This document shows, piece after piece, positions 1 to 64,000 of a stretch of DNA of 64,000 nt (position 1 is the stretch's first letter; each line of letters starts with the position of its first letter). The translations under genes were made by a program, and so were the position numbers. Below the pieces are notes generated by a model that ran no database searches, was not told where the DNA came from, and saw only the letters and a program-made list of their open reading frames with translations. The stretch comes from Paenarthrobacter aurescens (GTDB lineage: Bacteria > Actinomycetota > Actinomycetes > Actinomycetales > Micrococcaceae): NCBI RefSeq assembly GCF_041549525.1, contig NZ_CP157456.1, forward strand, positions 3,906,001 through 3,970,000, in the 5' to 3' direction.

Positions 1-2
1 AT

Positions 3-3000
3 CTACCGCAGCACGATGTCCACCGGGTTGGCCTCGGAGCGCCACGCTCCGGGCTCGCCCGGTCCGGCAATGACCGGCGCCGTGAGCACGCCCGAGCGGT
101 TTGTGCGCTTGTCGCGGAGGATTTCCGTGACGGATCCGAGGTGCCGGGACAGGTCGATCACGTTTTCGGGAGCCGCGAGCAGCAACTGGAACCCGAATTC
201 GTGAAGCGCCTTGATGCCGGCGCCAGCGAATTCTTCCGAAGCCAACACGAACGCCTCGTCCATCATCACTGTGCCGTACGTTGTGAACCCCTGCTCGGCG
301 ATGCCCAGCTGGTAGCTCAACGCCGCGGCCATGATGAACGCCGTGAACCGCTGGCGCTCACCGCCGGACATGGAGCCGGTATCGGCGTGCATGAAGACTT
401 CGGTCTTCTTCTTGCCGGAGCCGCTGGAGCCGCCTGCCTTGCCCGACTTCGAAGCCACCTCGCGGTGCTCCTTGCACTGGATAAACAGGTGCCCACGAAC
501 ATCGAGTACCTCGGCACGCCAACGCCGGTCCTCCGGTGTCTGCGAACCCAGCCGCTTCACCAGGGTTTCCAAGGACTTGTAACGCGCGGTGAGCTCGGCG
601 TCGTCGTCCACTTCCGTTGCGGAAGAAGCAGCAGCAGAGCCGCGGGAGGGCCGGGTGTGCTTCGCCTTCAGCGCGTTCTGAATGGCGTCCTTGAACTGCT
701 TGGCCGTGGCCGGCAGTGTCTGTTTGATATCCAGTTCCAGGAAGCTGCCCTCATGGAAGTTGACCTGGGAGAGGATCCCGTTGAGGGGCAGGATGCGGCT
801 GGTGATACTGCGGCGTTCCTCGTCCAGCAGGTGCAGGAGCGTGCTGAACGATTCGTGTGTCCTCTGGTTGAAGAACAGCCGGAACTCGGCCTCCTGAGCA
901 GGCAAACCGTCACTGACGATCGCGTGGTACCGGGATTCGAAGTCCCCGGCGGCGCCGATCGACGTGCCGTGATCGGCGCTGATGGCGCTGCCCCAGTCGC
1001 GCACGAACGCTTCAAACATGCGGGTCAGGCGCTCGGCCGTCGCCTGTCCCCGCGATTCCGCCGCATGCAGCTCGTCTAGCAGCTTATTACGGACACTGTT
1101 GGCCAGGTTGTCCAACTCGTACAGTTCAGAAACCTCGGCGACGCCGTCGAAGTACGGCTCCAGCGCGGTGACAGTAGAGGCCGACGGCGGTGCTTGCTCC
1201 AGCTTGAGCCTCGCCGCATCCAGCAGGCCGTCCGCCGTGGTCATCTTGTGGTCCAGCGCTTTGTATTCGCTCTGCAGCACAGCGGCCGAGCCTGTGGAGG
1301 ACTGGTGCTTCTCCCGGACAGTTTCGATGCTGGCCCGCAGCGGTTCCAAGTCCGCCTGAGCGGCCAACGCATCGGTCAGGCGCTGCTCGATCCTGGTAAG
1401 TTCCTCCGCCGCGACCGCTGCGGAGACCTGCTCCCAAGGCCGTTCATCTTCAGCCACACGGCGCAGTGCCTCGAGCTGCCGGGCCATTCCCTGGTGCGAG
1501 TCCTCACGGCTTTGTGCAAGTTCCGCGGCCTTCACGAGCTCGTTTTCCAGCTCCCCCACACGGGCCGCAACGAGCTCGAGCTTGGACGCATTATCGAATC
1601 CGAGCACGTAATCCTGGCGGCTCGTGAAGCGATCGTCCTTCTCCACTGTGTGCCGGTTGCGCTTGACCACGCCGCCCAAGCTGAGGCCCTTGTCCATCGA
1701 GGCAAGCTCGTCCGGGTCCTCCACGCACGGATAGGCGAAGTCCAAGGCGATCCGCTCCCGAATCCACTCCCCCGCTTCTGCATTGGCGCCTGAGGTGAGG
1801 ATGCTCAACTTCGTCAAGAGGTCGCCGTCGGACACGTCCTCCACAGCCAGGGCGCCGCCGGCAAGCGGCTTTGAGACATCCACGGCGCGAAGAGCGCCAC
1901 GGACAGTGTTGTCGTTCAAATAACGGGTGACCGCTGCGAAGTGCTCGCCGGGTACCAGCAAGGTGGTGGCAAGGTTACGCAGCGCACGCTCCGCGGCAGG
2001 CCGCCATTGATCCTGCCCCTCGGCCAGATCCATCAACTCGCCGCCAAAGGGCATGCGATCTTCCGGAACCCCGGTAGCCGCTGCGATGGCCGCCCGGTTT
2101 TCAATGCTCGACGGCGGCAGCAGGGACTTGCGCGACCGCAACGAAAGCAGCTCTTGCTGGGCCGCAGCGAGCTCACGTTTTTTGGTTGCATGCCCGTCAA
2201 AAGCCTCGAACCGCAGTTCCTTGAGCGCTTCCGAATCGTCCTTCAACTCGGCCGAGCGTGCCGCTGCCTGCTCATGCGCCTGGTCCCAGCCCTCGGCCGA
2301 CCATTCCAGGTTCAGTCCGGCGTCGGCCAAAGCCTTCTTCGCTGAATCCTCAACCTGCTGACGCAGCTTGAGGCCCACCCGCGCGTTTTCCAACGACTGC
2401 TCAATGGCCGAAATGGCGTTGCCACCCCGGTTGTTGTAATCCAGTTCAAGGTCCCGGAGCTCCTTGGCCAAAGCGTCCCGCACCGTGCGTTCTGCCGCCA
2501 ATTCCTGGGCTTTGGCCTGTGCAAGTTCCTTGAAACGGGCCAGCGTCTTGGCGTGGACCGTGACGGCAAGCTGCTGCTTGTAGGCCTCAAACTCCTCGCC
2601 GGCCAGCTCACGGAGACGGTTCGCGTCCAGCAGCGCCTGCGCATACTCCTTATTCAACCCCGGAACCGGCGCCAGTTGATCGCGCTGCTGCCGGACATCC
2701 TCCAACCGCTGCCGGATGGACATCAGGTTGCTGAATTCCTCCACCACATCATCGGCCGCAGCCAACGTGGCAGGAGCGTCCAACACCTGGTCACGGAAGA
2801 ACGTATTCACGCTGCCACCCAGACCCTTGCCGGCCTGGATCACGCGAAGCAACGGAAGGGCTTGGTCCGAGTTGATGCCCAGCAAACGCCGGAAACGCTC
2901 AGCGAACGCCTTATGCACATCGAAGACCTGGCCCTCAGGGAAGATCCCTTCCAGCGCACCCTTGGTGAACCGCTTCTGGGCAATGCCCTCGATCGCCTCA

Positions 3001-3485
3001 AGGTCCAACGGTTTGCTGTCGATCACATAGAAGCGCCCAACACTGGACTCCGTGCCGTTCTTGGGGAGGTCGAACAGCGCTGACACCGTCACCTTCGTGC
3101 CGGCGGCGTTATCAAACGTCAGGGCGACGGCGGACCATGTGGCACCAGGGCGCTGGAAGGCACTGGCCGAGCTATCACCCACCGCCTTATCACCAACCTT
3201 GCCGCGCATATAGGTGAACGTGGTTCTCTTGTCCTCCACAGCACCACCGGACCGCTGTGCAGCAGCCTCGTTCGAGCGCGGACGGGCATCAAAAACACGG
3301 AGCATCGCGTCAAAAAGAGTGGACTTACCGACGCCCGAGTTACCCGTCAGGAGGGTGCCCTTACGGTCCACGTGCATGGTGTGAGCGCCATGGAACGTGC
3401 CCCAGTTGACCACCTGCACCAATGCCAAACGCATCTGGCCGGGGTTCGTCAGCTCGCCGAGCGGGAGCATGCTTGCGATGGTCAC
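3..3485 (-). CDS. jetC: Wadjet SMC-like ATPase JetC (MksB-like)
   Basis: This is the ATPase of a Wadjet/MksBEF condensin, which recognises and helps destroy small circular DNA by loop extrusion. Walker A (GNSGVGKST) is at residues 48-56. A long central part rich in Ala, Glu, Leu and Arg looks like coiled coil. The ABC signature (MSGGERQ) is near 1039 and Walker B (TVMMDE) near 1072. The length of 1160 aa fits the family. A Gly/Ser/Lys-rich linker at about 1010-1030 precedes the C-terminal ATPase half. The start is GTG, overlapping the jetB stop as GTGA. The stop lies at the window edge, so the expected nuclease gene jetD is not visible. Confidence 0.9.
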
Positions 3486-4345
3486 TTGGCTGGCTCCTCT
3501 GTTGTTGGGTCGCCGTCCGCTGCGGGGGCAGCATCGGCGTCGTCGTCGGCATCTTCCGGACTCGGGTCGGAGTCCAGGTCCAGGAGGGGTTCTGTTCCGG
3601 ATTCGTCGGCTGCCACTGCTATCAGGGCCTCTATTTGGGCCGGGATGTCGCCGATGTTTTCGAAGGGAAGGGCAAGCGGGAGGGCGTTGCTGATGGTGTA
3701 GGTGTCATCCAGCGGGGTGGGGAGGATAAGTTGGCGGGCCAGGAGTTTGGTGATGGTCCGGGTGACGACGTCCGAGTCACGGAGGGCATCCTGTTGGCCT
3801 GCCGGGGTGTAGTTGGCCACGAGGTCCGAGATCTCTTCGCGGGTGATGGTGGGGTCCGTTTGGGCTGTGACGTGGCGGTCCAGCAGGAGACGCAGGCGCA
3901 GCAGGACGATGGTTTCCACACGGCTCAGGGCCCGCTGCTGACGCAGGATGCTTGAGCGCGAGCTGGCGCCGACAACCTCCGGATCGACGGGTCGGAGCAC
4001 GGCGATTTTGCGGTCGTGATCAAGCTGGAGAGTGAGGAACAGTTCGGAGAGGCGGCTGCGAAGGATCAGCTGGTTGTCCAGCAGCGTGGTCCACAACTTC
4101 TCGTCACGGCCCCCGTCAATGTACGGGCCTTTCAGCAGCTTCACCAGCGCATGCCGCACTTTCATGGGCAACACTCCGGTGTCTCCTGGGAAGAGCGCGG
4201 CGCCGTCCACAAACGTGTCCCGCGGCGTGACCCGGAAGGGGTCAGCGTGGGCAACTTCAGGAGCCGCCTCAAGCCCGGCGTCAGTCCCATCCTCGGCGCG
4301 CTGGTCCGCTTCGGTGAGTTCCGTCGTCGTGGTTTCTTCAGTCAT
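3482..4345 (-). CDS. jetB: Wadjet subunit JetB (DUF4194, MksE-like)
   Basis: This is the KITE-type accessory subunit that bridges the JetA kleisin and the JetC ATPase in Wadjet complexes. The middle of the protein (about 60-230) is a winged-helix-like region typical of DUF4194; both ends are acidic and low complexity. I chose the ATG at 4345 because GAGGA lies six bases before it; an upstream in-frame ATG at 4357 has no ribosome site. It overlaps the jetA stop by 8 bp and the jetC start by 4 bp, so the three genes are translationally coupled. Assignment rests on order, size and family resemblance. Confidence 0.85.
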
Positions 4346-5795
4346 CAGAATCCTCATTTAGCGTGACCACCGGCAGGTACGCTGCGCGGGTACTGCCGTC
4401 AATTTGTTCGAAGTCGATGTGTTCCCAGGCAGCCCTGTCAAAGGCCGCGCCGGTCTGCAGCGCCATGGAAAGCAGCGTGCGCACGGTGTTGATGTGGCGT
4501 TCCTCGGCGGGCAGGTTTTCCCAGGCATCGCCAAGCGTGGTGGCCCCTGCCATGGCGGCCCGGATAACAGCGGGTTTGGCCTTTCCGGTCCGGGCCGACC
4601 TTACGCGGTCCGAGTCGCTGAACGCGATGGGGTCAGCCAGGCGTGGGGGCGTGGCAAATTCATCGGGGTCGAAGAGTTTGACCATCGCCAAGGACTCAAA
4701 CCCTGCGTTGTAAAGCACGGGCCCGCGGACCAAGCCCGGGCGGTCGCGTTCATACGGCATGGATCGGATGGCTTGCTCTGCCTCGGCCAACACCTTCCGG
4801 AGGCTGACGGACTGCCTGACGTCATCGCTCTGAATGTAGGTGTTGAGGCTTTCGGAGAGTTTGCCGTAGATCCTCTGGATGTGGCTGTGCTGGGTGCGCA
4901 GTTCCGCCACCAGGTTTTTCAGCGTCTCGCGGTCCTCGTGGGAGAGATCGTCAGCGAATTGACGGCTCAACACCTCGCCGATTGCCGAGCGGAACCGGAC
5001 TTGCTGCTGCGGATCCTCCAGGAACGCGGTGAAGGAACGGAAGGTGCGGCCTTCCGGGCTTTGGCGCAGGCGTTTGTCCGCCTCCAAAACCTGGGCCATG
5101 GTGGCGCCTTTGCTCAGGGATTCCTCGATGATCTGGTTGCGGAGCTCGCCCACCAGCTCTTCAATCCGGTCACGCATCTTCTTGTAATCGGCGGGCAGGC
5201 TGGCGGCGAGATCAAGAATGTTGCCGGCCGCTTCAACTGCTTCCTCATCATCAAGGAGTCCATCGAACTCCCCTGAGCTGATGTCCTCCACCAGTTGCTG
5301 GCGTTCCTGAATTTCTTCTTCGAGGGCTTCCAGGCGCGCGCTCTGGTCAGGGTTGGTCTCGTTGGCGAGCTTTTCAACATCGCCCAGCAGCGTGCCGAGC
5401 CGCGATCCGTTCAGTGTGGAACGCTCGCTGGAAAGACTGTCCAGGAACGCGAGCACGCGGGCAGCAGGTTCGGTAACTTCGTAAACGATCTGACCTGACT
5501 GGTTGCGCCGGGTCAGGAACTGCTTCCGGGTCCATTCGTCGCCAAAGAGCTTGCCGTTTTGCTGACCACCCAAGGCTGGGTCCTGGCGGCGGAGCTGCTC
5601 CAGGAAAGCGTCGACGTCGGCGTGGAACTCTTCGAGCGGAAGCTGCGGCCGGGTGCGGGTAAAGGAGGCCTGCAGCACCGCGATCACCCACGGCGCGGAC
5701 CGCGTCAGAGCCCAGGCGGGGCCCTTGGTCAGTTGCTCAAGATCACGGAGCCGGGCACTGATGGCATCCGCGGAGGACATGGCTGAACGGGACAA
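4338..5795 (-). CDS. jetA: Wadjet subunit JetA (DUF3375, MksF-like kleisin)
   Basis: This is the kleisin-like subunit of the Wadjet complex and the first gene of the jetABC operon. The 485-aa DUF3375 protein has an N-terminal winged-helix-like part (about 15-110), a helical middle with heptad-like Glu/Leu/Arg runs (about 140-340), and an acidic C-terminus. The start is taken as TTG at 5795 because AAGGAG lies five bases upstream; the in-frame ATG at 5780 is about 20 bases from that site. The promoter should lie in the upstream 313-bp gap, which it shares with a divergent membrane-protein gene. Confidence 0.87.
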
Positions 5796-6108
5796 CTACT
5801 CTCCTTCAGCTGCTGCGAAACCTGGCTGGCAGCGAAAACTGCCCCGTACAAGGTTAACGCAGAGCGTCGCCGGGACGACCGCCGGCCTCAAGTGCCGCCG
5901 TCGAGCCCGCTGCCGTGCCGCCGTCGAGCCGGTCCCCTGCCGCTGGCCGCAACCATTCCGTAACCTACCGTCCGGTATGGTTTCGATCCCATATCAACGC
6001 TGCCACTTACCGCTTCTGCTCTGGCTGGAAACCGCGCCCGCCCCTAATGTCAGAGCATCGACGCAGCCACGCCGCGCCGACCCACGCACCGTCGCCCCGG
6101 GGGGAACC
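5796..6108. other. Intergenic region between jetA and a small membrane-protein gene
   Basis: No convincing gene is present; the open plus-strand frame across it lacks a sensible start and is very Pro/Arg rich. It holds the jetA ribosome site at 5801-5806, two direct copies of GTGCCGCCGTCGAG at about 5890-5935, and a perfect 12-bp palindrome TACCGTCCGGTA at 5966-5977 that could be a regulator site. Promoters for both divergent genes are expected here, but none stands out. Confidence 0.5.
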
Positions 6109-6411
6109 ATGAATTTCGACTTCACTGCGTTAGATACTGCAACTTACGTATTCATTGGAACACTGGTGTTCGCTGCAATTCTGGTGGCATTTATTGCCGC
6201 GGCAGCACTGGCAACGATCGTTCTTATCGGAGCAATGGGCATTGCCTGGTATGCCGTTAAGTCGGTGCTGGGCGGCCTCGTTCACGGCATTAATTTCGCG
6301 TGGGACCGCGTGGTTCACCATGCCGGACAAGTGGAAATTCCCGCCGAATTCCAGCCCCAGGTTTCCCCTAGCACAGGTAGCTACTCACGGGTAGCATTGA
6401 GGGACAGCTGA
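6109..6411 (+). CDS. Small membrane protein, unknown function
   Basis: The product is 100 aa. After a short polar N-terminus, residues about 10-60 form one long or two closely spaced hydrophobic segments rich in Ala, Ile, Val and Leu, followed by an amphipathic stretch with His, Trp and Arg and a polar tail. The ATG at 6109 is preceded by a GGGGGGAA ribosome site. A longer frame opens upstream, but its added part is Arg/Pro-rich noise. It may resemble small actinobacterial envelope proteins. No function can be assigned. It is divergent from the jet operon and 62 bp before the acyl-CoA dehydrogenase gene. Confidence 0.65.
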   Translation: MNFDFTALDTATYVFIGTLVFAAILVAFIAAAALATIVLIGAMGIAWYAVKSVLGGLVHGINFAWDRVVHHAGQVEIPAEFQPQVSPSTGSYSRVALRDS

Positions 6412-6473
6412 AGGGTTCGCACCCAAGGCGGACCCTGGCTCCATCCGGCACCACCGGCTAGAGGAGTTTTCCC

Positions 6474-8438
6474 ATGACGTCCGCCACTGACAACAGTCTC
6501 GCCGCAGCAAGCGTCAACGCCAGCGCAGAAGAAGCCCGGGCCGTAGCCGAAGCCGCACGGGAAACTGAATGGAACCGGCCCAGCTTCGCCAAAGGCCTGT
6601 ACCTGGGCAGCTTTGACCTCAGCCTGATCCACCCTTGGCCACAAGCCAAAACGGACGATGTCCAGCGGGGCGAAGAGTTCATGGCCAGCCTGCTGAGCTT
6701 TGCCAAGACCATGTCCGGACGCGTGATTGAGCGCGACGCCAGGATTCCCGACGAATACCTCAAAGGACTCGCCGATCTTGGCGTCTTCGGCATGAAGATT
6801 CCGCGCGAATACGGGGGCTTGGGCCTGTCCTTGGTCTATTACGGCCGCGCACTTGCACTGCTGGGATCGGTACATCCGAGCCTCGGCGCCCTGATTTCCG
6901 CCCACCAATCCATCGGCGTTCCGGAACCGGTGAAAGAGTTCGGCACAGCCGAACAGAAGCAGGAGTACCTGCCGCGTTGCGCCGCCGGCGCCATTACTGC
7001 GTTCCTGCTGACAGAGCCCGACGTCGGCAGCGACCCCGCCCGCATGGGCGCCACAGCAGTCCTGTCCGACGACGGCGAGTCCTACCTTCTGGACGGCGTG
7101 AAGCTCTGGACCACCAACGGGGTGATCGCCGAACTCGTGGTGGTCATGGCAAGGGTCCCCCAACATACCGACCCTGACGGCACAGAACACAAGGGCGGCA
7201 TCTCAGCGTTCGTTGTGGAAATGGACTCCCCCGGCATCACCGTGGAAAACCGCAACGCCTTCATGGGCCTGCGCGGAATCGAGAACGGGGTAACCCGTTT
7301 CCACCAGGTCCGCGTCCCCGCAGCCAACCGGCTGGGACGTGAAGGGCAAGGGCTCAAAATCGCCCTCACCACCCTTAATACAGGACGGCTTTCCATCCCC
7401 GGCCTGTGCGTGGCCGCCGGAAAGTGGAGCCTGAAGATCTCCCGCGAATGGTCCAATGCCCGGACCCAATGGGGACGGCCGGTAGGCAAGCACGAGGCCG
7501 TGGGCAAGAAGATCGCCTTCATCGCCGCCACCACTTTCGCTCTGGAAGCGGTGTTCGAACTCTCCGCCGAGATGGCTGATGCCGGCCAAAAAGACGTTCG
7601 CATCGAAGCTGCCCTGGCCAAGCTGTGGTCCACGGAACTGAGTTGCAGGATCGCGGACGAACTCGTGCAGATCCGGGGAGGCCGCGGATTCGAAACGGCC
7701 GACTCCCTGGAAGCCCGGGGCGAACGTGCCGTGGCTGCCGAGCAACTCCTCCGCGACCTCCGCATCAACCGGATCTTCGAGGGCTCCAGCGAGATCATGA
7801 AGCTCCTGATTGCCCGCGAAGCCGTTGACGCCCACCTTGCCGCCGCGGGCGACCTCGCCTCAGCGGACGCGAGCCTGCAGGATAAGGCGAGGGCCGCCGT
7901 CGGGGCCTCCGGCTTCTATGCCCGCTGGTTGCCTAAACTTGTGGCCGGCGCCGGTATGGACCCGCGGTCCTACGCAGAATTCGGACGCTTGGGCAAGCAG
8001 CTGCGCTTCGTGGAGAGATCATCGCGCCGGCTGGCCCGTCAAACCTTTTACGGTATGGGCAGGTGGCAGGCCAAGCTTGAGCACAAGCAGGCGTTCCTGG
8101 GCAGGATCGTGGACATCGGCGCTGAGCTGTTCGCCATGGCAGCGTGCTGCTCCCGGGCCGAAATGCTGCTCCGCACCCACCCCGGGCAAGGAGCCGCGGC
8201 CTTCGAGCTGGCCGAGGCGTACTGCGAGCAAGCCCGGGTGCGGGTGGACGAGTACTTCGATCAGCTGTGGAGGAATACTGACGACGGCGATCACGACCTT
8301 TCGCGCAAAGTCCTCGCCGGGGACTACGCCTGGTTGGAGGCCGGCGTCCTGGATCAATCCGAAGGAACCGGCCCCTGGATTGGCGATGCCTCCCCGGGCG
8401 CTTCAATCAAGGAGAACCTGCACCGCAGCTATCGGTGA
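6474..8438 (+). CDS. Acyl-CoA dehydrogenase with C-terminal extension
   Basis: This FAD enzyme likely catalyses alpha,beta-dehydrogenation of acyl-CoA in fatty-acid beta-oxidation. The N-terminal and middle domains span about 60-300 (LTEPDVGSDP near 180 is the flavin/substrate signature). The C-terminal helical domain with R-IFEGSSEIMK near 432-441 carries the expected catalytic Glu. At 654 aa it is about 250 residues longer than a simple ACAD; the extra C-terminal helical part makes it look like very-long-chain or ACAD9-type enzymes. A strong ribosome site (GAGGAG) precedes the ATG. It appears monocistronic. Substrate chain length cannot be read from sequence. Confidence 0.88.
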   Translation: MTSATDNSLAAASVNASAEEARAVAEAARETEWNRPSFAKGLYLGSFDLSLIHPWPQAKTDDVQRGEEFMASLLSFAKTMSGRVIERDARIPDEYLKGLADLGVFGMKIPREYGGLGLSLVYYGRALALLGSVHPSLGALISAHQSIGVPEPVKEFGTAEQKQEYLPRCAAGAITAFLLTEPDVGSDPARMGATAVLSDDGESYLLDGVKLWTTNGVIAELVVVMARVPQHTDPDGTEHKGGISAFVVEMDSPGITVENRNAFMGLRGIENGVTRFHQVRVPAANRLGREGQGLKIALTTLNTGRLSIPGLCVAAGKWSLKISREWSNARTQWGRPVGKHEAVGKKIAFIAATTFALEAVFELSAEMADAGQKDVRIEAALAKLWSTELSCRIADELVQIRGGRGFETADSLEARGERAVAAEQLLRDLRINRIFEGSSEIMKLLIAREAVDAHLAAAGDLASADASLQDKARAAVGASGFYARWLPKLVAGAGMDPRSYAEFGRLGKQLRFVERSSRRLARQTFYGMGRWQAKLEHKQAFLGRIVDIGAELFAMAACCSRAEMLLRTHPGQGAAAFELAEAYCEQARVRVDEYFDQLWRNTDDGDHDLSRKVLAGDYAWLEAGVLDQSEGTGPWIGDASPGASIKENLHRSYR

Positions 8439-8526
8439 GAGTTTCCTGCTGCGTTCCTTCCCGGTTAGTGCGGGGAAGACCGGTTATTGCCGCCGGCAAC
8501 GTGGAGGCAAGTGGGAAGGAGCGCGC

Positions 8527-8931
8527 TCAACAAACGTCCCCGTCCACGTAGAACCAACGCTTGTCTTCCCGGACGAAGCGGCTGATTTCGCGCTGGACGC
8601 CGCGTTCGCCGTCGAGCCTGTAGTGCGCAGCGAATTCCACCGTCCCGGTGGTGTCCAAGGGGCCGCCATTGGTGGTGGAAACGATGTCCAACCTGCGCCA
8701 CTGCATGTCCGGGTCCAAGTCCATGGATTCCGGCCGGGTGGAGGGGTGCCAGGTGCGCAGGAGGTAGGCGGGCTCCAGGACCACGAACGCCGAATATCTG
8801 GAGCGCATCAATTGCTCAGCGGTTGGCGCGTGGGCATCGCCACGGTGGAAGCGTCCGCAGCAATCGAGGTACTGCTCACCGGAAAGGCACGGGCAGGCGC
8901 CGTTGCGAAGACGGGCTGAATCAGGGGTCAC
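8527..8931 (-). CDS. YchJ/UPF0225 family SEC-C motif protein
   Basis: A small protein with a Cys-rich N-terminus (CPCLSGEQYLDCCGRFH) that matches the zinc-binding SEC-C-type motif of YchJ proteins, followed by the NTF2-like core (LMRSRYSAFV, then a Trp/Asp-rich beta region). The family is widespread; its function is unknown, though the SEC-C motif resembles the SecB-binding tail of SecA. The frame is open to a GTG at 8982; I favour the GTG at 8931 because the added residues precede the conserved domain, but neither start has a clear ribosome site. It is convergent with the acyl-CoA dehydrogenase gene. Confidence 0.8.
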   Translation of the reverse strand: MTPDSARLRNGACPCLSGEQYLDCCGRFHRGDAHAPTAEQLMRSRYSAFVVLEPAYLLRTWHPSTRPESMDLDPDMQWRRLDIVSTTNGGPLDTTGTVEFAAHYRLDGERGVQREISRFVREDKRWFYVDGDVC

Positions 8932-9118
8932 GGGATCCCAATCTGAGGCTGAAAATGAGAGCTGGGCAACATATTTTCCCACGCCGTATAACAGCTTCGA
9001 AACAACCCTGCCGGAGGGTGGGGCGGGACGTGATTCCGTCGGTGCTGGACCTTAGGCTATATATGCAAGCTGGGTGGGCATTGGGCGCATCACAAAACGA
9101 CGGCCAGGGGAGGCTAAC

Positions 9119-9964
9119 GTGGAGGATCCGACAACACTCGCCATCAACCTGACGTATTTGGGGACACTGGGACTCGCTGTCGTCATGTTCCTGGGTCTCA
9201 TGTTGATCGTCATCATCACTCTGGTGATCGCTGGAGTTGGACGGCTGCTGTCCATCATCCTCTTGGCCCTGGTGGGAATCTTCCCCAAGAAGGCCAACAC
9301 CCCCATAGTTCACCTGCCCCAGCACCCTGGGCGGGCGCCTGATCTGGCGGCCGAGGACGACCTCGCACCTGTTGCTGTTGCCGAGCCGGCTGCTGATGCC
9401 GAGCCGGCCGCTGCTGGCGCATCGGCTGCTGTTGCCGCGCCGGCTGCCGCTCCAAAGCGAGACTTTTTCGGTGGCACCCGGCGACGGATCTCGGGTGCGT
9501 CTTCTGCGCTTAAGGACGGCGCATGGAAGGCCAAAGTAGACCCCCGAAATCTGCCCAAACCTGCTGAGGTCAAATCAGTGGTGGAACATCAGACCGCCCA
9601 CCACCCGATTGTTGTTGCAGCCGCCAAGGAACCACCCGTCCTCTCCAAGGACTGGGCTGATGCTGTGGCACAAGCGGACGAAAGGGCGGCCGCACGCGCC
9701 AAAGCGCAACAACCTCCGGCCATCAAGGTCACTGTCCGCGACCTCGACGAGCCCACTCCGCCTCCCCATGGAAAAACTCCGGCACCCAAGCGTCCCGACG
9801 TCCCGCCCAAGCGGCCGGACCACGGACCAGCACAGGCCGGCGATTCCAAGAACCCGGCCTTGGGGAATGGGGCTAAGAAATCGGGCCCGGACACTTCCAA
9901 GAATGGAAAGTCTCCGAGCCCGATTCGAAAAGGTTCACTCAGCGGAGCCAGCCGCAACTCCTAA
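9119..9964 (+). CDS. Membrane protein with long charged cytoplasmic tail, unknown function
   Basis: The GTG start at 9119 has a strong AGGGGAGG ribosome site; a longer frame from 9074 is unlikely. The 281-aa product begins with two hydrophobic segments (about 10-38 and 40-57). A long, disordered Ala/Pro/Lys-rich tail follows, with repeated Ala-Glu-Pro stretches around 75-110 and basic Pro/Lys runs towards the end. A possible promoter is TTCCGT at 9034-9039 and CTATAT at 9057-9062, 17 bp apart. The layout recalls other poorly described Arthrobacter membrane proteins. No function is proposed. Confidence 0.7.
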   Translation: MEDPTTLAINLTYLGTLGLAVVMFLGLMLIVIITLVIAGVGRLLSIILLALVGIFPKKANTPIVHLPQHPGRAPDLAAEDDLAPVAVAEPAADAEPAAAGASAAVAAPAAAPKRDFFGGTRRRISGASSALKDGAWKAKVDPRNLPKPAEVKSVVEHQTAHHPIVVAAAKEPPVLSKDWADAVAQADERAAARAKAQQPPAIKVTVRDLDEPTPPPHGKTPAPKRPDVPPKRPDHGPAQAGDSKNPALGNGAKKSGPDTSKNGKSPSPIRKGSLSGASRNS

Positions 9965-10012
9965 GTCAGCTCCGCGTACCTAAGCCGCCCACGCAACTAC
10001 GCTGCCAGTGGC

Positions 10013-10504
10013 CTACGCTGCGAGCTGCCTGAAAGCCGCGCCGTGGTAGATCAAGGGCTTGGTTTCAAGGTTGATGGTGGTGGCCTTGACCTCGAGAACA
10101 ACAATGGCGTGATCTCCGGCCGGGGTCTCGGAAACAACTTCGCATTCAAAACCCAGCACTGCGCCGTCGATCAACACTGCTCCTGAGTCGCTCACGCTGG
10201 TGTCCAGCCCGGCGAAACGGTCGCGCGTCTTGGAGGCCAGCTGGAGCGCCGCAGCTTCCTGGCCCTCCGCGAGCACCGAAACTCCCAGGCGCTGGGCTTG
10301 GCGGAGCTTCGGCCAGGTGGTGGAGGAATTCTGCACGGCGAACATCACCAGTGGCGGTTCAAGTGAAACGCCAACCGTGAAGGACGATGCCACCAGGGCC
10401 TCCGGCGTGAAATCCACCATGGCGCTGAAGGCTGCAACTCCAGACGGGAATTGCGCGAATGCCGCCTTGATGGCCGCCGTTTCTTCCACTGTGGTCTGTG
10501 TCAT
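10013..10504 (-). CDS. Flavin reductase-domain protein (FMN-binding split barrel)
   Basis: The 163-aa protein has the flavin reductase-like fold: FAQFPSGVAAFSA at about 15-27, then ASSFTVGVSLEPPLVMFAV, the region that binds FMN, then a conserved R-DRFAGL segment. Such proteins reduce FMN/FAD with NAD(P)H, often for a two-component monooxygenase, but no partner oxygenase is nearby. The ATG at 10504 has AGGGGA seven bases upstream; the frame extends to 10654 but the extra residues do not look like protein. It is divergent from an aldo/keto reductase across a 249-bp AT-richer gap. Confidence 0.85.
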   Translation of the reverse strand: MTQTTVEETAAIKAAFAQFPSGVAAFSAMVDFTPEALVASSFTVGVSLEPPLVMFAVQNSSTTWPKLRQAQRLGVSVLAEGQEAAALQLASKTRDRFAGLDTSVSDSGAVLIDGAVLGFECEVVSETPAGDHAIVVLEVKATTINLETKPLIYHGAAFRQLAA

Positions 10505-10753
10505 TCCGGTGTCCCCTAAATCGTGCGTTGCCTGAGTTCCTTTTCCATGATTCACCTGCATCCTGGAACGGCAATATTTGTTGATTCGAAAGACATTTGT
10601 GTTGCCGCGTGTCAAGAAATATCGCGAAGTATGGCCTCTTCCATTACCTCGCAAGACGAAAAACGAAGAACTTCTACCATTTGCGTTTATGCCTCCGGTG
10701 GCCGTGTGTAGCCTCGATTGAACATCCGCACCGTTTCACCACAGGAAGCCGAC

Positions 10754-11788
10754 ATGAGCCTCAACGAGCTACGAACGCTTGGACGCACTGGCGCCCTGAT
10801 TAGCCCCCTCACACTGGGCACGCTGAATTTCGGCACCGGCGCCGCGCCAACGGGTCCTGCCGAGAGCATCCGCATCATCAAAGCTGCCCTCGACGCCGGT
10901 ATCACCAGCGTTGACACCGCAGACATCTACTCGCAGGGCGAAGCCGAAACCGTGGTTGGGCAGGCCATCCACAGCCGTCGCGACGACGTTTTCCTGGCCA
11001 CCAAGTTCCACGGCCAGATGGGCTCCAACCCGGCACACGCGGGCAACTCACGCCGGTGGATCGTCAGGGCTGTGGAGGACAGCTTGCGGCGCCTGAACAC
11101 GGACAGGATTGACCTCTACCAAGCGCATCGTCCGGACTACAACACGGATTTGCTGGAGACCATCACAGCCCTTAACGACCTCATCCGGCAGGGCAAGATC
11201 CTGTACTACGGCACGTCCGTGTTCAGTCCTGCCCAGCTTGTGGAGGCGCAGTGGATCGCGAACACCAACCACTTGACCCCGCCCGTGGTGGACCAGGTTC
11301 CCTACTCACTGTTGGTGCGTGCCAACGAACGGGACGTTTTCCCCATCACCCAGCAGTACGGCGTCGGGGTTTTGAGTTACGGACCGCTCGACGGCGGGTG
11401 GCTGGCCGGCGGTTACCGTGTGGGCGGGGGCCAGCCGGAGAGTTCGCGTTTCTCCGCCGTTCCTGGTCGCTTTGATGTGAATGCACCGTTCAATCAGGGC
11501 AAACTGCATGCAGCCGACGCCCTTGCGCAGCTTGCTGCCCGGCATGGGCTGACGTTGGTTCAGCTTGCCGTTGCTTTCGCTCTGAATCATCCCGCGGTGA
11601 CCAGCGTGGTCATCGGGCCGCGAACAGAGGATCACCTCACCGACTATTTGAAGGCCGCGGATGTGGTGCTCAGCGAGTCCATTTTGGATGAGATCGATGA
11701 CATCGTGGCACCGGCCGTGAACTTCCTGGAGCGCGACGCTGGCACTGTTGCCCCCCACCTTGAGTACCCGGAACTACGACGCCGGTAA
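10754..11788 (+). CDS. Aldo/keto reductase
   Basis: NAD(P)H-dependent oxidoreductase of the AKR superfamily, 344 aa from the ATG at 10754 (CAGGAAG ribosome site). The catalytic tetrad is visible: Asp54 (VDTADIYSQG), Tyr59, Lys84 (ATKFHG) and His125 (YQAHRPD). The C-terminal part has the usual cofactor-binding VVIGPRTEDHL segment near 285-295. The physiological substrate is unknown; the general AKR family is very broad and neighbours give no pathway. The gene is followed by a large hairpin that may serve as terminator. Confidence 0.87.
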   Translation: MSLNELRTLGRTGALISPLTLGTLNFGTGAAPTGPAESIRIIKAALDAGITSVDTADIYSQGEAETVVGQAIHSRRDDVFLATKFHGQMGSNPAHAGNSRRWIVRAVEDSLRRLNTDRIDLYQAHRPDYNTDLLETITALNDLIRQGKILYYGTSVFSPAQLVEAQWIANTNHLTPPVVDQVPYSLLVRANERDVFPITQQYGVGVLSYGPLDGGWLAGGYRVGGGQPESSRFSAVPGRFDVNAPFNQGKLHAADALAQLAARHGLTLVQLAVAFALNHPAVTSVVIGPRTEDHLTDYLKAADVVLSESILDEIDDIVAPAVNFLERDAGTVAPHLEYPELRRR

Positions 11789-11795
11789 CCCCCTT

Positions 11796-11860
11796 CCGTT
11801 GTGAGTCCCGCTTTGCGCCCCGCGTCCCCGTGTTGGCGCGCAAAGCAGGCCCCACAACGG
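11796..11860. repeat. Large imperfect hairpin, possible terminator and dispersed repeat
   Basis: Two 23-bp arms (11796-11818 and 11838-11860) pair at 20 of 23 positions around a 19-base loop. The arm ends are GTTGTGAG and CCCACAAC. It lies 8 bp after the aldo/keto reductase stop and could end its transcript, but there is no T run. Its arms resemble the ends of the 74-bp repeats at 44706-44919, so it may be a repeat-family member rather than a dedicated terminator. Confidence 0.75.
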
Positions 11861-11952
11861 GCTATTGACGCAGCTCCGGCCGCGGCGTGATCCTTGACCT
11901 AAGTGCTGCGGCGCTCCGCAGCGTTTAGCTTCCAGTAGAACGCCGCCGTCCC

Positions 11953-13056
11953 ATGTCCAAACACCACGTCAAACAAAGAGCAACGCAGGACGCCAACCCC
12001 GGGCAGCCGACCCAAGGTCCGCTGACCCACGAAGAACTGCAACTCTCCGGGCGCAATCACTCCATGCCGCTTGAAGCCCTGCAGGACGACATCACGCCGG
12101 CCGGGCTGCATTACCTGCTCATCCACTTCGACATCCCGCATGTCTCCGCCGATACCTGGCGGCTGCGACTGGGCGGCGCTGTTAATCGGAGCCTCGAATT
12201 GAGTCTCGAGGACATCAAAGCCCGGCCCGCCGTCACCATGCCCGTCACCCTTGAATGCGCAGGAAACGGGCGCTCACTGCTAAAGCCCCGTCCCGTCAGC
12301 CAACCCTGGGTGCTCGGCGCTGTAGGCACGGCGGAGTGGACCGGAACCCCGCTGGCACCCCTGCTGGAGGAAGCAGGTCTGGCAAGTGACGCCGTCGAGC
12401 TTGTCTTTACCGGTGCCGACGCCGGCATTCAGGGCGGCGTCGAAGAGCCCTATGCGCGAAGCCTTTCGGTGGCCGAAGCGATGCACCCCGAAGTCATGCT
12501 GGTCTACGCCATGAACGGCAGCCCGTTGCCAATCCAGCACGGGTTCCCCCTCAGACTGCTGGTTCCGGGGTGGTATGGCATGGCGAGCGTGAAGTGGTTG
12601 ACGTCGATCGAGGCTGTGACGTCAAGGTTCATGGGTTTCCAACAGGCGGTCGCGTACCACTATCTTCAGGGACCAGACGGGCCGGGGATTCCCGTCTCCC
12701 ACATTCGCGTGCGCTCCCTGATGATTCCGCCCGGAATTCCGGACTTCTATACCCGACGACGCGTGGTGGATGCCGGTCCCGTGATGTTGCACGGCCGCGC
12801 ATGGTCCGGGCACGGCGAGGTGGAGCGCGTGGAGGTGGGGATCGACGGCGAGTGGATGCCCGCACATCTTGAACCTGCTCTGGGCGACTTTGCCTGGCGG
12901 GCGTGGTCCATGGTGTGGGTGGCAAGTCCCGGCGAGCACGTTCTCCGGTGCCGGGCCATGGATACCTCGGGCGCGCTGCAGCCCACTGACCAGGTGTGGA
13001 ACTACCAGGGCATCGGGAACAACATGGCGCAGGTGGTGCAGGTGACGGTGCGGTAG
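11953..13056 (+). CDS. Sulfite oxidase-like molybdopterin-dependent oxidoreductase
   Basis: The 367-aa protein has the oxidoreductase molybdopterin-binding domain (about 55-230) followed by the dimerisation/Ig-like Mo-co domain (about 250-365). Cys102 in TLECAGNGR is the expected molybdenum ligand, and GFPLRLLVPGWYG is the usual cofactor-pocket motif. There is no signal peptide, so it is probably cytoplasmic, and there is no haem domain. The family includes sulfite oxidases and related sulfur-compound oxidases; the true substrate is not known. It stands alone between hairpin and repeat sequences. Confidence 0.85.
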   Translation: MSKHHVKQRATQDANPGQPTQGPLTHEELQLSGRNHSMPLEALQDDITPAGLHYLLIHFDIPHVSADTWRLRLGGAVNRSLELSLEDIKARPAVTMPVTLECAGNGRSLLKPRPVSQPWVLGAVGTAEWTGTPLAPLLEEAGLASDAVELVFTGADAGIQGGVEEPYARSLSVAEAMHPEVMLVYAMNGSPLPIQHGFPLRLLVPGWYGMASVKWLTSIEAVTSRFMGFQQAVAYHYLQGPDGPGIPVSHIRVRSLMIPPGIPDFYTRRRVVDAGPVMLHGRAWSGHGEVERVEVGIDGEWMPAHLEPALGDFAWRAWSMVWVASPGEHVLRCRAMDTSGALQPTDQVWNYQGIGNNMAQVVQVTVR

Positions 13057-13090
13057 TTCCTGGGCGCGCCAGTTCCTTGGGCGGGCCCAG

Positions 13091-13135
13091 ATCGCTGGAA
13101 CGGTGCGTGTTCGCCGGAAGTCTCCAGCGATTTCG
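13091..13135. repeat. 45-bp intergenic repeat, copy A
   Basis: This intergenic segment matches 43353-43397 at about 37 of 45 positions, by eye. Both contain TCGCCGGAAGT-N-TCCAGCGAT, which can fold because CGCCGG pairs imperfectly with CCAGCG. It lies 35 bp after the molybdoenzyme stop. The two copies are 30 kb apart after unrelated genes. Confidence 0.65.
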
Positions 13136-13210
13136 GTGGCTTCCCCGCGTTCTCGCAGGCTTCCAGGTTCCTCGCCAGCCTGCCCCGCCCCGATTAGACT
13201 CGTTCCAATC

Positions 13211-13588
13211 ATGAGTATCCCGTCTTCATCCCCAGCCAACGTCCGAGTCGACGCCTGGCTGTGGGCGATCCGTGCTTACAAAACCCGCTCCGCTGCCACG
13301 GCCGCCTGCCGTGCAGGGCATATCCGCATCAACGGAAACCCGGTCAAGGCCTCGCAAAGCGTGATCATCGGCGACACCATCCGCGTCCGGGAATCCGGCT
13401 GGGAACGGATCCTGGAGGTCCGGCGGCTCATCGCCAAGCGCGTCGGCGCCGAAGCGGCCTCGCACTGCTTCACTGACCACACTCCCCCGCGTCCGGTTGC
13501 TCCCAAGTTGGGGCTCCCTCAACGCGACCGCGGGGCCGGCCGACCCACCAAGAAGGACCGCCGGGATATGGAGAAACTGCGGGGCTAG
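13211..13588 (+). CDS. hslR: S4-domain RNA-binding protein, HslR/Hsp15 family
   Basis: A 125-aa basic protein with an N-terminal S4 RNA-binding domain (about 10-70): VRVDAWLWAIRAYKTRSAA and CRAGHIRINGNPVKAS are typical of Hsp15. The family binds stalled free 50S subunits carrying nascent peptidyl-tRNA and helps recycle them. The C-terminal tail (GAGRPTKKDRRDMEKL) is basic, as in homologues. I start at ATG 13211; the open frame reaches back to 13103 but the additional residues are not conserved-looking. Single gene. Confidence 0.88.
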   Translation: MSIPSSSPANVRVDAWLWAIRAYKTRSAATAACRAGHIRINGNPVKASQSVIIGDTIRVRESGWERILEVRRLIAKRVGAEAASHCFTDHTPPRPVAPKLGLPQRDRGAGRPTKKDRRDMEKLRG

Positions 13589-13704
13589 CCTCCTGGTGCC
13601 CGCGACGACACTTATCCACAGGGCCCCGATTCTGACGTGATTCCTCCATGGCCCTCTGCTTAGACTGGCCGCCACACCGCCAAGCAGCTTCCGGGGAGCC
13701 TGTC

Positions 13705-15319
<1,615 letters not shown>

Positions 15320-15336
15320 CCGGACGGCCTCACGTA

Positions 15337-15428
15337 CCGCCACCACCCACTTCGAAGGCGGATCGCCCGGCGGACACCACGCAGGCGGCGAGTCCAGGCC
15401 CTTCAAGATTCAAAGTGGGTGGTGGAGG
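15337..15428. repeat. 20-bp inverted repeat with 52-base loop
   Basis: Arms at 15337-15356 and 15409-15428 pair at 18 of 20 positions (CCACCACCCACTT against AAGTGGGTGGTGG). It follows the PKD-like gene stop by 18 bp. The loop is too long for an ordinary terminator; it could be a regulatory structure or a relic of a small inverted insertion. Confidence 0.7.
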
Positions 15429-15457
15429 CTCATGAAGTCAGGGATCCATCGCCTTAA

Positions 15458-15497
15458 GTGGAGAAAGCACCAGTTCCGAAGAACCGATGCTTTCCAC
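15458..15497. terminator. Probable bidirectional terminator
   Basis: A strong hairpin between convergent genes: GTGGAGAAAGCA pairs with TGCTTTCCAC with one bulged base, and an inner GTTC-CGAA-GAAC tetraloop stem caps it. It lies 10 bp beyond the minus-strand DUF3817 gene stop. No T run follows on either side. Confidence 0.7.
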
Positions 15498-15507
15498 CGA
15501 TTGAAGC

Positions 15508-15969
15508 TTAGGAGAACCAGGTACCTGGAGGGCCCATGAACAACAGGAAGCTGAAGACGGCGCCCACGGCAACGAGGGTGACAACTACGGCAAGAATCGG
15601 GTTCCGAAGAACCCAGGCCTGGGCTTTCTCGAAGCCGCCCCGGGGTTCCTCCCCTCCAGCAGCCAGGCGCCAGTCGCCAGCCAGGAGTCCTCGGCGGTCG
15701 AGCGACTTCTCCGTGGGGATGGTGGCGTAGGGGATAACGGCTGAACCGATGGCGAGCAGGCCCGTCCGGGTGGACCACTTCTGGTTGATCCAAGTGAACG
15801 CAGCCGTCGCGGCATAGCAAAGGAAGACGAAACCGTGGATGCCACCGGCAATGCTCACACCAACATCGGTGGTGCGGGTGACGTACTTGAGGAACAGTCC
15901 GATCAACAGCAGCGTCCATGTCACGGCCTCGGCGAAAGCAACGGTACGGAACAAGGTGCGGGGCTGCAT
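15508..15969 (-). CDS. DUF3817-family integral membrane protein
   Basis: The 153-aa product starts at ATG 15969 and has about four hydrophobic segments: RTVAFAEAVTWTLLLIGLF, IHGFVFLCYAATAAF, LLAIGSAVIPYATI and AVVVTLVAVGAVFSFLLF. This arrangement and the conserved EA-T and HG-F-Y motifs fit DUF3817 proteins, found in actinobacteria next to diverse genes. A charged loop at about 95-120 separates the last helix. No biochemical role is known. The frame is open further upstream but the added residues are not membrane-protein-like. Confidence 0.8.
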   Translation of the reverse strand: MQPRTLFRTVAFAEAVTWTLLLIGLFLKYVTRTTDVGVSIAGGIHGFVFLCYAATAAFTWINQKWSTRTGLLAIGSAVIPYATIPTEKSLDRRGLLAGDWRLAAGGEEPRGGFEKAQAWVLRNPILAVVVTLVAVGAVFSFLLFMGPPGTWFS

Positions 15970-16155
15970 GGAAGTCCTCAGGTAGAGAGCGGGAGTCTCC
16001 TCCAATTTACCGTGACTGTAGAAATTCCCTGGTGTCAGGCCATGCAACCTTTAGAAGCAGCTGTGGTGGCCGCGACCCGAGAAGCCGCGGAAGACCGTCG
16101 TCGTGCGGGCCAAAAGATTGTCGGGCGTGACGCAGCAACCGCAGCAACCGCAGTG

Positions 16156-16770
16156 TCACGGCAGCGGGAGCGCCTCCCGGTTCCGGATCTGCGAGTCTCC
16201 GAATTCGATGGCCACTGGATCGATCTCCATCTCCGGCTCGTGGCGGGTGCGAGCCTTGCCCACCGCGATGTGGGGCAACCACCGGGGTGACCTGTAGCCG
16301 AGTGCCGGTGAGCTGAGAATGAAGTCGTCAATGTTGTCCAGGCCAAGATCATCAAGGAGTACGTGGAGGCCTTGAACCAACAGCGCCTGGTAGTCGTGAA
16401 CCTCCTGCGGCACGTCCACCTCAAGTCCCATCAGACGGCCGCCACCCAGAGGGATCAGCTTGTCCGACTTCCCAAGAAAACCCTGCAGCACCGGCAACTC
16501 GGTCAACCAACTGGCGATCTCCGGAAGTGTCTTCTCCGACGGCGACAACCCCTTGGTCCAGGCAGCAATGTCCCTGCCCAGGTCATCCAGAATGCCAATG
16601 TGCAGCAAGGTCATATGCAATCCCTGGGGCTTTCGCAGGGATTGGACGAACCGGTTCAGTCCCTCGTAGTCCGAAGGCCCAGCCCCTACGCGAAGGACGG
16701 GCACCTCCACAGTGATGCGGGCTTCATGAGGTTTGCTTCCATGGGAGACAACGGCCGTCATGGTTGCCAT
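16156..16770 (-). CDS. 2H phosphoesterase-like protein (LigT/2'-5' RNA ligase fold)
   Basis: The 204-aa protein has two spaced His motifs: HMTLLHIG near residues 52-59 and HIAVGKAR near 168-175, consistent with the HxT/S-phi pairs of 2H phosphoesterases, although the second has Ala in place of Thr/Ser. Such enzymes open 2',3'-cyclic phosphates or 2'-5' linkages in RNA or nucleotides. The Ala substitution may lower activity, so catalysis is unproven. I start at ATG 16770; ATG 16761 is also possible. It lies 82 bp downstream of a GIY-YIG-like gene on the same strand, near a restriction island. Confidence 0.6.
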   Translation of the reverse strand: MATMTAVVSHGSKPHEARITVEVPVLRVGAGPSDYEGLNRFVQSLRKPQGLHMTLLHIGILDDLGRDIAAWTKGLSPSEKTLPEIASWLTELPVLQGFLGKSDKLIPLGGGRLMGLEVDVPQEVHDYQALLVQGLHVLLDDLGLDNIDDFILSSPALGYRSPRWLPHIAVGKARTRHEPEMEIDPVAIEFGDSQIRNREALPLP

Positions 16771-16852
16771 TATGCGCCGAACGCACAGCGAGCGGGAGGC
16801 CGACGGAGGCACTCGGCTTCCGCCGTCGTACTGCTTGTAGCCGGCGCCGGGT

Positions 16853-17359
16853 TTACTTCTTTGTGCGGGCCTGAACAAGGTTGGCGAACGGAAGGCGTCC
16901 ATGGGCGGCCACGAAGCCGGCGTGATAGGCGGCCTCGGCTGCGTTGACCTCGGAAGCCGGGAATTCCTTCCACGCGATGATCAGATCCGAAGCGTCGCGG
17001 AGTTGCCAGATGAGCCGCGCATCCCACACCACAGTGGGCCGTCCGCGGCCGTAGTCAAGGAACTCCTGGATCTGTTTGCGGAGCCCGCGGTTGCCTTGGC
17101 TTCCAGCGCTGGCTTTGCCGATGTACAGCACCGAAGCTTCGGGCACCCATTCGGATTCCAGGGCGTCGCGTTTGAGCGAGGGGTCCTTTTTCTTGAACGT
17201 GCCGGCAGCGCTCTTGCTGAGGAACACGGGCTCAAACTCGGCGGGGCGAAGGATCGCGAAGACGCCGGGGCCTTGGGGAATCCTCATGGGATCGAGTTCG
17301 TCGAGGGGCCGGAATCCGGTGAACCCGTCCTCGGTGAGGGACTTTTTGGTGAAGAGCAT
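16853..17359 (-). CDS. GIY-YIG-like nuclease domain protein
   Basis: A 168-aa protein resembling a single GIY-YIG domain: GVFAIL (position of GIY, about 32-37), LYIGKAS (YIG, about 78-84), RGLRKQI (possible catalytic Arg, about 91) and a later Glu in VNAAEAAYHAG (about 140). A Lys-rich insert lies between the two core strands. Stand-alone proteins of this type occur in phage-defence and repair settings. It follows the 425-aa unknown gene by 11 bp and probably shares its transcript. Nuclease activity is inferred. Confidence 0.62.
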   Translation of the reverse strand: MLFTKKSLTEDGFTGFRPLDELDPMRIPQGPGVFAILRPAEFEPVFLSKSAAGTFKKKDPSLKRDALESEWVPEASVLYIGKASAGSQGNRGLRKQIQEFLDYGRGRPTVVWDARLIWQLRDASDLIIAWKEFPASEVNAAEAAYHAGFVAAHGRLPFANLVQARTKK

Positions 17360-17370
17360 GAATATAAGGA

Positions 17371-18648
17371 CTAACCCTTTTCAACTACGGAATCGGCAGA
17401 TGCCGGGTCATTTTCTGCATGGGCGTTTCTGCGGCCTTCGATGCCCTGCGCCACTTGGAGAATTCGGTCCTCAATGCCTCCACCGATTGCCTTGGGAGCA
17501 GCGGCGACGCCACCGGCAGCCGCAGTAACCGCCCCTGCTACCGCCTGGCCGGCCTGTTGTCCCAGGCTAAGTACAGATTGGTTCCATTTCGATCGCTCAA
17601 CGGCGCTCATTTCCGGCATGCCAAAGTTGGCGGCAAACACGGCCAAGAGCCTCTGCAGCTCCTCGACGGCGCCATATAGCTTGGGCATGTCAATGGGATT
17701 TGCGACCCGTGTAAGGGCGCTGACATTCACAGCTTTGGCGGCAACATCGGCAAGTCGCTGAAGCTTCGAACGGGTCATTTCCAGACGTGTGTCCTTGGCG
17801 GCGAACACATGTTTCACATGCGCCGTGTCCTTGAGCGTCGTTTCAGCGTGGACGATCTCCAATGAATCCAGCCGCACCGCATTCGTCAAAGTGACCGCCG
17901 TGATAATAAGCCAATGCTGAAGGTCTCCGTTGGCCGCTTTCTTGGCATTGGCCAGACGGACACTAAAATCCTTGGCGTCAAGCTCATCAGTGAGCGAATC
18001 GATGTGGTTGAGTGCAACAGCGTGGGCCTGGGCAAGACTTACTGCTTGGCCAGCCACCTGATCCCACAATGTACTGGTAATTGTGCCCGTTTCCTCAAAA
18101 TATCCGAACGCCTTATCGAGGATTTGTGTAGTACCTTGAATGTTGCCCATGGCCTCATGGCGGTTGTCACGGATGAGCACATCCACCTTGGCGTCAACCG
18201 ACTCCATCAACGTCTCAAGACTGTGAATGGCCGTGCGGATGGCGAGGCACGCCGCGAGCACGGGAAGGTTTCCTCCGGCTAAGGATTTGAGGGGCGAAGT
18301 CTTCACGAACTCCAGAACGGTGTCTATGCGACCGTCGGATGTACGAGCCAACCCCGCCACCACGCCGGGCTTACTTGCAGTTTGGCCGGCTAGTTCAATA
18401 TAGCGCTGGAACGACTCTGAAGTCATCGTGAACGCGTTGCCAGATAGTGCAGACGGTCCCGCTTCCTTCGCACCAGCCAAGCCTGAAGCTGCAGCCAACA
18501 TGTCTGCGACAGCAGAGCCCAACTTTGAGGTGGACGTCTCCGGGACGTCGATAACGCGGAACAACTCGGCGATCGCCGTGGGGTCACCCGCCACGAGGGC
18601 GGACTCTCCATCAACGCATATGGCGATTTCCGGGGCTTTTTCTTCCAT
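17371..18648 (-). CDS. Unknown helical protein upstream of a GIY-YIG-like gene
   Basis: From ATG 18648 the product is 425 aa; the frame extends to 18741. I recognise no domain. It begins with an acidic MEEKAPEIAICVDG region, followed by mainly helical, Ala-rich sequence with a hydrophobic segment near 130-150 (LPVLAACLAIRTAIH) and another Ala/Gly/Val-rich segment near 375-395 (GQAVAGAVTAAAGGVAAA), which could touch a membrane. The middle has coiled-coil-like Asp/Lys/Leu periodicity. Base composition is AT-richer than the flanking core genes. The gene is first of a likely three-gene operon and is divergent from a thermonuclease gene. Confidence 0.65.
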   Translation of the reverse strand: MEEKAPEIAICVDGESALVAGDPTAIAELFRVIDVPETSTSKLGSAVADMLAAASGLAGAKEAGPSALSGNAFTMTSESFQRYIELAGQTASKPGVVAGLARTSDGRIDTVLEFVKTSPLKSLAGGNLPVLAACLAIRTAIHSLETLMESVDAKVDVLIRDNRHEAMGNIQGTTQILDKAFGYFEETGTITSTLWDQVAGQAVSLAQAHAVALNHIDSLTDELDAKDFSVRLANAKKAANGDLQHWLIITAVTLTNAVRLDSLEIVHAETTLKDTAHVKHVFAAKDTRLEMTRSKLQRLADVAAKAVNVSALTRVANPIDMPKLYGAVEELQRLLAVFAANFGMPEMSAVERSKWNQSVLSLGQQAGQAVAGAVTAAAGGVAAAPKAIGGGIEDRILQVAQGIEGRRNAHAENDPASADSVVEKG

Positions 18649-18885
18649 AGCCACATCTTCACATATAGGTCTGACAGGACTGGTGCCTCTGCACTCGGTT
18701 ACCTCGATCGCGCCATTCTTGACGCGCTCACGGCGTAGCAATGAGGGAGAGCTTGCAGTTTCAAGTAATCTACATTTTCATCACTCTAAGTATTCGCATA
18801 AATAGGGGGACTATTTGCGTACCCAATTCCGGCTGCCCCACAGCCACCGTCCAACTCACGCTACTTCCACGAAAGGCTCTACACC
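18649..18885. other. AT-rich divergent intergenic region
   Basis: This 237-bp gap separates the minus-strand unknown gene from the plus-strand thermonuclease gene. It is visibly AT-richer than the core genome and should hold both promoters; no motif is decisive. The ribosome site of the thermonuclease gene (GAAAGG) is at 18870-18875. Confidence 0.4.
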
Positions 18886-19989
18886 GTGCGGAAGCTAGCA
18901 ATTGCCGCGGCCACTTCGGTGGTACTCGCGGCCACATCCTGGGCCGTCGCCACGGCAGCTAACGCCGATTCGGGAACTGTCGTTCGGGTGATTGACGGGG
19001 ACACCGTCGTCGTGTCCATTAACAACATCGATCAGACCATCCGTCTTTTGAACATCAATACGCCGGAAACCAAGGATCCGAACAAGCCCACGGAATGCCT
19101 GGGCCCAGAGGCGACGGACCATCTGGAAGAAGTCCTTCCGGTGGGCAGTAAGGTTCGCCTGGAGTTCGACGTCGAGCGCCATGACAAATACGGCAGAACT
19201 CTGGCAGGGGTCTTCAATGCCAGTAACAAGCTCGTCAATGCCGAAATCGCCCGCCGAGGGCTTGGCGTTCCAATGGTGGTAGGCGACAACCGAAAGTTCC
19301 TCCCTCCGGTTGAGGCCGCTTATCAGGAAGCCCGAACCGCCAAAGCCGGGCTGTTCGCCGAGACCATTGAATGCACACTCCCGGCACAGCTGGCGGCAGC
19401 ATCGGAAGCACTGACGGCCGCCGAAAACGCCGCGCCAGCAACCACCTCCGCAGCAGCTGGCACCACCGCAACAGGCTTGGCGGCCGCTCTTGTCACGGCC
19501 AAAGCCGCTCGCGATCTACTTTCCGCAGCCAGGGATACCGAGCAATCAATCGTCTGGGCGGCCTACGAGTCAGTTGAGGCAGGGTCAAAACTGGCCGCCC
19601 TGACAACACGGATCACTCAAGCAGAAAACACGTTGACCAAGGTGAAGGATCAGCAAACATCACTCGCGGCTGCGGAAAAGAAGGCCGAGGAGGAGCGCGT
19701 GGCCGCTGCCGCCCGGGCTGAAGCTGACAGGAAGGCCGCTGAGGAAGCCGCAGCAGCTGCAAAAAAGGCTGCCGACGAAGCTGCCGCAGCAGAGCAGGCA
19801 CGGGCCGCTGCAGCAGCAGCCGAAGCTGAGCGGATCCGCAACATCCCGGCTGCACCGCCAGTTCAGCAGTATGCTCCGCCGGCGCAGCAGTACGTGCCAC
19901 CGGCCCCGGTAGCTCCGGCGAACCCAGCGCCCGGCTACACCGGCCCCCGGTGCTACGCGCCTGGAGGGAAAACCTGGCGTCCCTGCTGA
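18886..19989 (+). CDS. Secreted thermonuclease-family nuclease with Ala-rich coiled coil and Pro-rich tail
   Basis: The GTG-started 367-aa protein has a signal peptide ending near ATAANA (about 27), then a staphylococcal nuclease-like domain (about 29-160). Candidate active-site residues are Asp37 and Asp39 (RVIDGDT), Arg53 (TIRLLNINTPE), Glu61 and Arg104 (DKYGRTLAG). Residues about 170-285 are Ala/Glu/Lys-rich and probably coiled coil. The tail is Pro/Gln/Tyr-rich and ends in a short Cys-x10-Cys motif. Family members cut DNA and RNA outside the cell. It faces away from the unknown trio and is followed by a perfect terminator. Confidence 0.85.
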   Translation: MRKLAIAAATSVVLAATSWAVATAANADSGTVVRVIDGDTVVVSINNIDQTIRLLNINTPETKDPNKPTECLGPEATDHLEEVLPVGSKVRLEFDVERHDKYGRTLAGVFNASNKLVNAEIARRGLGVPMVVGDNRKFLPPVEAAYQEARTAKAGLFAETIECTLPAQLAAASEALTAAENAAPATTSAAAGTTATGLAAALVTAKAARDLLSAARDTEQSIVWAAYESVEAGSKLAALTTRITQAENTLTKVKDQQTSLAAAEKKAEEERVAAAARAEADRKAAEEAAAAAKKAADEAAAAEQARAAAAAAEAERIRNIPAAPPVQQYAPPAQQYVPPAPVAPANPAPGYTGPRCYAPGGKTWRPC

Positions 19990-19996
19990 CGCCCTC

Positions 19997-20038
19997 AAGC
20001 AAGCCCGGCACCGCAGATCTGCCGTGCCGGGCTTGCTT
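19997..20038. terminator. Strong terminator between thermonuclease gene and hsdM
   Basis: A perfect 15-bp inverted repeat, AAGCAAGCCCGGCAC against GTGCCGGGCTTGCTT, with a 12-base loop, 7 bp after the thermonuclease stop. It separates that gene from the restriction block, so hsdM should have its own promoter. Confidence 0.85.
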
Positions 20039-20085
20039 CGCACGAGAGTCAGTGAGTGTCCGCCCCTGCCACTAAACTCGCATGA

Positions 20086-21582
20086 GTGATCACAGGTGAA
20101 ATTAAGTCCCAAGTAGACAAAGTCTGGAATACGTTCTGGAGCGGCGGTATCTCTAACCCTCTGGAAGTCATCGAACAGATCACCTACCTCTTGTTCCTCA
20201 AGCGCCTCGACGAGAACCACACACGGGCAGAGGCACAGGCCAACCTCCTGGGCGAGCCGATTGAGAACGCGATGTTCCCCGAAGGCGTCGATCCTCAGGG
20301 CCGCCCCTACTCGGACCTGCGATGGTCGAAGTTCAAAGATTTCGGCCAAACAGAGATGTTTACAGTCTTCCAGCAGAGCATCTTCCCGTTCCTCCGCACT
20401 GAGCTGACCAAACAGTCCAATGGGGAGGACTCCACGTACAGCCATCACATGAAGGATGCGCAGTTCAAGATCCCGAACGCGGGTGTCTTGAAGCAGGTGG
20501 TGGATGTCATTGACTCCATCAACATGGAGGGTCGCGACACCAAGGGCGATCTCTACGAGTACATGTTGTCGAAGCTGGCGTCGGCGGGTACCAACGGACA
20601 ATTCCGAACCCCGCGGCACATCATCGACCTCATGGTCGCGATGACAGCACCCCAGCCGCTCGAAGCCATCTGTGACCCAGCCGCCGGCACCTGCGGCTTC
20701 CTGGTTCAGGCCGGCGAATACCTCCGCACGAACAACGCCAACCTCCTCACCAATGACGAGACGAGCAAGTTCTTCCACCACGAGCAGTTCCACGGTTTCG
20801 ACTTCGACTCCACCATGCTTCGGATCGGTTCCATGAACATGCTCCTCCACGGGGTCGAGAACCCGGACGTCTCCTACCGCGATTCACTTGCCGACCTGCA
20901 CTCCATCGAGGAAGAAAAATACAACGTCATCCTCGCCAATCCGCCATTCGCCGGCAGCTTGGACTACGAGAATGTGTCGAAGGAGCTGCTGAACGTCGTC
21001 AAAACGAAGAAGACCGAACTCCTCTTCCTGGCACTGTTCATCAAGCTGCTCAAGCCAGGCGGCCGGGCCGCAGTTATCGTTCCTGACGGCGTCCTCTTCG
21101 GCTCCACCGGCGCACACAAGTCCCTTCGCAAGACACTGGTGGAGGGACACAAGCTCGACGCCGTCGTCAAACTTCCGTCCGGCGTCTTCAAGCCCTACGC
21201 CGGTGTCTCCACGGCCATCCTCTTCTTCACAAAGACCAACTCCGGCGGCACGGACAACGTCTGGTTCTACGACGTAAAGTCCGACGGCTTCAGCCTCGAC
21301 GACAAACGCACGCCGCTCGGCTCTTCCGACCTTGAGGACGTCCTCTCACGCTGGAATCAGCGCACGACGGCGGAACTTGAGCGGGCGCGCACGGAGCAGT
21401 CCTTCTGTGTTCCGCTTTCGGAGATCGTGGCGAACGACTACGACCTTTCACTCAACAGGTACAAGGAGATCGAGTACGAAGAGGTCGCCCATGCTGCCCC
21501 GGAGGAAATCTTGGCAGCGCTCGATGAGCTCGAGGCCGAGATCACTGAGGGAATGAACGAGCTGCGGGAGCTGCTGAAGTGA
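20086..21582 (+). CDS. hsdM: Type I restriction-modification methyltransferase subunit HsdM
   Basis: The 498-aa N6-adenine methyltransferase subunit has the HsdM N-terminal helical domain (about 5-140), SAM-binding motif I DPAAGTCGF (197-205) and catalytic NPPF (285-288). With HsdS it methylates the recognition site; with HsdR it cuts unmethylated DNA. The start is GTG at 20086. TAAACT at 20073-20078 lies 7 bases before the GTG and no ribosome site is visible, so the message may be leaderless. It overlaps hsdS by 4 bp. An out-of-frame ATG at 20082 is ignored. Confidence 0.93.
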   Translation: MITGEIKSQVDKVWNTFWSGGISNPLEVIEQITYLLFLKRLDENHTRAEAQANLLGEPIENAMFPEGVDPQGRPYSDLRWSKFKDFGQTEMFTVFQQSIFPFLRTELTKQSNGEDSTYSHHMKDAQFKIPNAGVLKQVVDVIDSINMEGRDTKGDLYEYMLSKLASAGTNGQFRTPRHIIDLMVAMTAPQPLEAICDPAAGTCGFLVQAGEYLRTNNANLLTNDETSKFFHHEQFHGFDFDSTMLRIGSMNMLLHGVENPDVSYRDSLADLHSIEEEKYNVILANPPFAGSLDYENVSKELLNVVKTKKTELLFLALFIKLLKPGGRAAVIVPDGVLFGSTGAHKSLRKTLVEGHKLDAVVKLPSGVFKPYAGVSTAILFFTKTNSGGTDNVWFYDVKSDGFSLDDKRTPLGSSDLEDVLSRWNQRTTAELERARTEQSFCVPLSEIVANDYDLSLNRYKEIEYEEVAHAAPEEILAALDELEAEITEGMNELRELLK

Positions 21583-22751
21583 AGGCCGCGAAGCTAGCCG
21601 ATGTCTGCGACATCATTATTGGCAGAACGCCGTCGCGAAGTGAGCCACGGTTCTGGGCAGGCGACCTGCCATGGCTATCAATTGCAGACATGAATCAGGG
21701 CAGAAACCTCCTACGCACCAAAGAACGAGTTACATCTGATGCGATGCAGGAATGCAAACTTCGAATAGTTGAGGCCGGGACGGTACTCATGAGTTTCAAA
21801 CTGTCCATCGGTAAAGTCGGGATAGCCCGAACCCGCATGGCAACCAATGAAGCCATCGCAGCTCTTCCTGTGAAGGACTCCTCTCGCCTGGATTCTACGT
21901 ACCTCTCTCGTGTTTTGGAGTCAATGGATCATACGGGCGCAGCAAATCGCGCTGCGATGGGTGGGACCCTCAACAAGGCGTCGCTGGCGGCCATCAGGAT
22001 TCCAATTCCTCCACTAGAGGAGCAACGGCGGATTGCGGCGGTTTTGGACAAGGCCGACGAACTTCGCGCCAAGCGCCGCCGCGCCATCGCCCACCTGGAT
22101 GCGCTCATCCAGTCGATCTTCCATTCCATGTTCGGAGACCCCAGCAAAGCTGAAGATGGTCAGCGGCTGGAGGAACTTTTGGCGTCGATCGATAGCGGAA
22201 CCAGCCCGGTCTCGGAAGACCGTCCTGCCACCCCCGATGAATGGGGCATTCTCAAGGTTAGCGCTGTCACAAGCCAGACCTACATCGATTCCGAAAATAA
22301 AGCTCTGATCAGTTCGAAACCGAAAACCGCTAACGAGGTTTGTCCGGGGGACGTGCTGTTCACTAGAAAGAACACGCCGAAGCTGGTTGCGGCCGTGGCC
22401 ATAGTCCGTCGCACACGACCTAGGCTCCTTATTCCGGATCTTGTGTTTAGGTTGAACATCCGAGACCGGACACAGCTTGACCCTGAGTACCTTCAATCCG
22501 TGATGGCTTACCCAACTCAAAGAGCATCCGTTCAGCGTCTGGCCGGTGGATCCGCTGCTTCAATGTCAAACATTTCTAAGAGCAAGCTGGCAACTGTCAA
22601 AATCCCAGTCCCCCCACTCGAACTGCAGCAGACCTTCGCAACCCGAGTTGCCGCCGTCGAGCGTTTGAAGGAAACTCACCGCAAGCACCTGGCGGAACTG
22701 GACGCGCTCTTCGCGTCGCTCCAAAACCGCGCGTTCAAAGGAGAACTCTAG
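21579..22751 (+). CDS. hsdS: Type I restriction specificity subunit HsdS
   Basis: The 390-aa DNA-recognition subunit contains two target-recognition domains, about 1-145 and 190-345. Each is followed by a conserved helical spacer: LEEQRRIAAVLDKADELR at about 147-165 and LELQQTFATRVAAVERLK near 347-365. It therefore should recognise a bipartite site. The GTG start overlaps the hsdM stop as GTGA. Composition in both recognition domains is AT-richer than the spacers, as expected for exchangeable domains. The recognition sequence cannot be predicted. Confidence 0.92.
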   Translation: MKAAKLADVCDIIIGRTPSRSEPRFWAGDLPWLSIADMNQGRNLLRTKERVTSDAMQECKLRIVEAGTVLMSFKLSIGKVGIARTRMATNEAIAALPVKDSSRLDSTYLSRVLESMDHTGAANRAAMGGTLNKASLAAIRIPIPPLEEQRRIAAVLDKADELRAKRRRAIAHLDALIQSIFHSMFGDPSKAEDGQRLEELLASIDSGTSPVSEDRPATPDEWGILKVSAVTSQTYIDSENKALISSKPKTANEVCPGDVLFTRKNTPKLVAAVAIVRRTRPRLLIPDLVFRLNIRDRTQLDPEYLQSVMAYPTQRASVQRLAGGSAASMSNISKSKLATVKIPVPPLELQQTFATRVAAVERLKETHRKHLAELDALFASLQNRAFKGEL

Positions 22752-23692
22752 TGACCGAATCAGCGGCCCAGGCGCCCTCGACCGAGGTGCCGATTTGGCC
22801 AGCGCTCATCGTGCCCGTTCTCCAAGCCCTATCTGGTGGACAGACGCTTCACCGGAAGGAGCTCTTCCATCAAGCTGCGGATCAAGCCGGTCTGTCGGAA
22901 GGCGCTCGCGAGGAGACCCTGAACTCTGGCGGACTACGTTACGAGCAACGTATGGGCTGGGTCCTAAGCCACCTGACACGGGCAAGCTGGATCGACCGTC
23001 CCGTAAAGGGGTATTACTGCATCACGGATGCAGGCAGGCAGTGGCTTCTGGACAATCCTCAGGGAATCAACTACAGCCAGGCACACACGATCTTTGCGCA
23101 GTATTGGCCGAAAGCCGATGGTCAAGTCGCACCCACGCAGGTTGCGCAAGAGACCGGCCTCGCAGCTACGGACGAACTGGAACCAGTGGAGCAGATCGAG
23201 GACGCGATAAATCGCATCCAAGACGAAGTGGGAGCATCGCTGCTCAGACGGCTGCACGAAGAACATCCGGACTTCTTCGAAGACGCTGTGGTGAAGCTGC
23301 TGCTGAAGATGGGATACGGGGGTGCTGAGCAGCGGGGTCGACGTATCGGTGGCACCGGTGACGGTGGCGTTGACGGGGTTATAGACCAAGATGCGCTTGG
23401 GTTGGATCGCGTCTACATCCAGGCCAAACGATACAGCCCAGACAACGCCGTTGGCCGCGAAGCCATCCAAGCATTCGTAGGGGCGCTCCACGGCTTTTCT
23501 GCTTCCAAGGGCGTCTTCATCACCACCAGCAGGTTTTCACAAGGCGCGAAGGATTATGCAGGCAGTGTTGGCACCCGGACAATTCTGATTGACGGCGCTC
23601 GCCTTGTCAGTCTCATGATCAAGTACCGGGTCGGAGTGCAGGTGAAGCAGAGCTACGACGTCGTGGAACTGGACGAAGACTTCTTCGAATAA
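22751..23692 (+). CDS. Mrr-like restriction endonuclease
   Basis: The 313-aa protein has an N-terminal winged-helix Mrr_N-like domain (about 15-100) and a C-terminal Mrr catalytic domain (about 165-310). The PD-(D/E)xK motif is visible as GGTGDGGVDGVI followed by VYIQAKRY at about 205-228. Mrr enzymes cut modified DNA (type IV restriction). The GTG start shares one base with the hsdS stop, so it is translated with the type I block. In this position it might instead be an accessory nuclease of the type I system; that is inference. Confidence 0.87.
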   Translation: MTESAAQAPSTEVPIWPALIVPVLQALSGGQTLHRKELFHQAADQAGLSEGAREETLNSGGLRYEQRMGWVLSHLTRASWIDRPVKGYYCITDAGRQWLLDNPQGINYSQAHTIFAQYWPKADGQVAPTQVAQETGLAATDELEPVEQIEDAINRIQDEVGASLLRRLHEEHPDFFEDAVVKLLLKMGYGGAEQRGRRIGGTGDGGVDGVIDQDALGLDRVYIQAKRYSPDNAVGREAIQAFVGALHGFSASKGVFITTSRFSQGAKDYAGSVGTRTILIDGARLVSLMIKYRVGVQVKQSYDVVELDEDFFE

Positions 23693-23702
23693 ATCAAACA
23701 CT

Positions 23703-23770
23703 GTCGCCGTACGGCAACACATGCTAAAGTCGGCGTACGGCGACATTCGCAGAAGTTGCCGTACGGCGAC
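23703..23770 (+). promoter_or_regulatory. Three tandem HipB-type operators upstream of hipBA
   Basis: Three near-identical 16-bp palindromes with core CCGTACGG or CGTACG lie at 23703-23718, 23729-23744 and 23755-23770. Consensus is GTYGCCGTACGGCRAC. Their starts are exactly 26 bp apart, about 2.5 helical turns. They fill the whole gap between the Mrr-like gene and hipB, so HipB (or HipAB) very likely autoregulates here. A TAAAGT at about 23725-23730 between the first two sites could be the -10 element. Confidence 0.85.
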
Positions 23771-23781
23771 AGGAGCTTCCA

Positions 23782-24006
23782 TTGCGCACAGTCCGCGAGG
23801 CCGGGCCCCTTGTACGTGAGCTGCGCGAAGAGCGAGGTTGGTCTCAAGCCGAGTTGGCCCGCCGCGCCAGCGTCTCACGCACCTTTGTCATCGACCTTGA
23901 ATCCGGTAAGGCGTCGGTGGAGACGTCGAAGTTCATGGACGTTTTCCAAGCTCTCGGTTTCGAGATCGCCATACGTGACAGCGAAACGGGCGCGATACGT
24001 TGGTGA
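23782..24006 (+). CDS. hipB: HipB-like antitoxin, XRE-family repressor
   Basis: A 74-aa helix-turn-helix protein: LVRELREERGWSQAELARRASVSRTFV at about 10-36 contains the HTH, in line with Cro/C1-type repressors, followed by a short C-terminal strand for dimer contacts. HipB-type antitoxins bind and inhibit the HipA kinase and repress their own operon. The start is TTG at 23782 with AGGAG five bases upstream. Its stop overlaps the hipA start as GTGA. Directly upstream are three palindromic operators. Confidence 0.88.
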   Translation: MRTVREAGPLVRELREERGWSQAELARRASVSRTFVIDLESGKASVETSKFMDVFQALGFEIAIRDSETGAIRW

Positions 24007-25295
24007 ATACCCGAGCTCTTGATGTCTTTATGGACGGGACGCTCTGCGGCCGCGTTGAACAGTCGCCGTCCGGAAATCTGACATTCCGCTACGACCCCGA
24101 GTATCAGGCGGTCGCGAATTCAACCCCGCTTTCGCTGTCCATGCCGCTGGCAGCCACCCTCCATAAGAAGCGCAGCGTGCTCCCCTTCCTGCAGGGACTC
24201 CTGCCCGACAGTGAAGGTGCCCTCCAGACCATTGCCCGACGGTTCCGGGTGTCTCCCTCGAACCCCTTCGCAATCCTCGAACATATTGGTGCCGATGTAG
24301 CTGGTGCGCTGCAATTCATGACGCCCGGTGCCGGCTCTTCTGATGGCACCCTCTCAAGAGGAGCTGTGCAGCCGGTTTCGGATGCAGACGTGGCGGAGAT
24401 GCTGGATCATGTGGTGACTGAATACAAGGACGGCACGCCCTACGATGACTCAGCAGGACGTTTCAGCCTTGCCGGGGCACAGCCAAAAATTGCCTTGCAT
24501 CAACTTCCGAACGGCAAATGGGCCGTACCCGAAGACGCCACTCCCACCACGCACATCCTAAAACCGGCGGCAGGCACCTTCAGTCGCTTGGACGTGGTGG
24601 AACAGCTGACCATGAGGGCAGCAGCTTTCCTGGGGCTCGGAGTGGCCAAGTCCGAACTCGCCCGCATCGGTGAATGGGACGTATTTGTGACACGTCGCTA
24701 TGACCGCCAGGAAGTGGACGGAACGTGGCGCCGCATCCATCAAGAGGACTTTTGCCAGGCGTTGAGCGTTTCTCCAGCCAAGAAATACCAGCACCGTGAC
24801 GGCGGGCCGGGGGCGAGCGATATGGCCGCCCTTGTCCGATCGCTTCCTTTTGAAGCGGACCGCCGGGCAGCAGGCGAAGGGCTGTACCGGGCCTTCGTTT
24901 TCAACACCGTGGCCGGTTGCACCGACGCACACGCCAAAAACTACTCCGTGCTCCTCAACGGCAGCAGGGCCCAACTGTCCCCGCTCTACGACCTCGCTAC
25001 CTACGCCCCGTATTGGGATGCGGCGTCGAACATCGACTTAGCCATGAGTGTAAAAGGCGAGTACACGCTACAGAAAATCAGCAAGCAGATGCTGGTATCA
25101 ACTGGCACGCAATTCGGCGTTGATGCAGAAGCGGCCAGGGAAATAGTTGAACACTATTGTGGGGGCATCGTGGAGGCATTTGAAGCTGCCGGGGAAGAGC
25201 TGAAATCCCAGCTGGGATCTCTGCCGAAAGTCGCCGAAGACACTCTTACGAAAGTACAACTGCTGCCACTGGTCGAAGCCACCAATCTGAAATGA
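24003..25295 (+). CDS. hipA: HipA-like serine/threonine kinase toxin
   Basis: A 430-aa HipA-family kinase. The N-terminal subdomain (about 5-105) has VFMDG and SLSMPL motifs. The ATP-binding loop region SLAGAQPKIAL is near 155-165. The catalytic Asp and Asn sit in GCTDAHAKNYSVLL near 305-318, and LSPLYDLATYAPY near 325-338 is the metal-binding DxD/DFG-like segment. In E. coli, HipA phosphorylates glutamyl-tRNA synthetase and causes persistence; the target here is unknown. The GTG at 24003 gives a 4-bp overlap with hipB. All key residues look intact. Confidence 0.9.
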   Translation: MNTRALDVFMDGTLCGRVEQSPSGNLTFRYDPEYQAVANSTPLSLSMPLAATLHKKRSVLPFLQGLLPDSEGALQTIARRFRVSPSNPFAILEHIGADVAGALQFMTPGAGSSDGTLSRGAVQPVSDADVAEMLDHVVTEYKDGTPYDDSAGRFSLAGAQPKIALHQLPNGKWAVPEDATPTTHILKPAAGTFSRLDVVEQLTMRAAAFLGLGVAKSELARIGEWDVFVTRRYDRQEVDGTWRRIHQEDFCQALSVSPAKKYQHRDGGPGASDMAALVRSLPFEADRRAAGEGLYRAFVFNTVAGCTDAHAKNYSVLLNGSRAQLSPLYDLATYAPYWDAASNIDLAMSVKGEYTLQKISKQMLVSTGTQFGVDAEAAREIVEHYCGGIVEAFEAAGEELKSQLGSLPKVAEDTLTKVQLLPLVEATNLK

Positions 25296-25365
25296 AGCTT
25301 AAACAGTCACAGTCTCATGATTGACTACTTCCAGGACATCGGAACAACGGATCGGAGACGGCTGC

Positions 25366-28300
25366 ATGGGGGCAGTTACCAGCAACTTTGGGTTCATGCT
25401 GGGCGAGTGGCCGGAGTTGGCCCAGCAAGCACGCCGGGCCGAACAATTTGCCCGGGTGGATCCCCGCGCTTCCGTGTTCTACGCCCGCTACACCATCGAA
25501 CGCATTGTTGAGTGGCTGTACCAAGTGGAGCCAGGGTTGGTGACCCCCTACAAGGATGACCTCAACGCCCTCCTGAACGAGCCCACCTTCAAGAATCTTG
25601 TGGGCGGCCCCATAGCCAACAAGCTCACGATCATTCGCAAAGCCGGCAACAATGCGGTCCACAATTCCGTTGGCCCCACCATCCAAGGCGCTGAGCTCGT
25701 GCTCCGCGAGCTGCACCACGTTTGCTATTGGCTCGCCAGAAATTACGCCAAAACCGGTAGCCAGCTGCCGCCATCGTTGGTTTTCGATGCCGCAGCCCTG
25801 GCACCGAAGCCAAAAGCTCCGGTCCAGCAGCAGTCACCCGAAGAGCTCCAGGCACTCGAAAGCCAGCTCAAGGCAAAAGACGAGGCGTTGGCGCAAGCAG
25901 CTGCCGACTCCGCGGAACTCAAGGCCCAGCTGGAGATTCTGCAGGCCGAAGTTGCCGAGGCCAAGAAGCAGAACCAGACGGTCCCCGACCACCACGACTA
26001 TGACGAAGCCCTGACCCGCAGGCACCTCATTGATCTGGAACTCAACGAGGCGGGATGGCCGCTCAGTAACACAGAGGACCGCGAGTTCAAGGTCGACACG
26101 ATGCCCACGACTAGCGGCACCCTCAACGGCGTCGGATACGTGGATTACGTACTGTGGGGCGCTGACGGACTGCCTCTAGCTGTGGTCGAAGCGAAGCGGA
26201 CCACTAAGGATCCACATGTGGGAAAGCAACAGGCCAAGCTGTACGCCGACAGCCTGGAACGTCGCTACGGCCGCCGCCCCGTCATCTATTACACCTCCGG
26301 TTACGAGACATGGATTTGGGACGACACCATGTACCCGGAGCGCGCGGTGCAGGGATTCCACACACGCGATCAGCTCCAACTTCTCGTCAACCGCAGGCAG
26401 AGCCGAAAGCCCCTGGCTGAACAGGCAATCGACAACTCGATTGTCGAACGTCCGTACCAGCACAACGCTATCCGGGCCGTCACGGAAGCCTACGAGAAAG
26501 ACTTCGAGCGCAAGGCTCTAGTAGTCATGGCGACCGGCACGGGCAAGACGCGCACCGTCGTCGCACTCGCCAAGCTCATGCAGGAAGCCAACTGGGCCAA
26601 GCGGGTTTTGTTCTTGGCGGACCGGGTAGCCCTGGTCAAGCAAGCAGCGAATGCCTTCAAGGCCCACCTGCCGGGTTCCAGCCCTGTCATTCTGGGCTCA
26701 GGTGATGAAGCGGACAGCCGCATTCACGTGGCTACATATCCGACCATGATGAACCTCATCAACGTAACCGAAGGAAAGCTGGGCCAGCGGACCTTTGGCA
26801 TTGGCCACTACGACCTCATCATCGTCGACGAAGCCCACCGCTCGATCTACCAAAAGTACAGGGCCATCTTCCAGTACTTTGATTCACTCCTCATCGGGCT
26901 GACAGCCACGCCACAGTCAGAAGTGGACCGCAACACCTACACCCTTTTCGGCATCGAAGACAATGTTCCCACGTTCGCCTACGAGCTCAGCGAGGCCATC
27001 GAGGCCGGATATCTCGTGCCGCCGCGAGTTGTGCCGGTTCCGCTGAAATTTCCCGACCAAGGCATCTCGTACGAGGACCTCCCAGAGGCTGAGAAAGAAC
27101 AGTGGGACGAGCTCGAATGGGACGAAGACGGCGAGATCCCGGACTCGGTCGATTCAAGCGTCATCAATACATGGCTCTTCAACGCAGACACAGTGGATAA
27201 GGCGCTGGAAGTCCTCATGACGCGTGGTCACAAGGTTGCCGGCGGGGATCGCTTAGGCAAGACCATCATCTTCGCCAAGAACAACCGGCACGCGGAGTAC
27301 ATCGCCAAACGCTTCGACAAGAACTACCCGGCGTACAAAGGCCAGTTTGCTCGCGTCATCACCTATCAGGTGAACTACGCGCAGAATCTCATCGACCAGT
27401 TTTCGACTACCGAGAGCAACCCCCAAATCGCAATCTCGGTGGACATGCTGGACACCGGCGTGGACGTCCCGGACGTCGTCAATCTGGTGTTCTTCAAAAT
27501 GGTCAGATCCAAGACCAAGTTCTGGCAGATGGTGGGACGCGGTACCCGTCTTCGCCCGGAACTGTACGGGCCGGGCGAAGACAAGAAAGACTTTTTCATC
27601 TTCGACCTCTGCCGCAATGCCGAGTTTTTCAACGCTGGTATGCCCAGCAACGAAGGGTCTTTGGGCAAGTCACTCGCAGAGACCACTTTTGCGGCGCGCG
27701 TGCAGCTCCTGCAGACTTTCACCGACCTCCAATGGGATCCTCAAGCGCCTGTGGTTGCCGACCTTCGGAATACCCTGAAGCACACAGTTGACCGGCTTCC
27801 ACTCGACAACTTCCTCGTCAAGCCGGCCCGCAAATGGGTAGACCGGTTCACCGAGGAAGCAACGTGGACATCCCTGGCTGCTGAGGACTACCAAGCTTTG
27901 CAAACCGAGATCGCCAGGCTCGCTTCCATCGGTGCACCCACTGACACGGAAGAGGCTAAGCGCTTCGACTACCTCATGCTCCAAACAGAGTTGGCATCGC
28001 TGCAAGGGTCGGCGGTGGGGCCGTTCCGGATAAAGATCCAAACAATCGCCTCCGCCCTCCAAGACCAACAGAGCATCCCAGCCATTGCCGCTCAATTGCC
28101 GTTGCTGGATACCATCCTCCATGACGACGAATGGGAATCAGTTTCTTTGGAATGGCTGGAAGAAATTCGACGCCGGCTCCGGGGATTGGTCCATCTCATC
28201 GAGAAGCGGAAACGCAAGGTGGTCTACACAAACTTCCAGGACGAGCTCGGCGTGCTTGAAGAAGTCGAACTGGCTGGGGCAACAAATGGCTTCGTGAATC

Positions 28301-28764
28301 TCCCTCGTTACAAAGAGAAAATGCGTTCGTACTTGGCGCAATATGAGGAACACGCAACCATCCAACGACTCCGGCGTAACAAGCAACTCACGGCCTTGGA
28401 CCTCGCCGAGCTTGAACGCATTCTCCTGGAAAGCGGCTTGGGTTCACTCGAAGACTTGAACCGTGCCGCCAATGACGGACTCGGTCTCTTTGTCCGTTCC
28501 CTGGTTGGTTTGGACCGCGAAGCCGTTGAGGAAGCGTTGTCAGAGTTTGTGGCTGGTACTACGCTCACGGCCCAGCAGCTTAACTTCCTCAAGGTTCTGA
28601 CCAGTCACCTGATGGAAAACGGAAAGGTCAGCCCTAAAGCCTTGTTCAAGTCCCCGTATGACGAGCTGGCCCCGTCCGGCCCGGGTGCGCTGTTCGGTGG
28701 TGAAAAGATCGGGCAGTTGATCAGCATTCTCCGCTCCATTGAGAACCACGCGAGGGTTGGCTGA
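25366..28764 (+). CDS. hsdR: Type I restriction endonuclease subunit HsdR (EcoEI-like, DUF4145 N-terminus)
   Basis: The motor and nuclease subunit of the type I system. An N-terminal DUF4145-like helical region (about 5-130) and a short coiled coil (about 155-205) precede the nuclease core, where GYVDYVLWG and LAVVEAKR give the D-ExK pattern. Walker A (ATGTGKT) and the DEAH box (VDEAHRS) lie about 390 and 488 residues in. The HsdR C-terminal helical region follows. ATG 25366 has GGAG upstream; a TTG at 25321 would add 15 residues. hsdR is separated from hsdS by mrr and hipBA, an unusual order. Confidence 0.92.
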   Translation: MGAVTSNFGFMLGEWPELAQQARRAEQFARVDPRASVFYARYTIERIVEWLYQVEPGLVTPYKDDLNALLNEPTFKNLVGGPIANKLTIIRKAGNNAVHNSVGPTIQGAELVLRELHHVCYWLARNYAKTGSQLPPSLVFDAAALAPKPKAPVQQQSPEELQALESQLKAKDEALAQAAADSAELKAQLEILQAEVAEAKKQNQTVPDHHDYDEALTRRHLIDLELNEAGWPLSNTEDREFKVDTMPTTSGTLNGVGYVDYVLWGADGLPLAVVEAKRTTKDPHVGKQQAKLYADSLERRYGRRPVIYYTSGYETWIWDDTMYPERAVQGFHTRDQLQLLVNRRQSRKPLAEQAIDNSIVERPYQHNAIRAVTEAYEKDFERKALVVMATGTGKTRTVVALAKLMQEANWAKRVLFLADRVALVKQAANAFKAHLPGSSPVILGSGDEADSRIHVATYPTMMNLINVTEGKLGQRTFGIGHYDLIIVDEAHRSIYQKYRAIFQYFDSLLIGLTATPQSEVDRNTYTLFGIEDNVPTFAYELSEAIEAGYLVPPRVVPVPLKFPDQGISYEDLPEAEKEQWDELEWDEDGEIPDSVDSSVINTWLFNADTVDKALEVLMTRGHKVAGGDRLGKTIIFAKNNRHAEYIAKRFDKNYPAYKGQFARVITYQVNYAQNLIDQFSTTESNPQIAISVDMLDTGVDVPDVVNLVFFKMVRSKTKFWQMVGRGTRLRPELYGPGEDKKDFFIFDLCRNAEFFNAGMPSNEGSLGKSLAETTFAARVQLLQTFTDLQWDPQAPVVADLRNTLKHTVDRLPLDNFLVKPARKWVDRFTEEATWTSLAAEDYQALQTEIARLASIGAPTDTEEAKRFDYLMLQTELASLQGSAVGPFRIKIQTIASALQDQQSIPAIAAQLPLLDTILHDDEWESVSLEWLEEIRRRLRGLVHLIEKRKRKVVYTNFQDELGVLEEVELAGATNGFVNLPRYKEKMRSYLAQYEEHATIQRLRRNKQLTALDLAELERILLESGLGSLEDLNRAANDGLGLFVRSLVGLDREAVEEALSEFVAGTTLTAQQLNFLKVLTSHLMENGKVSPKALFKSPYDELAPSGPGALFGGEKIGQLISILRSIENHARVG

Positions 28765-29642
28765 TGTCCGTCACACTGGCCCACGTCCTGGCCGGCGTGG
28801 GGGCTGAGCTGGCTCCGCCAGTTTCCCTGGATGATATCCACGTGATACGCCACTCATTCAGGCCGAATGACGAGGCAGCGCTCCGCGGACCTGAGGACCT
28901 GACGGATGAGCGCGTCGCGGCTTACACACGAGAACAAGACATCTCTTCTCGTCGCTTCCCGGCTGATCCTCCACGGCTCTGGGTGATACTCATCGCCGAC
29001 GGAAAGAATCGATCGCGGCTCTGGGGAACCTTTGAAAACCACGGAGAACTGGTGCATGAGCGCACGGAAGCATGCCGGTACTTCGATCTGAGACCGGTCG
29101 AATTCCTGGCTCCTCTCAAAGACCGCCTCGTCATTGACTGGGATAACCCCCGCAGTTGGCACCGGAGCGCCAGTTCAGAGAGCGCAGCCAGGATGCAGGT
29201 GGTTGAGATCGCGGACCGCGATAAGGTCCCGTTCCCCGGTTTTGACGGCGTGCTGCTCACACATCACCAACTGCAAGAGATGGTCATCGATCCGCGCTAC
29301 ACGGACTGGCGGGCAGCCCTTGCCGAGGTCCAGGGAATTTACCTGATCACCGACTCCAGTAATGGGAAACAGTATGTAGGCAAGGCCGACGGCTCCGAGC
29401 GGATTCTTGGCCGTTGGACGAGCTATGCCCGCGACGGTCACGGCGGGAACGTGGCGCTCCGTGAGCTGGCGTATGAAAGCGTAGGCGAAGCAAAGAGGGT
29501 CAAGACAGACCATGCGCGTCACTTCGTTTTCAGCCTTCTCCGTGTGTTTGGGCCCAGTACGCCTTCGTCCGAGGTGAACACAGCCGAGTCGCATTACAAG
29601 GCTGCCCTCATGACTCGAAAATTTGGGCTCAACCGAAACTGA
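28764..29642 (+). CDS. GIY-YIG nuclease family protein at end of restriction block
   Basis: The 292-aa protein starts at an ATG sharing one base with the hsdR stop (TGATG). Residues about 1-180 form a domain I do not recognise, with LWVILIADGKNRSRLWGTF and a later Asp/Trp-rich part. The C-terminal GIY-YIG domain begins near 190: GIYLITDSSNGKQYVGKA holds both core strands, and NTAESHYKAAL near 275 supplies the metal-binding Glu. It is probably an accessory nuclease or repair factor of the restriction operon. Neighbouring systems sometimes carry such a gene; its role is unknown. Confidence 0.78.
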   Translation: MSVTLAHVLAGVGAELAPPVSLDDIHVIRHSFRPNDEAALRGPEDLTDERVAAYTREQDISSRRFPADPPRLWVILIADGKNRSRLWGTFENHGELVHERTEACRYFDLRPVEFLAPLKDRLVIDWDNPRSWHRSASSESAARMQVVEIADRDKVPFPGFDGVLLTHHQLQEMVIDPRYTDWRAALAEVQGIYLITDSSNGKQYVGKADGSERILGRWTSYARDGHGGNVALRELAYESVGEAKRVKTDHARHFVFSLLRVFGPSTPSSEVNTAESHYKAALMTRKFGLNRN

Positions 29643-29676
29643 CATGACGCCAAAGCGTGAAGCGACTCTTTCAGCG

Positions 29677-29706
29677 TTGACACGCACTTGTGACCCGTGC
29701 CATATT
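29677..29706 (+). promoter_or_regulatory. Promoter of the asparagine-utilisation operon, leaderless start
   Basis: TTGACA at 29677-29682 and CATATT at 29701-29706 are 18 bp apart. The GTG start of the GntR-type gene begins 6 bases after the -10 element, which places transcription start at or next to the GTG. No ribosome site is present, consistent with a leaderless message. Confidence 0.6.
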
Positions 29707-29712
29707 CAAAGC

Positions 29713-30432
29713 GTGAACCTGTCAGACAGCCGGACAGCCGGACAGCAAGGACCCCAGGGTGGGCATACGCCTATCTCACGCATCTCCGCAGCCGAAGCCG
29801 TCTTCGCGGCCTTGAGGCGCGCGATCGAGGGCGGCCAGTTCGACATCGGCACCAAGCTGATCTCCGAAGCCACACTCGCCGGTCAGTACGGCGTCAGCCG
29901 CTCCGTCATCAGGGAGGCGCTACGGTCCTGCAACACCCTGGGCCTCACCGTCACCAAAACCGGCAAGGGCACTTTCATTGTGGCCAACAAGGTTGCTAAT
30001 GACCTTACCTTGGGTCAGTACAGTGCGCGTGATCTCAACGAAGCACGTCCCCATATCGAAATCCCGGCCGCCGGCCTCGCCGCCCAAAGAAGGACCGAGG
30101 AAGAGCTGGAGCACCTCAAGGAAATCGTCCAGGAGATGCTCACCGAGACCGATCCCGAAGCGTGGGTGAACCTGGATGCCAGCTTCCATTCAGCAGTGGC
30201 CCGTGCCAGCGGAAACCGCGTGTTTGCCAGCGTCGTCTCGGATATCCGTGAGGCATTGGCCCACCAATCCGAAACCTTGAACCTCGTTGCAGACCGGCAA
30301 CACCGCTCGGATGAGGAACACGTAGCCGTTCTCAATGCCATTGAAGCCGGCGACTCTGAAGCCGCAAGCAAAGCGATGGCCGCCCATCTTCAGGCCGTCA
30401 GCGTTGCGCTGGACACGATCCTCAGCAAATGA
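29713..30432 (+). CDS. GntR/FadR-family regulator (FCD domain) of asparagine use
   Basis: A 239-aa repressor-type protein with a winged-helix GntR domain (about 30-95; ISEATLAGQYGVSRSVIREAL is the recognition helix region) and a helical FCD ligand domain (about 105-235) with the metal/ligand His-type residues in LDASFHSAVARASGN and EEHVAVLNAIEAGD. It is first in an operon with asparaginase, aspartase and an amino-acid permease, so it probably senses asparagine, aspartate or a related acid. The open frame begins at 29623 but the promoter overlaps that part, so GTG 29713 is preferred. Confidence 0.85.
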   Translation: MNLSDSRTAGQQGPQGGHTPISRISAAEAVFAALRRAIEGGQFDIGTKLISEATLAGQYGVSRSVIREALRSCNTLGLTVTKTGKGTFIVANKVANDLTLGQYSARDLNEARPHIEIPAAGLAAQRRTEEELEHLKEIVQEMLTETDPEAWVNLDASFHSAVARASGNRVFASVVSDIREALAHQSETLNLVADRQHRSDEEHVAVLNAIEAGDSEAASKAMAAHLQAVSVALDTILSK

Positions 30433-30452
30433 CCCACCCCAAGGACAACACC

Positions 30453-31451
30453 ATGCCCGCCGCAACAGCCGCCCCCGCAGCGCAGAGCCTGAAAACACCC
30501 CAGCACGTCCCGCTCGTAGAGGTAACCCGGGATGGCCTGGTGGAGAGCATCCACTACGGCTCACTGATTGCCCTCAAAGCAGACGGTACGTCAGCGTCAC
30601 AGGCCGGCGAACCCGACGCCCCCATGTATCCCCGCTCCAGCCTGAAGCCCTTGCAGGCTGTTGCGCTCCTGAAGGCCGGCCTGGACATCCCCCAGGACCT
30701 CCTCGCACTGACCTCTGCAAGCCACTCCGGCAGCAAAAGACACCGCGACGGCGCCACCGAAATCCTGAAACTGCACGGCCTCACCGAAGCGGCCCTGGGC
30801 AACAGCACGGACCTCCCCTATGGAGTGAAGGAGCGCGAAGAATGGCTCCGCGCCGGCAACGGCCCTACCCAAATCGCACAGAACTGCTCCGGCAAGCACG
30901 CTTCCATGACCGCCGTTTGCGTCATCAACGGCTGGCCTGTGGAGGGATACTTGCACCCCGAGCACCCGCTGCAGGTCCTGGTCCGGGAGACCATCACGGA
31001 GCTGACCGGCGAGGATGCTGCTGCAGTCAGCACGGACGGCTGCGGAACGCCTCTTTTCGCTCATTCCCTTCACGGAATGGCACGCGCTTACGGCCGCCTG
31101 GCCGCAGCGGATGAAAGCACGGACGAGGGCAAGGTTGCCTACGCCATGCGCCGATTCCCGGAGATGGTGGCCGGTGAGGGCCGCGACGTCACTGCCCTCA
31201 TGCGCGCCGTCCCGGGTTTGCTGGCGAAGGACGGCTTCGAAGGCCTCCAGCTGGTGGGCCTTCCGGACGGCACCGGCCTTGCAGTGAAGATTTCCGACGG
31301 CGGCGATCGCGCCCGCATGCCCTTCACCGTTGAGGTTCTTCGCCGTTTGGGCGTCGACGGCGGCAGCCTGGACACGCTTCAGAGCCCACCTGTGCTGGGT
31401 GGCGGCCTTCCGGTCGGCGAACTTCGCGCAGCCCAAATTTTCAGCAACTAA
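30453..31451 (+). CDS. L-asparaginase (asparaginase II, PF06089 type)
   Basis: This cytoplasmic enzyme hydrolyses L-asparagine to aspartate and ammonia. The protein (332 aa) lacks the classical type I/II asparaginase TGGT motif and instead matches the Rhizobium-type family: MYPRSSLKPLQAV, SASHSGSKRH, QNCSGKHASM (with the conserved Cys/Lys/His group) and STDGCGTPLFA. ATG 30453 has AAGGA upstream; the alternative ATG at 30429 overlaps the regulator stop by 4 bp and adds eight residues. The aspartase gene follows after 13 bp. Confidence 0.88.
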   Translation: MPAATAAPAAQSLKTPQHVPLVEVTRDGLVESIHYGSLIALKADGTSASQAGEPDAPMYPRSSLKPLQAVALLKAGLDIPQDLLALTSASHSGSKRHRDGATEILKLHGLTEAALGNSTDLPYGVKEREEWLRAGNGPTQIAQNCSGKHASMTAVCVINGWPVEGYLHPEHPLQVLVRETITELTGEDAAAVSTDGCGTPLFAHSLHGMARAYGRLAAADESTDEGKVAYAMRRFPEMVAGEGRDVTALMRAVPGLLAKDGFEGLQLVGLPDGTGLAVKISDGGDRARMPFTVEVLRRLGVDGGSLDTLQSPPVLGGGLPVGELRAAQIFSN

Positions 31452-31464
31452 ACCAAGGACAGCT

Positions 31465-32880
<1,416 letters not shown>

Positions 32881-33016
32881 GCCGAAACTGGCCTAAGCGC
32901 TTCACCCAGCCGTCCCGCCCCATGAGGCATACCCCCACGAGGCCTTGTTCTGCGTGCCCGGATTCCCTGCCGGACGCGCCCAGGACACCCCCAACAGGAC
33001 ACCCCTAAGGATTCAA

Positions 33017-34525
33017 ATGACCAATCCCATCACGGACCACACGGTCCCGGCCCAAGCGCACGCCAGCGAGAAAGCCCTCCACAAGGAGGACTCCGGCTAC
33101 CACAAGGACCTCAAGCCCCGCCAGATCCAGATGATCGCGATCGGCGGCGCGATCGGCACCGGCCTGTTCCTGGGCGCCGGCGGCCGACTCAACGCAGCGG
33201 GCCCTTCCCTCGTTATCGCCTATGCAGTCTGTGGCTTCTTCGCTTTCCTGATCCTCCGCGCACTGGGTGAACTGGTTCTGCACCGCCCGTCGTCGGGTTC
33301 CTTCGTTTCTTATGCCCGCGAGTTCTACGGTGAGAAGGCCGCTTTCGTTTCGGGCTGGTTCTACTGGATCAACTGGGCCACCACCACCATCGTGGACATC
33401 ACTGCGGCGGCTCTCTACATGGAGTTCTTCGGCAAGTACGTTGCCTGGATAGGTGCCGTTCCGCAGTGGGCGTGGGCGCTTATTGCCCTGGTAGTAGTGC
33501 TTGGCCTGAACCTGGTCTCCGTGAAGGTCTTCGGTGAGATGGAGTTCTGGTTCGCGCTGATCAAGGTGGCCGCGCTGGTGGCCTTCCTCTTGGTGGGCAC
33601 CTACTTCGTCATCTTCGGCACCCCGGTGGAGGGCCAGGAAGTCGGCTTCAGCCTGATAGCAGACAACGGCGGAGTCTTCCCCAACGGCGTCCTGCCCATG
33701 ATCATCCTCATGCAGGGTGTGCTGTTCGCCTACGCATCCATTGAACTGATCGGAACCGCGGCCGGCGAAACTGCCAACCCGGAGAAGATCATGCCCAAGG
33801 CCATCAATTCCGTGGTCATCCGGATCGCTCTCTTCTACGTTGGCTCCGTCATTCTGCTGGCGCTGCTCCTCCCTTACACCTCTTATGAGAAGGGTGTCAG
33901 CCCGTTCGTGACGTTCTTCGGCTCAATCGGGGTTGAGGGCGTGGACGTGATCATGAACCTCGTTGTCCTCACCGCGGCGTTGTCCTCGCTGAACGCCGGG
34001 CTCTACTCCACCGGCCGTATCCTCCGTTCCATGTCGGTGGCCGGTTCTGCACCGAAGTTCGCCCAGCGCATGAACAAGGCAGGCGTCCCTTACGGTGGCA
34101 TTGCCATCACCGCGGGCGTTTCCCTCCTGGGTGTTCCGCTGAACTACCTTGTTCCGTCCGACGCTTTCGAGATCGTCCTGAACGTCGCTTCCGTGGGCAT
34201 CATCGTCACGTGGGCCACCATTGTCCTGTGCCAAATGCAGCTCAAACGCTGGGCTGACAAGGGTTGGCTGAAGCGCCCGTCCTTCCGGATGTTCGGCGCC
34301 CCTTACACCGGCTGGTTGTCCTTGATCTTCCTGGCGGCCGTGCTGATCATGGTGTTCATCGAGTCGCCGCTGACCATGCTGGTCACCGCCATTGCCTGCG
34401 GGCTCATGGTGTGGGGCTGGTTCCTGTGCCGCAAGCAGATTCATGAGCTTGCCGCCACCCGCGATGGCTACACCGGCAGCGCGCCGGTCATCGCCAACCG
34501 CCCCATGCCCGGCGGCGATAAGTAA
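33017..34525 (+). CDS. ansP: L-asparagine/amino-acid permease, APC family
   Basis: The 502-aa transporter has about 12 membrane spans. The N-terminal [17 protein letters not shown] (about 43-59) is the APC-family substrate-binding signature, and the [16 protein letters not shown] segment near 240-255 is also characteristic of AnsP/GabP-type permeases. It probably imports asparagine with protons, feeding the asparaginase and aspartase just upstream. ATG 33017 has TAAGGA before it; the 135-bp gap after aspA has no obvious terminator, so cotranscription is possible. A perfect hairpin follows the stop. Confidence 0.87.
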
Positions 34526-34549
34526 CAGCGCCAAGACCCGCCGCTAGTT

Positions 34550-34605
34550 CACGACGGCGGCACCACCGGTTCCGTAACAATCGGAGCCGAGGTGCCGCCG
34601 TCGTG
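34550..34605. terminator. Hairpin terminator after the permease gene
   Basis: A perfect 15-bp inverted repeat (CACGACGGCGGCACC and GGTGCCGCCGTCGTG) encloses a 26-base loop that can itself pair partly (GGTTCCG with CGGAGCC). It lies 24 bp after the ansP stop. No T run is present, which is common in high-GC actinobacteria. Confidence 0.75.
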
Positions 34606-34654
34606 CGTTAACGCCCCCAACTGCGACGCAAATGGGTGGGGACGCGGGTGGAGA

Positions 34655-34682
34655 CAGACATCGGATCATTCGTGGCTACTAT
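34655..34682 (+). promoter_or_regulatory. Promoter and candidate operator of the fucose regulator gene
   Basis: CAGACA (34655-34660) and TACTAT (34677-34682) are 16 bp apart, and the ATG follows the -10 element by 6 bases, so the transcript is probably leaderless. ACATCGGATCA at 34658-34668 lies between the two elements and matches the palindrome ACATCGGATGT found at the divergent fucose promoters at 9 of 11 positions. This suggests autoregulation. Confidence 0.55.
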
Positions 34683-34688
34683 TGGTCC

Positions 34689-35360
34689 ATGGCTGTCACA
34701 GACGAGGCGATCAGCAAGATCAAAGACATGCTGATCCGCGGCGAACTCAAGGCCGGCGATCGACTTCCGCCGGAAAAGGAACTGAGCGAACGGCTCGGCC
34801 TGTCAAGGAGTTCGCTGCGTGAAGCGGTGAAAGCCCTCGAGTTGATCCGTGTGTTGGATGTTCGCCGCGGAGATGGCACCTACGTGACCAGTCTTGATGC
34901 GAAACTCCTCAACGAGGCCGTGGCGTTCGTGGTGGATCTGCACCAGGACCGATCCATCCTGGAACTCTTTGAGGTCCGACGAATCCTGGAGCCCGCAACC
35001 GCGCACTTGGCGGCGGGCAAAATCACCCCTGATGAGCTCGTGGCCCTGCGAAGCACCATGGACGGCATTGACGAGACCACAGACGTAGAAGAACTCGTGG
35101 CCCATGACCTCCACTTTCACAGCATCATCACCGAAGCCGCGGGCAACGACTACCTGGGCAGCCTGCTGGAGGCCCTGTCCAGCAGCACCGTGCGGGCCAG
35201 GATCTGGCGTGGCCTGACACAGGAGAAAGCCGTGGCGCACACCTTGGCAGAGCACCGGGCCATCACGGATGCCCTGGAACGCGGCGACGCCGAACTGGTG
35301 CGGGCCCTGGTGACCGTGCACATCAGCGGCGTGGAGAACTGGCTGAGGCAGGCGCTCTAA
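34689..35360 (+). CDS. FadR/GntR-family regulator of the L-fucose cluster
   Basis: A 223-aa protein with a GntR winged helix (about 5-70; LSERLGLSRSSLREAVKALE) and an FCD domain (about 90-220) bearing VAHDLHFHSIITEAAGN and LAEHRAITDAL, residues expected for metal or ligand binding. It is convergent with the lactonase gene and sits at the end of the fucose operon, so it is the likely regulator. ATG 34689 is preferred over the longer frame because it follows the -10 element at the leaderless spacing. The effector might be L-fuconate or another pathway acid; this is inference. Confidence 0.84.
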   Translation: MAVTDEAISKIKDMLIRGELKAGDRLPPEKELSERLGLSRSSLREAVKALELIRVLDVRRGDGTYVTSLDAKLLNEAVAFVVDLHQDRSILELFEVRRILEPATAHLAAGKITPDELVALRSTMDGIDETTDVEELVAHDLHFHSIITEAAGNDYLGSLLEALSSSTVRARIWRGLTQEKAVAHTLAEHRAITDALERGDAELVRALVTVHISGVENWLRQAL

Positions 35361-36200
35361 CCCTCGGCAAGAGGAGTGACAGCCAAACCGTATGTCCTGA
35401 TGGCCGTCTCCTCAAGCACGGCATCCTGCTCTGGGGGACTCAGGGTGGAGACAAGTTCCAACAGCACATCAAGAGTCCGGCCGTAAGGTGCGCCCATTGT
35501 GCTCACGGGCCAGTCGCAGCCGATCATCAGACGCTCCGGCCCGAAGGCTTCCACCGCGGACTCGAACAGTGGGCGCAGCGCATCCGCGGTGTACTGAACT
35601 CCCGGCAGATGCAGCCCGGAGAGCTTGGCCACCGTATTTGGTTCCTGCCCCAGTGCCTGGAAATCGGCGCTCCACAGCTTCATAAGATCAGGATCTGCCA
35701 GCGGCGGCTTGCCCAGATGATCCAGCACCACGGTGAGTTCCGGGATCTCCCGGGCAAGCCGCACCGCAGAACCCAGATGCCGCGGAAAGGCATCGGGGAT
35801 ATCCACGGTGAGGCCATGCTGTGCCACCAATGCCAAGGATTCCCGAACGGCCGGAAGATCCAGGAAGTCACCCCGCGGGTCATCGTGGATCAGGTGCCGC
35901 ACACCTTTGAAGACCGGATGAGCCGTGAAGCGGTGCAACTGTTCGGCCGCTTCCGCCGGCGAGTCCAGCCGAATCCACCCCACAACACCAAACACCCACG
36001 GATTCCGTATCCGCAACGGAATCGTCAGCCTGGACCAGCACGGCTCCCCTGACCCCCGCAGCGTCCAGCGTCTCGCGGGCCTCGTCCTCCCCAAAACTGC
36101 GGAAGAGCGCACCATGCTGGGGACCAAGCCACGAATAGTGCCGCACACCACCGGCGACGAAAGTGTCCAGGGTCCACAGATGCAGGTGCGAATCAATCAC
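35357..36200 (-). pseudogene. Frameshifted amidohydrolase, probable L-fuconolactonase
   Basis: The reading frame is broken. The N-terminal part starts at GTG 36200 (GTGA overlap with the upstream stop) and reads VIDSHLHLWTLD, the amidohydrolase metal motif, through VLVQADDSVADTE. The rest (WVFGVVGWIRLDSP to the end) is in the +1 frame. The junction is near 36000-36015, inside an 8-bp inverted repeat (GATTCCGT/ACGGAATC). The downstream half keeps LDHLGKPP and MIGCDWPVS motifs. The family (fuconolactonase-like amidohydrolases) should open L-fuconolactone to L-fuconate. About seven residues also appear missing at the junction. A sequencing error is possible but the missing residues favour a small deletion. 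Confidence 0.8.
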
Positions 36201-37141
36201 CGCCCGACTCCCTCCAAAGCCTCCCATAGCTCCTCGGGCACGGGCGCGTCCATCCGTGCCGCGTTCGTGGCCACCTGTTCAGGAGAAGTGGCCCCGGCTG
36301 TCACATTCACCACAGCCGGATGCCGCAGCGGGAACTGAAGTGCCGCCGTCGGAAGTTCCACGCCATACTCACGGCAGACGGCCGCCAGCGTCCGCGCACG
36401 CTCCAGCACCTCCGGCGGGGCCTGATCGTAGTTGTAGTGCGCATCGTCCGGAACGTCGGCCCGGGCCAGGAGCCCGGAGTTGTAAGCGCCAACACTTACG
36501 ACGCCGGTGCTGCGCTCCACACAGCGTTCCAGCAGCGGGACGTCGGGCTGCTCAAGCAGCGTGTACCGTCCGGCGAGCATCACCAGGTCCAGCTCCGCGG
36601 CTTCCACGCATTCCAGCGCTGCCTCGGCGGAGTTGATGCCCACACCGATAGCTTTGACAACACCTTCGGAGCGCAGCTTTTCCAATGCTGGAAGGCCTTG
36701 GGAGATTCCGGCCTGAAGATCGTGGACATCGGGATCGTGGAGATACGCGATGTCCACATGGTCCAGGCCGAGCCGTTCCAGTGAGTCCTCGATGCTGCGC
36801 CGGATGCCCTTTTCGGAGAAGTCCCACACCCGCCGCGTGGTGGCAGGAACATCGAAGCCCTCCGGGTCCTGGCCGCCGTTGGGGCTGGGTTCCAGCAGCC
36901 TGCCCACTTTGGTGGAGATGACGAACTGGTCCCGCGGTTCGTCACGGAGTACCGCGCCCAGCCTCTGCTCGGACAGGCCCAGGCCGTAGTGCGGTGCGGT
37001 ATCGAAGTATCGGATGCCGGCGTCCCAGGCAGCGAGGACCGTGGCGAGTGCTTCGCCGTCGGGGATGGCCCGGTAAAGGTTGCCGATGCCGGCTCCCCCG
37101 AAGCCGAGTTTGCCGTAATTGCCGAGGTCAAGTGAGGTCAT
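36197..37141 (-). CDS. Aldo/keto reductase, probable L-fucose (D-threo-aldose) dehydrogenase
   Basis: The 314-aa NAD(P)-dependent enzyme resembles D-threo-aldose 1-dehydrogenases: LGFGGAGIGNLYRAI near 12-26, FDTAPHYGLGLSE with catalytic Asp and Tyr, STKVGRLL with Lys, and IAYLHDPD with His. It should oxidise L-fucose to L-fuconolactone, the first step of the pathway. ATG 37141 overlaps the mutarotase stop as ATGA; a GTG-like upstream start at 37153 would add four residues. It ends in a 4-bp overlap with the lactonase gene. Confidence 0.86.
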   Translation of the reverse strand: MTSLDLGNYGKLGFGGAGIGNLYRAIPDGEALATVLAAWDAGIRYFDTAPHYGLGLSEQRLGAVLRDEPRDQFVISTKVGRLLEPSPNGGQDPEGFDVPATTRRVWDFSEKGIRRSIEDSLERLGLDHVDIAYLHDPDVHDLQAGISQGLPALEKLRSEGVVKAIGVGINSAEAALECVEAAELDLVMLAGRYTLLEQPDVPLLERCVERSTGVVSVGAYNSGLLARADVPDDAHYNYDQAPPEVLERARTLAAVCREYGVELPTAALQFPLRHPAVVNVTAGATSPEQVATNAARMDAPVPEELWEALEGVGR

Positions 37142-37452
37142 GCCAGCTCCCATACTTTGTGGATACCCGTATCCTCCCCTGAGTAATCGTCCTGGACCTC
37201 CAAAAGTTCAGCCATTCGCGCTTGCCACGGCACATTGGCCGGATGATCGGCGAGCGCATGCCGCATTGCCTGGTAGTCATCTACGTCCACTACATGGAAG
37301 AGATCGAGCCCGCTCCGCCAGATCCGCCAGTTGCGCACACCGGCGTCTTTGAGCGCTGCCACCAGTTCCGGGGGAATGTTGGCGTGGGCGTCAGCGTACT
37401 CTTCCTCCGTCCCCGGTTTGAGTTTGGTGTGGAGCGCGATGCTTTCAGGCAC
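37138..37452 (-). CDS. L-rhamnose/L-fucose mutarotase family protein
   Basis: The 104-aa protein matches the RhaM/FucU-like ferredoxin-fold mutarotase family: KLKPGTEEEYADAHANIPPELVAALKDAGVRNW carries the conserved His near 23, and RMAELLEVQDDYS near the C-terminus. It should interconvert anomers of the sugar before the dehydrogenase step. It overlaps the fucosidase gene by 8 bp and the dehydrogenase gene by 4 bp. RhaM-type specificity is usually L-rhamnose, but the neighbours point to L-fucose. Confidence 0.85.
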   Translation of the reverse strand: MPESIALHTKLKPGTEEEYADAHANIPPELVAALKDAGVRNWRIWRSGLDLFHVVDVDDYQAMRHALADHPANVPWQARMAELLEVQDDYSGEDTGIHKVWELA

Positions 37453-38734
37453 CGGCTTCCTCCTTGAGGAACAGCTCCAGCACGGGAACCGCTACGTCCG
37501 GCCGTTGAACGGGTAGTTTCACGGTCAGTGTTCCGGCTGGCTGTCCTCCAGGGATGGTGTTGAAGGCTTCCTGGTGGGGGTCTACTTCTTTGAGGAATAC
37601 CTCGGATGCGTCGTTGAGGAGTTGTGCGTACTCCACCTTCCCTGCCAGGCCGGGGAGGTGGATGTATTCGAACGGCCAGGCGAACAAGTGCACGTAGAGC
37701 CTGTTTCCACGCTGGGTGTACCGGGCATCCTGTGGCGCTGTGAGTGTTGAGGGGCCGGCTCCGTAGATGGCGCGGGAGTGCAGTTTCATCCATTCGCCGA
37801 TGCCCTCGAGGGAGGCCAGGGCGCGGGGATCGATGCTGCCGCGTCCTGTGGGGCCGATGTTGAGCAGCAGGTTCCCGCCGTTGGAGACCCCATCCACCAG
37901 CATGCGGATGAGCAGGTCCACGGACTTGTAGTTGAGGTTGTCCCGGTGGTACCCCCAGCTCCCGTTCAGAGTTTGGCACGCCTCCCAGATGACCGGCTCA
38001 CCGTGGAGCATCATGGGTTCGGTGGGTTGGTACTGCTCGGGCGTGGCTACGTCGCCGGGGATGCCCAGGCGGTCGTTGACCACAATCCCGGGCTGGAGTT
38101 CCCGCACCATCGCCAGGAGTTTTTCGGAGTCCCAGTCATCGCTTCCCTTGCCGCCCCAGAATTCGGCGATTTTGGTGTCGGCGTAGGAGAAGTCGAAGAA
38201 CAGGTAGTCGATTGTTCCGTAGTTGCTCAGAAGCTCCCGCACCTGGCCGTGCAGGTACTCGCGGTAGCTTGCCATATCGCGCCCGGCGTTCAGGCTTTCG
38301 ACGTCGGCGCTGTTGCGTTGCGGATGTACCCCGTCAATGGTGAAGTCCGGGTGGTGCCAGTCGATCAGCGAGAAATAGAAGCCAACTTTCAGTCCCTCGG
38401 CCCGGAGTGCCTCCACGTACGGCGCAATCAGATCCCTGCCTGCGGGCGTGTTGGTTGCTTTGTAGTCCGTCAGTGCCGAGTCCCAGAGGCAGAAGCCGTC
38501 GTGGTGTTTGGCAGTGAGGACCACGTATTTCATTCCGGCAGCCTTTGCGGCGCGGGCCCATTCGCGGGGATCATAGAGGTCCGGGTCAAAGCGCCGGAAA
38601 TACTTGGAGTACTCCTCCACTGTGATCTCTTCCTGGTTCATCACCCACTCGTGGCGTGCCGGAAGGGCGTAGATGCCCCAGTGCACGAACATGCCAAGGC
38701 GTGCTTCTTCAAACCAGGGTGCGTGCTGAATCAA
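37445..38734 (-). CDS. Alpha-L-fucosidase, GH29
   Basis: This glycosidase releases L-fucose from fucosylated glycans or oligosaccharides. The 429-aa protein has the GH29 core: [14 protein letters not shown] (about 12-25), [20 protein letters not shown] (near 67-86), and [15 protein letters not shown] near 178-192 with the candidate nucleophile Asp. [22 protein letters not shown] follows. There is no signal peptide, so it probably acts on imported oligosaccharides. TTG at 38734 is the start, overlapping the dehydratase stop as TTGA. It has no visible carbohydrate-binding module. Confidence 0.9.
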
Positions 38735-40035
38735 CGCGATTCCTTCCAGACGGGGCCGTTGGGGAAGCTGTATGCGGCCAGTGTTTCACGGAGCATTTCG
38801 TTTCCGGCGCCAGGATTCGACGGCGGCCAGTACGCGCCGCTGTGGACGTCCACGGGCGTGATGAAGTGTTGGTGGAGGTGGTCCACGAATTCGATGGTCC
38901 TGTTCTCCTTGGTTCCGGAGATGGCGATGAAGTCCAGCATGGACAGGTGCTGCACGGCTTCGCACAGTCCCACCCCGCCGGCGTGCGGGCAAACCCGCAC
39001 ACCGAACTTGGCGGCAAGCAGGAGGATCGCGATGTTCTCGTTCACCCCTGCCACGCGGGCCGCGTCAATCTGGAGGACCTGCAGTGAGCCGGCCTGCAGC
39101 ATCTGTTTGAACACCACCCGGTTCTGGACGTGCTCACCGGTGGCTACGGGGATTGGCGCTACCCCGCGGGCTATGGCGGCGTGGCCGAGGATGTCATCCG
39201 GGCTGGTTGGTTCCTCGATCCAGGCAATGTCATAGGGAGCAAGGTGGGCCATCCAGTCGATTGCTTCCTGAACGTCCCAGCGCTGATTGGCGTCAACGGC
39301 GATCCTGATGTCCGGCCCCACGGCGGCACGGGCAGCCTTGACGCGGCGGATGTCGTCCTCCAAGGACGCGCCGACCTTCAACTTGATCTGGGTAAATCCG
39401 TCAGCCACGGCTTCCTTGGCCAGACGCGTCAGCTTCTGGTCGCTGTATCCCAGCCATCCCGGCGTCGTGGTGTACGCGGGGTAACCTTCGGCGCGGAGTG
39501 CCGCCTTCCGCGCTTCCCTGCCGGGCTCGGCGGCGCGGAGGATCTCCAGCGCTTCCTGCGGGGTGAGGGCATCCGTGAGGTAGCGGAAGTCCACCAGTGA
39601 TACGAGCTCTTCGGGCGTCATTGCGCTGAGCAACTCCCAGAGGGGCAGGCCTGCACGTTTTGCTTTCAGGTCCCACAGCGCATTGACCACGGCACCGATT
39701 GCCATGTGCATGACGCCTTTCTCCGGCCCAAGCCACCTGAGCTGCGAATCATGTGCCAGCAGCTTCCAGGTGGCGCCCATGTCTGCCAGCAGCGCCTCAG
39801 CGTCAGCGCCAAGGATGTGCCCGCGGAGTGCCTCGATCGCCGCCGTTTCCACCTCGTTGCCGCGCCCGATGGTGAACACAAAGCCATGGCCCTCATGTCC
39901 GTCTTCGGCGTCCGTGCGGATGATCAGGTAGGCCGCTGAATAGTCCGGGTCCGGATTCATGGCGTCAGAACCGTCCAGTTCCAGGGACGTGGGAAAACGG
40001 ATGTCAAAGGTTTCCATTGCGGTGATGATGCTCAT
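38731..40035 (-). CDS. L-fuconate dehydratase, enolase superfamily
   Basis: The 434-aa enzyme dehydrates L-fuconate to 2-keto-3-deoxy-L-fuconate using Mg2+. The mandelate-racemase-type barrel shows [10 protein letters not shown] (KxK near 218-222), [10 protein letters not shown] (Asp ligand near 248), [10 protein letters not shown] (Glu ligand near 274) and [11 protein letters not shown] (Glu-His near 300), with VCPHAGGVG near 350. [10 protein letters not shown] and the long N-terminal cap are typical of the fuconate dehydratase subgroup. ATG 40035 has AGGAG upstream; the open frame starts at 40074. It is first in the minus-strand operon. Confidence 0.92.
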
Positions 40036-40077
40036 GCGGCTCCTGAGGTGAGTCCCGGTTTCTCCACCCGACACTAA

Positions 40078-40152
40078 ACATCGGATGTCTACCTTGTCAA
40101 TGGGTCACATTTACGTATTATGGGTGAGAACACCACACTAGAGCTCGGATGT
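40078..40152. promoter_or_regulatory. Divergent fucose promoters with candidate FadR-type operators
   Basis: Plus strand: TTGTCA 40094-40099 and TATTAT 40116-40121, 16 bp apart, serve the hydrolase gene. Minus strand: TTGACA lies at 40100-40095 with a weaker TTAGTG-like -10 about 17 bp on. The palindrome ACATCGGATGT (40078-40088) sits between those minus-strand elements and just upstream of the plus-strand -35. A related half site CTCGGATGT is at 40144-40152, near the plus-strand transcript start. The same sequence occurs at the regulator gene promoter. Confidence 0.65.
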
Positions 40153-40177
40153 TAGTACCGAACGCACGGAGGAAGCC

Positions 40178-41134
40178 ATGACCTTGAAATTCGCCAGGCT
40201 GGGTACGGCCGGAAACGAACAACCGGCCGTCATCGCCCACGACGCCCACGGCGCTGAGAAGTACTTCAGCCTCGCGGCCCTGACCCATGACATCGACGGC
40301 GGTTTCCTCGCCTCGGACGGCATCGAACGCACCCGTGAAGCCCTTGGCAAAGGGGAACTTCCCGAAATTTCCCCGGAAGGCCTTCGCATCGGCGCACCCG
40401 TTGCCCGCCCGGGCGCTGTGGTAGCCATCGGCCTGAACTACACCGCACACGCAGCCGAATCCGGAGCGACCCCTCCTGAGGTCCCCGTGGTTTTCCTCAA
40501 GCCCACCAACACCATCGCAGGCCCTTTTGACGCTGCGCCCATCCCGCCGTCGTCGGAAAAGTACGACTGGGAAGTGGAACTGGCCATTGTGATCGGCAAG
40601 GAAGCGTCATACCTTTCCTCCGTCTCCGACGCCCAAGACTGCATCGCGGGCTACGCCGTGGCCAACGACCTCTCCGAGCGTGACTACCAGATTCCCGGCG
40701 CTGCAGGTCAGTGGACCAAGGGCAAATCCCTCCCCGGTTCCACTCCCCTTGGCCCGTGGCTGGTTCCGGCGGGGGACATCGATCCAGGAGACCTCCGCCT
40801 CCAGACCCTGGTCAACGGTGAAGCCCGCCAGGATTCCACCACTGCGGACATGATCTTTGATCCCGCCACAATCGTCCACCACCTCAGCCAATACATGGTG
40901 CTGGAACCGGGCGATGTGATCGTCACCGGAACCCCTGAGGGCGTGGCGTTGTCCGGCCGTTTCCCCTTCATCCAGCCCGGCGACGTGGTGGAACTGGAAA
41001 TTGAAGGGCTCGGCCGCCAGCGGCAGGAGTACTTCCGGGCCCAGGCCAGCTCCGGCAACCGGTCCGGCTCCGGCAACCGGTCCGGCTCCCGCAACCAGTC
41101 CGGGGCATCGGCTCCCGTCAGCATCAACGCCTGA
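40178..41134 (+). CDS. Fumarylacetoacetate hydrolase-family enzyme, probable 2,4-diketo-3-deoxy-L-fuconate hydrolase
   Basis: The 318-aa FAH-family protein has VVAIGLNYTAHAAESG (about 82-97), DWEVELAIVIGKEA with metal-binding Glu residues near 129-131, GYAVANDLSERDYQ (Asp ligand) and VITVTGTPEGVALSGR-type C-terminal motif near 250. In the known pathway it splits the diketo acid to pyruvate and L-lactate. It is divergent from the dehydratase gene. The last 30 residues are an unusual Ser-Gly-Asn-Arg repeat tail that is not needed for the fold. ACGGAGG precedes the ATG. Confidence 0.86.
   Translation: MTLKFARLGTAGNEQPAVIAHDAHGAEKYFSLAALTHDIDGGFLASDGIERTREALGKGELPEISPEGLRIGAPVARPGAVVAIGLNYTAHAAESGATPPEVPVVFLKPTNTIAGPFDAAPIPPSSEKYDWEVELAIVIGKEASYLSSVSDAQDCIAGYAVANDLSERDYQIPGAAGQWTKGKSLPGSTPLGPWLVPAGDIDPGDLRLQTLVNGEARQDSTTADMIFDPATIVHHLSQYMVLEPGDVIVTGTPEGVALSGRFPFIQPGDVVELEIEGLGRQRQEYFRAQASSGNRSGSGNRSGSRNQSGASAPVSINA
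41048..41101 (+). repeat. 18-bp tandem repeat inside the hydrolase gene
   Basis: Three 18-bp copies of a GGCTCCGGCAACCGGTCC-like unit encode a Gly-Ser-Gly-Asn-Arg-Ser tail. The third copy has two changes. The tail is at the extreme C-terminus and could vary in copy number. Confidence 0.85.
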
Positions 41135-41141
41135 GTCCGTC

Positions 41142-41903
41142 ATGGCAACCTCTGTGGGCAACGAGTTCCAGGGCCTGACAGCACTCGTTACCGGAGGCGC
41201 CTCCGGAATCGGGGCCGCCATCGCGGACCGCCTCGCCGCGGCCGGCGCCCAGGTTGCGGTCCTGGACCTTTCGCCGGACGCCAGCCCGCACTTCGGAGTC
41301 CAGTGCAACGTGGCCGATGACGCATCGGTGCGTGCCGCCGTCGAGCACGTAATTCAGCAGTTCGGTGGCCTGGACATCGTGATCAACAACGCCGGGATCG
41401 GTGCGCAAGGCGATATATCCGCCAATAACGACGACGAATGGCTGCGTGTCCTCAACGTCAATGTGGTGGGCATCGCGCGCGTCAGCAGGGCGGCCCTGCC
41501 GTATCTGCGCCAGTCCCAGGCGGCCGCGATTGTGAACACCTGTTCCATCGCGGCCACCGCCGGGCTTCCGCAGCGTGCCCTGTACTCGGCGTCCAAAGGT
41601 GCGGTGTTCTCGCTGACCCTTGCCATGGCGGCGGACCACGTCCGTGAAGGCATCCGTGTGAACTGCGTAAACCCCGGCACGGTGGACACCCCCTGGGTTG
41701 GCCGTTTGCTCGATTCAGCGGCTGACCCCGCCGGCGAGCGCGCAGCCCTCAACGCCCGGCAACCGCACGGCCGCATGGTTGACCCCGCAGAGGTGGCCGG
41801 TGCGGTTGCCTACCTGGCCAGCCCGCTGTCCGGTTCCACCACGGGAACCTCATTGGCGGTGGACGGCGGCATGCAGGGGCTGCGGCTTCGTCCCGTTCAG
41901 TAG
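41142..41903 (+). CDS. SDR dehydrogenase, probable 2-keto-3-deoxy-L-fuconate dehydrogenase
   Basis: The 253-aa short-chain dehydrogenase has TGGASGIG (about 14-21) for NAD binding, NNAGIG near 87-92, catalytic Ser in NTCSIAATAG and Tyr-Lys in YSASK near 147-151. In the oxidative L-fucose pathway it converts 2-keto-3-deoxy-L-fuconate to the 2,4-diketo acid. It starts 7 bp after the hydrolase stop. The longer open frame reads into the hydrolase repeat and is rejected. Cofactor preference (NAD, from Asp in VLDLSPD) is inferred. Confidence 0.87.
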   Translation: MATSVGNEFQGLTALVTGGASGIGAAIADRLAAAGAQVAVLDLSPDASPHFGVQCNVADDASVRAAVEHVIQQFGGLDIVINNAGIGAQGDISANNDDEWLRVLNVNVVGIARVSRAALPYLRQSQAAAIVNTCSIAATAGLPQRALYSASKGAVFSLTLAMAADHVREGIRVNCVNPGTVDTPWVGRLLDSAADPAGERAALNARQPHGRMVDPAEVAGAVAYLASPLSGSTTGTSLAVDGGMQGLRLRPVQ

Positions 41904-42018
41904 CCGCGTCTTCAGCGGGCGTAACGCAACGGGCCCGCAACCTCCTGCAGCGGTGCTTCGCCTATGCTCAACTCCAAGAGATCAACGGCGATTCACTTAG
42001 CACTCAGGAGACACAGCC

Positions 42019-43335
42019 ATGAGCAACTGGCGCATCAGGGACTTCCACTCGTCCGATCTGGACGGCATCCTGCACCTTTGGGAGTCACTCAAGGCCGACG
42101 GTGTTGAGCCCGTGTACGCGTTGTCCGAGGTCCTGGCGTCCTGCGAGAAGGACCATGCCGTGGTGGCTGTGCAGGGCGAGCAGGTGGTGGGTGCCGCCGT
42201 CGGACGTGCCGCACACGATCAAGGCTGGATCGTTTTCCTGGCCACGCTCACTGAGTTCCGCGGCCGTGGGATCGGCACTTCGCTGCTGTCCGCCGTCGAG
42301 AACCGCATGGCCCCGCACGGCCTCAACAAGTTGTCCGCGCTGATGCCGGAAACCGAAACGCGCGTGGAAGCGTTCCTCGGCCGCGGCTTCGTGGTGAAGA
42401 AGAACCTGCGTTACTTCGAGCGGACCATCCCCGTTCAGCGGCAGGAGCTTGGCGCCTTGGGGCTGCTGGGTGGCCGCATCCTTGCCCGCGATCTGTGGGA
42501 GAACGTGGCCGGCATGCGTCGGGAGAAGGAACTGCTGGAGCGTCGCCTGGTCCTGCCCTTGGCCGAGGCCGATCTCGCCGACGAATACGGCGTGGTTCCC
42601 CCGCGCGCCGTAGTGCTGTTCGGCCCTCCCGGCACCGGCAAAACCACGTTCGCCAAAGCCATCGCCTCCCGCCTGGAATGGCCATTCGTGGAGGTCTTCC
42701 CCTCCCGCCTGGCCGCTGACCCCAAGGGCCTGGCGGGAGCACTGCGCGAGACCTTCCTGGAAATCGCCGAGCTGGAACACGCCGTGGTGTTCATCGACGA
42801 AGTGGAGGAGATCGCATCGCAGCGTGCCGGGGACCCGCCGTCGCCGCTGCAGGGCGTAACCAACGAACTCCTCAAGATCATTCCGGCGTTCCGCGAACAA
42901 CCCGGCCGCTTGCTGGTGTGCGCCACCAACTTCATCCGTGCCCTGGACACTGCTTTCCTGCGCCACGGCCGGTTCGACTACGTCATTCCCATTGGCCTGC
43001 CCGATGTCCACGCCCGCGAAGCCATGTGGCAACGGTTCATCCCCGCCTCCGTGGTGGACTCGGTGGACATCGCCCAGCTGGTGGAAAGGACCGAGGGGTT
43101 CTCCCCCGCGGACATTGAGTTCGCTGCGCGCAGCGCCTCCCAGCGGGCCTTGGAAAAGGCCGTGTACGACGACGACGACGCTGCTTTGGGCGGTTCAGCG
43201 GGCGTTGCGTCCAACGGGCGGAAGGGGCCGGTCACCCAGGACTACCTCGACGCAATCGGGGATACACGGACCACTGTCAGCCCCGAGGTGCATCAGGATT
43301 TCCTGGAAGACATTGACGTGCTGGGGCGCGTGTAG
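42019..43335 (+). CDS. GNAT acetyltransferase fused to AAA ATPase
   Basis: A single 438-aa protein joins two domains. Residues about 3-135 are GNAT-like: the acetyl-CoA loop is FRGRGIGTSLL near 80-90, and EAFLGRGFVVKKNLRYFER is the typical C-terminal strand. Residues about 155-400 are an AAA ATPase: Walker A GPPGTGKTT (202-210), Walker B VVFIDEVEE (256-264), sensor-like VCATN and an arginine finger candidate RHGRFD. AAA lid sequence follows. The substrate of neither domain is known; the ATPase part resembles 26S-protease-type or FtsH-like AAA modules. The gene seems monocistronic, with AGGAG before the ATG. Confidence 0.83.
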   Translation: MSNWRIRDFHSSDLDGILHLWESLKADGVEPVYALSEVLASCEKDHAVVAVQGEQVVGAAVGRAAHDQGWIVFLATLTEFRGRGIGTSLLSAVENRMAPHGLNKLSALMPETETRVEAFLGRGFVVKKNLRYFERTIPVQRQELGALGLLGGRILARDLWENVAGMRREKELLERRLVLPLAEADLADEYGVVPPRAVVLFGPPGTGKTTFAKAIASRLEWPFVEVFPSRLAADPKGLAGALRETFLEIAELEHAVVFIDEVEEIASQRAGDPPSPLQGVTNELLKIIPAFREQPGRLLVCATNFIRALDTAFLRHGRFDYVIPIGLPDVHAREAMWQRFIPASVVDSVDIAQLVERTEGFSPADIEFAARSASQRALEKAVYDDDDAALGGSAGVASNGRKGPVTQDYLDAIGDTRTTVSPEVHQDFLEDIDVLGRV

Positions 43336-43352
43336 CTTTCTCTCTCCGCGAG

Positions 43353-43397
43353 TTCGCCGGAACAGTGCCAGATCGCCGGAAGTATCCAGCGATCTCG
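43353..43397. repeat. 45-bp intergenic repeat, copy B
   Basis: This matches copy A at 13091-13135. It can form a hairpin because GATCGCCGG pairs with CCAGCGATC at eight of nine positions. It is 17 bp after the GNAT-AAA stop, so it may also end transcription. Confidence 0.65.
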
Positions 43398-43450
43398 ACG
43401 CATTCCGGCGGTCTCGGCGAGGAGACATGGTCACCGGTAATCTTTGTGCC

Positions 43451-44695
43451 ATGTCCTCGAATCCCCTTCGCCATGCCCTGTCGCGCATGGGCGGCCGCGA
43501 TCCCCACGAAAAGCACCGCACAGCAACTCCGCTGGAGCTCTTCTTCGACCTGACCTTCGTCATCGCCTTCGGTGTGGCCGGCAACCAGTTCGCCCACGCC
43601 GTGGCAGAGGCGCATTTCTGGCCTGGACTCCTCGCGTTCTCCTTCGCCATGTTTGCGGTGATCTGGGCGTGGATCAACTTCACCTGGTTTGCCAGCGCCT
43701 ACGACACCGACGACTGGGTGTTCCGCGTAGTCACCATGCTGCAGATGGTGGGCGTCCTCATCCTGGCCATGGGCGTCGAGCCGGTGTTCCACTCCATCAT
43801 TGAAGGCAAGCACGTGGACAACTTCACCATGGTGCTGGGCTACATCGTCATGCGGGTGGCCCTGATCTTCCAATGGCTCCGCGCCGCCCGTCAAGATCCC
43901 GAACGCCGCGAAACCTGTTTGCGTTATGCCAAGTACGTGGCGATCGTCCAAGTGGGCTGGGTTGTTGTGCTGCTGGTGGACGCGAGCGTCCTGAACACCT
44001 TCCTCATGGCCGCTCCACTGTTCGTCATGGAAATGGCGGCACCCTACTTCGCCGAACGGAACATCCGTACCCCTTGGCATGCCCATCACATCGCGGAACG
44101 GTACGGGCTCCTGGCCATCATTGCCCTGGGTGAATGTTTGATTGGCGCCATTGAAACCCTGCGTGCCATTGTGGCCACCCATCAGTGGTCCATGGATGCA
44201 GCGCTGGTTGGATTGAGCGGCACCGGGTTGGCCTTTGCCATGTGGTGGATCTACTTCATCCTGCCCTCAGGCCCGGCTCTCCACGTTCAACGGCACCGTT
44301 CATGGGTGTTCGGCTACGGGCACATGCCCATCTTCGCCGCGATTGCCGCTACCGGCGCGGGATTGCACGTTGCTGCCTACTACATTGACCATGAAGCCCA
44401 CATTCCCGCGGCCGCCGCCGTGGCTTCAATTGCCATCCCCATCATTGTGTTCAAGGTTTCGCTCAGCAGCCTGTACGGGATCATGCTCGGCATGGATCGG
44501 GAGCATTTCTGGAGCACCGCGCTGGTGGTCCTGGGCTTGGCGTCAAGCATTGCCCTGGCAGCAGCCGGCGCTTCCGTGCCCGCTTGCATGCTGGCCATGA
44601 TGCTGGTTCTGGGCCTATCCATCGCTTACGACGAACGACGCGGGCACAAGGGCCGGGCTGCGGCACTCCGTCGCCTGGAAACCGCCGCGGGCTGA
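43451..44695 (+). CDS. Low temperature requirement protein A (LtrA) family membrane protein
   Basis: The 414-aa protein has about 12 hydrophobic segments. The N-terminal ATPLELFFDLTFVIAFGVAGNQFAHAV motif is the LtrA hallmark, with a paired later motif HHIAERYGLLAIIALGECLIG near 215-236, suggesting internal duplication. Function is poorly known; the family was linked to cold growth in Listeria. ATG 43451 is preceded by TAATCT (43438-43443) at leaderless spacing; an in-frame ATG at 43427 is less likely because AGGAG is only two bases away. It is followed by the 74-bp repeats. Confidence 0.83.
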   Translation: MSSNPLRHALSRMGGRDPHEKHRTATPLELFFDLTFVIAFGVAGNQFAHAVAEAHFWPGLLAFSFAMFAVIWAWINFTWFASAYDTDDWVFRVVTMLQMVGVLILAMGVEPVFHSIIEGKHVDNFTMVLGYIVMRVALIFQWLRAARQDPERRETCLRYAKYVAIVQVGWVVVLLVDASVLNTFLMAAPLFVMEMAAPYFAERNIRTPWHAHHIAERYGLLAIIALGECLIGAIETLRAIVATHQWSMDAALVGLSGTGLAFAMWWIYFILPSGPALHVQRHRSWVFGYGHMPIFAAIAATGAGLHVAAYYIDHEAHIPAAAAVASIAIPIIVFKVSLSSLYGIMLGMDREHFWSTALVVLGLASSIALAAAGASVPACMLAMMLVLGLSIAYDERRGHKGRAAALRRLETAAG

Positions 44696-44705
44696 GGCAT
44701 TCCCC

Positions 44706-44919
44706 CTCGCGTTGCGGGGCCCACTATGCGCCCCAAAACCCCCATCAACCACGCAGAGCAGGCCTCACAACTCAGCCCACTCGCGTTGCGGGGCCCACTA
44801 CGCGCCCCAAAACCCCCGCCAAACACGCAGAACGGGCCTCACAACTCAGCCCACTCGCGTTGCGGGGCCCACTATGCGCCCCAAAACCCCCATCAACCAC
44901 GCAGAACGGGCCTCACAAC
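44706..44919. repeat. Three tandem 74-bp repeats
   Basis: Copies start at 44706, 44780 and 44854, exactly 74 bp apart; the last is cut short at about 44919. Each begins CTCGCGTTGCGGGGCCCACT and ends with GCCTCACAAC. Differences between copies are few (TATG/TACG, ATCAAC/GCCAAA). GGGGC and GCCCC in each unit can pair. The sequence is intergenic between ltrA and an HD-domain gene; reading frames across it are coincidental. Confidence 0.9.
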
Positions 44920-44933
44920 GGGTGGGTTCGGGG

Positions 44934-45470
44934 CTACTCGGGGACGATTTCGTCAAGCTCTCGGAGCAGGAAAGGGTTGATCCGCTCCAGGATCATCCGG
45001 ACCTCCTCGCGCGGAACGGCCGTGTACAGCACCGGACGGGCATCGGCGTGTCGGGTTACAGGGGGCTTATCCGGCCACTTTTCCGCGAGCGCCTTGACTC
45101 TCTCCGGCAAGGAATTGTGGGCGTTGTCCGCGATCTTCACCAACGTGGCGTCGTGGTCCTCCGCAACAAAACGGATGCCGGCGTCGTAATCATCCGGGTC
45201 GTCATGGAAGCGGCGGGTGACGCGCTCGATGATGTCCACCGCCCGCTCCGACACTCCCATTTCCAGCAGGGCTTGCCGGGTGATGGGGGTGTCTTCGGCG
45301 ATGTCGTGAAGGTAACCGGCGATCTGGATGTCTTCATCAAAATCAGCCAGGGCATCGCCCACGGCCAGGACATGCTCCCGGTACGGCCGTTTGAGCTTGT
45401 CCTTTTGCCGGTTGTGAGCCACCTCGGCCAAAACCTGGGCAGTCTCTACGGTAAAGCGTGGTTCGGTCAT
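44934..45470 (-). CDS. HD-domain phosphohydrolase
   Basis: A 178-aa protein with an HD domain of the RelA/SpoT-like small-hydrolase type: REHVLAVGDALADF gives His near 33, AGYLHDIAEDT gives the His-Asp pair near 54-55, and VKIADNAHNSLPERV near 112-126 supplies the distal Asp, typical of (p)ppGpp- or nucleotide-hydrolysing HD proteins. ATG 45470 has GGAGG upstream; the longer frame to 45542 has no ribosome site. It might be a small alarmone hydrolase, but specificity is unproven. Monocistronic. Confidence 0.8.
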   Translation of the reverse strand: MTEPRFTVETAQVLAEVAHNRQKDKLKRPYREHVLAVGDALADFDEDIQIAGYLHDIAEDTPITRQALLEMGVSERAVDIIERVTRRFHDDPDDYDAGIRFVAEDHDATLVKIADNAHNSLPERVKALAEKWPDKPPVTRHADARPVLYTAVPREEVRMILERINPFLLRELDEIVPE

Positions 45471-45566
45471 GCTGGCCTCCGGCTTGAAGAGGGACCGACG
45501 GGGATCGATCCTCCCCTTCAGGCTATCCGGTGCAACCGGCACCCAAACACCGGCCCCGGGCCGCGT

Positions 45567-46358
45567 TTACCAGTCCTGAACTGCGCGCGCGGCGATGGCT
45601 ACGGTCACGGCCCTCGGCAGACGCTGGGCAACTCCGGCGGTGACGCGGTTGAGCCAACCGGAAACGACGCTGCCGGGAGTGTCCTTGCGATCGAGTGCCT
45701 TAAGGGCGGTTGCCACTACTTGCTCAGAGGTTTGCATCTTGCCAACCGCTGCCGTCTCGCCGCCGAGGACTTCGAAGAACTCGGTGCGCGTTGCACCGGG
45801 GCACAGGGCCAGAACGTTGAGTCCGGAGTTTTTGGTTTCGTGGGCCACGGCTTCGGTGAAGCTCAGGACGAAGGCCTTGGTGGCACCGTAAACAGCCATG
45901 CCGGGAATGGGTTGGAAAGCGGCCGTGCTGGCAACGTTGAGCAGTGCGCCCTTCCCGGAGGCGAGAAGACCCGGAAGGAAGGCCCTGGTGATGTCCACGA
46001 GGGCTGCCACATTCAGGGAAATCTCTGCGGCTATGGTGTCCGGGTTCTCCTCAGCCAACGGACCGTGAGTGGCGAACCCGGCGTTGTTGATCAGTGTATC
46101 CACGGTGATTCCGCGGCCGGACAACTCGTCAAAGAGCTCACGGCCAACCCCTGGACGACCGAGGTCCATGGGCAACACCGTCACTGTGACACCGTGGCGT
46201 GAGCGCAGATCCCGGGCCAGGTCCTCCATACGGTCTGCACGCCTGGCCACCAGGACAAGGTTGGAACCCCTGGCGGCGAATTGACCAGCGAACTCGGCGC
46301 CAAGGCCGGAGCTGGCGCCGGTGATGAGTGCAGTGGTCCCTGCGTATGTCATGGTCAT
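45567..46358 (-). CDS. Short-chain dehydrogenase/reductase
   Basis: The 263-aa protein has ALITGASSGLGAEFA (about 9-23) for cofactor binding, NNAGFATHG near 88-96, catalytic Ser in LLNVASTAAF and YGATK near 154-158. RRADR after the second strand suggests NADP preference. The C-terminal region is typical of classical SDRs of the DltE-like group. The substrate is unknown. It is divergent from a TetR gene, and three operators lie between them, so it is almost certainly controlled by that repressor. ATG 46352 is an alternative start. Confidence 0.85.
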   Translation of the reverse strand: MTMTYAGTTALITGASSGLGAEFAGQFAARGSNLVLVARRADRMEDLARDLRSRHGVTVTVLPMDLGRPGVGRELFDELSGRGITVDTLINNAGFATHGPLAEENPDTIAAEISLNVAALVDITRAFLPGLLASGKGALLNVASTAAFQPIPGMAVYGATKAFVLSFTEAVAHETKNSGLNVLALCPGATRTEFFEVLGGETAAVGKMQTSEQVVATALKALDRKDTPGSVVSGWLNRVTAGVAQRLPRAVTVAIAARAVQDW

Positions 46359-46388
46359 GGCTGAATCCAATCGGTTGAGGCGTACCTG

Positions 46389-46441
46389 ATGTAGTCGCTG
46401 TCTACATGGTAGGCAGTGTCTACTTTGTTGTCAATGACTAC
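46389..46441. promoter_or_regulatory. Three tandem GTAG-N7-CTAC operators
   Basis: Sites are at 46391-46405 (extended to ATGTAG-N7-CTACAT, 46389-46407), 46409-46423 and 46427-46441 (first arm GTTG, one mismatch). Their starts are exactly 18 bp apart. They fill the divergent SDR/TetR promoter region and are the likely TetR repressor sites. Confidence 0.8.
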
Positions 46442-46460
46442 ATTGGCCTAGACTTGTTCA

Positions 46461-47078
46461 ATGACTGATCAGCCCTACCACCATGGCAAACTCCGGGAAG
46501 CACTTCTGGAACGAGCCATGGAAACAATCGAGGAAGCCGGCGTGGAGGGCCTCTCCCTCAGGCAGTTGGCCCGGGATGTGAACGTCAGCCACGGCGCACC
46601 GGCCAAGCATTTCCGCGACAAGCAGGCCCTGATTGACGCCGTGGCACTGGCCGGCTTTGAGTCAATGAACCGGCGTATCCGGGATGCGGCCCAGTCCGGC
46701 GCAGACCTGCGTGGGCGGTTCGTCGGCGTCGCCCGGGCATACGTCCACTTCGCCGTTGAGCACCCGGCCTTGCTGACGGTGATGTACTCCACCAAACACC
46801 ACCCTGATTCCAGCGAAGAACTGCGAAACACCGGGGTGCAGGGCATACACGTTGCCCAGGCCATGATCGCCGAGGCCCAGGAGGCAGACGCCCTGGCGCC
46901 CGGCAACCCCGAAACGCTGGCGATGGTGTGCTTCGTCAGCCTCCACGGCACCGCCCTTCTGGCAGCCGGCGGGCACCTGGACGGAAATTCCGTAGAGGAC
47001 GTAGTCACCGCTACGACAGATACCTTGTGGGCAGGAATGGCCGCTGGAGTCCCGGCAGCACAGCCCCAGCTCCACTAA
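46461..47078 (+). CDS. TetR/AcrR-family repressor
   Basis: The 205-aa protein has an N-terminal TetR helix-turn-helix (about 7-53): GLSLRQLARDVNVSHGAPAKHFRDKQALIDAV. The ligand domain (about 75-195) is of the WHG/TetR_C type with VMYSTKHHPDSSEEL and MVCFVSLHGTALLAAGG. It is divergent from the SDR gene across 102 bp with three operators, so it probably represses both genes. The ATG has no strong ribosome site. Its last bases overlap the stop of the convergent beta-lactamase-fold gene. Confidence 0.87.
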   Translation: MTDQPYHHGKLREALLERAMETIEEAGVEGLSLRQLARDVNVSHGAPAKHFRDKQALIDAVALAGFESMNRRIRDAAQSGADLRGRFVGVARAYVHFAVEHPALLTVMYSTKHHPDSSEELRNTGVQGIHVAQAMIAEAQEADALAPGNPETLAMVCFVSLHGTALLAAGGHLDGNSVEDVVTATTDTLWAGMAAGVPAAQPQLH

Positions 47079-48193
47079 GCCGCGAAGCCAGAAATCACTT
47101 CCCTGACGGCCGAACTCAGCTGGAAGTTGCGGCACCCCACTCCGCCGGGCTCGGCGGCCTGCGGCACGTACCCAAAGCCGAGTTCGTACACAGGGTCCGC
47201 GAACCCCAGAGACGCGCTGGCGCCGTCGTGCCCGAACGCGCGGTAACTGCCAAACGGCATCCGTGAGTGGGACTTCATGAAGACGGTGCCGAAGCAGCCG
47301 GTCTCGCCAAAGACGCGGTCAATCCCGAAGACCTGCTCAGCGGTCACAGTCCTGATGGTCTCCTCCGTCAGCAGCGGCGGCATGGCAGCTTCGCCTTCCA
47401 ACCCGGTCAACGCGGCCGCATAGATCCTTGCCATGCCTTCGGCGCTGGCAACTCCGGCCACAGAGCTCATGCCGGCCGCCCGGACATCGCGGATGTTGGG
47501 CAGATCCAGGATGTCGCCCACAGCTGCGTTTGCGGCCAGGCCGAAGTGGCTGGCCGGATCCACCCAAGGCCACGAGGGATCGGCCGCCCAGCGGAACGGT
47601 GCAAAACGGCCCTCTTCCGAATCGGGCAGGCCCAGGTAGAACTGCGCAGCTGTTACTGCGCGGATGCGTTGCTCGAAAACGTCCTGCAGAGTGGAGCCCG
47701 TAATGCGACGGCACAGCTCTTCCATGAAGATGCCAATGGCCAGCGCGTGATATCCGAACGCGGCGCCGGGCTTCCACAGCGGCGGCAGTTGGGCGAGCTT
47801 GGCTGCTGCGAGCTCGGAGTTGTTGACCTCATGGAGGGTCAGGCCGCCTTCCACGCCAAGGAGCCCGGCCTGATGCGAAAGAAGCTGGGCAACCGTCACG
47901 GAAGACTTGCCCTCAGCGCCGAACTCGGGCCAATACTTGACAACTTCCGCCTCAAGATCCAACTGGCCGTCCTGAACCAACAGCGCCACGACCAGCCCGG
48001 CCATGCCTTTTGAACACGAAAAGACTCCCGTGACGGAATCTGCCCGCGCATGTGGACCGCCGCTGAGGTCCAGCACTTTGACGCCGCGATGGTAAGCAGC
48101 AACTTGCGCCGAGTATTCCGGATCCTGTTCGAGGAAACGGCCGAAGAGCTCGGCGACGGGTTCAAAACCTGGGGCGATCAGCTGTGACTGCAT
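47075..48193 (-). CDS. Beta-lactamase-fold serine hydrolase (EstB/class C-like)
   Basis: The 372-aa protein is a serine hydrolase of the beta-lactamase superfamily. SCSK at 59-62 is the SxxK catalytic pair, FGYHALAIG near 145-153 takes the YxN-like position, and FGHDGASAS near 325 replaces the KTG motif (HDG is usual in the esterase-type members). No signal peptide is present, so it is probably an intracellular esterase rather than an antibiotic-resistance enzyme. It is convergent with TetR, the two stops sharing CTAA at 47075-47078. Confidence 0.84.
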   Translation of the reverse strand: MQSQLIAPGFEPVAELFGRFLEQDPEYSAQVAAYHRGVKVLDLSGGPHARADSVTGVFSCSKGMAGLVVALLVQDGQLDLEAEVVKYWPEFGAEGKSSVTVAQLLSHQAGLLGVEGGLTLHEVNNSELAAAKLAQLPPLWKPGAAFGYHALAIGIFMEELCRRITGSTLQDVFEQRIRAVTAAQFYLGLPDSEEGRFAPFRWAADPSWPWVDPASHFGLAANAAVGDILDLPNIRDVRAAGMSSVAGVASAEGMARIYAAALTGLEGEAAMPPLLTEETIRTVTAEQVFGIDRVFGETGCFGTVFMKSHSRMPFGSYRAFGHDGASASLGFADPVYELGFGYVPQAAEPGGVGCRNFQLSSAVREVISGFAA

Positions 48194-48218
48194 CCAGACA
48201 GCCTACGCGGCGGCGGGT

Positions 48219-49106
48219 TCAGGCCCGGGGAGTTTTCCACACCCAAGGCTCTCCGGGGAGCTCCTGTGGGCGGAAGTGCACCAAGGCCTCTTCCAGTGTT
48301 CCGGCAGGGAGCCGAATGGACTCGAGGATCAGGTCACGCACCTTCCCGGGAGGGATTCCGACGGCGGCGAGGTCGCCCAGCGTGACGGCACCGTCGCGCT
48401 TTGCCAGCCTGACGCCGTCGTGGTTCACCACCAGCGGCACGTGGGCATATTTCGGTACCGACAACCCGAGGAGCTGCGCCAAATACGCTTGCCTTGGCGT
48501 GGACCGGAGGAGGTCATCGCCTCGCACCACCTGGTCGATTCCCTGGGCTGCATCGTCAACAACCACCGCGAGGTTGTAGGCCGTGACGCCGTCATTTCTC
48601 CGCAGGACAAAGTCGTCCACAACACCCACATATTGGCCGTGCAACTGGTCCTCAACACTCCACTCCGAAACCTCGGAGAGCAGGCGGATGGATGCCGGGC
48701 GCGTCGCATGCCGGATCTCGCGCTCAGCCTTCGAAAGCTTCCGGCACGTCCCCGGATAGGCGCCCTGCGGCGCATGCGGCGCGGACGGCGCTTCCTGAAT
48801 CTCCCGGCGCGTGCAAAAGCATTCGTACGTCCGGCCCTCGGCGGTGAGGCGTTCAATCGCCGCGTCGTACAGCGCGCCGCGCTCGGTTTGGCGCACGACG
48901 GCGTCGTCCCAACTCACGCCGACAGCCTGAAGATCGCGGAGCTGCTCCGCCTCAGCGCCGGACCGTATACGGTCCAAATCCTCGACGCGCAGCAGGAATT
49001 TCCGGCCGCTGGACTTCGCGAACAACCAGGCAAGAACCGCGGTGCGGAGGTTGCCAACATGCAGTTCGCCGGAAGGGCTCGGGGCGAAGCGGCCAGCTGA
49101 AGTCAT
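48219..49106 (-). CDS. gluQ: Glutamyl-Q tRNA(Asp) synthetase
   Basis: A 295-aa shortened GluRS-like protein without the anticodon-binding domain. It has GRFAPSPSGELHVGNLRTAV (HIGH-like motif as HVGN), the FLLRVEDLD signature, the zinc-region Cys pair (YECFCTRREI), and RLAKRDG in place of KMSKS. GluQ-RS attaches glutamate to queuosine-34 of tRNA(Asp). The gene overlaps nothing; it starts on ATG 49106. Absence of the C-terminal third rules out ordinary glutamyl-tRNA synthetase. Confidence 0.9.
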   Translation of the reverse strand: MTSAGRFAPSPSGELHVGNLRTAVLAWLFAKSSGRKFLLRVEDLDRIRSGAEAEQLRDLQAVGVSWDDAVVRQTERGALYDAAIERLTAEGRTYECFCTRREIQEAPSAPHAPQGAYPGTCRKLSKAEREIRHATRPASIRLLSEVSEWSVEDQLHGQYVGVVDDFVLRRNDGVTAYNLAVVVDDAAQGIDQVVRGDDLLRSTPRQAYLAQLLGLSVPKYAHVPLVVNHDGVRLAKRDGAVTLGDLAAVGIPPGKVRDLILESIRLPAGTLEEALVHFRPQELPGEPWVWKTPRA

Positions 49107-49161
49107 GATCCAAGCCTATGCGGCTGGGCTGAAGAGACCGGCGACGGGAGCTGAGAAACCA

Positions 49162-49209
49162 CAAGAGCCCCTCAGCTACCGCAACGATCCGGTAGCTCAG
49201 GGGCTCTTG
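49162..49209. terminator. Strong hairpin between gluQ and an Lrp gene
   Basis: Two 19-bp arms (49162-49180, 49191-49209) pair at 18 positions: CAAGAGCCCCTCAGCTACC against GGTAGCTCAGGGGCTCTTG, with a 10-base loop. It lies upstream of both divergent genes rather than after a stop, so it may be a regulatory hairpin or a terminator of an undetected transcript. The 289-bp gap has no other gene. Confidence 0.6.
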
Positions 49210-49395
49210 CTGTGGCGCCCGGGTGAAGGGGCGGGTGCAGAATGACAATGCTGTGAACAAGAGTCAATCAGCGGCTGTTTCCTTGCGGGAAACCTGGACA
49301 GTGCTCCGGGTGATGTTCCGGAGTCCTGGTGCCTGCGGGTTTCGGCGGTAGCCTCGTCCTGCTTCGTTGTCACCATTTGAGCAGGAGACATACAG

Positions 49396-49929
49396 TTGGT
49401 GCAACGGACATCACAATCATTGGTCGATCTGACCAGTCTGGTGCGAAAACTTAGTCAGGGAGTGGTCACTTTGCAGGAACTCGACGCCACGGACCGCCGG
49501 ATCCTCGCTGCTTTGGACGAGGATCCCCGCGTGCCCATCATGGTGCTGGCCCAGAAGCTGCACCTCGCTCGCGGAACAGTTCAGTCGCGCCTGGAACGAA
49601 TGACGGCGTCCGGAGCCCTGCGCCCCAACAGCAGCCGCGTCCTGCCCTCGGCCTTGGGGCGTGGAGTGGCTGCAGCCGTCAGCGCCGAACTGGACCAAAG
49701 CCACCTGAACGAGGCAATTGCGGCCCTGCGGGAAATCCCCGAAGTCCTGGAATGCCACGCCCCTGCCGGCGATACCGACCTCATCATCAGGGTGGTGGCC
49801 AAGAGCCCGGACGATCTTTACCGGGTGTCCGAAGAGATTCGCCTGTGCCCGGGGATTGTGCGCACATCAACCAGCATGTTCCTCCGGGAAGTGATTCCGT
49901 ACCGGACCACTGGCTTGCTCAAGGAGTAG
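49396..49929 (+). CDS. Lrp/AsnC-family regulator
   Basis: The 177-aa protein has a winged-helix domain (about 25-85; LAQKLHLARGTVQSRLERM is the HTH) and a RAM/ferredoxin-fold domain (about 95-170; DTDLIIRVVAKSPDDLYRVSEEIRLCPGI). The start is TTG 49396 or GTG 49399, with AGGAG upstream; the first 30 residues precede the usual family start and a shorter form is possible. It is convergent with a second Lrp-type gene 5 bp away. Target genes are unknown. Confidence 0.83.
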   Translation: MVQRTSQSLVDLTSLVRKLSQGVVTLQELDATDRRILAALDEDPRVPIMVLAQKLHLARGTVQSRLERMTASGALRPNSSRVLPSALGRGVAAAVSAELDQSHLNEAIAALREIPEVLECHAPAGDTDLIIRVVAKSPDDLYRVSEEIRLCPGIVRTSTSMFLREVIPYRTTGLLKE

Positions 49930-49933
49930 GGCC

Positions 49934-50389
49934 CTAGACCGGCGGTCCGATGTTGGTCTTCAGGTTTTTCATCACCAGCGTTGATGTAAGGCGTTCGACG
50001 GCGGGAAGCGCCGCGAGTTCCTCGTCATAGAAGCGCTGGTATGCGGGAAGGTCCGCCGCGATGACCTTGAGCAGGTAATCCGGGGAGCCGAAAAGCCGCT
50101 GGGCTTCAACGATGTTGGGGCTTGACGTGACCCGCTCTTCGAACTCCGCCATGATGGTGCGCTCCACCTGCTTGAGGGTGACGAAAACAATCGCCTCGAA
50201 TCCCAAACCCAGTGCGGCAGGATCGATGTCCGCGCGGTAACCACGGATGACCCCTGAGGTCTCCAAATCGCGGAGCCGGCGGTGGCATGGAGCAACAGTC
50301 AAACCCACCTTTGAAGCCAGGGCCGTAGCGGTCATTCGGCCATCTTCCTTGAGGTGACGCAAAATACTTCTGTCTATACCGTCAATCAC
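49934..50389 (-). CDS. Lrp/AsnC-family regulator next to LysE exporter
   Basis: A compact 151-aa Lrp-type regulator: MIDGIDRSILRHLKEDGRMTATALASKVGLTVAPCHRRL is the DNA-binding domain and RLFGSPDYLLKVIAADLPAY the RAM domain where amino acids bind. It is divergent from a LysE-family exporter across 103 bp, the classic arrangement in which the regulator induces export of an amino acid it senses. The gap has CTAAAAATAG-like A/T tracts that may be bound. The exported amino acid cannot be told. Confidence 0.86.
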   Translation of the reverse strand: MIDGIDRSILRHLKEDGRMTATALASKVGLTVAPCHRRLRDLETSGVIRGYRADIDPAALGLGFEAIVFVTLKQVERTIMAEFEERVTSSPNIVEAQRLFGSPDYLLKVIAADLPAYQRFYDEELAALPAVERLTSTLVMKNLKTNIGPPV

Positions 50390-50492
50390 GCAATAATCTT
50401 ACCCATTGCCATGCTTTCCCGGCTAAAAATAGGAGCATTTATGGGCCGTTTTTCCCTAGAGTTTTCCTACCAACTAGCCCTGGAGAGAAAAC

Positions 50493-51146
50493 GTGAACCC
50501 CCAGCTGTTCCTGGCCTTCATGATCGTCGCCGTGAGTTTGGCGTGCACGCCCGGCGTCGACTGGGCTTATTCCATTTCGGCCGGGCTGAAGCAGCGCAGC
50601 TTCGTCCCGGCGGTGGCTGGCCTGTGCAGCGGCTACGTCATTCACACATTGCTGATGGTGGCCGGGCTGGCGACACTCCTGGCAGGAGTTCCCGGACTTC
50701 TTGGGTGGCTGACCATTGCCGGAGCCGCCTATCTGCTGTGGCTGGGCGTGGCTACCATCCGCTCGTGGCGAGGTGCGAGCTTCAGTGCGGGAGACGGCGT
50801 CGTACAGTCCGGCAACCAGCTCCGCACGTTCCTCCAGGGCGTAGGCACCAGCGGCATCAACCCCAAAGGCCTGCTCTTTTTCGTGGCGCTGGTGCCGCAG
50901 TTCGTCAGCCCCGAGGCAGCACTGCCTGTTCCCATCCAGTCAGGCCTGCTGGGCCTTACCTTCGTGGCCCTTGCCGCGGTGGTGTACACGGCGGTGGCGT
51001 TGACCTCCAGGAAGCTTCTCGCTTCCCGGCCCGGCGCCGCCGGTGTGGTGACGCTGGTCAGCGGGATCATCATGATCGGGCTGGGGACAGTGCTGTTATC
51101 GGAGCAACTTGTACCGCTGATTCCGGGAATCCAGGCGGTCAGCTAG
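50493..51146 (+). CDS. LysE/RhtB-family amino-acid exporter
   Basis: The 217-aa membrane protein has six hydrophobic segments, with the signature CTPGVDWAYSISAGLKQ (about 18-34) and GVGTSGINPKGLLFFVALVPQFV (about 115-137). LysE/RhtB proteins export basic or neutral amino acids or homoserine. GTG 50493 has GGAGAG nearby. It is divergent from the Lrp gene that probably controls it. Its stop overlaps the convergent AHSA1-like gene by 8 bp. Confidence 0.88.
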   Translation: MNPQLFLAFMIVAVSLACTPGVDWAYSISAGLKQRSFVPAVAGLCSGYVIHTLLMVAGLATLLAGVPGLLGWLTIAGAAYLLWLGVATIRSWRGASFSAGDGVVQSGNQLRTFLQGVGTSGINPKGLLFFVALVPQFVSPEAALPVPIQSGLLGLTFVALAAVVYTAVALTSRKLLASRPGAAGVVTLVSGIIMIGLGTVLLSEQLVPLIPGIQAVS

Positions 51147-51606
51147 CCAGCAGTTCATCCAGCCGCTCGTATCCCTCGATCACGCCATAATCCATACCCG
51201 TTGCCACGGCCATGTCGCGTGCTTCAACGGACGGGTAGACCTCGTGGGCTGACATTCGCGTCCGGCCATCGATTTCCTCGAAGGTGGTGGTGCTGATGAC
51301 CACCTGGTTGGGCGCACCCTCGAATTCGATGGTCTGGATGATCAATGCATCGGTTTCGACCGTGTGGAACACGCCGCGGAAGCCGTACATCCCGCTGTCA
51401 TCGCCGTTTTCGTAGCGCCAACTGCCTCCAGTGGTGGCGTTGTACTCGGTAATTTTGGTTACCGTGCTGCGCGGACCCAGCCATTTGGCCAGCAGATCCG
51501 GATCAACATGGGCTTTGAACACTGCGCTGACCGGGGCATCAAATTCGCGGACTGTATCCACGAACGGAACGCCATCTGCAGCGGTAATGGTTGTTGGATT
51601 GCTCAT
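51139..51606 (-). CDS. SRPBCC/AHSA1-family protein
   Basis: A 155-aa START-like fold protein of the AHSA1 group: VDTVREFDAPVSAVFKAHVDPDLLAKWLGP (about 16-45) and GSWRYENGDDSGMYGFRGVFHTV are the typical ligand-cavity strands. Such proteins usually lie next to an ArsR repressor, as here, where the genes overlap by 4 bp and form an operon. The biological ligand is unknown; resemblance to Hsp90 activators is structural only. Confidence 0.85.
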   Translation of the reverse strand: MSNPTTITAADGVPFVDTVREFDAPVSAVFKAHVDPDLLAKWLGPRSTVTKITEYNATTGGSWRYENGDDSGMYGFRGVFHTVETDALIIQTIEFEGAPNQVVISTTTFEEIDGRTRMSAHEVYPSVEARDMAVATGMDYGVIEGYERLDELLAS

Positions 51607-51989
51607 TGCAGTTCCTCTTTCCTTGTTTGTTCCTCATGTGGGGTGCCGCCATCCGGGGTGCCGCCTGCCAGCAACTGATCCAGCTGCCGGAAGCGGGACT
51701 CGGCCATCAGCCGGTATTGGTCGATCCAGGCGGTCAGTCGCTCCAAGGCTGCCGCATCCAAATGGACCGGCCTGCGCTGGGCGTCGCGGGAGCGGGTTAC
51801 CAGGCCTGCGTGTTCCAGAACCTGGATGTGCTTTGAGACGGCTTGCTTGGTAATGGCGAATGGCTCCGCGAGCTCGTTGACCGTGGCGTCTCCCCGGGAC
51901 AGCCGGGCCACCATGGCCCGCCTCACCGGGTCCGCCAAGGCCATGAAGGCCCTGTCCAGAGGGTCAGGGCTCCGAGCTTCATCTTCCAT
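51603..51989 (-). CDS. ArsR-family repressor
   Basis: The 128-aa protein has an ArsR winged helix (about 12-85; TVNELAEPFAITKQAVSKHIQVLEHAGLV). It lacks the Cys pairs of metal sensors, matching the subgroup paired with AHSA1 proteins. ATG 51989 is just downstream of a concentric 34-bp palindrome that is its likely operator, so it represses itself and the AHSA1-like gene. Its tail (GGTPDGGTPHEEQTRKEE) has a short GGTPDGG/GGTPHE repeat. Confidence 0.86.
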   Translation of the reverse strand: MEDEARSPDPLDRAFMALADPVRRAMVARLSRGDATVNELAEPFAITKQAVSKHIQVLEHAGLVTRSRDAQRRPVHLDAAALERLTAWIDQYRLMAESRFRQLDQLLAGGTPDGGTPHEEQTRKEELQ

Positions 51990-52019
51990 TGCTGCATCAA
52001 CCTCTCAAACCAACCCATT

Positions 52020-52053
52020 ATCAACCAGATCATTGATCAACTGTTTGGTTGAT
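52020..52053. promoter_or_regulatory. Concentric palindromic operator upstream of arsR
   Basis: ATCAACCA (52020-52027) and TGGTTGAT (52046-52053) are outer arms, and TTGATCAA (52033-52040) is the centre. All three share one symmetry axis at 52036.5. It is 31 bp before the arsR start and is the likely repressor site. Confidence 0.75.
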
Positions 52054-52093
52054 TAAGAGAATACGCCTCCACGCCCAAGGTCACAAGAGTTTT

Positions 52094-53065
52094 TTACTCC
52101 CCGCCCAGTTGCCTGAAATCGTTCTCCCACAGGCGCCGCATTTCGGCATCCTTCCGGATGACCTCCAAGGTCTCCAGCTCGGCAGGCGGGGCCGGACGCT
52201 TGGAACGCGGAGTCAATGTGCGCCTGCCCTGGTCAAGTGCCAGCAAAGCCCGGTCAGTGAGGGCATCGTTCTTCAGCGCCAGATTGGTCTTCCTACGCCG
52301 AAGGACTTCCCTCAACGCAACCTGGGCGGACTCAAAGTCGCCCCGGGCCCGCTGCGACCTTGCACGGATCAACAACAGCGCCGCAGAGAGGTCGTCCGTG
52401 TTCAGCAACCCCTCGGTCCACAGCACCACATCGCGGTGGCGCCCCAACGAATACGCTGCCGTGCAGCGCGCCAACGCAGAAGGCAACGACGGCGGCAACG
52501 TCACCACCGCTTCCAGCGCCGCCTCGGTCATACCCATTTCCCGCAAGCAGTGGGACAACGCCAAAAACACGGATTCCTCGCTGAACAACACCGGAACCTC
52601 AATGCGTTCGGCCACTTCAACCTTGGTGACCACCTGCCCAAGGTACATAGCCGAGAACTGGCTGGCGTCGTCGTCGATCCTTGTTGTTAAACCGCGCTGC
52701 AACAGCTCCGACGCCCTCAAAAACCCGCCATGCTTGTACGCGAGTAAGCCAGCCATCACGTGACACAAGCCGGCCCAGCCCGGGTTCATACGGCCGAAGG
52801 CAAGGAGCCGGTCCGGCTCCGTGGACGTAAAAACGGCCTCGTGCATGGCCTTCGCAGTCTTGGAGGACAGCATCTTCAACCGCGGAATGTTGCCGGTAAC
52901 AGTCAATCGCGCGTGGTCCCGGCCAGTGAGGACGCCGGACAGGACGTCATTCACGCCGTCGGTGAGCCCCCGCACCGGCGTGCGGACATAGCCCTCGCGA
53001 AAAGGAGTGAGGTCCCGGGTGTCATGGAAGATGGTGGGCATGCGTCCGTGGGGAGCTTGGCTCAT
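52094..53065 (-). CDS. Unknown TPR-like protein
   Basis: The 323-aa protein has no recognised catalytic motif. Residues about 95-270 consist of paired helices with TPR-like spacing (AGLLAYKHGGFLRASELLQRGL, ALARCTAAYSLGRHRDVVLWTEGLL, ARSQRARGDFESAQVALREVL), suggesting a helical solenoid for protein binding. The N-terminus and the Arg/Pro-rich 275-300 segment are irregular. It has no signal peptide. It is divergent from the DUF4383 gene. Function unknown. Confidence 0.65.
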   Translation of the reverse strand: MSQAPHGRMPTIFHDTRDLTPFREGYVRTPVRGLTDGVNDVLSGVLTGRDHARLTVTGNIPRLKMLSSKTAKAMHEAVFTSTEPDRLLAFGRMNPGWAGLCHVMAGLLAYKHGGFLRASELLQRGLTTRIDDDASQFSAMYLGQVVTKVEVAERIEVPVLFSEESVFLALSHCLREMGMTEAALEAVVTLPPSLPSALARCTAAYSLGRHRDVVLWTEGLLNTDDLSAALLLIRARSQRARGDFESAQVALREVLRRRKTNLALKNDALTDRALLALDQGRRTLTPRSKRPAPPAELETLEVIRKDAEMRRLWENDFRQLGGE

Positions 53066-53221
53066 AAAACCATGCTAACCGCCGCTGAACTGGGCCCATC
53101 CCCTGCTATCAGAGGCATTTCAGGAGTATTATGGCGGCGTCGGCAAGGTTTTGCGACACCCCTTGCCGCAGGTCGGCTCTCCATGAGAAGAGCCGGGTAA
53201 CAGCGTGAAAGGGAGGACTTG

Positions 53222-53701
53222 ATGACCACCGCTTCGCACCCCGCCGAACACCACCACATGATGGGGTTGACGCTTCGCAACACCGCCATGGGCGTTGGCA
53301 TTGTTTTTCTGCTGGTGGGTGTCCTGGGCTTCATCCCGGGAATCACCACCAATTACGGCGCCATGACCTTTGCGGGACATGAATCCGGCGCCATGCTGCT
53401 TGGAGTATTCCAAGTGTCCGTGCTCCACAACATCGTTCACCTGCTGTTTGGCGTGGCCGGCTTGGCCATGGCAAGGAACGCCCGTATGGCCCGCCTGTTC
53501 CTCCTGGGCGGCGGCGCCGTATACATCGTTCTTTGGATCTATGGCCTGGTCATCAACCAGGAAACAGGCGCCAACTTTGTGCCATTCAACACCGCTGACA
53601 ACTGGCTGCACCTGATCCTCGGCGTTGCCATGATCGGCCTCGGTGCATGGCTCGGCAGGGATGCCATGGACGAGCCACGGACGGCTCGAAGGAATCTGTA
53701 G
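53222..53701 (+). CDS. DUF4383 integral membrane protein
   Basis: The 159-aa protein has four membrane segments and the DUF4383 pattern: VGIVFLLVGVLGFIPGITTNY, LHNIVHLLFGVAGLAMA, and NTADNWLHLILGVAMIGLGAWLG. His-rich AEHHHMMGL precedes the first helix. ATG 53222 has GGGAGGA upstream. The family is common in actinobacteria and often next to stress genes; its function is unknown. A hairpin follows the stop. Confidence 0.84.
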   Translation: MTTASHPAEHHHMMGLTLRNTAMGVGIVFLLVGVLGFIPGITTNYGAMTFAGHESGAMLLGVFQVSVLHNIVHLLFGVAGLAMARNARMARLFLLGGGAVYIVLWIYGLVINQETGANFVPFNTADNWLHLILGVAMIGLGAWLGRDAMDEPRTARRNL

Positions 53702-53727
53702 CCTTCACGCCCGTCTCGTGAACAACG

Positions 53728-53762
53728 ACGGCGACCGCCTCCTCTGAGGGGACGGCCGCCGT
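53728..53762. terminator. Terminator after the DUF4383 gene
   Basis: ACGGCG and CGCCGT form the outer stem, CCG and CGG plus CCTC and GAGG-like bases the inner stem, and TTTCTT follows, giving an ordinary rho-independent shape on the plus strand 27 bp after the stop. Confidence 0.75.
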
Positions 53763-53846
53763 TTCTTGTGCCCATGCAGCGCCGGGCCTGGGCGCCTTGG
53801 GCGCCCGGTGCCGGGTTGGCCGGGTCGGTGCCGGGTTGGCCGTGAG

Positions 53847-54527
53847 CTAACCGAGCAGCCGGTGCTCGTAAGCGAACGACACGAGCTGAAGACGCGTCCC
53901 GACGCCCAACTTCGTGAGGACACTGCGCAGATGCGTCTTGACGGTTGCTTCGGACACGAACAGGCTTTCGGCCATAGCACTGTTGCTCAGCCCCTTGGCC
54001 GCCAACAAGAAGACATCCCGTTCCCGAACAGACAACGGCTCCAGTGCCGAAAGATCCGGACCCGCAACAGGGATTGTCCGTGCCGCGTGCTGAAACAGGT
54101 CATGCACTGATCCGGGTGCGATGACCGAGTACCCGGAGTGGACTGTCCTGATTGCCGCCAACAGAAACTCGGGCTCTGCACTTTTGAGCAAGTATCCGCT
54201 TGCTCCCGCCTGGACTGCCTCCACCACAGCTTGGTCGCGGTTGAAGGTGGTCAAGGCGATGATCTTCGGTTTTTCAACACCGTCCCGCACGGCCGCATCC
54301 CGGATTTGCCTGGTGGCAGTTACTCCATCCATGACGGGCATCCGGAGATCCATCAAGATGACCTCAGGCGGCTGTGCTGCCGCGAGCGCAACCGCCTGGC
54401 CGCCGTCGTCCGCTTCCCACGCCATCAACAAGTCCGGCTGACTTTCCACGAGCATCCTGATACCCGCCCGGAACAAGGGCTGGTCATCAACCAGCGCCAC
54501 GGAAATGGGCGCTGAAGAACCAGCCAA
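53847..54527 (-). CDS. NarL/LuxR-family response regulator
   Basis: The 226-aa protein has a receiver domain (about 8-125; acidic VDDQ, phospho-acceptor Asp in ILMDLRMP near 58, ALTTF and a Lys in YLLKS) and a LuxR-type HTH (about 160-220; LSVRERDVFLLAAKGLSN and SEATVKTHLRSVLTKL). It is second in an operon with a histidine kinase whose gene overlaps it by 41 bp. The regulated genes are unknown. Confidence 0.9.
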   Translation of the reverse strand: MAGSSAPISVALVDDQPLFRAGIRMLVESQPDLLMAWEADDGGQAVALAAAQPPEVILMDLRMPVMDGVTATRQIRDAAVRDGVEKPKIIALTTFNRDQAVVEAVQAGASGYLLKSAEPEFLLAAIRTVHSGYSVIAPGSVHDLFQHAARTIPVAGPDLSALEPLSVRERDVFLLAAKGLSNSAMAESLFVSEATVKTHLRSVLTKLGVGTRLQLVSFAYEHRLLG

Positions 54528-55905
54528 GGTCCACCGCCCCTGCTGCCGGGGTCCGTTCTCCCAAGTCCACCAAATTCCCGGAAGGCTGGCGGCTGACCTC
54601 CACGCTCCCGGTGGTTATTCCGTAGGGAAGAAATGCGGTCACCCGGAACTGCTCGCCATCAGGTCCCACCGTTAGCCAACCACCAGCCAGATGTGCACGC
54701 TCACGCATGCCAGGTATGCCTCGCCCACCGCGCTCCCGGGCCAGCCCGGCGTCCGTTTCCCCCAATGGAACGGACGCCGGAAGCTCCGAGGAAACATGAA
54801 GTGTCAGCCCAGGGCCGCTCCAATCCAAGTGCACCCGGACGGCAGTGCCCCGGCCCCCATGTTTCAGTGCGTTGGTGAGGCACTCCTGGACAATCCTGAA
54901 TACTGCGAGTTGCTGACCCGCTCCCACGTCAACGGGAGCACCGCTTTCGCTGTGCTCAATCTCCAGGCTGCCCTGCCGCATTCGTTCCATGAGCGGTTCA
55001 ATATCGCTGATCCGGGGTTGAGGCGTCACCATGCCGTCCTCCCGGACGCCTTCGATGACACGTTGCGCATCAACCAACGCATGCCTGGCAGATACTGCAA
55101 TATTCTCCAGGGCATTAAGAACGGGTTTCGGCTGACCGCTGCTCATATACCTCGTACCGTCCGCTTGCGCCGCGATGACGGCCAGGGAATGGGCAAGGAC
55201 ATCATGCAGGTCCCGGGCGATCCTGGTCCGTTCCTGTTCCACGATCAGTTCGATTTCTGTTTCCTTCAGGCTGGCTTGGGTGAGTACCTGTGCCTTGGAC
55301 AACGCCCGGCGGTCTTCGTAAAGGGCCACGAGGATGCCCAGGGTGCCGCAAGCGGCAGCAACGAGCAGCAGGAGAGGGAACAGCTGCCACCAATACTCGC
55401 GCAACACAACGCTGTCCCCCAAGTACAACGGTCTGAACCAGCCAATCCCGTTCCCATAACGTGCGGAAATCATCATGTACGTCATGACGGCCATGAACAG
55501 CAGATTGGAACTTGCTGCAATGAGTCTCTGCTTCTTGTTGCCGGTCCACATAATGAAGCCCAGCGAAATGAAGGACCCCAGGTAGATGGCCCAATGGTTA
55601 GCCAACATAGCGGGGACGACGTGCACAAGCTGCCCGATCAGCAAGGCTGCCGTCAGCGCCAAGGAAAGGTACGGTTTCCACGTCGCAGTTGCGATCACTG
55701 CCGTCATCACGAGCAGAGGTATGAACCCCGGCCAGTAGAACCCGGGCCAAGGCCCCATCCGGCCCGCTTCCCCCACGCACCACAGCACACAGAAGATCGC
55801 GGCCGCCCCAGTGGCACCCCATTGGCGGGCAACTCTCAGTGTTCGTTCCATGCCAGCCAGACTATCCACGGCTGACATCGGAATCGGGCGATAAGCCTGC
55901 GGCAT
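54487..55905 (-). CDS. Sensor histidine kinase (HisKA_3 type)
   Basis: The 472-aa kinase has an N-terminal sensor region with about five or six membrane spans (about 20-205), then HisKA_3 (RTRIARDLHDVLAHSLAVI near 240-258, phospho-acceptor His in LHDV) and a HATPase domain with VQECLTNALKHGGRG (N box) and GRGIPGMRERAHLAGG (G box). ATG 55905 has GGTGGAGA eight bases upstream. The long 41-bp overlap with the regulator gene implies tight coupling. The signal is unknown; the family includes DesK/LiaS-like envelope sensors. Confidence 0.89.
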   Translation of the reverse strand: MPQAYRPIPMSAVDSLAGMERTLRVARQWGATGAAAIFCVLWCVGEAGRMGPWPGFYWPGFIPLLVMTAVIATATWKPYLSLALTAALLIGQLVHVVPAMLANHWAIYLGSFISLGFIMWTGNKKQRLIAASSNLLFMAVMTYMMISARYGNGIGWFRPLYLGDSVVLREYWWQLFPLLLLVAAACGTLGILVALYEDRRALSKAQVLTQASLKETEIELIVEQERTRIARDLHDVLAHSLAVIAAQADGTRYMSSGQPKPVLNALENIAVSARHALVDAQRVIEGVREDGMVTPQPRISDIEPLMERMRQGSLEIEHSESGAPVDVGAGQQLAVFRIVQECLTNALKHGGRGTAVRVHLDWSGPGLTLHVSSELPASVPLGETDAGLARERGGRGIPGMRERAHLAGGWLTVGPDGEQFRVTAFLPYGITTGSVEVSRQPSGNLVDLGERTPAAGAVDLGWFFSAHFRGAG

Positions 55906-56033
55906 GGGTGATCTCCACCTCGAAGCCAGCAGATTCATCCTTGAGGGTCCCCCGATGACGCCCAGATGCCACTTAGTGACAACGGTGACGCCGCGGTTAG
56001 TCCTCAATCGAAAGCTCGACGGCGGTATGCGGC

Positions 56034-56849
56034 TCAGCGCGGCGCGCGGCCACCCAGCCGTGTGGTGACCTTGGCTGCGGCTGCGGCGCAGGCTTCACCG
56101 AGGCTGTTCAGGGTGTCCTGCGAAACACGGAATTTCGGCGCCGGAATGAGGACGGACGCAACGATGTCGCCGCGATGATCGTAAACGGGCGAGGCCACCC
56201 CCACTTCCTCAATGGACGTCTCCCCGAAGTTCACTGCCCAGCCGCGCTTCATGGACTCCCCCACCCGGGCAAGATAAGCCTCAATAGCGTCCTCGTCCAG
56301 ACCGGGAAGGGTGATGGAACCGCTGCGCAACAACTGACGCACACGGTCCTCGTTCTCCGAGCCAAGGAACACCTGCACCGAGGAGCTCAAGGCTTCGTTG
56401 TACCTGGCACCCAGGGGAGCGAGGTGCTTGACCTGGTGACGGCTGGGGATCTGTTCCACACACATGGACTCGCTGCCGTTCCACACCATGAGCGCGCTGG
56501 TCTCCCCTGTCCGCTCAGTAAGTTCGCGCAGCACCGGGTAGGCCACGCGGCGCTCTTCGAGTTCCGCCAGGAGGGGGCCCGCCATGGCGATCATCCCCAA
56601 GCCCAAGCGGAACCTGCGCGAATCGACGTCGCGCTCTACAAGGTTTTCCTGTTCCAGCGTCGCCAGGATGCGGCTGACCGTGCTCTTGTGCAGGCCGATC
56701 CGCCCCGCGATTTCAGTGACTCCCAAAAGAGGTTCATCGGCTGTGAAGCTCCTCAACACGGCAATGGCGTTGACGATGACCGAGGTGTTTTTGCTGTCGC
56801 CGTTGCCGTTGCCGGTATCTGGAGTTTCGCTGGATTCAGTGGGAGTCAT
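56034..56849 (-). CDS. IclR-family regulator of creatine genes
   Basis: The 271-aa protein has an IclR winged helix (about 25-90; LGVTEIAGRIGLHKSTVSRILATLEQENLV) and a ligand domain (about 100-265) with ALMVWNGSESMC and RGWAVNFGETSIEEVGVASPVYDHRGDIVASV. TATAGT on the minus strand (56861-56856) is 6 bases before ATG 56849, so a leaderless message is likely; the upstream frame to 57023 overlaps the creatinase gene and is rejected. It lies just after creatinase and its transporter and probably controls them. Confidence 0.86.
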   Translation of the reverse strand: MTPTESSETPDTGNGNGDSKNTSVIVNAIAVLRSFTADEPLLGVTEIAGRIGLHKSTVSRILATLEQENLVERDVDSRRFRLGLGMIAMAGPLLAELEERRVAYPVLRELTERTGETSALMVWNGSESMCVEQIPSRHQVKHLAPLGARYNEALSSSVQVFLGSENEDRVRQLLRSGSITLPGLDEDAIEAYLARVGESMKRGWAVNFGETSIEEVGVASPVYDHRGDIVASVLIPAPKFRVSQDTLNSLGEACAAAAAKVTTRLGGRAPR

Positions 56850-56916
56850 GGGTTCACTATATTTCGCCGGGACACGGGATTTCGTTGGGGAAGGGACCAG
56901 TTGGGGAAGGGACCAA

Positions 56917-56950
56917 CGGCCGGTGGACACCACGCTGTGCCCACCGGCCG
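56917..56950. terminator. Terminator after the creatinase gene
   Basis: A perfect 10-bp inverted repeat (CGGCCGGTGG and CCACCGGCCG) with a 14-base loop, 5 bp beyond the minus-strand creatinase stop. Beside it (56885-56913) is a direct duplication of TTGGGGAAGGGACCA. Confidence 0.75.
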
Positions 56951-56955
56951 GACCA

Positions 56956-58212
56956 CTAGGCTCCGATGATGTTGTACTCGGGACCGAACGGGAACTTGGT
57001 GATGTTCTCCGCACCGTCCTCACCCACCACCAGGATGTCGTGCTCGCGGTAACCGCCGGCTCCCGGCTGCCCGTCCAGCACGGTGATCATCGGTTCCATG
57101 GAAACCACCATGCCCGGCTCCAGCACGGTGTCGATGTCCTCGCGCAGTTCCAGGCCGGCTTCGCGTCCGTAGTAGTGGCTCAGCACACCGAAGGAGTGGC
57201 CGTATCCGAACGTGCGGTTGGCCAGCAAGCCGTGGCTGACGTAGATCTCGTTGAGCTCCGCGGCTATGTCCTTGCAGACGGCTCCGGGTTTGATGAGCTC
57301 AAGGCCGCGCTTGTGGACCTCCACGTTGATGTTCCACAGTTCCAAGGAGCGGGCATCCGGTTCGCCGTAGAACAGGGTCCGCTCCAGCGCCGTGTAGTAG
57401 CCGCTGGTCATGGGGAAACAGTTCAGGGACAGGATGTCGTGTTCCTGGATCTTCCGGGTGGTGCCCCAGTTGTGGGCGCCGTCGGTATTGATGCCCGACT
57501 GGAACCACACCCACGTGTCGCGGATTTCCGAGTCCGGGAACGTGCGGGCGATCTCGTGAACCATGGCTTCGGTGCCGATCAACGCAACCTCGTACTCGGT
57601 GATGCCTGCCGTGATGGCGTTGCGGATGGCCTCACCGCCCAAGTCGCCGATGCGGGCGCCGTGCTTGATAACCGCGATCTCCTCGTCCGACTTGATCATG
57701 CGCTGACGCATCGCCGCCTGCGCGACGTCAACCAGCGTTGCACCGGAGAAGGCTGCCTGGATCTTGTTGCGGTTGTCCAGGGGCAGCGAGTCATCTTCGA
57801 CGCCGATGCGGCGCGGGTTGATGCCGCGGGTCCGCAGGACTTCCTGGATGGCGTGGATGTAGTTGTCCCGGCGCCAGTCCGTGTACACCAGATTGTCGCC
57901 GTAGCTGCGGCGCCAAGGCATACCGGCGTCGATGTTTGCCGTAATGGTCACCGTGTCATCCTTGGTGACCACCATGCCGTAGGAGCGGCCGAAGTAGGTG
58001 AAGAGGAAATCGGAGTAGTACTTGATGGAGTGGTAGCTGGTGAGGATCACGGCGTCGAGGTCCTTCTCGGCCATGATCCGGCGGAGGCCGGCGAGGCGGC
58101 GCTCGAACTCGGCGTCGGAGAAGGTCAGCGAAACTTTGTCGCCATTGTTGAGGACCTTGGTGCGCTCGAGCTTGGCCACATGGTTGACGGACTCGTTCTG
58201 GGTGATGGTCAT
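56956..58212 (-). CDS. Creatinase (creatine amidinohydrolase)
   Basis: The 418-aa enzyme hydrolyses creatine to sarcosine and urea. It has the pita-bread M24 fold with an N-terminal domain (about 25-160). The C-terminal domain carries VWFQSGINTDGAHNWGTTR, including the candidate catalytic His near 232. FGYGHSFGVLSHYYGREAG and SMEPMITV are creatinase-like, and the metal ligands of methionine aminopeptidases are mostly replaced, as in true creatinases. ATG 58212 has AAAGGA upstream. It is cotranscribed with the MFS gene 28 bp before it. Confidence 0.9.
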   Translation of the reverse strand: MTITQNESVNHVAKLERTKVLNNGDKVSLTFSDAEFERRLAGLRRIMAEKDLDAVILTSYHSIKYYSDFLFTYFGRSYGMVVTKDDTVTITANIDAGMPWRRSYGDNLVYTDWRRDNYIHAIQEVLRTRGINPRRIGVEDDSLPLDNRNKIQAAFSGATLVDVAQAAMRQRMIKSDEEIAVIKHGARIGDLGGEAIRNAITAGITEYEVALIGTEAMVHEIARTFPDSEIRDTWVWFQSGINTDGAHNWGTTRKIQEHDILSLNCFPMTSGYYTALERTLFYGEPDARSLELWNINVEVHKRGLELIKPGAVCKDIAAELNEIYVSHGLLANRTFGYGHSFGVLSHYYGREAGLELREDIDTVLEPGMVVSMEPMITVLDGQPGAGGYREHDILVVGEDGAENITKFPFGPEYNIIGA

Positions 58213-58240
58213 GGTGGTTCCTTTCAATGGGTGGGTTGTA

Positions 58241-59605
58241 CTAGTCCTGCAGCAGAGGCTTCTTGGAAGTCTCGGCGGCGAACAGGACTGCGATGAGGGA
58301 AACTACGGCGGCGGCCACGAGGTACCAGCCGGGTGCCAGCTTGCTGGCGGTCATACCGATCAGGAGGGTGGCCATGAACGGCGCGGTGCCGCCGAACAAG
58401 GCATTCGAGAGGTTGAAGCTGACGGCGAAGCCCGTGTACCGGACCTTCGTTGGGAAGAGTTCGGCGAGGAAACTGGGCAGTGTGCCGTCGTTGAGGGTGA
58501 GCATTCCGCCCAGAAGGATCTGAACCAGGACGATCACCAGGAAGTTGCGAGTGTCCAAGAGCATGAACGCCGGCACTGTCAGCAGTATGAAGAGGACCGA
58601 CGCCGTGATGAGCATGCGTTTGCGGCCAAACTTGTCCGAGGCAATGCCCGTCAGGAAGATGAATCCGATGTAGCTTGCCAGGGCAATGGTGGTGGCCAGG
58701 AACGACTCCGTGGCACCGAAGCCCAACTCCTCCGACAAATACGTGGGCATGTAACTGAGGATCACGTAGAAGCCCACCGCGTTGAGCAGCACCGCACCCG
58801 TGGCGATGATGAGCTGCTTCCGGTACGTCCTGAACATGGCCAGCGCGGGAGCCTTGACGCCGTCGTCCTTCTCGGCCAGTTCCCGGAAAGCCGGGGTGTC
58901 CTCCAGCTTTGTTCGGATGTACCGGCCAATCAGGCCCATGGGCGCCGCCAGCAGGAAGGGCAGCCGCCAGCCCCACTCGTTGAGCTGCTCGGCCGTCAGG
59001 ACTGAACTCAGCAGAGCGGCCAGCAGGGAGCCCAGCAGCAGTCCCGCTGCGGTACTGGCAGGCACGACGGCGGCATAGAGTCCGCGCCGGTTCGCGGTCG
59101 CATATTCCACCAGGAAGGCGGACGCCCCTGCGTACTCGCCGGCCGCGGAGAAACCTTGGACGACCCTTACGAGCAGGAGCAGAATCGGCGCCATCACGCC
59201 GATGGTGGCGTAGCCCGGTATCAGTGCGATGCAGAACGTGGCCACTGACATCAGCACGATCGAGAGGGAGAGCGCCTGCTTCCGTCCGAGGCGATCACCG
59301 ATGTGGCCCCAGATGAACCCACCAAGCGGCCTCACGAAGAAGCTGATGGCGAAGACACCGAACGTTGCCAGGAGGGCTGTCTGCCGGTCTGACTCCGGAA
59401 AGAAAACTGTAGATATGACGCCGGCCAGATATCCGTAAACGGCGTAGTCGAACCACTCAACAAAGTTGCCGATGAAGCTGGCAGTGACCACTCGCCGTCG
59501 AGTGTCCTTGCTGACCGTGTGGTTGGGACTGGGGTTGTGGTTGTGGCTGGCGCCGGCAGCAGGTGCTGTGCCTTGCTCGGCTGCCACAGAGGATTCATTG
59601 CTCAT
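58241..59605 (-). CDS. MFS transporter, metabolite:proton symporter type
   Basis: The 454-aa protein has 12 membrane spans and the MHS-family features: SFIGNFVEWFDYAVYGYLAG in span 1, WGHIGDRLGRKQAL between spans 2 and 3, and the repeat DKFGRKRML after span 8. Close family members import proline, betaine, ketoglutarate or shikimate; next to creatinase this one probably takes up creatine. ATG 59605 follows GGTGG; the open frame to 59683 would overlap its own promoter. A repressor-like palindrome lies at its transcript start. Confidence 0.86.
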   Translation of the reverse strand: MSNESSVAAEQGTAPAAGASHNHNPSPNHTVSKDTRRRVVTASFIGNFVEWFDYAVYGYLAGVISTVFFPESDRQTALLATFGVFAISFFVRPLGGFIWGHIGDRLGRKQALSLSIVLMSVATFCIALIPGYATIGVMAPILLLLVRVVQGFSAAGEYAGASAFLVEYATANRRGLYAAVVPASTAAGLLLGSLLAALLSSVLTAEQLNEWGWRLPFLLAAPMGLIGRYIRTKLEDTPAFRELAEKDDGVKAPALAMFRTYRKQLIIATGAVLLNAVGFYVILSYMPTYLSEELGFGATESFLATTIALASYIGFIFLTGIASDKFGRKRMLITASVLFILLTVPAFMLLDTRNFLVIVLVQILLGGMLTLNDGTLPSFLAELFPTKVRYTGFAVSFNLSNALFGGTAPFMATLLIGMTASKLAPGWYLVAAAVVSLIAVLFAAETSKKPLLQD

Positions 59606-59626
59606 GTGTCCACCAAAATCATTGGG

Positions 59627-59683
59627 GTTGCATTCAACGCAACGCTGTTGCACCAGAGTATGTGTGACTGACGCCACGGTCAA
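59627..59683 (-). promoter_or_regulatory. Promoter and operators of the transporter-creatinase operon
   Basis: On the minus strand, TTGACC (59683-59678) and TACTCT (59660-59655) are 17 bp apart. GTTGC-N7-GCAAC (59627-59643) and GCAAC-N3-GTTGC (59639-59651) overlap the expected transcript start. GTTGCAAC at 59750-59757 and a further GTTGCA near 59770 lie upstream. These repeated GTTGC/GCAAC elements are candidate sites for the IclR regulator. Confidence 0.55.
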
Positions 59684-59802
59684 GGGGTGTTGTTGGAGAT
59701 CCTAGAAGTCACTCATGCCGAACTGCCCCGTCGGCCCCAAATGAATCTTGTTGCAACTATCACATCAGCGTTGCATCAGATTCACCCCTCCCCCATCCAA
59801 CG

Positions 59803-59905
59803 CTCTCTCACATCCCGAGCCCTTCAACCACCCCCTCTCTCACATCCCGAGCCCTTCAACCACCCCCTCTCTCACATCCCGAGCCCTTCAACCACCCCCT
59901 CTCTC
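59803..59905. repeat. 32-bp tandem repeats, left array
   Basis: Three complete 32-bp units start at 59803, 59835 and 59867, with a partial fourth at 59899. Each begins CTCTCTCACATCCCGAGCCC. The reverse complement begins GGGATGTGAGAGAG, the same core as the right array, so the two arrays are in opposite orientation. Confidence 0.92.
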
Positions 59906-60040
59906 GCCGGCTTACAGAAAGCTGGCCGCCACCAGGCATCGGCAGCCTCAATGCCACAACCCAAGTGCGCACACGGGCGAATGGGGCAGCACCCTATAGG
60001 CGCGAAAAAGGGAGGTGGGTTGGGCTCAAGCTGGAGGGAT

Positions 60041-60510
60041 GTGAGAGAGCGTCGGGAGGGTGTGGGGTTATCCGGCAGCGCGCGTCTAAGGGAGGAACGA
60101 CCGAGCGCGCCGAGGATGGACCCCACGACCAACGGGATGTGAGAGAGGGACCGGCCACAGCACCCGGGACGTGAGAGAGGGGCCGGCCTAAGCGCCCGGG
60201 ACGTGAGAGAGCGTCGGGATGGGGTGGGGTTATCCGGAAGCGCGCGTCTAAGGGAGGAACGACCAAGCGCGCCGAGGATGGACCCCACGACCAAGGGGAT
60301 GTGAGAGAGGGGCCGGCCTAAGCACCCGGGACGTGAGAGAGCGTCGGGATGGTGTGGGGTTATCCGGCAGCGCGCGTCTAAGGGAGGAACGACCGAGCGC
60401 GCCGAGGATGGACCCCACGACCAAGGGGATGTGAGAGAGGGACCGGCCCAAGCACCCGGGACGTGAGTGAGGGACCGGCTTAAGCACCCGGGACGTGAGA
60501 GAGGATCGGG
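60041..60510. repeat. Composite 32-bp/98-bp repeat array, right array
   Basis: The core GTGAGAGAG occurs at 60041, 60139, 60171, 60203, 60301, 60333, 60431, 60463 (GTGAGTGAG) and 60495. Spacings are 98, 32, 32, 98, 32, 98, 32 and 32. Each 98-bp unit has a 66-bp insert relative to the 32-bp unit and contains GTGGGGTTATCCGG and GAGGATGGACCCCAC, which can pair as an imperfect hairpin. No plausible gene is present between 59606 and 60516. Confidence 0.92.
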
Positions 60511-60516
60511 AGGGGG

Positions 60517-61188
60517 CTAGAGGACCTTGCGGATGGTTTCTTCGAAGCTCACCACGTGGTGCAGGGCGAGCTGGGCGGCAAGGTCTTCGTCGCCGTCGGC
60601 AATGGCGGTGAGGAGGTCCGCGTGTTCGGAGATGTGCCCGGATACTGAGGGCATCTTCTCGAGCATGTGGCACCAGATGCGGGTGGCGAGGTTGTCGTAC
60701 CGGATGAGGACGTCCTCGAGGTGAGCGTTGGCGGAGGCTTTGTAGATGAGCCTGTGGACCTGGATGTCGTAGCGCATGAGTTCCTGGGAGGAATTGTCCT
60801 GTCCCTCAAGATCACGGATGGCAGCTGCGACGGAGCGGAGTTCGGAACGCATTGCGGGGCTGGCCATGCGGGCGGCTTTGCGGGAGGCTAATGGTTCCAG
60901 GAGCTCGCGGATTTCGGAGACTTCGGCGAGTTGGGTGATGTCCACGCCGGTGGCAAAGGTGCCGCGGCGGGGGTAGGACACCACGAGGTGATCGCTTTCG
61001 AGCCGCTTGATGGCTTCGCGGACGGGCGTGCGTCCAATGCCGAGTTCCAGGGCGATCTGCCCGTCGTTGATGGGATCACCGGGCTTGATGTCCAGCATGA
61101 TGAGCCTGTCGCGCAGCAGTAAATAGGCGTTCTCCGCGAGGGACGTACCCTGCGGGGCTGATTCCAGTGCTTCCAGTGCGGCGCTCAT
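60517..61188 (-). CDS. GntR-family regulator (FCD) of sarcosine genes
   Basis: The 223-aa protein has a GntR winged helix (about 15-80; QIALELGIGRTPVREAIKRLE) and an FCD domain (about 90-220) with LMRYDIQVHRLIYKASAN and ISEHADLLTAIADGD. It is divergent from glyA-soxB, whose promoter carries a palindrome over the -10 element, so it is the likely repressor there. The ligand may be sarcosine, glycine or dimethylglycine; that is inference. Confidence 0.86.
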   Translation of the reverse strand: MSAALEALESAPQGTSLAENAYLLLRDRLIMLDIKPGDPINDGQIALELGIGRTPVREAIKRLESDHLVVSYPRRGTFATGVDITQLAEVSEIRELLEPLASRKAARMASPAMRSELRSVAAAIRDLEGQDNSSQELMRYDIQVHRLIYKASANAHLEDVLIRYDNLATRIWCHMLEKMPSVSGHISEHADLLTAIADGDEDLAAQLALHHVVSFEETIRKVL

Positions 61189-61242
61189 TGCTCTCTCCCC
61201 GTTGTCTCAACCACGGTCCCACGGATGAGTTTCCCAGACCTG

Positions 61243-61281
61243 TTGACGACTATGTGATCTCCAACATACTATGGCAATAGT
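61243..61281 (+). promoter_or_regulatory. glyA-sox promoter with overlapping palindrome
   Basis: TTGACG (61243-61248) and TACTAT (61267-61272) are 18 bp apart. ACTAT-GGCA-ATAGT (61268-61281) is a perfect palindrome lying on the -10 element. Binding there would block transcription, so it is a candidate operator for the divergent GntR regulator. Confidence 0.6.
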
Positions 61282-61339
61282 TCTAATATATCAGTTGCCT
61301 AACAGTCGGCCACTAGACAAGCTTTTGAAGGAGAACACC

Positions 61340-62731
61340 ATGGTTGAACCGCTGATCCGCCCGCTCGCACAGGCGGACCCGGAGGTCGATCAGGCGATCG
61401 CCCAGGAACTCATCCGCCAGCAGTCCACGCTGGAAATGATCGCCTCTGAGAACTTCGCTCCCACGGCCGTCATGGAGGCTCAAGGATCGGTTCTGACCAA
61501 CAAGTACGCCGAGGGCTACCCGGGCAAGCGCTACTACGGCGGCTGCGAGCACGTTGATGTGATCGAACAGCTCGCCATTGACCGTCTGAAGGCCCTGTTC
61601 GGCGCAGAGTTCGCCAACGTCCAGCCGCACTCCGGCGCCCAGGCCAACGCCTCGGCCATGCACGCATTGATCACCCCGGGCGAAACCATCATGGGCCTGA
61701 ACCTCGCCCACGGCGGGCACCTGACCCACGGCATGCGCATCAACTTCTCCGGCAAGCTGTACAAGGTTGTTCCCTACGGCGTCCGCGAGGACACCCACAC
61801 CGTGGACATGGCCGAAGTTGAGCGCCTGGCACTGGAGAGCAAGCCGCAGCTGATCGTGGCCGGCTGGTCCGCGTACTCCCGCCAGCTGGACTTCGCAGAA
61901 TTCCGCCGCATTGCAGACCTTGTGGGCGCCTACCTCATGGTGGACATGGCCCACTTCGCCGGCCTCGTAGCTGCAGGGCTCCACCCCAGCCCGGTCCCGC
62001 ACGCGCACATTGTCACCAGCACAACCCACAAAACCCTCGGCGGCCCCCGCGGCGGCGTGATCCTCACCAACGACCCCGAGATCGCCAAGAAGGTCAACTC
62101 CGCAGTCTTCCCCGGCCAGCAGGGTGGTCCGCTGGAACACGTCATTGCCGCCAAGGCCGTGGCTTTCAAGATGGCAGCCGAGCCCGAGTTCCAGGAACGC
62201 CAGGTCCGCGTCCTTGAAGGCTCCAAGATCCTGGCCGAGCGTCTCCTCCAGGACGACGTAGCAGCAGCCGGCATCTCGGTGGTCAGCGGAGGAACCGACG
62301 TCCACTTGGTCCTCGCCGACCTCCGCCACTCGATCCTCAACGGCCAGCAGGCCGAGGACACCCTGCACCGGATCGGCATCACGGTCAACCGCAACGCCGT
62401 CCCGTTCGACCCCCGCCCCCCGATGGTTTCGTCCGGACTGCGGATCGGCACGCCGGCCCTCGCCGCCCGCGGCTTCAAGGCTGAGGACTTCAGCGAAGTC
62501 TCGGACATCATCGCGACGGCGTTGATCGCCGCAGCGAACAGCGGAACCAAAGCAGGCGCTGAAGCAGATGCCACCGAATGTGACGTGACCCTGGACGAGA
62601 CCACCGCCGTCGAGCTCCGCCGCCGCGTAACCACGCTGGCAGAGAAGTTCCCGCTTTACCCCCACCTGTCCAACAACGGCAATGGAGCCGGAACCGCAAC
62701 CGAAGCAGAACTGATTGGAGCAGCCCAGTGA
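61340..62731 (+). CDS. glyA: Serine hydroxymethyltransferase
   Basis: The 463-aa PLP enzyme interconverts glycine plus methylene-tetrahydrofolate with serine. [13 protein letters not shown] near 226-238 holds the PLP-binding Lys; [20 protein letters not shown] near 53-72 and [16 protein letters not shown] near 199-214 are family signatures. AAGGAG precedes ATG 61340. Its 4-bp overlap with soxB shows it belongs to sarcosine catabolism, where it captures the glycine and one-carbon unit made by sarcosine oxidase. A second housekeeping glyA probably exists elsewhere. Confidence 0.94.
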
Positions 62732-63948
62732 GTGCAGATCACCTCCCCGAGCACCCGGACTTCCTCTGGCGCAACCCGGAACCGAAGAAAAGCTACGACG
62801 CCGTGATTGTGGGCGGCGGCGGGCACGGCCTGGCCACCGCATACTTCCTGGCGAAGAACCACGGCATGACCAACATCGCCATCCTGGAAAAGGGTTGGCT
62901 GGCCGGTGGAAACATGGCCCGCAACACCACCATCATCCGTTCCAACTACCTTTGGGACGAGAGCGCGGCCATCTACGAGCACGCCCTCAAGCTCTGGGAA
63001 ATCCTCCCCGAAGAGCTGGAGTACGACTTCCTGTTCAGCCAGCGCGGCGTCATGAACCTGGCCCACACCCTGGGCGATGTCCGTGAAAGCGTTCGCCGTG
63101 TTGGCGCCAACCGGCTCAACGGCGTGGACGCTGAGTGGCTGGACCCGGAGCAGGTCAAGGAACTCTGCCCCATCCTGAACATCAGCGACAACATCCGCTA
63201 CCCCGTCATGGGTGCCACGTACCAGCCGCGTGCAGGCATCGCCAAGCACGACCACGTGGCATGGGCCTTCGCCCGCAAGTGCGACGAACTGGGCGTGGAC
63301 ATCATCCAGAACTGTGAAGTCACCGGCTTCATCAAGGATGGCAACCGGGTCACCGGCGTCAAGACCACCCGCGGCACCATCAACACTGAGAAGGTTGGCC
63401 TCTGCGCCGCCGGCCACAGCTCGGTCCTGGCGGAGATGGCCGGCTTCCGCCTGCCGATCCAGTCCCACCCCCTCCAGGCACTGGTGTCCGAACTGCACGA
63501 ACCCGTCCACCCCACAGTGGTCATGTCCAACCACGTTCACGTGTACGTCTCCCAGGCCCACAAGGGCGAACTGGTGATGGGCGCCGGTGTGGACTCCTAC
63601 AACGGCTACGGCCAGCGCGGCTCCTTCCACGTGATCGAGGAGCAGATGGCCGCAGCGGTTGAGCTCTTCCCGATCTTCGCCCGGGCACACGTCCTGCGGA
63701 CCTGGGGCGGCATTGTGGACACCACCTTGGACGCCTCACCGATTGTTGGCCTCTCCCCGGTGGAGAACATGTTCGTCAACTGCGGTTGGGGAACGGGCGG
63801 CTTCAAGGGCACCCCGGCGGCAGGCCTGACCTTCGCGCACACCATTGCCACGGGCGCACCGCACACGTTGAACAAGCCTTTTGCTCTGGAACGCTTCGAG
63901 ACCGGCGCCTTGATCGACGAACACGGCGCCGCAGCCGTAGCCCACTAG
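62728..63948 (+). CDS. soxB: Sarcosine oxidase beta subunit
   Basis: The 406-aa flavoprotein is the catalytic subunit of heterotetrameric sarcosine oxidase, which oxidises sarcosine to glycine with one-carbon transfer to tetrahydrofolate. [20 protein letters not shown] at about 24-43 is the FAD dinucleotide fold. His174 ([12 protein letters not shown]) matches by eye the residue that holds covalent FMN in homologues. [21 protein letters not shown] near the end is typical. The GTG start overlaps glyA as GTGA. soxD begins 17 bp later. Confidence 0.93.
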
Positions 63949-63965
63949 CCAGGACAGGAAAAGAC

Positions 63966-64000
63966 ATGCTTCTCATTTCATGCCCCAACTGCGGGCCACG
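63966..64000 (+). CDS. soxD: Sarcosine oxidase delta subunit, N-terminus only
   Basis: Only the first residues (MLLISCPNCGPR) are inside the window. CPNCGPR is the zinc-binding start of SoxD proteins, the small delta subunit of sarcosine oxidase. AGGA lies about 10 bases before the ATG. The gene runs off the right edge; soxA and soxG are expected next. Confidence 0.85.
   Translation, partial: MLLISCPNCGP

Follow-up and report, generated by a model that had tools for sequence, protein, structure and literature searches.

Between hsdS and hsdR: HipBA as a probably linked, exchangeable companion of a type I restriction block in Paenarthrobacter aurescens

The presence of toxin-antitoxin pairs within restriction loci is usually ascribed to stabilisation or to mere clustering, and the chromosome of a soil-dwelling member of the Arthrobacter group raises the question of whether either suffices for a hipBA pair lodged between hsdS and hsdR. 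Within the window (the whole stretch of DNA analysed, 64,000 nucleotides) seven intact genes, all on the + strand at 20086-29642, encode HsdM, HsdS, Mrr, HipB, HipA, HsdR and a GIY-YIG/UzuA protein. Some relatives share this arrangement and others hold different antiviral or toxin genes in the same place, which suggests that HipBA and the restriction genes are probably linked and not mere neighbours.

The type I restriction-modification set is complete, with methyltransferase, target-recognition, nuclease and helicase domains. The gene hsdM (20086..21582, +) encodes the N6-adenine methyltransferase subunit (N6_Mtase 1.4e-66; HsdM_N 2.7e-16; PADLOC MTase_I 1.6e-198; motifs DPAAGTCG and NPPF), hsdS (21579..22751, +) a specificity subunit with two target-recognition stretches (two Methylase_S matches; Specificity_I 6.8e-88), 29-52% identical over the matched part to the HsdS of other loci, and hsdR (25366..28764, +) the restriction and translocase subunit (ResIII, HSDR_N, EcoEI_R_C, DUF4145; REase_I 6.6e-173; motifs GTGKT, DEAH and D...EAK). 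For hsdR, the ATG at 25366, with CGGAG ahead of it and a leader conserved in relatives, is a more likely start than the TTG at 25321. This leader (CATGATTGACT ... CGGAG) lies in the hipA-hsdR gap (25296..25365, +), forms the right edge of the slot that HipBA occupies and is kept in relatives whichever cassette precedes hsdR. Directly behind hsdS, mrr (22751..23692, +) encodes an Mrr-like type IV restriction endonuclease carrying both Mrr_N (5.6e-20) and Mrr_cat (6.2e-34) with the nuclease motif GVDG...QAK (mREase_IV 6.4e-78); it occurs in two of the eight loci of the window's closest hsdR clade. Judging from its domains, Mrr may act on modified DNA and widen the range of restriction, as had been proposed in the first-pass annotation. 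The central observation of that annotation, an Mrr-like nuclease and HipBA between hsdS and hsdR, was confirmed by open genes and matched domains. The gene overlaps of 1-4 bp that it described hold for hsdM-hsdS (4 bp), hsdS-mrr (1 bp) and hsdR-uzuA (1 bp) but not for hipB-hipA, which overlap by 7 bp. The genes hsdM-hsdS-mrr and hipB-hipA form two packed groups, divided by an 89-bp gap with an operator-like array.

HipA (24000..25295, +) is a predicted Ser/Thr kinase toxin (HipA_C 5e-50; Couple_hipA 2.6e-25; E. coli HipA 2wiu 1.3e-37) that has the catalytic motifs and aligns with E. coli HipA. Directly upstream, hipB (23782..24006, +) encodes a predicted HTH antitoxin (HTH_31, HTH_3), presumably an autorepressor, with operator-like sites of its own. 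The couple_hipB match (3.2e-17) scores 62.2 bits, under the 71.65 cut-off, and PADLOC lists no HipBA system for the pair, giving HipA weak PDC-M03A matches only. The pair is open, with kinase motifs present, in all nine loci where it precedes hsdR, and the motifs are intact in 13 of 13 HipA copies examined (the broken copy of G170 was excluded here and from the HipA tree); in G134 the HipA tail diverges after about residue 417. Median dN/dS values of 0.098 for hipA and 0.023 for hipB evidence purifying selection (pairs of eight loci with computable dS, out-of-range pairs dropped; the set is without G102, G094, G189, G106, G067 and G170, and the G134 HipA was trimmed ahead of its altered tail).

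The last gene, uzuA (28764..29642, +), overlaps the hsdR stop by 1 bp, as had been noted for a GIY-YIG protein. The product matches the PADLOC UzuA profile over residues 2-292, nearly the whole protein (E 1.4e-147), and is likely of the GIY-YIG type, each line of support being weak: the Pfam GIY-YIG match (E 0.01) falls below the cut-off; GIY, YVG, R217 and E275 are invariant in 21 sequences; and the best PDB fold matches of a structure model (mean pLDDT 73.9; residues 227-248 below 50) are to the GIY-YIG domain of I-TevI (E 0.027, probability 1.00; none at E <= 0.001). Among 30 uzuA loci examined, several of them cut by contig ends, the gene stands directly beside hsdR in one (L016), and distant hsd relatives (24-30% identical) lie about 2 and 7 kb away in L032 and L035. 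Since uzuA is mostly found away from hsd, the overlap with hsdR looks incidental, and uzuA seems to be a separate addition to the block, attached here to hsd genes in a way that sets it apart from Uzume.

Three operator-like palindromes precede hipB (23702..23719, 23728..23745 and 23754..23771), and an extended -10-like box, TGCTAAAGT, was recognized by eye between the first two (23722..23730, +). The triplet, with its 26-bp spacing, is present upstream of hipB in 14 of 14 hipBA loci, and the box is identical in 12 of these, reading TGTTACTGT in the remaining two. A reversed control pattern produced eight matches per strand, single sites being uninformative, and the evidence lies in the spaced, conserved triplet; a consensus promoter scan called nothing upstream of hipB. 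With up to three mismatches, no palindrome site was found elsewhere in the 4.36 Mb genome of the window, and a HipB regulon was rejected because no site exists outside the hipB promoter. Across hipB, hipA and hsdR no terminator-like site was called on the + strand of the window, and hipBA and hsdR are probably co-transcribed. A separate hsdR promoter in the leader (TTGACT, 25321-25326) is less likely, no -10-like box being visible by eye at 16-19 bp and no promoter being called there by the scan. We infer that HipB may control hsdR and that the pair may respond to phage.

The same gene order was sought in other genomes, and it recurs. Among 198 genomes of the genus searched, hipBA directly precedes hsdR in nine of the 26 that bear this hsdR, the window included (three HsdR candidates were scored per genome, and further copies may be missed). 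Gene maps of relatives come from a simple ORF caller and family names from profile libraries. A random insertion in one strain, which the first-pass annotation had set as its counter-case, does not apply, and from this recurrence the position of HipBA before hsdR is evidently more than chance. A widespread association of HipA with hsd was not found in a class sample, where HipA_C lies within 10 kb of HsdM_N in one of 108 places, the window itself (adjacency read by eye; draft contigs can hide neighbours). A phylum sample contained 14 places with HsdR, one of them the window itself, and in 12 of the 13 others (the partial G585 left out) HipA was not the best-matching query for any ORF. Two loci of this sample carry other genes, a HigB-like/HTH pair outside the slot and upstream of hsdM in L086 and a GmrSD-like gene in L080. 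On plasmids, 39 loci match HsdR, and the four of these that were viewed have no HipA annotated, the plasmid gene tables being incomplete.

The place before hsdR behaves as a slot. It is filled in all 16 loci of the window's hsdR clade, by HipBA, a Hip-kinase/HIRAN pair (PDC-M03), a HigB-like protein with an HTH partner, HEC-09 NYN or other ORFs. In the sister clade seven of nine loci lack a whole gene between hsdS/mrr and hsdR, indicating that such an hsdR needs no partner there. Remnants of hipBA persist in G072, G032 and G013, and G072 retains the palindromes and the start of hipB with most of hipBA gone. On the HsdR tree alone (built without G161, whose hsdR is truncated, and with G102 and G202 represented by one piece each) at least two label changes are required, and two independent entries of HipBA were considered; one old occupancy with later displacement is simpler, since two of the remnants (G072, G032) belong to the nearest relatives of G211, which carries hipBA before hsdR. 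In four further clade members (G200, G117, G190, G202) the slot is without hipBA remains, and old occupancy is thus demonstrated for part of the clade slots, not for every one. On this evidence hipBA seems to be a cassette of long standing that can be exchanged.

Comparison with known systems places HipBA as a variant of a familiar theme. In the immigration control region of E. coli (hsdRMS, mrr, mcrBC) Mrr also lies beside hsd genes, whereas in the window it stands directly behind hsdS and ahead of a toxin-antitoxin pair. PrrC cuts tRNA under the control of the restriction protein, whereas HipA of the window is a kinase that HipB presumably holds in check. With this anticodon nuclease, linked to the type I system EcoprrI, the window would share a translation-blocking effector tied to restriction (PMC3874168). 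Toxin-antitoxin genes between hsdS and hsdR are already known from EPEC, in which DarTG2 occupies this position, the autorepressor RptR has three palindromes and the hsdS-hsdR gap is suggested to be a possible hot-spot at which defence systems recombine (PMC12255303). The window shares with that RRDM island a toxin-antitoxin pair in this gap and three palindromes, here operator-like; it differs in having HipBA as this pair and in the place of the palindromes, which are part of hipBA and lie mid-block before hipB-hipA-hsdR and not before hsdM. No rptR (79 aa) lies directly upstream of hsdM, as the SNase-like gene there ends at 19989 and the 96-bp gap to hsdM at 20086 is too short. The window further adds Mrr and UzuA, and an hsdR scar and hipBA fossils in its relatives record exchange. 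Cooperation of a toxin-antitoxin system with restriction is described for MqsRAC, which acts together with McrBC (PMC10783111). The hipIN system comprises a HipI kinase with a HipS-like/HIRAN antitoxin, HipN (PMC8262856), and resembles, as kinase plus HIRAN, the PADLOC PDC-M03A/B pair in the slots of G072 and G032; in these relatives the kinase gene comes first and the HIRAN gene second, with no HTH antitoxin, in contrast to HipBA of the window. No description of HipBA between hsdS and hsdR was recognized among open-licence papers, a weak absence.

One alternative, possible though in our judgement somewhat unlikely, is passive clustering, by which a hot-spot on the FadR-like side would collect unrelated defence cassettes, hipBA, hsd and uzuA being independent and merely adjacent. 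The FadR-side site holds 14 of the 26 hsdR loci, is empty in G033 and G008, and has only hipBA in G189 and G106 but hipBA with uzuA in G094; hipBA also lies elsewhere in the genome in G067 and G170, and it can thus be present where the restriction genes of the block are not. Next to FadR in L103, L109, L119 and L124 there is a distant HipBA family (HipA 26% identical), and the 1.5 kb examined contains no hsd gene. The usual distance of uzuA from hsd and the 107 class-sample places without a nearby HipA_C point the same way. However, there is a second chromosomal site at which HipBA precedes hsdR (G211, with flanks common to G072), hipBA fossils occur at both sites and the slot is filled throughout the clade. 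Moreover, hipA and hsdR diverge in step (dS r = 0.991) and hsdM less so (hsdM-hsdR dS r = 0.637), in 21 non-independent pairs from seven loci, G211 not among them.

The claim that HipBA enforces retention of the block fares worse. As an addiction module, HipBA would kill or arrest cells that lose the block and thereby keep the restriction genes; as a type II pair it is of the addiction kind, and it outlives hsd in G094, where hsdM, hsdS and hsdR are gone with the hsdR leader and about six codons left, and is open beside an hsdR split by an ISL3 element in G102. This is, however, the pattern of a pair that keeps itself and not its neighbours, and hipBA has itself been lost from G072, G032 and G013 and only 14 of the 206 genomes of the genus carry its family, all of which speaks against enforced retention and makes it improbable. 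(The 1.4-kb insert in the HsdR of G102 was also considered as an intein; this was rejected, since the insert contains an ISL3 transposase gene and has an 8-bp duplication at its flanks.) The companion question, whether hipBA is broken in relatives without effect, has a mixed answer, for fossils exist but each such slot now holds another cassette. Evidently hipBA does not lock the block in, and it can itself be lost. Still less probable, in our view, is that HipB is chiefly a controller of hsdR resembling the C proteins of type II systems, which would let methylation precede restriction by delaying hsdR after transfer into a new host, the toxin being secondary. An HTH gene with its own palindromes does lie upstream of the R gene, with hipA intervening, no such palindrome precedes hsdM, the remnant in G072 includes the palindromes and the hipB start, and the RptR paper likens type I control to C proteins (PMC12255303). 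Matches to the PADLOC Control_protein profile are weak (1e-05). Against this reading, the intact kinase motifs of HipA indicate that the toxin is kept too, and sister-clade hsdR loci mostly have an empty slot. The palindromes, furthermore, did not evolve for hsdR, because they are identical in hipBA loci without hsd.

The reading that we prefer, and to which we give an even chance, is that of a slot between hsdS/mrr and hsdR with HipBA as a long-standing occupant, hsdR being expressed from the hipBA promoter and HipBA serving as a second line of defence. E. coli HipA halts translation by phosphorylating glutamyl-tRNA synthetase. HipB would bind the palindrome triplet at the hipBA promoter. From this promoter, and by read-through from hsdM-hsdS-mrr, hsdR would be read as well, as it begins just 70 bp after hipA. 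Upon phage infection or host shut-off the antitoxin would fall, the HipA kinase would then halt translation, and the hipBA promoter would be released, raising the supply of HsdR; growth arrest may thus buy restriction the time to clear DNA, with HipBA as a second line behind restriction and not a lock that keeps the block. The earlier suggestion that HipBA responds when restriction fails fits this scheme.

More speculatively, and with considerable doubt, the slot may be dedicated to growth-arrest modules, with hsdR wired to a toxin-antitoxin promoter in such a way that loss of antitoxin would both arrest translation and raise HsdR. Selection would then keep some module in place, replacing a decayed hipBA by a kinase or RelE-type pair (Hip-kinase/HIRAN, HigB-like). 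The HIRAN fold binds DNA ends.

The relatives provide a natural series at one chromosomal site, which is found empty, with hipBA alone, with hipBA and uzuA, with hsd and hipBA with or without mrr or uzuA, and with hsd, fossil hipBA and another cassette. This series separates, in part and by sequence, the ideas of stabilisation and clustering, and it offers ready strains for asking whether a restriction gene is expressed from a toxin-antitoxin promoter.

The block at window 20086-29642 lies on the + strand throughout and encodes HsdM, HsdS, an Mrr-like endonuclease, HipB, HipA, HsdR and a GIY-YIG-like protein, all with intact domains. The motifs looked for are intact in HsdM (DPAAGTCG and NPPF), HsdR (D...EAK, GTGKT and DEAH), Mrr (GVDG...QAK) and HipA (FSLAGAQPK, DAHAKN and PLYDL), and the window's HipA can be aligned with the structurally solved HipA of E. 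coli (2wiu, E 1.3e-37). The first-pass annotation had given gene overlaps of 1-4 bp, a range that needs amending for hipB-hipA, where 7 bp were measured. hipA stops at 25295 and hsdR most likely starts at 25366; over the stretch from hipB through hsdR, the scan called no terminator-like site on the + strand. A joint hipBA-hsdR transcript is therefore likely. The last protein matches UzuA of PADLOC (E 1.4e-147) and may be called GIY-YIG-like based on GIY-YIG positions invariant across 21 sequences, a weak match to Pfam GIY-YIG (E 0.01) and a fold match of the predicted structure to I-TevI (E 0.027, probability 1.00; none at E <= 0.001), in a model with a mean pLDDT of 73.9 whose GIY-YIG domain falls partly below 50. 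UzuA matches are partial or broken in the relatives' loci L010, L011, L012, L014, L015 and L044, which suggests frequent gain and decay of Uzume. In another genus, distant relatives of hsdR, hsdS and hsdM (24-30% identical; L032:12775-17850) lie on the opposite strand, some 2 kb away from a UzuA gene.

HsdR of the window's kind was found in 26 of 198 genomes of the genus (E <= 1e-50). All 26 loci were taken (the window and L050-L074), their genes being mapped with a simple ORF caller and BLASTP, and the gene order singled out by the first-pass annotation does occur elsewhere: hipBA stands immediately 5' of hsdR in 9/26, namely the window's own genome (G000), G061, G023, G070, G207, G134, G034, G102 and G211. 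Besides the window, only G061 has the complete order with both Mrr and UzuA; hipBA is embedded without Mrr in G023 and G070, without Mrr or UzuA in G207, G134, G034 and G102, and with Mrr and without UzuA in G211. In G102, hsdR is split by an ISL3-family element (L056:13360-14800) with an 8-bp target duplication, and the neighbouring hipBA is open. The window's HipA family (E <= 1e-60) occurs in 14 of 206 genus genomes: the nine embedded cases, G094, G189 and G106, which carry it at the window's site and have no hsd there (all three absent from the HsdR matches at E <= 1e-50 in the 198-genome search), and G067 and G170 elsewhere. Among 226 genomes of the class (HipA_C E <= 1e-12, 75 places; HsdM_N E <= 1e-8, 108 places; lists compared by eye), the window holds the sole pair within 10 kb, a figure bounded by draft contigs and the E-value limits, and HipBA adjoining hsd therefore looks like a lineage trait, not a rule; the next-nearest pairs sharing a contig lie ~19 kb (G724) and ~21 kb (G056) apart.

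Upstream of hipB stand three operator-like palindromes (23702-23719, 23728-23745 and 23754-23771), 26 bp apart. The array is present in 14/14 hipBA loci irrespective of hsd and is extended to four palindromes in G067 and G170. Scanning of the window's genome with up to 3 mismatches gave no palindrome site beyond the hipB array; since the reversed control pattern matched 8 times per strand by chance, the evidence is the spaced, conserved triplet. Between palindromes 1 and 2, TGCTAAAGT (12/14 hipBA loci) or TGTTACTGT (two loci) is read by eye as an extended -10 box; a consensus promoter scan called none there. The hsdR leader, with the motif CRTGRTTGACT (25316-25326) ~45 bp before the start, is kept in the window's hsdR clade whichever cassette fills the slot between hsdS/mrr and hsdR, and therefore belongs to hsdR.

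The HsdR tree (25 rows, the truncated G161 being omitted) splits into two sister clades, the window's own with 16 members and another with 9. The slot is filled in 16/16 of the window's clade, in 9/16 by HipBA. G072 and G032 carry a HipA-family kinase gene followed by a HIRAN-protein gene (PADLOC PDC-M03A/B; L062:8534-10131 and L063:6119-7716), which fits hipIN (PMC8262856) as judged by its kinase and HIRAN parts; HIRAN domains bind DNA ends (PMC8262856), and such a partner would suit the sensing of restriction products. The G032 slot also holds, on the minus strand, a PIN/Phd-YefM (VapBC-like) pair (L063:7871-8520), which adjoins an apparent partial second copy of the hsdR leader, noted by eye. 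Other occupants are a PDC-M03A kinase fragment with foreign genes (MFS, radical SAM, LGT) in G200 (L058:5953-11192), HigB-like and HTH proteins in G013 and G190 (HigB Pfam E 0.0015 and 0.0004, below cut-off), an NYN protein (HEC-09) in G117 and, in G202, whose own hsdM and hsdR are broken, a 213-aa ORF of no assigned kind. In the sister clade, 7/9 have no whole gene in the slot, including G174 with an Mrr fragment; the exceptions are G104, with a GmrSD protein (HEC-06), and G078, with unassigned ORFs.

Three slots that lack an intact hipBA still carry traces of it: three palindromes, residues 1-29 of HipB and the tail of HipA in G072, one palindrome and the HipA tail in G032, and two weak palindromes with HipB residues 41-74 in G013; none were found in the slots of G200, G117, G190 and G202. 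Taken by itself, the HsdR tree would imply that HipBA entered the slot twice; with the fossils, one old occupancy followed by displacement is the simpler account. The HipA tree, with G067 outside, has a three-way polytomy of G211, the pair G189 and G106, and a group made up of G094 and the remaining 8 embedded copies, and thus does not settle whether embedded or free HipBA came first.

The FadR-like gene beside the window's block adjoins 14/26 hsdR loci. This site is empty in G033 and G008, where the counterpart of the small gene at 16853-17359 adjoins FadR, and without hsd it is occupied by hipBA alone in G189 and G106 and by hipBA and uzuA in G094. Homology of G094 to the window covers 23701-25384 and resumes at 28766: hsdR was lost here except for its leader and ~6 codons, and both hipBA and uzuA were retained. 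No comparable hsdR scar is seen in G189 and G106. A second, distant HipBA family lies in divergent orientation beside the FadR-like gene at the same hot-spot in L103, L109, L119 and L124, with no hsd genes next to it within the ~1.5 kb flank examined. The G211 block stands at a different site, with flanks common to G072. The 168-aa protein of 16853-17359, in which GIY-YIG-like residues can be picked out by eye and for which Pfam gives no match up to E 5, flanks the hot-spot in several relatives, the ones with an empty site among them. A 456-aa protein (17371-18741) is met again close to the hot-spot in L060 and L064 (60% identity) and, at 22% identity, close to a type I locus in L088, whose genome is not of this class; it matches nothing in Pfam, PADLOC or NCBIfam.

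Passive clustering at this hot-spot is the main rival to the reading set out below. Across 21 non-independent pairs from the 7 loci in the window's closest clade that are undamaged, the synonymous divergence of hsdR is matched by that of hipA (r = 0.991, mean difference 0.03) and less closely by that of hsdM (r = 0.637, mean difference 0.18); as judged by their joint divergence, hipA and hsdR form one inheritance unit. HsdS is strongly variable among loci (29-52% identity over the matched part). With median dN/dS of 0.047, 0.023, 0.098 and 0.050 (from 28 pairs of 8 loci, with fewer pairs for hipA and hipB owing to dS beyond range), hsdM, hipB, hipA and hsdR are under purifying selection. The earlier proposal that HipBA enforces retention of the block is not upheld, as some relatives have dropped hsd and retained the adjacent hipBA, and others have dropped hipBA and retained hsd.

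That a toxin-antitoxin pair can stand between hsdS and hsdR, where the window has HipBA, is already known from DarTG2 of EPEC (PMC12255303). MqsRAC acts together with McrBC (PMC10783111), and E. coli HipB is subject to Lon degradation and autorepression (PMC3874152). For HipBA in this gap, palindromes ahead of hsdR and traces of a cassette relay, no description was found among the open-licence papers searched. The sequences themselves show the anatomy of the block, its recurrence, the palindromes, the joint divergence, the exchange of cassettes and the scars. By analogy with E. coli HipBA and these precedents, HipB would repress hipBA-hsdR, infection would lead HipA to arrest translation, and the supply of HsdR would then rise.
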